A stretch of DNA of 32,239 nucleotides from an uncultured Lachnospiraceae bacterium (GTDB lineage Bacteria > Bacillota > Clostridia > Lachnospirales > Lachnospiraceae), in contig CAMOZG010000006.1 of assembly GCA_946630825.1 (NCBI GenBank), positions 1 through 32,239 of the forward strand, given 5' to 3'. Below are positions 1 through 32,239 of the stretch, piece by piece (the first letter of the stretch is position 1; each line of letters opens with the position of its first letter). A program made the translations under genes and the position numbers. The notes beneath the pieces are model-generated. The model was not told the origin of the DNA. It worked only from the letters and a program-made list of their open reading frames with translations, and made no database searches.

Positions 1-64
1 GCAAGTGAAAACATATACATCAAACCGAATGCGTAATATGGATATGGATATGGAGGTTAATATA

Positions 65-811
65 ATGGCAAGAAGAAAAATAATAGCCGGCAACTGGAAG
101 ATGAACAAGACTCCCAGCGAGGCAAAGGCACTGTGCGAGGAGCTTCTTCCTCTGGTAAAAAATGATGATGTAGACGTGGTATTCTGCGTACCCGCCATTG
201 ATATAATCCCTGTGGTAGAAGCAGTAAAGGGCTCCAATGTCAAGGTAGGAGCAGAAAACATGTACTTCGAGGATGCCGGAGCTTATACCGGCGAGATCTC
301 TGCAGCAATGCTTAAGGATGCAGGAGTAGAGTACGTGATCCTTGGACATTCCGAGAGACGTGACTACTTCAAGGAGGATGACGAGCTCCTCAATAAAAAG
401 GTGAAAAAGGCATTTGCCGAAGGTCTTACCCCCATCCTTTGCTGCGGCGAGACATTAGAGCAGAGAGAGATGGGTATTACCCTTGACTGGATCCGTCTCC
501 AGATCAAGTCCGATCTTGACGGAGTAGATGCTTCTGACGTGAAGAGGCTTGTCATTGCCTACGAGCCTATCTGGGCTATCGGAACCGGCAAGACTGCCAC
601 ATCAGATCAGGCAGAAGAGGTATGTGCAGCCATCCGCAAGTGCATTGGTGAGATGTATGATGATGCCACTGCCGAGGCAGTACGTATCCAGTACGGCGGA
701 TCAGTAAATGCAGGAAATGCTGCTGAACTTTTTGCCAAGCCCGATATCGACGGCGGACTGGTAGGCGGTGCCAGCCTTAAGGCTGACTTTGGCAGTATCG
801 TCTGCTATTAA
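65..811 (+). CDS. tpiA: Triosephosphate isomerase
   Basis: [16 protein letters not shown]-terminus, [26 protein letters not shown] and [12 protein letters not shown] motifs. ORF is open from 5, but ATG at 65 follows an SD-like ggagg and matches the TIM N-terminus. Confidence 0.97.
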
Positions 812-825
812 TAACAGGTTATTAA
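808..825. repeat. Perfect inverted repeat TTAATAAC-AG-GTTATTAA overlapping the tpiA stop codon
   Basis: Direct reading; tpiA TAA is 809-811. Confidence 0.8.
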
Positions 826-838
826 CAGGAGCTTTTTA

Positions 839-1711
839 ATGAGCAAGGTTGCAATTTTAACTGACACAAACAGCGGGCTTTGTCCCGCTGATGAGAATGA
901 GCTGGGCATCTATGTGATGCCCATGCCCATGTATATTGATGACAAAGAATATATTGAGTATGTGGACATAGACAAGCCCAAATTCTTTGAGATGCTAAAG
1001 ACTGCAGGTCATGTTACCACTTCCATGCCCGCCAATGGAGATCTTATGGACAAATTTGACGAGCTTTTGGAAAGCTATGACGAGGTGGTATACATTCCCA
1101 TGTCCAGCGGCCTTTCTTCAAGCTGTTCCACAGCTTCCATGATCGCAGAGGATTATGACGGCAGGGTATTTGTGGTCAATAATCAGAGGATATCCGTTAC
1201 CATGAGGCTTTCCGTAATGGAGGCAAAAGCCATGGCGGATGAGGGAAAAAGCGGTCAGGAGATCAAGGATTACTTGGAGGAACATAAGATGGAATCCACC
1301 ATATACATCATGGTGGACACCCTTAAGTATCTGAAAAAGGGCGGCAGGCTCACTCCTGCAGTGGCGGCTTTAGGAACCATATTAAGGATCAAGCCGGTAC
1401 TTCAGATCCAGGGTGAAAAACTGGACACCTTTGCCAAGGCAAGGACCATCAAGCATTCAAAGGATATTATGTTGGATGCCATAGAAAAGGATCTAAAGGA
1501 CAGATTTAAAAGTCCGGATGGCAAGGGCTATGTCATTTCCGTTGCCCATACAGATAATGATGCTGAGGCAGTGGAATTAAAAAAGGAAGCGGAGGCACGG
1601 TTCCCCGGACACGAAGTAAAGATAGATCCTCTGCCTTTGTCCATATCCTGTCACATAGGACCGGGGGCTTTGGCGATCACAGCATCGAAGAGTTTTTTGG
1701 AAAATATGTAA
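839..1711 (+). CDS. Stand-alone DegV family (fatty-acid-binding) protein
   Basis: KVAILTDTNSGLCP start, MSSGLSSSCSTASMIA, LKYLKKGGRLTPAVAALGTILRIKPVLQIQGEKL, C-terminal HIGPGALAI: canonical DegV pattern. Confidence 0.93.
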   Translation: MSKVAILTDTNSGLCPADENELGIYVMPMPMYIDDKEYIEYVDIDKPKFFEMLKTAGHVTTSMPANGDLMDKFDELLESYDEVVYIPMSSGLSSSCSTASMIAEDYDGRVFVVNNQRISVTMRLSVMEAKAMADEGKSGQEIKDYLEEHKMESTIYIMVDTLKYLKKGGRLTPAVAALGTILRIKPVLQIQGEKLDTFAKARTIKHSKDIMLDAIEKDLKDRFKSPDGKGYVISVAHTDNDAEAVELKKEAEARFPGHEVKIDPLPLSISCHIGPGALAITASKSFLENM

Positions 1712-1785
1712 TTATTCAGAACCAAGGCAATTTTTGAAAAGGATCAGAAGAAGCGTAGCGGATTCGAGCTGGGTTCTGAATAATT
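1710..1785. repeat. Long inverted repeat AATTATTCAGAACC ... GGTTCTGAATAATT (14-bp perfect arms, 48-nt spacer) beginning on the degV stop codon
   Basis: Arms at 1710-1723 and 1772-1785; degV TAA at 1709-1711. No T-run after the right arm. Confidence 0.9.
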
Positions 1786-1823
1786 ATTAGAAAATAAAAC
1801 CATAATAAAGGAGCAAAAGTAAA

Positions 1824-3098
1824 ATGGTTAAAGCAGTTGTGGGTGCTAACTGGGGAGATGAAGGCAAGGGTAAGATCACTGATATGCTTGCCGAAAAAGC
1901 TGATTATATCGTCAGGTTTCAGGGTGGAGCCAACGCAGGTCATACCATAGTAAATGACTATGGTAAGTTTGCACTTCACACTCTTCCTTCGGGAGTATTT
2001 TACGATCATACCACAAGCGTGATCGGAAATGGTGTGGCTCTTAATATTCCTGTTTTGTTCAATGAGATCAAATCCATTACGGACAAGGGAGTGCCCATGC
2101 CAAAGATCGCTGTATCCGACAGGGCGCAGATAGTCATGCCTTATCATATCAGGTTTGATGAGTATGAGGAGGAGAGACTTGGAAAGGCTTCCTTTGGATC
2201 CACCAAATCCGGAATAGCTCCTTTTTATTCCGATAAGTACGCAAAGATCGGTTTCCAGGTAAGCGAGCTTTTTGATGATGAGCTTCTGATGGAAAAGATC
2301 CCCAGGGTATGCGTACAGAAGAATGTGATTTTGGAAAATCTCTACAAGAAGCCTCCCATTGATGAAAAGAAGCTGCTTGAGACCCTTCATGAGTACAGGG
2401 ACATGGTGGCGCCCTATGTATGCGACACGGCAGTGCTTTTGGAACAGGCGATAAAGGACGGAAAGACCGTACTTTTAGAGGGGCAGCTCGGCACCTTAAA
2501 GGATCCTGATCACGGTATTTATCCCATGGTTACTTCCTCCTCTACCTTGGCGGCTTACGGCGCTATTGGAGCAGGTATTGCACCCTATGAGATAAAACAG
2601 ATCGTCACAGTGGTTAAAGCCTATTCCTCGGCAGTGGGAGCGGGGGCTTTTGTCAGCGAGATCTTTGGAGATGAGGCAGACGAGCTTCGGAGACGTGGCG
2701 GTGACGGCGGAGAGTTTGGCGCCACCACCGGACGTCCCAGACGTATGGGCTGGTTTGACTGCGTGGCAAGCAAATACGGCTGCAGGCTTCAGGGTACCAC
2801 GGATGTGGCATTTACAGTCCTTGATGTATTGGGATATCTGGATGAGATCCCGGTATGTGTGGGCTATGAAATAGATGGTGAAGTCACCACAGACTTCCCT
2901 GTTACCAGCAGGCTTAATAAGGCAAAGCCTGTGTTAGAAAAGCTGCCGGGATGGAAATGTGATATCAGAGGCATCAAAAAATATGATGATCTCCCGGAGA
3001 ACTGCCGCAGGTATATAGAGTTTGTGGAGGAGCATATCGGCTATCCCATAACCATGATCTCCAACGGTCCCGGCAGAAATGACATCATCTACAGATAG
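1824..3098 (+). CDS. purA: Adenylosuccinate synthetase
   Basis: VVGANWGDEGKGKITDMLAEKADYIVRFQGGANAGHTIV, LLEGQLGTLKDPDHGIYPMVTSSST, GGDGGEFGATTGRPRRMGWFD; upstream aaaggag. Confidence 0.96.
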   Translation: MVKAVVGANWGDEGKGKITDMLAEKADYIVRFQGGANAGHTIVNDYGKFALHTLPSGVFYDHTTSVIGNGVALNIPVLFNEIKSITDKGVPMPKIAVSDRAQIVMPYHIRFDEYEEERLGKASFGSTKSGIAPFYSDKYAKIGFQVSELFDDELLMEKIPRVCVQKNVILENLYKKPPIDEKKLLETLHEYRDMVAPYVCDTAVLLEQAIKDGKTVLLEGQLGTLKDPDHGIYPMVTSSSTLAAYGAIGAGIAPYEIKQIVTVVKAYSSAVGAGAFVSEIFGDEADELRRRGGDGGEFGATTGRPRRMGWFDCVASKYGCRLQGTTDVAFTVLDVLGYLDEIPVCVGYEIDGEVTTDFPVTSRLNKAKPVLEKLPGWKCDIRGIKKYDDLPENCRRYIEFVEEHIGYPITMISNGPGRNDIIYR

Positions 3099-3109
3099 GA
3101 AGTTTATAC

Positions 3110-3310
3110 ATGAAAAAGGTCAGACAACTTCTTGCCATAATAGGAGTGGTGCTTTTGGTAGGACTCTATGTGACCACCATAGTTTTTGCCCTTTTGGATG
3201 ATCCCCGTACCTTTCACTTTTTAGGGGCATCCATAGCTGCCACGGTGATAATTCCGGTCATGATCTGGGTCATAGGCATTTTTGTGAAAATGAACAAAAA
3301 AGAAGAATGA
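3110..3310 (+). CDS. Small (66 aa) membrane protein with two predicted TM segments
   Basis: Begins 12 nt after purA, ends 7 nt before the kinase. Two hydrophobic stretches (LLAIIGVVLLVGLYVTTIVFALL; FLGASIAATVIIPVMIWVIGIFV). Confidence 0.65.
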   Translation: MKKVRQLLAIIGVVLLVGLYVTTIVFALLDDPRTFHFLGASIAATVIIPVMIWVIGIFVKMNKKEE

Positions 3311-3316
3311 TATTAT

Positions 3317-5830
3317 ATGGATGATAACAGACAGAAAATAGAGATATTTAAAATATCACATATTCTTATTCTTGCCATCTATACTGTTTTTTCAATAGTA
3401 CTTATAGGTGAAAGTATCCTTTTGTCCTGGGAGCTCTGGGTCATTCCTCTTGTTATTGCCTCTGTGATCGCATCCTGGTGGATGCATGTGGCAAGGGTCA
3501 TCAGTGAAAAAGCGAGACTCTGGTTTTACGCAATTCTCTGGATGACGGAATTTTTCTTTTATGGCATTCATACCACCGGACCTTACGATATGTCTGTTAT
3601 TATGGCGGGGATCATGATGATCTTCGGTATGACAGGCATTCTCAATCTGGTTACTTATGCTCAGATAGTTTATTATATTACCCTTTCCTACAATCTTTTC
3701 AATATGATAAAAGAGGGGACAGACTGGGATGCAGTTACTGTCACCCGGCTTTTGGTGCATGTGGCTTCCATACTTCTCATTGGATATTTCGTCCGGGTCA
3801 TTGTGCATGAATGGGAAGCTGCCAATACGGTTGCTGATGAAAAGATCCAGGATCTGCAGCGTTCTACCCAGCGTATGGACAATTTCCTTGTAAATGTTTC
3901 CCATGAGATCAGAACTCCTGTAAATGCAGTTATTGGACTTACCTCCGTAATAATGGAGGGCAATAACTTTGATGAAGAAGGCAAAAAGAACCTTTCCGCT
4001 GTAAATGCTGCAGGGCACCGTATATCTGAGCAGATAGGCGATATTTTAGACTATACCGAGATCGATATGGAAAAGCTGGTGGTGACCAATGAGACCTACA
4101 TGATGTCATCACTTTTAAACGATCTGGTCACCGACCTTAACAATACCCAGCACACAGAGCTGGAACTTATCATTGATGTGGATGCAAAGCTGCCGAGAGC
4201 ACTTTCGGGAGATATGATAAAGATCAAAAAGATCATGCGCCACCTCATCATAAACGGACTTAAATTCACCAAATACGGCGGTGTGTATGTGCACATCTAT
4301 CCCCAGAAGAGAAGCTATGGCATCAATCTGTGCATTGAGGTCAGGGATACGGGAACCGGCATGGATAAGGATGAGATAGAGCATGTATTTGAAAGCTTCT
4401 ATCAGTCCGACAGCGGCAGATCAAGAAGCGTAAGCGGACTGGGACTGGGGACTTCCATAGTCTACGGCTTTGTCCGGGAGATGGGAGGCTTTTTGACCAT
4501 TGAGTCCCAAAAGGATCATGGAACCACTGTATCCGTAAGTATCCCCCAGTATGTGGTGGATGAGACCGGCTGCATGACTCTTTCCGACACCAGATCCTAC
4601 TGTATTGCATCACTTTTAAGATACAGGGCAATACCGGATCCACAGATCAGAAGCTTTTACAATGACATGGTCATCAATCTGGCGGGCGGTCTGAATCTGC
4701 CGTTTTATCAGGCGGAGTCCACGGATAATCTAAGAGACCTTTTGAAAAAATACAAGCTGACCCATCTGTTTATCGGGGCAGAGGAATACATGACCGAGCC
4801 CTCCTTCTACGAGAAGCTGGCAGTTGATACCTCGGTGGTGGTGGTGGCGGATCAAAGCTTTGTGCCTAGGGATAACTCCAAGGTCATCATAATCAGAAAG
4901 CCCTTTTACTGCTTCCCTGTCATCAAGGTTTTGGAGACCAGCCGCCAGGTCATAATGGAGGAAAAGGACAAGCGCCGGATGATCACTCCATGGCTCCATG
5001 TTTTAGTGGTGGATGATGAGCCCATGAACCTTATTGTGGCTGAGGGCATATTCAAAAAATACTGCATGGATGTGACGGTGGCAAACTCCGGACTTGAAGC
5101 CATATCCCTGTGCAAGGTCCACCCCTACGACATTGTCTTTATGGACCATATGATGCCTGAGATGGACGGAATAGAAGCCATGCGCAGGATCAAAGCCTTA
5201 AGACCCAATACCTTGGAGAAAAAGGAGACTCTCTTTGTGGCACTTACGGCAAATGTTATAAGCTCAGCCCGGGATATGTTTTTGGCAGAGGGCTTTGACG
5301 GATTTGTCGCCAAGCCCATTGATATCATAGAATTTGAGAGAGTATTAAAGCGGCTTTTGCCCAAGTCCGCCATACAGTATGTGGATGAAGAGGTCATAAA
5401 CACAGCTTCAAATAAGGCAAAGACTGTTGAAGTCAAAGAAGAAAAAAAGCCTAAAGAAAATCCTGACGGCATGGATCCCCTAAGACTGGCTGGGCTTAAT
5501 GTGGAGACCGGCATTGAGTATTCACAGAATGATCAGGGCTTTTATGAGCTTTTGCTTAAGGAATACGGCACAAAGGCAGCGGAAAAGAAAAAGGAGCTCT
5601 GTGATTTCTACGAGGCAAAGGACTGGGAGAATTACACCATAAGGATCCACGCCCTAAAGAGCACCTCAAAGATGATCGGAGCAAATGATATCTTTGAAAT
5701 GGCGCTGGCGCTGGAGCAGGCGTCCAAGGAAAAGGACGAAGAGAAGCTTTTAGACCACGATAAATGTATGAAACGGTATGAAGAAGTATCAACGGCAATA
5801 TTGGAGTATCTGGACAGTGCCCGGAGGTAG
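3317..5830 (+). CDS. Hybrid sensor histidine kinase: multi-TM / HisKA / HATPase / degenerate receiver-like / REC / HPt
   Basis: FLVNVSHEIRTPVNAVIGL (H-box), DTGTGMDKDEIEHVFESF and GLGLGTSIV (N/G boxes), LVVDDEPMNL...DIVFMDHMMPEMDG (REC), YTIRIHALKSTSKMIGA (HPt). Confidence 0.94.
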   Translation: MDDNRQKIEIFKISHILILAIYTVFSIVLIGESILLSWELWVIPLVIASVIASWWMHVARVISEKARLWFYAILWMTEFFFYGIHTTGPYDMSVIMAGIMMIFGMTGILNLVTYAQIVYYITLSYNLFNMIKEGTDWDAVTVTRLLVHVASILLIGYFVRVIVHEWEAANTVADEKIQDLQRSTQRMDNFLVNVSHEIRTPVNAVIGLTSVIMEGNNFDEEGKKNLSAVNAAGHRISEQIGDILDYTEIDMEKLVVTNETYMMSSLLNDLVTDLNNTQHTELELIIDVDAKLPRALSGDMIKIKKIMRHLIINGLKFTKYGGVYVHIYPQKRSYGINLCIEVRDTGTGMDKDEIEHVFESFYQSDSGRSRSVSGLGLGTSIVYGFVREMGGFLTIESQKDHGTTVSVSIPQYVVDETGCMTLSDTRSYCIASLLRYRAIPDPQIRSFYNDMVINLAGGLNLPFYQAESTDNLRDLLKKYKLTHLFIGAEEYMTEPSFYEKLAVDTSVVVVADQSFVPRDNSKVIIIRKPFYCFPVIKVLETSRQVIMEEKDKRRMITPWLHVLVVDDEPMNLIVAEGIFKKYCMDVTVANSGLEAISLCKVHPYDIVFMDHMMPEMDGIEAMRRIKALRPNTLEKKETLFVALTANVISSARDMFLAEGFDGFVAKPIDIIEFERVLKRLLPKSAIQYVDEEVINTASNKAKTVEVKEEKKPKENPDGMDPLRLAGLNVETGIEYSQNDQGFYELLLKEYGTKAAEKKKELCDFYEAKDWENYTIRIHALKSTSKMIGANDIFEMALALEQASKEKDEEKLLDHDKCMKRYEEVSTAILEYLDSARR

Positions 5831-5833
5831 GTT

Positions 5834-8515
5834 TTGTTGAACAAGATCAAAAACATGATCCATAAAATATATAGTGATGAGGAGCGGGACATACAGGAAC
5901 GGCTCTTTTTCGTGATCTGTGTGGTGGGTCTTCTTGCCTATACCTTCACTGTGATCGCCTCCATTTTCATTGGTGAATCCGGTCTCAATATCCTTATCAT
6001 GCTGGTGGGACTTCTGGCGCTTGTACTTATCGTATTTTTCATATTTAAAAATAAAAAGATAAAGTTTGGGGAGTTTTTTGTTTCCTTTTTGATAGTCTAT
6101 ATTCTTTTGCCTCTTATATTTTTCACAGGAGGCGGTATATACGGCGGAGCTTCCATGTGGTTTATATTTGCCATTCTTTTTATCAGCATGGCTATTCAGG
6201 GGAAAATGAGGGTGTTTTTCCAGCTAAGCTGTGCACTGGTGGCGGCAGTCAGCTATGTGGTGGCTTACAAAAATCCCGATTTTGTCACCTTTCATACCAT
6301 AGATACAGCCTATATTGACTCTTTGACCCAGATCATCATTATAGGTCTTATGGTGGTGATAATTACCCAGCTTACCATAAGCATGTACCGTGAAGAAAAC
6401 CGTAAGGCAAAGAAGCAAAAGGAAGAGATCGACGCGCTAAACCGTGCCCAGAACCGGTTCTTTTCCAGCATGAGCCATGAGATCAGGACTCCCATAAATA
6501 CCATTATCGGGCTAAATGAAATGATCCTTCGGGAGGATATTTCGGATGAGATAGCGGAGGATGCGGGAAATATAGAATCCGCCTCAAAGATGCTTTTGCA
6601 GCTTATAAACGACATTTTGGATATGTCAAAGCTGGAAGCGGGAGAGATGAAGATAATCCCCTCGGAGTATTCCCTCAAGGATTTTATCTCTGAAATAGTG
6701 GGGATGTTCTGGATCAGACTCAAGGAAAAGGATCTAGAACTTGTGGTAAACGTGGACCCCACCATCCCCTCGGGTCTTATCGGAGATGAGGTTCGCATAC
6801 AGCAGATTCTTATAAATATAATAAACAATGCCATAAAGTACACAAAGGAGGGTTCCATTACCCTGTCGGTCCAGTGTGAAAGGACAGCCCCCGGCAATGT
6901 AAAGCTTATTTATGCCGTCACGGATACGGGCATAGGTATTAAAAAAGAAAATATTTCCCACCTGTTTTCGGCTTTTTCCCGGGCTGATGATGAGGAAAAC
7001 AAATACGTGGAGGGCACAGGCTTAGGGCTTTCCATAGTAAAACAGCTTGTGGATCTCATGGATGGTGAGGTCACAGTCAACAGTATATATACCCAGGGTT
7101 CCACCTTTATCGTGTCCATACCCCAACAGATCAGTGACGAGACAGAGTTAGGTGATGTGGACTTCCTAAACAGGCACATGGCAAACCGCAGGGAGGATTA
7201 CAGCCAGAGCTTTGAGGCTCCCGAGGCAAGGGTTCTTGTGGTGGACGACAACCACGCAAATATCATTGTTATGAAAAAGCTTTTGCGTGACACCAAGGTG
7301 ATGATAGATTCGGCTGAAAGCGGAGCAGATGCGCTGTCTTTGACCCTGGAAAATTCCTATGATGTGATATTCATGGATCATCTGATGCCGGAAATGGATG
7401 GTATTACCTGCCTGCATCGGATCAGGAATCAGATCGGGGGTATGAGCAGGGAAGCAAAGGTGGTTGCGCTGACAGCCAATGCAGGCAGCGATAGGGAAGC
7501 CTTTTACATCAAAGAGGGCTTTGACGCTTATCTTTTAAAGCCCGTAAACGGCGTGACGGCAGAGAGGATGCTTTTGAGCATGCTGCCGGAGAAAATGGTT
7601 AAGCTTATAAATGCTGATGCAGAGCTTTTGGTTGAACACGGAGAGCATACTTATTCCAAAAACAAAAAAAAGCCTGTGGTCATTACCTCCGAAAGTGTGG
7701 GAGATCTGCCCCAGGAGCTTATCGAAGAGCTTAATATACCCATAATTTCCTACGGTATACACACGGAGGAGGGGTATTTTGTAGACGGAAAGGAAGTTGA
7801 TTCCAAGGGTGTCATAGACTACATGGATCACAGGGGAAAGGTGGCTCACTCTGAATCCCCCAAGGTCAGGGAGTATGAGACATTTTTTGCAGAGCAGCTT
7901 TCCCATGCCAACAATGTGATACACATTACCATGACCCAGGGACTCAACAGCGACTCCTATACAGAGGCTTCCGAGGCTGCAAAGTCCTTTGAAAATGTTA
8001 TGGTTTTAGACTCCAAAAACTTCTCCTGCGGCATGGGTATAGTGATTTTAGAGGCTGTCAGGCTGGCAAGTGAGGGAGTGCCCTTTGACGGAATAGTCGC
8101 CAAGCTAAATGAATTTTTGACCAGGGTGGAGACCAGCTTTATAGTGGACAGCTTGGACTACCTTACCAGAGCCGGTCGTATATCCAAAATTCTCTCTGCC
8201 CTTACGGATGCATTTATGGTTCATCCCGCCCTTAGCTTAACAGGCGGAAAGATCAAAGTAAGACAGGTGTATTTCGGCGCCAGAAAGCGGGCATGGAGGA
8301 GATATATTTCATCTGCTCTTGCGGCTGCGGGACATATAGACAAAAGCAGGCTTTTTGTAGCCTATGCAGGGCTTAGTCAGGATGATCTGAATTATATCAG
8401 AGCCCAGATTGAAAAAAGGGAAAACTTTGATACAATAATCTTTCAGGAGGTTTGCGCCTCCATTACCATAAACTGCGGACCGGGAGCCTTTGGGCTTATG
8501 TTCCAGGATTACTGA
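5834..8515 (+). CDS. Hybrid sensor histidine kinase: multi-TM / HisKA / HATPase / REC with C-terminal DegV domain
   Basis: FFSSMSHEIRTPINTIIGL, DTGIGIKKENISHLFSAFSR, GTGLGLSIVKQLV, VLVVDDNHANI...DVIFMDHLMPEMDG, then PVVITSESVGDLPQELIEEL...VDSLDYLTRAGRISKILSAL...CGPGAFGLMF in one uninterrupted frame. TTG start. Confidence 0.93.
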   Translation: MLNKIKNMIHKIYSDEERDIQERLFFVICVVGLLAYTFTVIASIFIGESGLNILIMLVGLLALVLIVFFIFKNKKIKFGEFFVSFLIVYILLPLIFFTGGGIYGGASMWFIFAILFISMAIQGKMRVFFQLSCALVAAVSYVVAYKNPDFVTFHTIDTAYIDSLTQIIIIGLMVVIITQLTISMYREENRKAKKQKEEIDALNRAQNRFFSSMSHEIRTPINTIIGLNEMILREDISDEIAEDAGNIESASKMLLQLINDILDMSKLEAGEMKIIPSEYSLKDFISEIVGMFWIRLKEKDLELVVNVDPTIPSGLIGDEVRIQQILINIINNAIKYTKEGSITLSVQCERTAPGNVKLIYAVTDTGIGIKKENISHLFSAFSRADDEENKYVEGTGLGLSIVKQLVDLMDGEVTVNSIYTQGSTFIVSIPQQISDETELGDVDFLNRHMANRREDYSQSFEAPEARVLVVDDNHANIIVMKKLLRDTKVMIDSAESGADALSLTLENSYDVIFMDHLMPEMDGITCLHRIRNQIGGMSREAKVVALTANAGSDREAFYIKEGFDAYLLKPVNGVTAERMLLSMLPEKMVKLINADAELLVEHGEHTYSKNKKKPVVITSESVGDLPQELIEELNIPIISYGIHTEEGYFVDGKEVDSKGVIDYMDHRGKVAHSESPKVREYETFFAEQLSHANNVIHITMTQGLNSDSYTEASEAAKSFENVMVLDSKNFSCGMGIVILEAVRLASEGVPFDGIVAKLNEFLTRVETSFIVDSLDYLTRAGRISKILSALTDAFMVHPALSLTGGKIKVRQVYFGARKRAWRRYISSALAAAGHIDKSRLFVAYAGLSQDDLNYIRAQIEKRENFDTIIFQEVCASITINCGPGAFGLMFQDY

Positions 8516-8543
8516 TTACTTTTACATAACAGGGAGGGATCAC

Positions 8544-9536
8544 ATGTATAACTTACTGGTTGTAGATGATACAGAAATAAATCTCATGATGACGGAGCGG
8601 CTTTTAAGTGGTATGCCTGTGTCGGTGGATACCGCCACGGGAGGAGAGGACGCACTTAAGCTTTTAGAAAAAAAGGACTACGATCTGTGCTTATTCGACT
8701 ATCAGATGCCGGGTATGAGCGGAGTGGAGCTTTTAAATGCCATGAAAAATATTGACAGGGATGTATCCGGTTCAAAGGTAGTGGCAATGACAGGCACAGA
8801 GGATGAAAAGGCTGCGGATTATTTTATGGAGCTTGGATTTGACGGCTTTTTAAGAAAGCCAATTATAAAAGAGGAGCTCCTGTCCGTTCTTTTTGAAATG
8901 TTAGGTGATCCCATATTTGATGAAGGCACCACGGATCTGTCCCAGGAGGAGATAGAAAAGATACCACAGGATATCAGAAATATTCCGGAGCTTGACCATA
9001 TTTTAGGCATTAAAAATGCGGGGAGTGCCAGGGATTTTATGTCTGCTATCGGAATTTTCTGCAAGGATATAGACCGAAACTCCAAAGAGATCGAAAATGC
9101 TTTTTCATCCGGTGATATGAAGACCTATACCATCAAGGTCCATGGACTTAAAAGTACAGCAAAAATGATAGGTGCCTTAAAGCTTTCTGAGATGGCGGCT
9201 TCATTGGAGGCGGCTTCCAAAAGCCTTGGGGGAGCGGATCTGGCAAAAGACACTGAGGATATGCTGACATTGTACAGAAGCCTCCATGACAAATTAAAGG
9301 ATGCCATGAAGGAAGAAAAGCATGATGCGGCAGCCCAGAAAAAGATTGATGATGCCTATGCCACCCTTAAGGACTATGCCTATGCAGAGGACTATGATCT
9401 TGTGGAGCTTATCTTAGGGGCAATGGAAAACTACACCATGCCAAGTGCCGACAAGGACAGATTTGACAGGATCAAAAAATGCCTTTTGGAATTTGACTTT
9501 GACGGTATCAAAAGTATTTTGGAGGAAGTGGGATGA
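8544..9536 (+). CDS. Response regulator, REC + HPt, no recognised output domain
   Basis: YNLLVVDDTEINLMM...DLCLFDYQMPGMSG (REC); YTIKVHGLKSTAKMIGA (HPt). ORF track begins at 8490, but ATG 8544 follows aggaggg-like SD and gives the REC N-terminus. Confidence 0.9.
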   Translation: MYNLLVVDDTEINLMMTERLLSGMPVSVDTATGGEDALKLLEKKDYDLCLFDYQMPGMSGVELLNAMKNIDRDVSGSKVVAMTGTEDEKAADYFMELGFDGFLRKPIIKEELLSVLFEMLGDPIFDEGTTDLSQEEIEKIPQDIRNIPELDHILGIKNAGSARDFMSAIGIFCKDIDRNSKEIENAFSSGDMKTYTIKVHGLKSTAKMIGALKLSEMAASLEAASKSLGGADLAKDTEDMLTLYRSLHDKLKDAMKEEKHDAAAQKKIDDAYATLKDYAYAEDYDLVELILGAMENYTMPSADKDRFDRIKKCLLEFDFDGIKSILEEVG

Positions 9537-10303
9537 GTAAAAAGGACACGGTCCTCATAGTCAGTACCCAGGAAAACTTCTTTGTAAATGGTATTGAATT
9601 TAAACTCAACAGCTTTGGGTTTAACGGTATTTACGTTCCCTGTGATTTTGAGACACTGATGCAGTACAGTGATCATGCGGATCTGATCATATATTACATG
9701 GATGAGCATGTGTACGAACATGTCAAGATCCATACCCTTTTAAAGGATATGGTCATGGCTTCCGGCAAACAGATCATACTCATTGGAGAAAGAACAGAGT
9801 ATGAGGCGGTGACCAGGGACCTTTCCGAGAAATACATACTAAAATGGTTTGAGCGACCCTTTGATATGCTAAAGCTTATGAATTTAGTGGGAGCTTTCTT
9901 CAGGGGAGAGACCTCCATAGACATAAGCCAGAAGCATATACTTATCATTGATGATGATGTCACCTACATGGAGATGATCAAAAACTGGCTTAAGGACGAG
10001 TATCTGGTGACACTTACGCCCTCAGCCGTAAAGGCGCTGCCTTATCTCCAGCGAAAGAGGATGGATCTGATAATCCTGGATTATGAGATGCCGGAGATGT
10101 CGGGACCGGAGTTTTTAAAGCAGCTCCACGAAGCTCCTGTAAATAACGACATACCTGTAGTATTTCTTACCGGGCATCAGGATAAGGAAAGCGTGATGAA
10201 TGCCTTGGGGCAAAAGCCGGATGGCTACCTCTTAAAGACCATTGACAATAAGACCCTGCATAAAAAACTGGGGAGTTACTTTTTGGGAAACGAAATAAGC
10301 TGA
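9533..10303 (+). CDS. Two-receiver protein: degenerate N-terminal receiver-like domain + canonical C-terminal REC
   Basis: C-terminal HILIIDDDVTYME...DLIILDYEMPEMSG...VFLTGH...YLLK. N-terminal half has receiver-like layout, but the phospho-Asp region reads DLIIYYMDEH. ATGA overlap with the previous gene. Confidence 0.85.
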   Translation: MSKKDTVLIVSTQENFFVNGIEFKLNSFGFNGIYVPCDFETLMQYSDHADLIIYYMDEHVYEHVKIHTLLKDMVMASGKQIILIGERTEYEAVTRDLSEKYILKWFERPFDMLKLMNLVGAFFRGETSIDISQKHILIIDDDVTYMEMIKNWLKDEYLVTLTPSAVKALPYLQRKRMDLIILDYEMPEMSGPEFLKQLHEAPVNNDIPVVFLTGHQDKESVMNALGQKPDGYLLKTIDNKTLHKKLGSYFLGNEIS

Positions 10304-10309
10304 CTGTCT

Positions 10310-10357
10310 GAGCCCGAGATCCATTGTCTGCAAAAGCCATTGGACGGGCTCTTTTTT
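10310..10357 (+). terminator. Rho-independent terminator
   Basis: GAGCCCG (10310-10316) ... CGGGCTC (10345-10351) immediately followed by TTTTTT. Confidence 0.88.
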
Positions 10358-10358
10358 A

Positions 10359-10387
10359 TTGTATTGTTAGTGATTTTTTGGTATAAT
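10359..10387 (+). promoter_or_regulatory. Candidate sigma-A promoter (TTGTAT, 17 nt spacer, TATAAT)
   Basis: Perfect -10 TATAAT at 10382-10387, weak -35 TTGTAT at 10359-10364, just after the terminator. Confidence 0.6.
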
Positions 10388-10431
10388 ATCATCCGATATT
10401 TTTTACATAAATGCAAAGGATGGATTAGGTT

Positions 10432-10980
10432 ATGGCATTATTAGACGAATGGAAAAAACTTGCATACGACGAGACCAAGGACAGAAACACACTTAAAAAG
10501 ATCTGGGATGAATACTTTGTAAAGGAAAAGGAGACCTACGAAAAGCTTCTTGCCGCTCCTGATGAAAAAGTGACAGGCACGGTGAAGGAACTTGCCGATA
10601 GATTTGAACTTACCCTGATGGAGATGACGGGATTTTTGGATGGCATCAATGACAGCCTTAAAGCTCCAAATCCCATTGACACCATGGAGGAGGACACGGA
10701 AGTTTCCCTTGAATTTGACAAGGAGAGATTATACAAAAATATGGTGAGAGCCGAAGCCGACTGGCTTTACGGACTTCCCCAGTGGGATGATATCTTTGAC
10801 GAGGAGAAAAGAAAAGAGCTTTACAAAGAGGAAAAGGCATCCCGTACCTATCATAAGACCATTAAGGTTGGGAGAAACGATCCCTGTCCCTGCGGCAGCG
10901 GCAAAAAGTACAAGCAGTGCTGCATGAAAAAGGATCAGCAAAAGGAACGCGAGGCATTGGCAGAATTGCAGCAAATATAG
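10432..10980 (+). CDS. SEC-C metal-binding motif protein
   Basis: C-terminal [22 protein letters not shown] is a canonical SEC-C motif; remainder not recognised. Confidence 0.88.
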
Positions 10981-10995
10981 ATAGGAGGTGGAAAA

Positions 10996-12978
10996 ATGAA
11001 AATTACACTTAAGGACGGCTCCCAAAAGGAGTATGATAAGGAACTTAGAGCTATAGATGTGGCATACGACATAAGCGAGGGCTTAGCAAGAAACTGTATG
11101 GCGGCACGTATTGACGGAGAGATATGTGATCTGCGTACCGTAATTGATAAGGACTGCAGCCTGGAACTTTTGACAGCCGCTGATCCCGAGGGACTCAGGG
11201 TTCTGCGTCATACCACATCACATGTGCTGGCACAGGCTGTTAAAAATCTGTATCCTGAGGCAAAGCTTGCCATAGGACCTGCTATTGACGAGGGCTTTTA
11301 CTACGATTTTGATATGCAGTCCCTTTCCAGGGAGGATCTGGATGCCATAGAGGCTGAAATGAAAAAGATCATCAAGGCAGGAGCGGAAATAAAGCGTTTT
11401 GAGCTGCCAAGGGATGAGGCAATCAAGCTTATGCAGGAGCGGGGCGAGACCTACAAGGTGGAGCTTATAGAGGATCTGCCGGAGGGTGAGACCATATCCT
11501 TTTATGAGCAGGGAGACGGCTTTGTGGATCTGTGTGCCGGTCCCCATATTATGAAGATAAGCAAGTCGGTGATAAAAGCATTTAAGCTGACCTCCTCCTC
11601 AGGTGCATATTGGAGGGGCGACGAGCACAATGCCATGCTTACCCGCATCTATGGCACTGCTTTTGCCTCAAAGGAGGAGCTGGAGGCTCATCTTGCCGAG
11701 CTGGCAGACAGGAAAAACCGGGATCACAACAAGCTGGGTCGTGAGATGCAGCTATTTACCACAGCGGATGTGGTAGGACAGGGGCTTCCTCTTTTGATGC
11801 CAAAGGGCTATAAGATCATGCAGAAGATGATCCGCTGGATCGAGGACCTTGAGGACAATGAATGGGGTTATGAGAGGACAAAGACTCCCTTCATGGCAAA
11901 GCCTGACCTGTACAAGCAGTCACAGCACTGGTATCACTACAAGGAGGGTATGTTTGTTATACCGGATCCATCAGATCCTGAAAATGAGGACAAGATGCTG
12001 GCGCTTCGCCCCATGACCTGTCCTTTCCAGTATTATGTTTTCAAGGCTACTCCCCACAGTTACAGGGATATGCCTCACCGTTATTCCGAGACCTCCACTC
12101 TTTTCAGAAACGAGGACTCGGGAGAGATGCACGGACTTACCCGTGTAAGACAGTTTACCCTGTCTGAGGGTCACCTTATCGTGCGTCCCGACCAGATGGT
12201 GGAGGAGTTCAAAAACTGTCTGGCGCTGGCAAAATATGTGATGCAGACTCTCGGAGTGGAGCAGGATGTTACCTATCGCCTGTCCAAGTGGGATCCTGCC
12301 AACAAGGACAAATACATTGGTGACGCTGAGACCTGGGAAAAGACCCAGCAGCACATCAGGGATATTTTGACGGAGCTTGATATAGACTTTTACGAGGCTG
12401 ACGGCGAGGCGGCATTTTACGGTCCCAAGGTGGATATCAACACCAAAAATGTCTATGGCAAGGACGACACGGTCATCACGGTTCAGTGGGATGAGTACAA
12501 TGCCGAGCTTTTTGACATGTACTATATTGATGAAAAGGGAGAAAAGACCCGTCCCGCCATCATCCACCGTTCATCTATCGGTTCATATGAGCGTACTCTG
12601 GCATGGCTTACGGAAAAGTATGCAGGCAAGTTCCCTACATGGCTGTGCCCCGAGCAGGTGCGTATCATACCCATATCCGAAAAGTACTTTGACTATGCCG
12701 AAAAGGTGGCAGCGGAATTCAAGAAATACGGTATCGATCACACCATTGACAGACGTTCCGAAAAGATGGGCTTCAAGATCAGAGAGGCCAGACTGGATCG
12801 TCTGCCCTACATGGTCGTAGTGGGAGAAAAGGAAGAAGCAGACCGGACGGTTTCTGTCAGAAGCAGGTTTGCAGGAGACGAGGGAGTAAAGCCCCTTCAG
12901 GAATTTATAGATGATATTTGCGAAGAGATTCGCACCAAGACCATAAGGCAGGAAGAACCGCAAAAAGATGAAAAATAA
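10996..12978 (+). CDS. thrS: Threonyl-tRNA synthetase
   Basis: N-terminal TGS-like domain, HTTSHVLAQAVKNLYP, LRPMTCPFQYYVF, RNEDSGEMHGLTRVRQFTLSEGH, HRSSIGSYERTLAWLTEKYAGKFPTWLCPEQV; strong SD aggaggtg. Confidence 0.97.
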   Translation: MKITLKDGSQKEYDKELRAIDVAYDISEGLARNCMAARIDGEICDLRTVIDKDCSLELLTAADPEGLRVLRHTTSHVLAQAVKNLYPEAKLAIGPAIDEGFYYDFDMQSLSREDLDAIEAEMKKIIKAGAEIKRFELPRDEAIKLMQERGETYKVELIEDLPEGETISFYEQGDGFVDLCAGPHIMKISKSVIKAFKLTSSSGAYWRGDEHNAMLTRIYGTAFASKEELEAHLAELADRKNRDHNKLGREMQLFTTADVVGQGLPLLMPKGYKIMQKMIRWIEDLEDNEWGYERTKTPFMAKPDLYKQSQHWYHYKEGMFVIPDPSDPENEDKMLALRPMTCPFQYYVFKATPHSYRDMPHRYSETSTLFRNEDSGEMHGLTRVRQFTLSEGHLIVRPDQMVEEFKNCLALAKYVMQTLGVEQDVTYRLSKWDPANKDKYIGDAETWEKTQQHIRDILTELDIDFYEADGEAAFYGPKVDINTKNVYGKDDTVITVQWDEYNAELFDMYYIDEKGEKTRPAIIHRSSIGSYERTLAWLTEKYAGKFPTWLCPEQVRIIPISEKYFDYAEKVAAEFKKYGIDHTIDRRSEKMGFKIREARLDRLPYMVVVGEKEEADRTVSVRSRFAGDEGVKPLQEFIDDICEEIRTKTIRQEEPQKDEK

Positions 12979-14371
12979 AGTAACCGCCATCATTCTTGTG
13001 GCATTACTTATAGCGGTATTTTTGTGGCAGGATCCATGGAAAAATACAAAGGCACAGGAGGTCTCCGCCGATATGACCGGGATGGAGGCCTCCGAAGAAA
13101 AAGCCGGCATTACCCTTGATAAGAGGATACTTGTGATCGAGACCAATATAAATGCCATTATGGAAAAAGCTTCGCCGGAGTTTTTCGGGAACCATCCTGT
13201 TACAGACAGCTTTTTTTTCTGGATTGTCCAAAACTATGGGGATGATGTACTAAAAAAAATAGTGGAAAACCGGGATTATGCGGATCCAAAGGTCTGGTTT
13301 CGCATAACCGGAAAGTCCATTCATGTCTTATATGATGAGTATGCATCTTATGTGGGACTTGACGCCTGGGACTATTCCCATGTACATCATATAGATTCTG
13401 AAAATGACACAGTGGAGTTTGTCTTTTCCGGGGATGTGACCATTCACGAAGGGGCAGCCACCACTTTGCACATGGAAGAATGTGAAAACGGTATTACAGA
13501 CTGCTTTTCCCCGGATCTTATGGAGGTAATGCAGGGGGCGGATGTCTTTGCGGTAAATAATGAGTTCTGTTACAGCAAAAGAGGCGAGCCCACTGCCGGA
13601 AAGGACTATACTTTCCGTGCTGATCCAAAGAGGGTGGAGGATCTGAAAAAATTGGGGTGCGATCTGGCATGTCTGGCAAACAATCACGTCTTTGACTATG
13701 GCGAAGAAGCCTTAAGTGACACCCTAAAGACTTTAAAAGATGCCAAGCTTCCCTACATAGGTGCGGGAGAAAACCTAAGGGAAGCTGAGCGGATACAATA
13801 CTATATCTGGCAGGGACTTAAGATCGCCATTGTAAATGCTACCCAGATCGAAAGATCCACCACATTTACAAGAGAGGCAACCGCCACCCAGTCAGGAGTT
13901 TTTAAGACCTTAAATCCCGATAACTGCATCAAAGCTATTACAAAGGCAAAGAAAAATGCGGATCTGTGTCTGGTGGCTGTTCACTGGGGCACCGAGGGCA
14001 ATGCCATGTACGGCAGTGATCAGACGGCTCTTGCCACAGCCTATGTGGGTGCAGGGGCTGATGCCATAATCGGAGGTCACACCCACTGTCTTCAGGGAAT
14101 TGAGTACATGAATGATGTACCCATATTCTACAGCCTTGGAAACTTCTGGTTTTCCACCTCAGGCAATATGCCGGCGGACTATGATACAGGTCTTGCGGTA
14201 ATCAGGATCACCTCTGAGGGAAAGATAAAGCCGGCATTTGTTCCGGCACATTTTAGCGGCGCAGAGGTCTCTCTTTGTACCAATGAAGAAGCAGAGCGAA
14301 TTTACAGTCATATAGAATCAATATCACAAAGCACCCTTATAGACTCTAAGGGCAGGATCAAAAGGAGGTAA
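12968..14371 (+). CDS. CapA family protein (poly-gamma-glutamate synthesis-type metallophosphoesterase fold), secreted or membrane-anchored
   Basis: N-terminal signal/anchor, FSGDVTIH, LACLANNHVFDYGEEAL, LVAVHWGTE, ADAIIGGHTHCLQGIE, YSLGNFWFS. Start overlaps the thrS 3' end by 11 nt. Confidence 0.88.
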   Translation: MKNKVTAIILVALLIAVFLWQDPWKNTKAQEVSADMTGMEASEEKAGITLDKRILVIETNINAIMEKASPEFFGNHPVTDSFFFWIVQNYGDDVLKKIVENRDYADPKVWFRITGKSIHVLYDEYASYVGLDAWDYSHVHHIDSENDTVEFVFSGDVTIHEGAATTLHMEECENGITDCFSPDLMEVMQGADVFAVNNEFCYSKRGEPTAGKDYTFRADPKRVEDLKKLGCDLACLANNHVFDYGEEALSDTLKTLKDAKLPYIGAGENLREAERIQYYIWQGLKIAIVNATQIERSTTFTREATATQSGVFKTLNPDNCIKAITKAKKNADLCLVAVHWGTEGNAMYGSDQTALATAYVGAGADAIIGGHTHCLQGIEYMNDVPIFYSLGNFWFSTSGNMPADYDTGLAVIRITSEGKIKPAFVPAHFSGAEVSLCTNEEAERIYSHIESISQSTLIDSKGRIKRR

Positions 14372-14372
14372 C

Positions 14373-15914
14373 ATGAGTAAAAAACCTACAGTTTTAATGA
14401 TACTTGACGGATTCGGAGTAAACGACAATCCGGAGGCTAATTCAGTGGCAATGGCAAATACCCCCGTCATAGATTCCCTTAAGGAAAACTATCCCTGGCA
14501 GCTTGGCTATGCATCAGGGCTGGCTGTGGGACTTCCCGACGGACAGATGGGAAATTCCGAGGTGGGTCATATGAATATGGGCGCCGGACGTATAGTCTAT
14601 CAGGAGCTTACCCGGATCTCCAAGGAAATAGAGGATGGAGAGTTTTTTGAAAATGAGGCACTTAAGAGTGCTTTTTCCAATGCAAAGGCAAATAACAGCG
14701 CTGTCCATATGTACGGACTGGTTTCCGACGGAGGGGTTCACAGCCACAATACCCATATTTACGGACTTTTGGAAATGGCTAAAAGAGAGGGAGTATCTGA
14801 GGTCTTCGTTCACTGTTATTTAGACGGACGGGATACGGCTCCCACCTCTGGACTTGGCTTTGTACAGGAACTGGAAGCCAAGATGAAGGAAATAGGCGTA
14901 GGTAAAGTGGCGACCCTTTCCGGACGTTACTATGCCATGGACCGTGACAACCGCTGGGATCGGGTGGAAAAAGCTTATGAGAATCTCACCCTTGGAAACG
15001 GTGTCCAGGCTGCATCAGCCACTGAGGCACTGGAAAAGTCCTATGCAGAGGATGTAACTGACGAGTTTGTGCTTCCCACTACCATACTTACAGACGGAAA
15101 GCCTACCGCAGTTATCAAGGACGGAGACTCCATCATCAATTTCAATTTCCGTCCCGACCGTGCCCGTGAGATTACACGCTGCTTCTGCTGTGACGATTTT
15201 GACGGCTTTGACAGAGGTCCCAGGAAAAAGGTAACCTATGTCTGCTTTACGGAGTATGATGTGACCATTCCAAACAAGGAGATTGCATTCAAAAAGGTGG
15301 AGCTAAAAAACACCTTTGGTGAATATCTGGCAGCCCATGGCATGAAGCAGGCGAGGATCGCAGAGACGGAAAAATATGCCCATGTCACCTTCTTTTTCAA
15401 CGGCGGAGTAGAGGAGCCCAATGAGGGTGAGGACAGAGTTCTTGTAAACTCTCCCAAAGTAGCTACCTATGATCTGCAGCCTGAGATGAGCGCCCCTGAG
15501 GTATGCGACAAGCTTTGCACAGCCATCAGAAGCGGCGAGTATGATGTGATCATTATAAACTTTGCAAACCCGGATATGGTGGGTCATACCGGTGTTATAG
15601 AAGCTGCAGTAAAGGCAGTGGAGACAGTAGATACATGCGTGGGAAAAGCCGTGGAGGCTGTAAAGGAAATGGACGGAGTGCTCTTCATCTGTGCGGATCA
15701 CGGCAACTGTGAGCAGATGATAGACTATGAGACGGGAGAGCCCTGGACTGCCCATACCACAAATCCCGTACCCTTTATTTTAGTAAATGCAGATCCGGCT
15801 TACGGTCTGGCTGAGGGCGGAAAGCTTTGTGATATCGTACCCACTCTTATAGAGCTTATGGGCATGGAAAAGCCTGCCGAGATGACAGGACGTTCACTTC
15901 TTGTAAGGAAATAA
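14373..15914 (+). CDS. gpmI: 2,3-bisphosphoglycerate-independent phosphoglycerate mutase
   Basis: PTVLMILDGFGVN, GNSEVGHMNMGAGRIVYQ, LSGRYYAMDRDNRWDRVEKAY, FNFRPDRAREITR, CADHGNCEQM. Confidence 0.97.
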   Translation: MSKKPTVLMILDGFGVNDNPEANSVAMANTPVIDSLKENYPWQLGYASGLAVGLPDGQMGNSEVGHMNMGAGRIVYQELTRISKEIEDGEFFENEALKSAFSNAKANNSAVHMYGLVSDGGVHSHNTHIYGLLEMAKREGVSEVFVHCYLDGRDTAPTSGLGFVQELEAKMKEIGVGKVATLSGRYYAMDRDNRWDRVEKAYENLTLGNGVQAASATEALEKSYAEDVTDEFVLPTTILTDGKPTAVIKDGDSIINFNFRPDRAREITRCFCCDDFDGFDRGPRKKVTYVCFTEYDVTIPNKEIAFKKVELKNTFGEYLAAHGMKQARIAETEKYAHVTFFFNGGVEEPNEGEDRVLVNSPKVATYDLQPEMSAPEVCDKLCTAIRSGEYDVIIINFANPDMVGHTGVIEAAVKAVETVDTCVGKAVEAVKEMDGVLFICADHGNCEQMIDYETGEPWTAHTTNPVPFILVNADPAYGLAEGGKLCDIVPTLIELMGMEKPAEMTGRSLLVRK

Positions 15915-15941
15915 TGTCTGCCGTATAGAAAGGAAATATAA

Positions 15942-16814
15942 ATGAACGAATACAGCCCGGTAAAATCCGGTAAGGTAAGAGAGGTATATGATATTGGAGA
16001 CAGGCTGATCCTTTTAGCCACGGATCGCATATCCGCCTTTGATGTGATACTTAAAAACGAGATCACTGACAAGGGAGCCATACTGACAAAGATGTCGGAG
16101 TTCTGGTTTAATTACACAAAGGATGTGATCAAAAACCATCTGATCTCCACTGATATAAATGATATGCCTGAGTTTTTCAGGAAACCCAAGTATGAGGGGC
16201 ATGTGACCCTTTGCAAAAAGCTTGAGATGCTGCCCATAGAGTGCATAGTAAGGGGCTACATCACCGGTACAGGCTGGGCAAGCTATCAGAAGGACGGTAC
16301 TGTCTGCGGCATAGGTCTGCCTGAGGGTCTGGTGGAAAGCGACAAGTTGCCCCAGCCCATATATACCCCCACCACAAAGGCGGATCTGGGGGATCATGAC
16401 GAGCATATCACCTATGAAAAGACAGTAGAGATCTTAGAGGAGCTCTATCCCCACAGAGGTCAGGAGCTGGCATCCACCCTTAAGGTAAAGACTTTGGAGC
16501 TTTATAAGAAATGCTCGGATTATGCCAGGGAAAAGGGCATCATCATAGCCGATACCAAGTTTGAGTTTGGCCTGGATGAGGAAGGAAATGTGGTCTTGGG
16601 TGACGAGATGCTGACCCCCGACAGTTCCAGATTCTGGCCCGTGGAGGGCTATGAGCCCGGCAAGAGCCAGCCTTCCTTTGACAAGCAGTATGTAAGGGAC
16701 TGGCTTAAGGCACATCCCGACAGTGACTATGATCTGCCTCAGGATGTGGTGGATATGACCATTTCAAAGTACAAAGAGGCTTACTATCTTTTGACAGGAA
16801 AAAACTGGCAGTAA
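15942..16814 (+). CDS. purC: Phosphoribosylaminoimidazole-succinocarboxamide synthase
   Basis: SGKVREVYDIGDRLILLATDRISAFD, ECIVRGYITGTGWASYQ, KFEFGLDEEGNVVLGDEMLTPDSSRFWP. Confidence 0.97.
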   Translation: MNEYSPVKSGKVREVYDIGDRLILLATDRISAFDVILKNEITDKGAILTKMSEFWFNYTKDVIKNHLISTDINDMPEFFRKPKYEGHVTLCKKLEMLPIECIVRGYITGTGWASYQKDGTVCGIGLPEGLVESDKLPQPIYTPTTKADLGDHDEHITYEKTVEILEELYPHRGQELASTLKVKTLELYKKCSDYAREKGIIIADTKFEFGLDEEGNVVLGDEMLTPDSSRFWPVEGYEPGKSQPSFDKQYVRDWLKAHPDSDYDLPQDVVDMTISKYKEAYYLLTGKNWQ

Positions 16815-16850
16815 GGTAAAGTTGAGTATAAACACATTTAAGGAGGCCAT

Positions 16851-18305
16851 ATGGGTACAGAGGGTTATATAAGTCCGCTTTCCGAAAGATATGCCAGCAA
16901 GGAGATGCAGTATATCTTTTCTCAGGACAAGAAGTTTTCCACCTGGAGGAGGCTTTGGATCGCCTTGGCTGAAACCGAGGCGGAGCTGGGACTCAAAAAT
17001 GAGGACGGCTCACCCCGGATCACAGAGGAGATGATAGAAGAGCTTAAGTCCCATCAGGATGATATAAATTATGATGTGGCACGCGCCAGGGAAAAAGAGG
17101 TGCGTCATGATGTGATGAGCCATGTATATGCCTACGGGATCCAGTGTCCCAAGGCGGCAGGCATTATCCACTTGGGTGCCACCTCCTGCTATGTGGGAGA
17201 CAATACGGACATCATCATCATGCGTGACGGACTAAAGCTTATCAGAAAAAAGCTTTTGAATGTCATAGATGCTTTGGCTCACTTTGCGGGGGAGTACAGT
17301 GATCTGCCCACCCTTGCTTTTACCCATTTCCAGCCAGCCCAGCCCACCACAGTGGGAAAGAGGGCGACCCTCTGGATCAATGAGTTTATGATGGATCTTG
17401 AGGATCTGGATTATGTGATCTCATCCCTTAAGCTTTTGGGGTCAAAGGGAACCACCGGGACCCAGGCAAGCTTCAGGGAGCTTTTTGATGACAATGACGA
17501 GATCATTGACAGGATCGATCCCATGATCGCCAAAAAGATGGGCTTTGATGCCTGCGTTCCCGTATCCGGTCAGACCTACAGCAGAAAATACGACACCAGG
17601 GTAGTAAATGTCCTGGCAGGCATAGCTGCCAGCGCCCACAAGATGTCCAATGACATCAGGCTTTTGCAGCATCTTAAAGAGGTGGAGGAGCCCTTTGAAA
17701 AAAATCAGATCGGGTCCTCAGCCATGGCATATAAGCGAAATCCCATGCGCTCAGAGCGTATAGCGTCATTGTCACGGTATGTGATGATAGATGCCTTAAA
17801 TCCTGCCATCACTTCAGCTACCCAGTGGTTTGAGCGCACCCTGGATGACAGTGCAAACAAGAGGCTTTCCATAGCCGAGGGATTTCTTGCCACTGACGGT
17901 ATACTTGATCTTTGCATCAATGTTGCAAACGGTCTGGTGGTCAATGACAAGGTCATCACCAAAAGACTCATGTCCGAGCTTCCCTTCATGGCGACGGAGA
18001 ATATCATCATGGACGGAGTCAAGGCAGGAGGAAACCGTCAGGAGTACCATGAAAAGATCAGACAGCTTTCCATGGAAGCGGGCAACACCGTCAAAAAAGA
18101 GGGAAAGGAAAATGACCTGCTTATGCGTATAGCAAATGACGAATTTTTCGGTCTGGATCTGGATGAGCTTTCTGCATATATGAAGCCTGAAAACTATGTG
18201 GGACGTGCTCCCAGACAGGTCCTGGTATATCTGAGGGATTTTGTGCAGCCGGTATTAGACGCCAATAAGGATGAGCTGGGGGTCGTGGCTGACATAAGTG
18301 TATAG
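16851..18305 (+). CDS. purB: Adenylosuccinate lyase
   Basis: SPLSERYASKEMQYIFS, IHLGATSCYVGDNTD, GSSAMAYKRNPMRSERI fumarase/lyase signature. Confidence 0.96.
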   Translation: MGTEGYISPLSERYASKEMQYIFSQDKKFSTWRRLWIALAETEAELGLKNEDGSPRITEEMIEELKSHQDDINYDVARAREKEVRHDVMSHVYAYGIQCPKAAGIIHLGATSCYVGDNTDIIIMRDGLKLIRKKLLNVIDALAHFAGEYSDLPTLAFTHFQPAQPTTVGKRATLWINEFMMDLEDLDYVISSLKLLGSKGTTGTQASFRELFDDNDEIIDRIDPMIAKKMGFDACVPVSGQTYSRKYDTRVVNVLAGIAASAHKMSNDIRLLQHLKEVEEPFEKNQIGSSAMAYKRNPMRSERIASLSRYVMIDALNPAITSATQWFERTLDDSANKRLSIAEGFLATDGILDLCINVANGLVVNDKVITKRLMSELPFMATENIIMDGVKAGGNRQEYHEKIRQLSMEAGNTVKKEGKENDLLMRIANDEFFGLDLDELSAYMKPENYVGRAPRQVLVYLRDFVQPVLDANKDELGVVADISV

Positions 18306-18322
18306 AAATTAGGGAGTTACTT

Positions 18323-21300
18323 TTGCGCAAAAAGATCTATCGAATGTCGGAGGACAAATTTGATCCGGCATGTGGATTGAAACTTGATACTGACAGACTT
18401 CTGCTTTCCGGAGTTTGCGGCGAGATCTTCGAAGGCTCCTTTGTGGTACGTAGTGACGGGGAGGGGCCGATCCGGGGGATGGTGTATTCCACCAACCCCT
18501 ATATCAGGATCACCAAGCCCAGATTTGACGGCCTGCAGTGCCGCATTACCTTTGCCACGGTACACGGATCTTTTTCCCATGGAGATGTTATCTCCGGGGA
18601 TTTTTATATAGTATGTGCCGGTGTGGATCGAAAGCTTCCCTTTGAGATAACCTTTGGACAGAAGTCCCCTGTGGTGGAGGGGACAGCCATTAAAAATCTG
18701 TCGGATTTTGCGGCTCTTGCCCGGGAACACTGGCAGGCGGCTTTGCGCTTTTTTTCCTCAGATGCCTTTTATGAGGTTATCGAAAATGCCCCTGTTCATA
18801 CCAGACTTTTGTACCGTGGATATAAAAGTGTGGGCATCACCTCTTTTAACATGGAGGAATTTTTAGTAGCCACCGGGCTTAAAAAAAAGATATCATTTTC
18901 CGTGGAGGGGGATGATGATCTAAGCTTTTATGATGTGGATGAAAACCAGAAGCATGTGATCCATGTCAAAAAAAACACCTGGGGCTACATCCATATAGAG
19001 GCTTTCTGCAGGGAGGATTTCATCTCTGTGGAAAGGGAGGATCTCGGCTCCGAGTATTTTATTGGAAGCGATTTGGAGCTGTCCTTTTACATACACCGGG
19101 ATATGCTTCATTCCGGCATAAATAAGGCAGTTATCACCATTAGCGGCGCAGGCATCACAAAGGAGATCGGCATTACCGTATCCACCCGCTCCAAGGAAAT
19201 CTCACAGGAGCATATCCATCACATAGATGAGAGAAAAAGCAGGAGCGCCCTTACGGAGCTCTACATTGACTACAGACTGAAGGCCATTACCACCGGTGAT
19301 TTTTGCAGCAGATCCATTGAGATATTGGATGTGCTCATAGAAGAGCATCCCGACGAGGCAATGTACAAGCTGCAAAAGACCCAGTGCCTCATTGTAAACA
19401 AAAACCGGCAGGAGGCTCTGTGGCAGATATCGGATCTGAAGCGGGAAATAGAGGATAAAAAAAGTACCCAGTGGGCATATCTTATGTATCTGTGTACCCT
19501 TCTTGAGCAGGAGGACACCTATGTGGACAAGCTGACTGCCGAGATAGAGGGGATACTTCTTTTGCATCCCGAGGATGTGAGGATATTCTGGTTTTTGCTT
19601 TTTTTGCGTACCGATTACATCAATGATTCCAGGCGTAAGCTAAGTGACATCCGAAACTGGGTGGAGGCAGGATTCCACAGTCCCTATCTCTATATCGAGG
19701 CATACCGGATATACCAGAGTGACCCCTATCTCTTTAATGAGCTTTCCGACTTTGCCATTAATATCATGCTGTGGGCTGCCAGACATGGGCAGATCTCCGT
19801 GAATTTGGCAGAGCAGTTTCAGGAGCTTTTGGCAGATCAAAAGGCATTTGATGTCAGGGTCTATCGCCTGGCAGGATATATATATGACAGATATCCCCAG
19901 AAGGATCTGCTTTTTGCCATAGTAGCATATCTTTTAAGGGGAAATATGATAGGAAAGGCTTATCTGGATTTTTACCGGATGGCTATTGATAAGGAGATCA
20001 AGCTTACGGGGCTTTATGAGGCATATATCATGTCACTGCCTGCAGACTATGTGGAAAAGCTGCCTGAGCTTGTGACCTTGTATTTCAGGTATGAAAACAA
20101 CCTGTCATATGAGAAAAAAGCCTTTGTATATGCCAATGTGATCACCTACAAAAAGGAAGATCCGAAGCTTTATGACCAGTATAAAAAGACCATACAGCGG
20201 TTTTCCCTGGAGCATATGGCAAAGGGTGATATAGATGACAATTTAGGACTGTGCTACGCAGATCTTTTGGAATCCGGCATAATGGATCACGATATTGCCT
20301 GCGATATGGAGCAGTTTATCTTTACCAACAAGGTCATTACCCTCCATGACAATATAAACAGTGTTATTGTATTTGAGGACTCTCTGGATGCTCCCCACAG
20401 GGCGGCAGTCCATGATTACGGAGCCTTTGTGCCCATATTTACCGGTGACTACCAGGTCTTTTTGGAGACAAGTGACGGAAGCCTTATATCGGATCCCGCA
20501 TATTACAGCGTACAGCCCATATTCAATGCTTCACAATATGTGGAGCGGTTAAGTGTACTTTCCAATGAGACCCTGCCTTATTTTCTATACAACCAGTACA
20601 GGCACAGATCTCCGGATGATTTCACTCCGGCAGAGCTTGATAGGATCGGTGACTTTTTGGAAAGCGATATAATAGATCCTGAGTATAAGCTTCGCAGGCT
20701 TCCGTTTTTCTCCCAGGTATTAAAGCTTTCCGACAGGGAAAAGCCAATTATAGACTACCTGATAAAAAGCGGAAATTACAAAAAGCTGGATACGGAGACC
20801 GGCACCCATGTCATGGATATACTCATAATTTCGGATGAGTATGACTATGCCTACGATATGCTTTTAAACAGCTATGGCATCACAGCTTCCTCCAAATCCC
20901 TTTTGCGTCTTATAACCGACAGATGCAAAAAGACAGAAAAGGAAACGGATGATTTTCTGATCGCCATGTGTGCATATCTGATGCAGCAGTATCTTTTTTC
21001 GGATGCCACTTTAAGCTATCTGAATAACTACTATGTGGGTCCCACCTTTCTCATGGAAAGCGTGTGGAAATTTGCCTATGCCAATGAACTGCCTACAGGG
21101 CTTATAGAAGAGCGGATACTGACCCAGATGCTATATACCGAGGATATGGGAGAGGATTCCGGTGAGATATTTGAAGCCTATATGAAAAAGCGGGTGTCCC
21201 CCATGATAGTGGAGGCATATCTCACCTATTGGAGCCGTACCTATCTAATATCCGAAAAAAAGATCCCGGAGCTCATATTCGGTTATCTGATACCAAAGTA

Positions 21301-21892
21301 TGACAAGTCGGATGGGATGAACGACAGCGAAAAGCTGGCACTCCTTAAATACTTTTGTAAAAACAGGGGAGCCGCCGCGGACAACGAAGTTATATTTGAG
21401 CAGCTTCTGCGGGAGAGCATAAAGAAAAACATAGTTTTCTCCTTTTACCGGGAGGTGGACAGAAAGTACATCACCAGATTCCATCTCTATGACAAGCGCT
21501 ATGTGGAGTACCACGACAAGCCGGGGATGGATATGAGGATATCCTACCGGGATGCTTCCGGTGATCCCTGTGAGAGCAGGATGAATGAGGTGTATGACGG
21601 CATCTATGTAAAGCAGTTTGTCATGTTTTTCGGAGATACCATCAAATACAGACTTTATGACCAGTCGGCGCCGGAGAGCATCCTCCATGAAGGAGAGCTT
21701 ACCATATCCGACAATATCTATCAGGATGAACCCGGCAGATATGGTCTTATAAACCGGATGAAAAGTGATGTACTGTACCGGAATGAAAGAGAGCTTATTG
21801 AGGATATGACCCTTTACAAAAAGTTGGAGTACACTGCCGGACAGTTGTTTTATCCCTTAATGGGTAAAAATTCCACCGAGAGGAAAAATTAG
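18323..21892 (+). CDS. Large (about 1189 aa) uncharacterised protein: N-terminal beta-rich region, long alpha-helical repeat/solenoid-like middle, C-terminal beta-rich region (tentatively DUF5717-like)
   Basis: Long intact ORF with TTG start and upstream aggga. Middle rich in paired-helix segments (e.g. SIEILDVLIEEHPDEAMYKLQKTQCLIVNKNRQEAL). DUF name is from memory, not a search. Confidence 0.75.
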   Translation: MRKKIYRMSEDKFDPACGLKLDTDRLLLSGVCGEIFEGSFVVRSDGEGPIRGMVYSTNPYIRITKPRFDGLQCRITFATVHGSFSHGDVISGDFYIVCAGVDRKLPFEITFGQKSPVVEGTAIKNLSDFAALAREHWQAALRFFSSDAFYEVIENAPVHTRLLYRGYKSVGITSFNMEEFLVATGLKKKISFSVEGDDDLSFYDVDENQKHVIHVKKNTWGYIHIEAFCREDFISVEREDLGSEYFIGSDLELSFYIHRDMLHSGINKAVITISGAGITKEIGITVSTRSKEISQEHIHHIDERKSRSALTELYIDYRLKAITTGDFCSRSIEILDVLIEEHPDEAMYKLQKTQCLIVNKNRQEALWQISDLKREIEDKKSTQWAYLMYLCTLLEQEDTYVDKLTAEIEGILLLHPEDVRIFWFLLFLRTDYINDSRRKLSDIRNWVEAGFHSPYLYIEAYRIYQSDPYLFNELSDFAINIMLWAARHGQISVNLAEQFQELLADQKAFDVRVYRLAGYIYDRYPQKDLLFAIVAYLLRGNMIGKAYLDFYRMAIDKEIKLTGLYEAYIMSLPADYVEKLPELVTLYFRYENNLSYEKKAFVYANVITYKKEDPKLYDQYKKTIQRFSLEHMAKGDIDDNLGLCYADLLESGIMDHDIACDMEQFIFTNKVITLHDNINSVIVFEDSLDAPHRAAVHDYGAFVPIFTGDYQVFLETSDGSLISDPAYYSVQPIFNASQYVERLSVLSNETLPYFLYNQYRHRSPDDFTPAELDRIGDFLESDIIDPEYKLRRLPFFSQVLKLSDREKPIIDYLIKSGNYKKLDTETGTHVMDILIISDEYDYAYDMLLNSYGITASSKSLLRLITDRCKKTEKETDDFLIAMCAYLMQQYLFSDATLSYLNNYYVGPTFLMESVWKFAYANELPTGLIEERILTQMLYTEDMGEDSGEIFEAYMKKRVSPMIVEAYLTYWSRTYLISEKKIPELIFGYLIPKYDKSDGMNDSEKLALLKYFCKNRGAAADNEVIFEQLLRESIKKNIVFSFYREVDRKYITRFHLYDKRYVEYHDKPGMDMRISYRDASGDPCESRMNEVYDGIYVKQFVMFFGDTIKYRLYDQSAPESILHEGELTISDNIYQDEPGRYGLINRMKSDVLYRNERELIEDMTLYKKLEYTAGQLFYPLMGKNSTERKN

Positions 21893-21901
21893 GGGTATGT
21901 G

Positions 21902-23173
21902 ATGCAGACAGACACCAGGGACGAGCTGGGGGTATATTACGGACTGGATATCAGTAATAAATATGCCATGATCAGCTACTATCAACTTAATATGGATGGA
22001 CCTGTGACTATCAGCACCGTAGCCGGTTCCGAGGTGTATCTGATACCCATGTTTTTGGCAAAGCGAAGAGGCATGGCACAGTGGTTTTTCGGAGACGAAG
22101 CCCGCAGACAGGTTGGCATGGGGCTGGCATACGGAGTGGACCGGCTCTATGAGAGAGCGCTTATGCGGGAAAAGGTGGTTGTGGACGCCGAGGAATTTTT
22201 AGCGGTAGACCTCTTTGTCATTTTTTTAAGAAAGCTTATGTCCATGCCGGTTCCCCTGATGCGGGGCAGCTTTTTAAAAAAGCTTACCATTACCGTGGAG
22301 GAGCTTACCATGGAAGCAAAGGAGCTTTTTTCTTTAGTGGCTCAGAAGCTTTCCATCTCCGGCAGCAAGCTGTCACTTTTTGACTATCGGGAGTGCTTTT
22401 ATTACTATGTGTTAAATCAGACCCCATCTCTTTTTTTACATGATGTGGTCTTGTATCACTATGATGAAAACCACATGATAAGTTACAAGCTGACCCGCGA
22501 TCAGTCCTATACACCACAGATAGTCCATCTAAAGACCACTGATGTGGGGCGGCTTTTGGACAACAGGGATGAGACCTTTTACAAGATCGTCTCGGAGGAT
22601 ATGAACAAGTCATACATATCCTCGGTGTATCTGACGGGGGACGGCTTTGACGGCGACTGGCTGAAAAGATCCCTGGAGGTCTTGTGTAAGGGTCGCAGGG
22701 TATTCATGGGGAAAAACCTCTTTTCCAAGGGTGCCTGCCATGCCGGACTGGTTCGTGACGGAAAAAAGGACTGGCCCTTTTTGTTCATAGGAGATCATGA
22801 ACTTAAGGTAAATGTGTCCATAAAGGTTTTGGATAAAAATGAGATGCAGTTTGTCACCCTTTTATCTGCGGGAGAAAACTGGTTTGATGTAAAGGGGGAG
22901 TGCGAGGTCATATTAGACGGAACCAAAGAGGTGGAGTTCTGGATACAAAGACCTGACAGCCGTCAGGCAACGGTAGAGCTTTTAGAGCTTAATGACCTGC
23001 CGGACAGGGACAACCGTACCACCAGACTTCGGATACTGGTGACTCCCATATCCGACAGGGATATCCGCATCAATATCCGGGACTTGGGCTTCGGTGAAGT
23101 GGTGAGATCCAGCGGCAAGGTCTGGGAGCATGTGATTCATGTGAATATGGAGGACGGAATATGGGCGAACTGA
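21902..23173 (+). CDS. Divergent Hsp70/actin-fold-like protein of unknown function (tentatively DUF5716-like)
   Basis: YYGLDISNKYAMISYY (phosphate-1-like), VYLIPMFLAKRRGMAQWFFGDEARRQ (Hsp70-like IPS...GdaA), VYLTGDGFDGDWLKRSLEVLCKGRRVFMGKNLFSKGACHAGL (adenosine-motif-like), beta-rich C-terminus with LPDRDNRTTRLRI. GTG at 21899 or ATG at 21902. Confidence 0.65.
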   Translation: MQTDTRDELGVYYGLDISNKYAMISYYQLNMDGPVTISTVAGSEVYLIPMFLAKRRGMAQWFFGDEARRQVGMGLAYGVDRLYERALMREKVVVDAEEFLAVDLFVIFLRKLMSMPVPLMRGSFLKKLTITVEELTMEAKELFSLVAQKLSISGSKLSLFDYRECFYYYVLNQTPSLFLHDVVLYHYDENHMISYKLTRDQSYTPQIVHLKTTDVGRLLDNRDETFYKIVSEDMNKSYISSVYLTGDGFDGDWLKRSLEVLCKGRRVFMGKNLFSKGACHAGLVRDGKKDWPFLFIGDHELKVNVSIKVLDKNEMQFVTLLSAGENWFDVKGECEVILDGTKEVEFWIQRPDSRQATVELLELNDLPDRDNRTTRLRILVTPISDRDIRINIRDLGFGEVVRSSGKVWEHVIHVNMEDGIWAN

Positions 23174-23988
23174 TCTATTGCAGACATCAGATTGCTGCCA
23201 ATCCATTGTATATAGAGGATTCTTCCCACAATGTATACTCTCTGGAGGAACTGTGCTATTATATCAGACAGAATCCCTATCTGGTCACAAAGGAGATCAT
23301 GTCAAAGGAGCTGTGCGACTGGATCAGGGACGAGCTTTTGGATGAAGAGCTTTCGGATCAGCTTTCCACAGCTATTGACGAGGGACTTCCACTGCATCTG
23401 TTTGTGACCAAGCTTTTGTCAGGCTGCGGATATCTGACCATCAAAGAGATCAGGGATATAGTGGAGCTAATAGCCGATCTGGAAAGCCTTACGGATGCGG
23501 AGAGGAAAAAGGTTCACGCTGATGAGCTGATGCGATCCGGCAGGCTTACGGAAGCCATATACAGCTATGACAGTATACTCTCCGAGGAGGAGGGAATGTC
23601 AGACGAGCTTCAGGCTCTGATATACCACAACAGGGGAACTGCCTTTGCCTGGCTTTTCTTTTTTGAGGAGGCATCCCTGTCATATGAAAAGGCATTTAAT
23701 CTGGGGAAAAAGATAGAGTCTCTTTCCGGCATGCTTTTTTCGGCAGCCCTTATGAACGAGGACACCAGATTTAATATGCTGGCGGAGAAGTATCATGTGA
23801 CTCAAAATGTCATAAAGGATGTTAAAGACGATATCGACACACTGGCATCCTCTGAGGAGATCCAGGGCTTTGTCCAGAAGCTTAAGAGACTCAGGGGTGA
23901 TTACAGTGACCAGACCACATATATGGAACAGATTATGTATATTATATCCGGATTTACAAATGATTATAAGAAGGTAAGCGGGCTTTGA
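23161..23988 (+). CDS. Uncharacterised TPR-like protein
   Basis: Helical repeat-like DAERKKVHADELMRSGRLTEAIYSYDSILSEEEGMSDELQALIYHNRGTAFAWLFFFEEASLSYEKAFNLG; overlaps the previous gene by 13 nt. Confidence 0.7.
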   Translation: MGELIYCRHQIAANPLYIEDSSHNVYSLEELCYYIRQNPYLVTKEIMSKELCDWIRDELLDEELSDQLSTAIDEGLPLHLFVTKLLSGCGYLTIKEIRDIVELIADLESLTDAERKKVHADELMRSGRLTEAIYSYDSILSEEEGMSDELQALIYHNRGTAFAWLFFFEEASLSYEKAFNLGKKIESLSGMLFSAALMNEDTRFNMLAEKYHVTQNVIKDVKDDIDTLASSEEIQGFVQKLKRLRGDYSDQTTYMEQIMYIISGFTNDYKKVSGL

Positions 23989-25172
23989 GTTTTTTTGGCA
24001 AAAAAAATAAAAAGAAAGAGGAGCTGGATGCTTCCTTTGAAAAGGTCTTAAATGAGATCCAGGAAATAGACGACTGGAACAATCCCCAAAAGACGGTTCA
24101 CTATATTTTGGATTCCTGCGAGCAGATCATTGCCCTTACCAAGCAGATCCAGGCTCAGGACGCAGAGATCAATGTGCTGACAAACTACATGGAGGATATT
24201 TTAACCATTAAAAACCTCCCTAAGAACAAAAAGGATGATCTCTATATAGTGGCAAAAAATTTGGAGGAGCTGGACAAATCCAAAAAGACCTACGAAGGAA
24301 AATCTCCACCTCTTACAGACGAACAGTTCATGACCTTAGCTGAAGATGACGAGGGCATACCTGATGTCATAAAACGGATGCAGGAAAATGAGAAGTACCA
24401 GTCTGTAGAAAATAAAAATATGCGTGCCCTTGAGGCAGCCAAAAGCGAATATGAGATAGAGCGTGACAGGATCATGGTATCAAACAGGCTCCTTGCCAGG
24501 ATAACCATGCTCATGGCGATCACATTTATGTCCTTTTTGTTTTTGTTCTTTGTCATCCGGGAGAATGTCAAGATAGATATATCGGCATATCTTCTGGTGC
24601 TGCTTTTTGCCACAGCGGTGGGGATATTTATCATCTTTTTAAGAAGCTCCCATAACAGGCGAAAAAACAGGGAACTGATCAGGTCCATAAATAAGACTAT
24701 TTCGGCTTTAAATGTGGTCAGGATGAAATACGCCAATGTGACCCGTGCCATATCCTACGAACAGGAAAAGTACAAAGTCACCACCTCGGCAGAGCTTAAC
24801 TACCTCTGGGACAGATATGTGGAAATGGTAAGAGCCAGGGATCAGTATGCCAAGGACAATGATGATTACGAGTATTTTATGGCAAGGCTTATGAGGCTTT
24901 TGGCAAAGCTGGATCTCCACGACAAAAAAATATGGAGATCCCAGGTGGCAGCCATAGCCCATGAGGATATCATGGACAAGCTTTATCACAATATAAATCT
25001 CAGACGCAAAAAGGTTAAGCTTCGGAAAGAAGAAAACCTAAACGCAGTGAAAAGCGAGAGGATAGAGATCGACAAGATGATGAAGGAGCATAATTACTAT
25101 ACTCCCGAGGTCTTGGAGATCATCTCCTCAGTGGACAAGATCTGCGGGTTGTCTGCCTATGAAATGAATTAG
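23985..25172 (+). CDS. Coiled-coil membrane protein with a central two-TM hairpin
   Basis: TTG start inside TTGA overlapping the previous stop. Charged/helical flanks around [19 protein letters not shown] and [21 protein letters not shown]. Confidence 0.7.
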
Positions 25173-25192
25173 GAAAGAAAGAAGGAAAGAAA

Positions 25193-26647
25193 ATGAAGAT
25201 CAGAACCAGATACGCACCCTCACCCACAGGCAGGATGCACGTAGGAAACTTAAGAACTGCTTTATATGCATATCTTATTTCAAAGCATGAGGGCGGCGAT
25301 TTTATATTAAGAATAGAGGATACCGACAGGGAAAGGTACGTGGATGAGGCAGAAGAGATAATCTATCGGACCATGGAAGCCTGCGGTCTGGAATATGACG
25401 AAGGGCCTGACAAGGATGGGGGAGTAGGTCCCTATGTCCAGTCAAAAAGGCAGGAAGCCGGGATCTATATGAAGTATGCAAAGGAACTTATAGACAAGGG
25501 CGAGGCTTATTACTGCTTCTGTGACGAAGAGCGCTTAGCTTCCCTTGCATGCACCACTGATGATGAGGGCAAGACCTACACCATCTATGACAAGCACTGT
25601 CTGGGACTTTCTCCCCAGGAGATCCAGAAAAATTTAGATGAGGGGAAGCCCTTTGTGATCCGTCAAAACAACCCCAGAGAGGGTGTCACAAGCTTTGATG
25701 ATGAGATCTACGGTCATATAGAGGTGGACAACAGTGAACTGGATGATATGATACTTATTAAATCCGACGGCTATCCCACCTATAATTTTGCCAATGTGGT
25801 GGACGACCATCTCATGGGCATAACCCATGTGGTGAGGGGAAATGAATATCTGTCCTCATCACCGAAGTACAATCGTCTCTATGAAGCCTTTGGCTGGGAG
25901 ATACCCACCTACATCCACTGTCCCCTTATCACCGATGAGGAGCATAAGAAGCTTTCAAAAAGAAGCGGACACTCCTCCTTTGAGGATTTGGTGGAGCAGG
26001 GCTTTTTGCCGGAGACCGTGGTGAATTTTGTGGCGCTTTTGGGCTGGAGCCCTGCGGATAACAAGGAGATCATGAGCCTGGATGAGCTGGTGGCTTCCTT
26101 TGATTATCACCATATAAATAAATCCCCGGCTGTATTTGATATGACAAAGCTTCGCTGGATGAACGGCGAATATCTGCATGCCATGGATCCTGACAGGTTT
26201 TATGAAATGGCTTTGCCCACCCTTAAGGAGGCTGTGAGATCAGATGTGGATCTAAGGCGGGTGGCTGCCATGGTACAGTCCAGGATCGAGCTTTTTTCCG
26301 ATATACCGGAAATGGTGGATTTCATAGACGAGGTGCCGGAGTATGACATATCCCTGTATACTCATAAAAAGATGAAGACAGACGGGGAAAAATCCCTTGC
26401 CCTCTTAAAGGAGGTGCTGCCTTTGTTGGAGGCTACGGATGACTATTCCAATGATGCGCTGTTTTCCCTTTTAAAGTCCTATGGGGATGAACATGAATTC
26501 AAGGTGGGTTATGTGATGTGGCCCATCCGTACGGCACTTTCCGGAAAGCCCATGACCCCGGCAGGAGCCACGGAGCTATTGGAACTTTTAGGCAAGGAGG
26601 AATCCCTTCGCCGTATCAATGAGGCTATTAAAAAACTTACAGCCTAG
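25193..26647 (+). CDS. gltX: Glutamyl-tRNA synthetase
   Basis: [24 protein letters not shown] (HIGH-type region), [26 protein letters not shown] (KMSKS-like region). Confidence 0.96.
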
Positions 26648-26695
26648 TGTATCCGTTTCCAAATAAGTCGAGGTATTTAAAAACGGCTACACTAG
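26644..26695. repeat. Long hairpin CTAGTGTATCCGTTT ... AAACGGCTACACTAG overlapping the gltX stop codon
   Basis: 15-nt arms with one mismatch, nested AAATA/TATTT; TAG stop is 26645-26647. No strong T-run afterwards. Confidence 0.88.
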
Positions 26696-26702
26696 AGTTT
26701 AC

Positions 26703-26758
26703 ATTCGTCAAATGTCCTGTGGAAAGAGAGTAGAAAGGACAAAATTTGCTTGACGAAT
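26703..26758 (+). promoter_or_regulatory. Putative 5'-leader hairpin sequestering SD and start region of the helicase gene
   Basis: ATTCGTCAA (26703-26711) pairs with TTGACGAAT (26750-26758). Nested TGTCCT (26713-26718) pairs with AGGACA (26736-26741), which includes part of the aaagga SD. Confidence 0.65.
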
Positions 26759-28248
26759 ATCAAAGGGAGGCAGTTTCGCATTTTGACGGTCCCTGTCTTA
26801 TTATTGCCGGACCCGGATCCGGCAAAACAAAATGCATAGTAGAAAGAACCAAAAATCTGATCAAAAAAGGCATTTTGCCGGGGCAGATCCTTGTGATAAC
26901 ATTTACAAGGGATGCAGCCGGAGAGATGGAGATGAGATATCTCCGGGACAAAGGCCCCGGCGGAGTGCACTTTTCTACTTTTCACAGTCTTTTTTACCAT
27001 ATTCTATCCGACAGATTCGGGCATGAGAGTCTAAAGCCCACGACACAAAAGGAGAAAGAGACCTTTTATGACAGGCTTGGATCCGATACCAAAAAGCTGT
27101 TGGAAAATGAACCCGCCACCTTAAAAAAGTGGCAGGGTGTATTTTCTTATATTCTTATTGATGAATACCAGGACATAAATCAGGAGCAGTTTGAGATCGT
27201 AGAACTTCTGGCAGGACAGAAGAAGAATATATTTGCGGTAGGGGATGATGACCAGGCAATATATTCTTTCAGGGGTTCCGATCCTAAATTCATGCTGTCA
27301 TTTTCTAAGCATTATCCCGGGGCAGCCATTATCAGACTTAAGAACAACTACAGATCCGCAAGGCAGATTACCGTAAGCAGCAACAGTCTCATATCCCATA
27401 ATAAGATAAGATATGAAAAGGAGATATGCTCCCACCGGGATGCCTTTGGGAAAATGCGATTTATAAGGTGCATGGATGAGACTAAAGAGTGTGAATATGT
27501 GGTGGAAATGGCAAGGAAAATATTAGCGGGAAGCCGGGATGCCACCGTAGGGATCCTTTTTAGAAACAGATATGAGAGTTCGCTTATAAAAGAATATTTC
27601 ATGTCAGAGCATATTCCCTTTTTCTCCGGGGAAAAGCTTCCCTCACTAAGGGATCACTTTATTTTCCGGGATCTGTGCGCCATGCTAAAGTTGGGCTTTG
27701 GCAGGGCAGATGATACTGATGTCATGAGGGCAAGGGAGGTATTCGGCATGGATCACGAAAAAATTGGAATGGTGGTGGGAAAACTTTCTCCCTGTGCCGG
27801 TATAAATTATCTCTGCAAGGGCGCAGGATATATGAACTATCTCCATGTCAGGGCAGGGGGCGATCCTGTGGAAAAGCAGAAGCTTATCCAGACCTTAAAT
27901 GGTATAAAGGATATTTTCTTTAAGATAAGATCTCGGGAGGATTTTTTTTCTTTCATTGAAGCCGGAGAGGAAAAGTCAAAGGATGAGGAGAATAAAAGAG
28001 TGGGGCTTTATACCTTTCACGGTTCAAAGGGATTGGAATTTGATCATGTGATCATTTTGGATGTAAACGAGGGCATCACGCCCCAGGCAAAGGCAGAAGA
28101 TATGGAAGAGGAGCGAAGGGTATTTTACGTGGCAATCACCCGGGCAAAGGATACTCTTACCCTTTTGACTCTGGATCGACATAATAATAAAAAGGTATAC
28201 CCCTCCAGGTTCATAGAGGAGATGCAAAAAAGATTGAAAAATTCTTAA
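26746..28248 (+). CDS. Compact UvrD/PcrA/Rep-like SF1 DNA helicase
   Basis: IIAGPGSGKT, VITFTRDAAGEM, ILIDEYQDIN, VGDDDQAIYSFRGSDP, LKNNYRSARQI, GLYTFHGSKGLEFDHVIIL, EERRVFYVAITRAKDTLTLL; TTG start. Confidence 0.92.
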   Translation: MLDEYQREAVSHFDGPCLIIAGPGSGKTKCIVERTKNLIKKGILPGQILVITFTRDAAGEMEMRYLRDKGPGGVHFSTFHSLFYHILSDRFGHESLKPTTQKEKETFYDRLGSDTKKLLENEPATLKKWQGVFSYILIDEYQDINQEQFEIVELLAGQKKNIFAVGDDDQAIYSFRGSDPKFMLSFSKHYPGAAIIRLKNNYRSARQITVSSNSLISHNKIRYEKEICSHRDAFGKMRFIRCMDETKECEYVVEMARKILAGSRDATVGILFRNRYESSLIKEYFMSEHIPFFSGEKLPSLRDHFIFRDLCAMLKLGFGRADDTDVMRAREVFGMDHEKIGMVVGKLSPCAGINYLCKGAGYMNYLHVRAGGDPVEKQKLIQTLNGIKDIFFKIRSREDFFSFIEAGEEKSKDEENKRVGLYTFHGSKGLEFDHVIILDVNEGITPQAKAEDMEEERRVFYVAITRAKDTLTLLTLDRHNNKKVYPSRFIEEMQKRLKNS

Positions 28249-28274
28249 CAATCATTTATAGTAGGAATAGTGCG

Positions 28275-28305
28275 AAAACGTATGGCTTATGGTCTTATAC
28301 GTTTT
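28275..28305. repeat. Perfect inverted repeat AAAACGTAT-(13 nt)-ATACGTTTT in the intergenic region
   Basis: Arms at 28275-28283 and 28297-28305, between helicase and carboxyltransferase genes. Confidence 0.8.
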
Positions 28306-28355
28306 AGATACAATGTTTTCTTTTTATAGTAATATAAAGTTTAAATGGAGGGAAA

Positions 28356-29750
28356 ATGATGAGTAGTGGAAACGAAGGCTTGGCTGTTGCAAGGCTTTCA
28401 TCCTTACTGGATGAAAACAGCTTTGTGGAGCTTTCTTCCGGCGTAACTTCCAGAAGCACTGATTTTAATCAGGATCCCAAGGAAGCCCCCGGAGACGGTG
28501 TTGTTACTGGATATGGTCTTATCGACGAGCGACTGGTATTTGTGTACAGTCAGGATCCCGGAGTCCTTTCCGGTACCATAGGTGAGATGCATGCCAGAAA
28601 GATCAAGGATGTCTATGACAAAGCCATGAAGATGAGGGCGCCTATTATCGGTCTCATTGATTGCGGCGGTGTCAGACTTACGGAATCCTTTGACAGTACG
28701 GAAAGCATTGGACAGATAATCGAAGCTTCTGTGGAGGCTTGCGGAGTAGTGCCCCAGATCACGGCTGTTATGGGTCGCTGCGGCGGAGGACTTGCTGTCC
28801 TTAATTCCATGTCCGATTTTTCGTTTATGAAGGATGGTGCAGAGCTTTTTGTAAACTCTCCTGATGCCATACCGGGAAATAATTCAGAAAAGAATGATAC
28901 CTCAAAGGCAGAGTTTCAGTATAAAGCCGGAAATGTGGACATGATCGGATCCGAGGATGAGATATTAGAGGGTATCCGTGATCTCATATCAGTCCTTCCT
29001 TCTTCCGGCGGAGACGGCGGCTTTGTGGATGATTTTACTGATGATCTAAACAGAGCCTCAGAGGGTCTGGAGACAAAGCGTGACAAGGTAAGCGAGATCG
29101 CAGCCGAGCTTTCCGACGACCATCTGTTTATTGAGACCAAGGGTGGCTTTGCTCCGGGAATGGTGACCGGATTCATCCGCCTTATGGGAGCCACCGTGGG
29201 AGTTATCGGTAATGAGACCTATGAAAATGAGGATGTTCTGACTGCTTTGGGCTGTGCAAAGGCTGCTGATTTCGTCAGATTTTTGGATGCCTTTGACATT
29301 CCTCTTTTATCCCTTACCAATGTGGCAGGATACAAAGCCTGTGTATTCAATGAAGAAAGACTGCCCCGGGCTCTTGCCAAAATGGTGTCGGCAATAGCTG
29401 AGGCGGACATTCCAAAGATCAACCTGATCACCCGTCAGGCAGGCGGCACTGCATATCTTATGATGAACTCCAAGGCTATTGGAGCAGATCTGACCTATGC
29501 ATTTTCTGATGCTGATGTATCTGTTATGGATCCTGCTTTGGCAGCTTCAATTATTGCAGGTGATTCCGGTGATGTGGCAGCCTGCCGTGAAGAATACGCC
29601 ACGTCACAGTCAGGCCTTGACAATGCACTTCGCAGGGGCATGATAGACCGTGTGGTGGATTTTGCAGATGCCAGAAAGTATCTGATCGCAGGATTTGATA
29701 TGCTTTTTGAAAAGGACATGTACATCTACAAAAAGCATGGTACAAAGTAG
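28356..29750 (+). CDS. Acyl-CoA carboxyltransferase-type subunit of a biotin-dependent decarboxylase
   Basis: Crotonase-like carboxyltransferase features: GDGVVTGYGLIDERLVFVYSQDPGVLSGTIGEMHARKIKDVYDKA, APIIGLIDCGGVRL, TAVMGRCGGGLAVL, MVTGFIRLMGATVGVIGN; linked to OadG/BCCP/OadB genes. Confidence 0.88.
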   Translation: MMSSGNEGLAVARLSSLLDENSFVELSSGVTSRSTDFNQDPKEAPGDGVVTGYGLIDERLVFVYSQDPGVLSGTIGEMHARKIKDVYDKAMKMRAPIIGLIDCGGVRLTESFDSTESIGQIIEASVEACGVVPQITAVMGRCGGGLAVLNSMSDFSFMKDGAELFVNSPDAIPGNNSEKNDTSKAEFQYKAGNVDMIGSEDEILEGIRDLISVLPSSGGDGGFVDDFTDDLNRASEGLETKRDKVSEIAAELSDDHLFIETKGGFAPGMVTGFIRLMGATVGVIGNETYENEDVLTALGCAKAADFVRFLDAFDIPLLSLTNVAGYKACVFNEERLPRALAKMVSAIAEADIPKINLITRQAGGTAYLMMNSKAIGADLTYAFSDADVSVMDPALAASIIAGDSGDVAACREEYATSQSGLDNALRRGMIDRVVDFADARKYLIAGFDMLFEKDMYIYKKHGTK

Positions 29751-29761
29751 AGGGGGCGCAT

Positions 29762-30502
29762 ATGAAAAAGAAACTTATATTTTTCACCTGCTGTGTCCTT
29801 TGTATGTTTTTGCTGGTGGCGTGCAGTGGGAAGACTGCCGAGCCGGAAATGTATGGAAATATGACTGCCGGGGATCTCGAGCAGCAGGCCATGGGATTTG
29901 CGGATGAACTGACCTCCATGAGCCCCTCGGATGTGATGCAGGCACAGCTTTACTATTCCATGTATGGAACCCAGGAGGAGAATGGCGAACTTTTTGCCGG
30001 ACTTTTGGATGACTGGACAGAGGTTATTACCACCTGCGGTGATTTTAAGGATTACGGAGAGTTTTCCGTAGAAAAGAGCGGTAAGACAGTTACAGCGAAG
30101 CTGCCCCTTAATTTTACCAAGAGAAATGCAGAGCTGGTATTTGTATACAATGCCTTTGATATGGAGCTTACTTCCATCAATGCAAATCTGATCTACTCCA
30201 CAGGAGAGATCATGAAAAAGGCAGGACTTAATACGGTAATGGGTATCGGAACCGTATTTGTTATACTGATACTTATTTCCCTGCTGATAAGCTGCTTTAA
30301 GATCATTCCAAAGATCCAGGAGAGCATGGCTAAAAAGGATGAGGTCATAGAGGCCTCTCCCGAAAACTTAGAGCAGATAAGAGCCGAGGAATCCCGGGAC
30401 GAGGATGACGGCGAGCTTATAGCGGTGATAGCTGCAGCCATAGCTGCAAGCACAGGTGCATCTACAGATTCATTTGTAGTAAGGTCAATTCGCAGGATAT
30501 AA
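29762..30502 (+). CDS. OadG-like gamma subunit with lipobox and added extracytoplasmic domain
   Basis: C-terminal TVMGIGTVFVILILISLLISCFKIIPKI ... DDGELIAVIAAAIAAST...FVVRSIRRI matches OadG style; N-terminus MKKKLIFFTCCVLCMFLLVACSGK has a lipobox. Confidence 0.82.
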   Translation: MKKKLIFFTCCVLCMFLLVACSGKTAEPEMYGNMTAGDLEQQAMGFADELTSMSPSDVMQAQLYYSMYGTQEENGELFAGLLDDWTEVITTCGDFKDYGEFSVEKSGKTVTAKLPLNFTKRNAELVFVYNAFDMELTSINANLIYSTGEIMKKAGLNTVMGIGTVFVILILISLLISCFKIIPKIQESMAKKDEVIEASPENLEQIRAEESRDEDDGELIAVIAAAIAASTGASTDSFVVRSIRRI

Positions 30503-30532
30503 TCGAAGATTAATTATAAGGAAGGAGTTATT

Positions 30533-30895
30533 ATGAAAAACTATACCATAACAGTAAACGGAACAGCTTATGATGTTACGGTGGAGGAAAAGGGCGGATC
30601 ATCCGCATCAAGCGCACCTGCTCCCGCAGCCAAGGCTGCTCCCAAAAGGGCAGCTGCTCAAAGCGGTGGTGCCGGAGCTGTAAAGATAGAAGCCGGTGCA
30701 GCAGGTAAGGTATTTAAGATCTCAGCCTCTGTTGGATCCAGTGTTAAAAAGGGCGATCCCATAGTAGTGCTTGAGGTTATGAAGATGGAGACTCCTGTAG
30801 TGGCTCCCGTAGACGGAGTAGTCAAGAGCATTGATGTGGTTGAAGGTACTTCCATTGAGTCAGGAGCACTTCTTGCAACAATGGATGAAGCATAA
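30533..30895 (+). CDS. Biotin carboxyl carrier protein/subunit
   Basis: Ala/Pro-rich linker then biotinyl motif VLEVMKMETPVVAPVDGVV. Confidence 0.95.
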   Translation: MKNYTITVNGTAYDVTVEEKGGSSASSAPAPAAKAAPKRAAAQSGGAGAVKIEAGAAGKVFKISASVGSSVKKGDPIVVLEVMKMETPVVAPVDGVVKSIDVVEGTSIESGALLATMDEA

Positions 30896-30915
30896 TTTTT
30901 GAGGAGGAGCAATTT

Positions 30916-32064
30916 ATGAGTTATGTTGCGGAGACAATGGGAAATCTCCTCCATCAGACAGCATTTTTTAATCTGACTGTGGGCAACTACATCATGATCC
31001 TTGTGGCGTGTGTATTTTTATATCTTGCTATCAGAAAGGGTTATGAGCCATTGCTTTTGGTTCCCATTGCATTTGGTATGCTATTAGTAAATATTTATCC
31101 TGATATCATGGCTTCCCCTGAGGAGACCAGCAACGGAGTGGGAGGACTTTTGTATTATTTCTTCTCTTTGGATGAATGGTCCATACTTCCGTCTCTTATT
31201 TTCCTGGGAGTCGGCGCCATGACGGACTTTGGTCCCCTTATAGCCAATCCCATAAGCTTCCTTCTGGGTGCGGCAGCCCAGATAGGTATATTTACAGCCT
31301 ATCTTTTAGCTATCTTACTTGGATTTAATGATGAGGCTGCAGCGGCAGTATCCATCATTGGAGGAGCAGACGGTCCCACCTCCATCTTTTTGGCAGGTAA
31401 GCTGGGACAGAGTCAGCTTATGGGTCCCATAGCAGTGGCGGCATATTCCTATATGTCACTGGTGCCCATAATACAGCCTCCTATCATGAAGCTTTTTACC
31501 ACGAAAAAAGAGCGGGCTATCAAGATGGATAATCTGCGTACAGTATCAAAGCTGGAGCGCATACTTTTCCCCATTATCGTTACCATTGTAGTCTGCCTGC
31601 TTCTGCCCACCACGGCACCCTTGGTTGGTATGCTTATGCTGGGAAATCTTTTCCGTGAATCGGGAGTGGTAAGACAGCTTACAGATACGGCAAGTAATGC
31701 ACTTATGTATATAGTGGTCATTTTGCTTGGAACTTCCGTTGGTGCATCAACCAGCGCAGAGGCTTTCCTTAACTGGACCACCATTAAGATCGTTGCCCTC
31801 GGACTTGTGGCATTTGCCTTTGGTACGGCTGGTGGTGTGCTTTTCGGCAAGCTGCTTTGCCATCTGACCCACGGTAAGATCAATCCTCTTATCGGGTCTG
31901 CGGGAGTGTCTGCAGTTCCCATGGCAGCCCGTGTGTCCCAAAAGGTTGGAGCCGAAGAGGATCCCACCAACTTCCTGCTTATGCACGCCATGGGACCCAA
32001 TGTTGCCGGCGTAATAGGAACCGCCGTAGCCGCCGGTATGTTTATGGCAATGTTCGGAGTATGA
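30916..32064 (+). CDS. Sodium ion-translocating decarboxylase beta subunit (OadB/GcdB/MmdB family)
   Basis: Highly hydrophobic; FLGVGAMTDFGPLIANP, IIGGADGPTSIFLAGKL, GLIGSAGVSAVPMAARVSQKVG-like region (PLIGSAGVSAVPMAARVSQ), LMHAMGPNVAGVIGTAVAAG. Confidence 0.95.
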   Translation: MSYVAETMGNLLHQTAFFNLTVGNYIMILVACVFLYLAIRKGYEPLLLVPIAFGMLLVNIYPDIMASPEETSNGVGGLLYYFFSLDEWSILPSLIFLGVGAMTDFGPLIANPISFLLGAAAQIGIFTAYLLAILLGFNDEAAAAVSIIGGADGPTSIFLAGKLGQSQLMGPIAVAAYSYMSLVPIIQPPIMKLFTTKKERAIKMDNLRTVSKLERILFPIIVTIVVCLLLPTTAPLVGMLMLGNLFRESGVVRQLTDTASNALMYIVVILLGTSVGASTSAEAFLNWTTIKIVALGLVAFAFGTAGGVLFGKLLCHLTHGKINPLIGSAGVSAVPMAARVSQKVGAEEDPTNFLLMHAMGPNVAGVIGTAVAAGMFMAMFGV

Positions 32065-32079
32065 ATGTTCGGAGTATGA
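32050..32079 (+). repeat. Tandem duplication of 15 bp ATGTTCGGAGTATGA (stop-codon-containing end of the beta-subunit gene)
   Basis: Identical copies at 32050-32064 and 32065-32079. Confidence 0.93.
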
Positions 32080-32238
32080 ATGTTTTCAATGCAGATGCGG
32101 ATGACCAAATTTATTTGGTCGGACGCATATGCATTTGAAAACTTCGCAGCGATGAGGAAGTAGGGCGATAGCCCGGATTCCGAATTGCTGCCGGATTTCG
32201 AGAGCGCGAAGCGCGGAGAAATCCGATTCATACTCCGA
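32069..32238. repeat. Composite intergenic inverted-repeat element (terminal arms TCGGAGTATGAAT / ATTCATACTCCGA plus internal hairpins)
   Basis: Arms at 32069-32081 and 32226-32238. Internal imperfect hairpin 32082-32142 centred on GACCAAAT-TT-ATTTGGTC, plus GGGC-GATA-GCCC (32163-32174) and CGGATTTC...GAAATCCG (32192-32225). Confidence 0.85.
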
Positions 32239-32239
32239 G

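Follow-up and report, generated by a model that had tools for sequence, protein, structure and literature searches.

The window analysed here is the whole of a 32,239 nt stretch of DNA from an uncultured Lachnospiraceae bacterium, the genome assembly of which comprises ~2.05 Mb in 195 contigs and is 81% complete. Positions 5834–8515 of its forward strand form a single ORF of 893 aa, with a TTG start, no internal stop codon and the sequence GGAGG at ~5823–5827. ORF and Pfam analysis identify the product as a hybrid histidine kinase with a C-terminal DegV-fold domain. At its N-terminus lies a membrane region (aa 20–182; 5891–6379) in which six transmembrane helices are predicted, a count that was read from the helix lengths in the AF2 secondary structure; the final predicted helix continues into that of the HisKA domain. 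The Pfam profile scan returned no confident family for this region, and DUF6057 was rejected as its identity, the match being below cut-off. Pfam then places a HisKA domain (aa 205–270; 6446–6643) with the phospho-acceptor His215, a HATPase_c domain (aa 317–432; 6782–7129) and a receiver (REC; Response_reg) domain with Asp515 (aa 467–572; 7232–7549).

The residues on which phosphotransfer depends are conserved. Among the matches listed, every aligned homologue that has a residue at the phospho-acceptor position of HisKA has histidine there (79/79), and the D/D/D/T/K residues of the receiver are each found in 80/80; the N and G boxes of HATPase_c are likewise intact in the homologue alignment. 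Judged by these residues, the fusion protein is a hybrid histidine kinase with an intact catalytic apparatus.

The DegV-fold domain (aa 616–890; 7679–8503) is supported by Pfam, by alignments and by AF2. It matches PF02645 over the whole domain with 150 bits against a curated cut-off of 27 (E=1.1e-43), and the NCBIfam model TIGR00762 with 170 bits against a cut-off of 99.7. Modelled alone, it gave a pLDDT of 92.7 and a pTM of 0.90; the model superimposes on FakB/DegV crystal structures with TM values of 0.81–0.87, and each of its 45 top-ranking PDB matches is a DegV/FakB chain. The AF2 model of the full-length protein (pTM 0.45) is too uncertain to position the DegV domain relative to the kinase; it contains a low-confidence linker at 596–611, between REC and DegV.

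The fusion gene does not stand alone. A second hybrid kinase gene (3317–5830, forward strand, 837 aa), recognized from Pfam and as a conserved neighbour, encodes a HisKA-HATPase-REC-Hpt protein, and its stop codon lies 3 bases upstream of the TTG start of the fusion gene. The Hpt match of this partner kinase is slightly under the Pfam cut-off, with the Hpt histidine conserved in 66/66 sequences, and in the homologue alignment it too retains the catalytic residues of kinase and REC. In the partner kinase a conserved stretch before REC (approximately aa 420–560) has a receiver-like K-P-F motif and no Pfam match, and is possibly a degenerate receiver. Downstream, on the same strand, a gene for a REC-Hpt protein (8490–9536, with an alternative ATG start at 8544) overlaps the fusion gene and shares 4 bases with the next gene (9533–10303). 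The latter encodes a two-part protein, an N-terminal region without a Pfam match, possibly a degenerate receiver, followed by a REC domain; relatives of it adjoin the fusion gene at four other loci (L004, L134, L135 and L136). Together, the partner kinase, fusion, REC-Hpt and REC genes look like one operon. Elsewhere, the window contains adjacent genes for DUF5717 and DUF5716 proteins (18323–23173) and a sodium-pumping decarboxylase cluster (28356–32064) of carboxyl transferase, OAD gamma, biotin carrier and OAD beta genes.

It was of interest to determine whether the fusion is genuine. A scan of species genomes, with 516 candidates passing the filter, yielded at least 80 loci. Kinase and DegV domain are encoded in one ORF, of median length 892 aa, in 79 of 80 homologues among the matches listed; the single shortened one, L060, is an ORF of 596 aa that starts inside the kinase. 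(L060, L077 and L082, being shortened or of odd length, were excluded from the alignments.) Since 79 full-length homologues in other genomes share the layout, an assembly artefact is ruled out: the fusion is genuine, and the junction near 7600–7700 is not an assembly error. The original prediction, an in-frame fusion of hybrid kinase and C-terminal DegV domain that represents a signalling architecture, is thus borne out by the single 893-aa frame, the Pfam domains and the recurrence of the layout as single ORFs in other genomes, which also rules out the frameshift or missed stop that it had allowed for near 7600–7700. At one locus (L129:5300–6500), HK-REC and DegV lie in different frames, with the break near an A-rich stretch, either through a sequencing error or because the genes are truly split. 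That frame break is all that favours an assembly error or chance read-through having fused two genes, an explanation already refuted by 79 independent full-length homologues of identical layout among the matches listed and left with a negligible probability.

The closest named homologue among the matches listed, at 75% identity, is from an uncultured Lachnospiraceae MAG. The homologues listed derive mainly from the Lachnospiraceae (50) and Oscillospiraceae (14), with five from the Eubacteriaceae and two from Spirochaetota MAGs, and the outliers may be MAG binning errors. Of 299 sampled genomes of the family, at least 46 have a DegV domain of the fusion type within an open frame of 700 aa or more, as counted by hand from the genome-scan list, and some of these carry two or three copies. 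The sample included one further genome from the genus (88% complete), which gave no match at E≤1e-30. In taxon-wide scans outside the family, fused forms were rare and confined to a few lineages; in the sampled phylum beyond the class, free DegVs alone were found at E≤1e-62, with no fused form.

DegV proteins have been studied mostly as partners of FakA, and the original prediction had cited their binding of fatty acids and the presentation of these to FakA. In FakB1 of S. aureus, the carboxylate of the fatty acid is gripped by Thr62, Ser95 and His270, Arg173 serves as a latch, and Arg205 mediates binding to FakA as well as to the membrane (PMC8892158). The FakB2 equivalents were taken as 61, 93, 266, 170 and 202, respectively, and were compared between fused domains and 32 stand-alone DegVs, of which two came from the window's own genome and 30 from family genomes (the latter are the best PF02645 matches and so biased towards canonical members). 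It is apparent that the two sets differ. Positions 61/93/266/170/202 are kept in 31, 31, 30, 32 and 30 of the 32 stand-alone proteins, and in 23, 27, 0, 28 and 0 of the 81 fused domains among the matches listed. The docking Arg202, Phe in the window copy, is thus missing from every fused domain, as is His266 of the carboxylate network, which is Asn in the window copy and in 73 of the 81. The Arg170 latch is retained in the window copy and absent from 53 of the 81, with Gln in 49. Clustering at 60% identity with divergent variants added (48 fused, 21 stand-alone) left the pattern of residue loss unchanged, with one variant, L134, having Arg at 202.

The Arg202 column is alignment-dependent, with R in 4/80 in one distant alignment and 0/81 in another; the latter is preferred because the nearest free DegVs align without gaps (KYRG vs VYFG). 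Position 202 of the fused domains is occupied by hydrophobic residues (F/I/L/M), as is position 200 (I/V/L/F), where 30 of 34 stand-alone rows have Lys; the net charge of the 198–213 segment is hardly altered (3.6 vs 3.0). Among core hydrophobic columns, 49/68 are kept at 85% or more, the cavity itself being beyond the resolution of this test. The fused domains also share new conserved motifs, N-C-G-P-G-T-F and G-x-R-E-x-A-W-K-K-Y-I.

These results do not support a presentation of fatty acids to FakA by the fused domain, and FakB function was rejected on the residues: Arg202 and His266 are missing in all 81 fused domains and each is present in 30/32 stand-alone proteins among the matches listed. 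The 'whole DegV layout' of the original prediction holds for the fold, by AF2 and Pfam, and fails for these functional residues. A true FakB that delivers fatty acids to FakA, so that the kinase controls membrane lipid synthesis, would be compatible with the DegV fold and with the FakA gene in the source genome. The genome would nevertheless have a normal Fak route without need of the fused domain, since the window also encodes a canonical stand-alone DegV (839–1711; Pfam and alignment); with this, the lost docking and carboxylate residues, and a latch missing in most of the fused domains listed, though not in the window copy, such a role is very improbable. A second stand-alone DegV of the same genome, with Tyr for His266, lies directly after a GGDEF-domain gene (contig C23, L145:5078–7139), possibly another link between DegV and c-di-GMP.

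Additional data on the origin of the domain came from three loci (L127, L128 and L130) at which the fusion is absent and an unfused gene for a DegV of the same type (283–302 aa) directly follows a HisKA-HATPase-REC-Hpt gene, the latter identified by Pfam scan in L127 and L130 and by BLAST match in L128. The DegV protein is therefore tied to the kinase system independently of fusion. These unfused, kinase-neighbour DegVs also lack Arg202 and His266; the closest free DegVs (L131, L132, L133 and L141) retain all five residues. In an unrooted DegV tree, built by a quick method without the five FakB-residue columns, fused and unfused kinase-neighbour DegVs form a single group (SH-aLRT 99) adjoining the free DegVs, and the fused domains are a subgroup within it (SH-aLRT 94). 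The residue loss would thus fall on the branch along which DegV became associated with the kinase locus, and the likely order is recruitment with residue loss first and fusion later. All recruitment traces to a single apparent event in evolution, and in that sense the residue loss counts as one observation. Between the window and L004, dN/dS for the DegV part is ~0.08, indicative of purifying selection, with dS near saturation. Taken with the intact kinase and REC residues, this selection argues that the domain is not decaying.

The gene neighbourhood is conserved as well. Among the matches listed, the partner kinase lies directly upstream of the fusion gene at 68 of the 74 loci with enough upstream DNA, with a 4-base overlap between the two genes at 35 loci. 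At 41/58 listed loci, at least one of the next two same-strand genes on the far side of the partner encodes a GGDEF and/or HD-GYP protein, in most cases with a REC domain (HD-GYP at 31/58); among the two genes that follow the fusion, a c-di-GMP-type protein occurs at only 4/52. The window itself has no HD-GYP neighbour, and no c-di-GMP regulator was found beside its operon, purA lying upstream instead. At 8/52 listed loci (e.g. L008:9769–10581 and L024:9918–10751) an SBP_bac_3 gene is situated downstream of the fusion, and its product may supply the kinase with a periplasmic input. At L134, L135 and L136 the fusion protein has an extra C-terminal Hpt domain, and in the Pfam scan of the L134 and L135 partner kinases (686 and 695 aa) Hpt was absent. 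On sequence grounds, the Hpt domain is exchangeable between the fusion gene and its partner, a swap otherwise hard to explain unless the two kinases share one phosphorelay, as is most likely.

With FakB/DegV proteins (TIGR00762, PF02645; S. aureus FakB1 and FakB2) the domain has the whole fold in common, at 16–26% identity to solved members and a TM of ~0.8–0.87; unlike them, it is part of a histidine kinase or has its gene next to one, lacks the FakA-docking Arg and carboxylate His, and has conserved motifs of its own. Kinases of the BarA/TorS/ArcB type have the same HisKA, HATPase_c, REC order, and their catalytic residues are intact here, but they carry Hpt after REC where the fusion has DegV, and against the corresponding equivalog profiles the fusion scores far below all cut-offs. 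In the RpfC/RpfG system, a fatty-acid-driven hybrid kinase acts on an HD-GYP regulator. In many relatives the partner kinase, TM-HisKA-HATPase-REC-Hpt, adjoins a REC-HD-GYP protein; here, unlike there, two kinases and a DegV domain are present. RpfC of the Xanthomonas RpfC/RpfG phosphorelay binds the fatty-acid signal (PMC5391125). The part of RpfC that senses it is an N-terminal region of 22 aa rather than a DegV fold. The system is a functional parallel, with no relatedness claimed.

A literature search found no description of a DegV–kinase fusion, one match covering solely DegV genes beside hemolysin III; architecture databases such as InterPro may list it. Hybrid kinases with extra domains are already known, and we could not find a DegV domain in this position, with such a residue history, described in the literature searched. 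The architecture had been put forward as an unfamiliar one: its characterization was indeed not found, but it is widespread rather than isolated.

What the domain does can be read in several ways. It may bind no ligand now and act as a scaffold that links the fusion kinase to its partner. Such a role would suit the fact that most members have lost the residues for carboxylate binding and the latch, the hydrophobic residues at docking positions 200 and 202 and the near-strict pairing with a single partner gene; on the other hand, AF2 shows the full DegV fold and most core hydrophobic columns are kept (measures that do not resolve the cavity), and the net charge at 198–213 indicates a surface that is not wholly hydrophobic. 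We regard this as unlikely. The original prediction had raised a lipid-binding output gated by phosphorelay: phosphorylation of REC would expose or hide the domain, which would then act on a protein or the membrane (e.g. on a lipid or lipid enzyme). DegV does lie C-terminal to REC, the usual place of outputs, behind the low-confidence linker at 596–611. Where a hybrid kinase is paired with an Hpt partner, however, its REC usually hands the phosphate on, and in L127, L128 and L130 DegV is a separate protein without a receiver of its own; also gone is the Arg through which FakB docks on FakA and the membrane. An output role is accordingly given some weight, though it is more probably wrong than right by a good distance.

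The preferred reading, which stands at about an even chance, is that DegV is a sensory or regulatory module, uncoupled from FakA, with an acyl-lipid-like ligand as its likeliest input, rather than an output or a scaffold. Dozens of related species keep the design beside the partner kinase and c-di-GMP enzymes, for which reason the fold looks like one recruited from a FakB-like protein of lipid metabolism into signalling. In such a sensory module, the DegV domain would hang in the cytosol on a flexible linker behind the receiver of a membrane-bound kinase and would bind a hydrophobic molecule, for which an acyl lipid or a neutral relative of one is the likeliest candidate because the carboxylate-binding His is now Asn; and/or it would dock on a kinase domain through a site, hydrophobic here, at which FakB-type proteins have conserved Lys/Arg. 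Either event may shift the kinase/phosphatase balance. Phosphate would be pooled with the upstream kinase via an Hpt common to both and would go on to receiver proteins that are not part of a kinase, the REC-Hpt and REC proteins in the window and, in most relatives, REC-GGDEF or REC-HD-GYP proteins and hence c-di-GMP turnover. We infer the single phosphorelay, the c-di-GMP output, ligand binding and the direction of control, with ligand binding suggested by the fold alone; lipid sensing may still occur, though with altered head-group chemistry, and the altered pocket residues could equally signify the absence of a ligand.

Little is known of how histidine kinases sense lipids in the cytosol. 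The complete picture, of a two-kinase phosphorelay not described before that reads intracellular lipid through a FakB-derived, FakA-detached domain, is wired to c-di-GMP and is common in gut and rumen Clostridia, is a tentative and somewhat doubtful one. The family nonetheless offers a directly testable case, from bacteria abundant in gut and rumen, of a binding protein of metabolism that became a signalling domain, for which the unfused and Hpt-shifted versions serve as natural controls.

Follow-up and report, generated by a model that had tools for sequence, protein, structure and literature searches.

A conserved Lachnospiraceae gene block with a degenerate Hsp70 is probably a reduced descendant of an Hsp70–GrpE operon

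Introduction

Four tightly packed genes, here called A, B, C, and D, lie between purB and gltX in a 32,239-nucleotide stretch of DNA from an uncultured Lachnospiraceae bacterium (this whole stretch is the window). What do their products do together, and from what did the block arise? A preliminary description, made from the letters of the sequence, read the block (18323-25172) as a fixed stoichiometric complex of chaperone- or scaffold-like proteins with a membrane anchor, and suggested a role in envelope or secretion assembly. Our analysis bears out the chaperone- and scaffold-like mix, since B is related to Hsp70 by profile and fold and the relatives of A are TPR-type scaffolds. It also leads beyond that description, to a block that is probably the reduced form of an operon encoding four Hsp70s and a GrpE-like factor.

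Organization and conservation of the block

All four ORFs are present on the + strand, as are all features below, at the places and with the spacing and overlaps first described. Gene A (18323..21892; 1189 aa, TTG start) encodes a DUF5717 protein with beta domains and a long TPR-like alpha-solenoid. Gene B (21899..23173; 424 aa, GTG then ATG) encodes a DUF5716 protein, a degenerate Hsp70 orthologous to the protein H2 introduced below. Gene C (23161..23988; 275 aa) encodes an N-terminal domain with a 'YSLEEL' stretch and TPR-like repeats, and gene D (23985..25172; 395 aa, TTG start) encodes charged, presumably coiled-coil, arms on either side of two hydrophobic segments. A 6 nt gap separates A from B (9 nt when counted to the in-frame ATG of B), B and C overlap by 13 nt, and C and D overlap by 4 nt (TTGA). 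Across the family, the junctions are typically short or overlap, with A-B, B-C, and C-D from -20 to 49 nt, from -32 to 95 nt, and from -4 to 31 nt, respectively. NCBIfam holds no useful match for A-D.

The end of purB is 17 nt from the start of A, and the end of D is 20 nt from the start of gltX. Both flanking genes had been named correctly, but they are not conserved neighbours: purB is located downstream of the block in several relatives, and the neighbours that the loci share are an aminotransferase gene and valS. The adjacency to purB and gltX is therefore incidental.

A, counted alone, occurs in 147 of 150 genera sampled from the family of the window, Lachnospiraceae. The co-conservation of the genes in related genomes, on which the reading of a single system depended, holds for A, B, and C, which occur together at 36 of 36 other family loci examined (19 picked for B, all with A and C; 17 picked for A, all with B and C), a count that takes in one B under an antisense ORF (L061) and one B-C fusion (L161). 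The gene order A-B-C is repeated at every related locus examined, indicating that the block is not a chance arrangement. D is found at 17 of the 36 other family loci (18 of 37 including the window) and is missing from most loci of the longer operon described below. Thus, the block is an A-B-C core with an optional D, and the fixed four-gene unit does not hold.

In the closest species pair compared, pS is 0.72-0.85 and pN is 0.09-0.15 in all four genes. Nonsynonymous changes are few and synonymous changes are near saturation, which argues that A-D are under purifying selection and are not decaying genes. A search of 398 genomes of the phylum with PF18984 gives matches in the family of the window only. 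A search of 288 genomes of the class with an A profile gives, outside the family, just four weak partial matches (20-24 bits), which we take as TPR background.

Gene A encodes a predicted TPR-type solenoid

A matches PF18984 (E = 2.8e-213, 710.8 bits) and PF18983 (5e-77, 259.4 bits), each with a curated cut-off of 25, and the two matches together cover its full length. In the AlphaFold2 model (pLDDT 73), a pTM of 0.41 makes the global arrangement unsure. The model begins with a beta-sandwich-like domain (residues 26-112, 18398..18658), the strands of which mostly have a pLDDT of 70-85. Helix pairs then form an alpha-solenoid (residues 289-1052, 19187..21478) that is broken by a beta insertion near residues 668-716, and a C-terminal beta domain (residues 1058-1128, 21494..21706) follows inside the PF18983 match. 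The model thus has a beta domain at either end and, between them, a solenoid split by the beta insertion. The PDB relatives of the A profile are TPR proteins, and the Foldseek matches of the modelled solenoid are TPR scaffolds, at an E of about 1e-5 and TM-scores of just 0.1-0.2. By profile and predicted fold, the relatives of A are TPR-type scaffolds.

Gene B encodes a degenerate Hsp70

B matches PF18980 (DUF5716_C; 3e-102, 341.8 bits, cut-off 34.7). Pfam gives neither DUF5717 nor DUF5716 a function. The B model (pLDDT 81), built on an alignment of the window and related loci that left out the closest family homologues of B, has a nucleotide-binding-domain-like core followed by a beta substrate-binding domain (SBD-beta). 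The first region spans residues 1-290 (21899..22768) and is poorly modelled at about residues 178-223. The SBD-beta-like domain spans residues 303-416 (22805..23146), with eight model strands at 305-414. In the model, the chain stops after these strands, and the helical lid (SBD-alpha) is missing. Foldseek with the whole chain finds DnaK (E = 6e-18) and also Ssz1 (structure 6sr6). A joint H2-B profile finds DnaK chains in the PDB (E = 1.7e-25); phmmer with B alone against the PDB finds no Hsp70, so only the profile detects them. Profile and model thus agree with the earlier reading of B as a degenerate Hsp70.

Of the residues that define the Hsp70 ATPase (K70, E171, T199, and the phosphate loops), window B lacks the equivalents of K70, E171, and T199. 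Its first phosphate loop reads GLDISNKY and keeps the aspartate, and its second reads HYDENHMIS where DnaK has DLGGGTFD. These replacements suggest that B has lost ATPase activity, although it might still bind nucleotide. One could propose instead that B is a working, nucleotide-regulated Hsp70 whose divergent motifs have their own mode of ATP binding, and that A-B-C cycles actively. The retained aspartate and overall fold are consistent with such a protein, but the loss of all three residues, the replaced second loop, and the absence of the GrpE-like factor of the longer operon make it unlikely.

Genes C and D

C and D match no Pfam family; C has just a weak sub-threshold TPR match in Pfam, and its counterpart C' at a locus of the longer operon (L042) has strong TPR matches. 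An alignment of C across loci supports an N-terminal domain carrying 'YSLEEL', for which the best PDB match has an E of 0.11, that is, no relative. At locus L161, B and C form a single fused protein, which would fit a physical association of the two.

D has two predicted membrane-spanning segments at residues 168-223 (24486..24653), with Kyte-Doolittle peaks of 2.55 and 2.75. D homologues are found at six loci of the longer operon, with one contig represented twice. The predicted segments agree with the membrane anchor of the preliminary description, but about half of the family loci and most loci of the longer operon have no D, so membrane tethering cannot be general. The same pattern bears on the proposal that the block is a membrane-anchored device for envelope or secretion assembly. 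The two segments of D, and its position directly after C in the window and at 17 of 36 family loci, are what that proposal would predict. However, D is optional, a hydropathy scan of A and C finds no hydrophobic membrane segment, and the neighbours common to both forms of the locus are metabolic or tRNA-charging genes. The data lend the proposal no support, and we regard it as improbable.

A longer operon with four Hsp70s and a GrpE-like protein

In a PF18980 search of the order, families other than that of the window often have two closely spaced matches. In sister families, the corresponding locus is a full operon in the order A - H1 - X(GrpE) - H2 - H3 - H4(vWA) - C, sometimes followed by D. 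Here, A is one gene or a pair of roughly 390 + 900 aa, H1-H4 are Hsp70s, and X is a long helical protein that terminates in a GrpE domain. H4 carries a C-terminal vWA domain, the metal-site motif of which (DTTGS) is present in 28 of 29 cases. At L042, Pfam assigns HSP70 to H1 (5e-76), H3 (7e-63), and H4 (4.5e-96), VWA to H4 (1.9e-10), DUF5717_N to A' (1.7e-83), and GrpE to the C-terminal domain of X (PF01025, 3e-13). An X profile matches GrpE structure 4ani with an E of 0.0018. H1, H3, and H4 keep the Hsp70 ATPase residues (GTTNS, K70, E171, GGGTxD), and H2 is without the equivalents of K70, E171, and T199. Among the block proteins of the window and the seven proteins of the L042 operon that were scanned, Pfam finds no DnaJ match.

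A scan of genome contigs for X returns 51 loci, the majority in Defluviitaleaceae MAGs, with others in Candidatus Epulonipiscium MAGs, Defluviitalea phaphyphila, and Petrocella. NCBI lists the Epulonipiscium MAGs as Lachnospiraceae, and the genome collection places the matching genome (G029) outside the family of the window. The run Hsp70-X-Hsp70-Hsp70-Hsp70 is complete at 30 of the 51 loci, 21 of which have A before and C after it; many of the others are truncated at contig ends or contain disrupted ORFs. At two loci (L050 and L103), the position of A ahead of H1 is taken by another large protein without an A-profile match.

The composition of the full operon recalls a group of defence systems. 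Kaur et al. (PMC7159879) describe conflict systems of firmicutes, tied to GAP1-N2 GTPases, that contain HSP70, GrpE, an HSP70 without the peptide-binding domain, and TPR or DnaJ fusions; Hsp70, GrpE, a degenerate second Hsp70, and TPR proteins are thus common to both, again in firmicutes. A defence role for the block is nevertheless very unlikely. The Pfam matches of the window genes and of the L042 operon genes include no GTPase family, and hence no sign of an adjacent GAP1-N2 GTPase. PADLOC gives no match for A-D and only weak partial matches for the full-operon proteins. Moreover, nearly every genus sampled in the family contains A, and its neighbours are constant in relatives, in contrast to patchy defence islands.

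The compact block derives most simply from the full operon

Profiles built from family sequences only find their counterparts in full operons, with best E-values of 1e-178 for A', 6e-101 for H2, 1.8e-33 for C', and 5e-69 for D'. The B profile scores H2 highest (median 147 bits), followed by H3 (91), H4 (18), and H1 (12). The tree places B as a single clade within the H2 clade, adjoining H2 of L070 and L047; H2+B is sister to H3, and H1 and H4 are outside. Supports are 99 for the B clade and 100 for H2+B in a quick tree without bootstraps, and the fine placement of B in H2 is less certain than these values because H2 and B form long branches that evolve fast. Grouping B with H3 is rejected (p-AU 0.0004, a cost of 106 log-likelihood units). 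An upstream, divergent class I/II aminotransferase gene and a downstream valS are common to members of both forms.

The remainder of the full operon is not evident in the family genomes counted. In nine of the ten, all near-complete, the only GrpE above the cut-off is the canonical one; no GrpE reaches it in the remaining genome, which is that of the window and 81% complete. Full-form genomes have the canonical GrpE plus X. Hsp70 counts are lower in the family genomes than in the full-form genomes, no ORF for a vWA-type Hsp70 (H4) is evident in the former, and the PF00012 matches of a closed 4.5 Mb family genome are DnaK and MreB-like proteins only. Some family genomes have extra Hsp70s, which are outside the tree sampling. 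We considered whether these could be operon genes that had moved, but at the two loci scanned they adjoin an AAA ATPase or a DnaJ-like protein and appear to be distinct.

Because B falls inside H2 and H2+B is sister to H3, the block is most simply read from these phylogenetic relationships as a reduction of the full operon, with H1, X, H3, and H4 lost. In the reverse course, the compact form would have come first, and the full operon would have grown from it when B was duplicated and a GrpE acquired. This course fits the presence of the compact form throughout the best-sampled family, but is the least probable reading given the tree, the rejected B-H3 grouping, and the active sites, whose residues have decayed in H2 and B but not in H1, H3, and H4.

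Discussion

We conclude that the block is probably a reduced descendant of the Hsp70-GrpE operon, in which A-B-C would form an ATP-independent, Ssz1/RAC-like chaperone scaffold and D, where present, a membrane tether. The solenoid A, B, and the TPR protein C would make a stable complex. Instead of cycling with ATP, B would act as a fixed scaffold or clamp, with a client or a partner segment held in its SBD-beta, by analogy with Ssz1 in the yeast ribosome-associated complex (RAC; Ssz1-Zuo1). Clients may be delivered by A and C. The ATP-driven step that once came from H1, H3, and H4 could now be supplied by the ordinary DnaK/GrpE/DnaJ of the cell, although this is only an idea. D, where present, would anchor the assembly at the membrane.

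Ssz1 is a lidless Hsp70 that acts as a fixed partner; it can bind ATP without hydrolysing it, and a segment of the protein it pairs with fills its SBD-beta (PMC7083937). B resembles it in the predicted Hsp70 fold, the SBD-beta, and the missing lid, and matches 6sr6 by fold. However, the block is bacterial and lacks a J-domain protein, the presumed partners of B are a TPR solenoid and a TPR protein, and ribosome binding is not indicated; we therefore compare the block with RAC and do not count it as a member. The full operon resembles DnaK-GrpE, with its GrpE-domain protein and Hsp70s with intact ATPase motifs, but it has four Hsp70 paralogues (one vWA-fused), carries its GrpE domain on a long helical protein, and includes no J-domain protein in the operon examined. 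None of its active parts is kept in the window block.

DUF5717 (PF18984, PF18983) and DUF5716_C (PF18980), of which A and B are full members, are already catalogued. The open-access literature gives one unrelated match for DUF5717/DUF5716, and for the Hsp70 cluster nothing closer than PMC7159879. A non-exhaustive search of it finds no description of the full operon, of the B-H2 relation, or of a link between these DUFs and an Hsp70-GrpE operon. The full operon is thus apparently undescribed.

A further-reaching reading, on balance doubtful, is that the block is a near family-wide bacterial counterpart of RAC, in which an Hsp70 without ATPase activity would serve as the permanent clamp of a client-handling A-B-C scaffold, while sister families keep the original machine. 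The machine in those families has four Hsp70s, among them a vWA-Hsp70 fusion, and a dedicated GrpE. Derivation from it would provide the first testable origin for two Pfam families without a function. H1, H3, and H4 (intact), H2 (decayed), and B (further decayed) would offer a natural series for the passage from an ATP-driven chaperone to a structural part. With A in nearly all genera sampled, the block would concern a dominant family of the human gut.

Related loci

At one related locus, B, the degenerate Hsp70 protein of the DUF5716 family, and the TPR-like protein C are joined by a linker in a single 684-aa ORF (L161:9834-11888). Another single ORF, of 950 aa (L068:5761-8613), spans the two-TM coiled-coil protein D and gltX with an acidic linker, and is a candidate fusion or lost stop. 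The place before H1 expected for A, the DUF5717 solenoid protein, is taken by a large different protein at both L050:15234-19901 and L103:2420-7684. Family genomes carry separate Hsp70 genes at L164:5587-9993, where the neighbour is an AAA ATPase containing two AAA stretches, and at L165:2507-5791, where it is a DnaJ-like protein.

Other genes of the window

A decarboxylase gene set occupies positions 28356-32064 and comprises carboxyltransferase, OAD gamma, biotin carrier, and OAD beta. The four-gene phosphorelay cluster at 3317-10303 includes a hybrid histidine kinase (5834-8515) with HisKA, HATPase, and receiver domains and a C-terminal DegV domain, a fusion that looks unusual.
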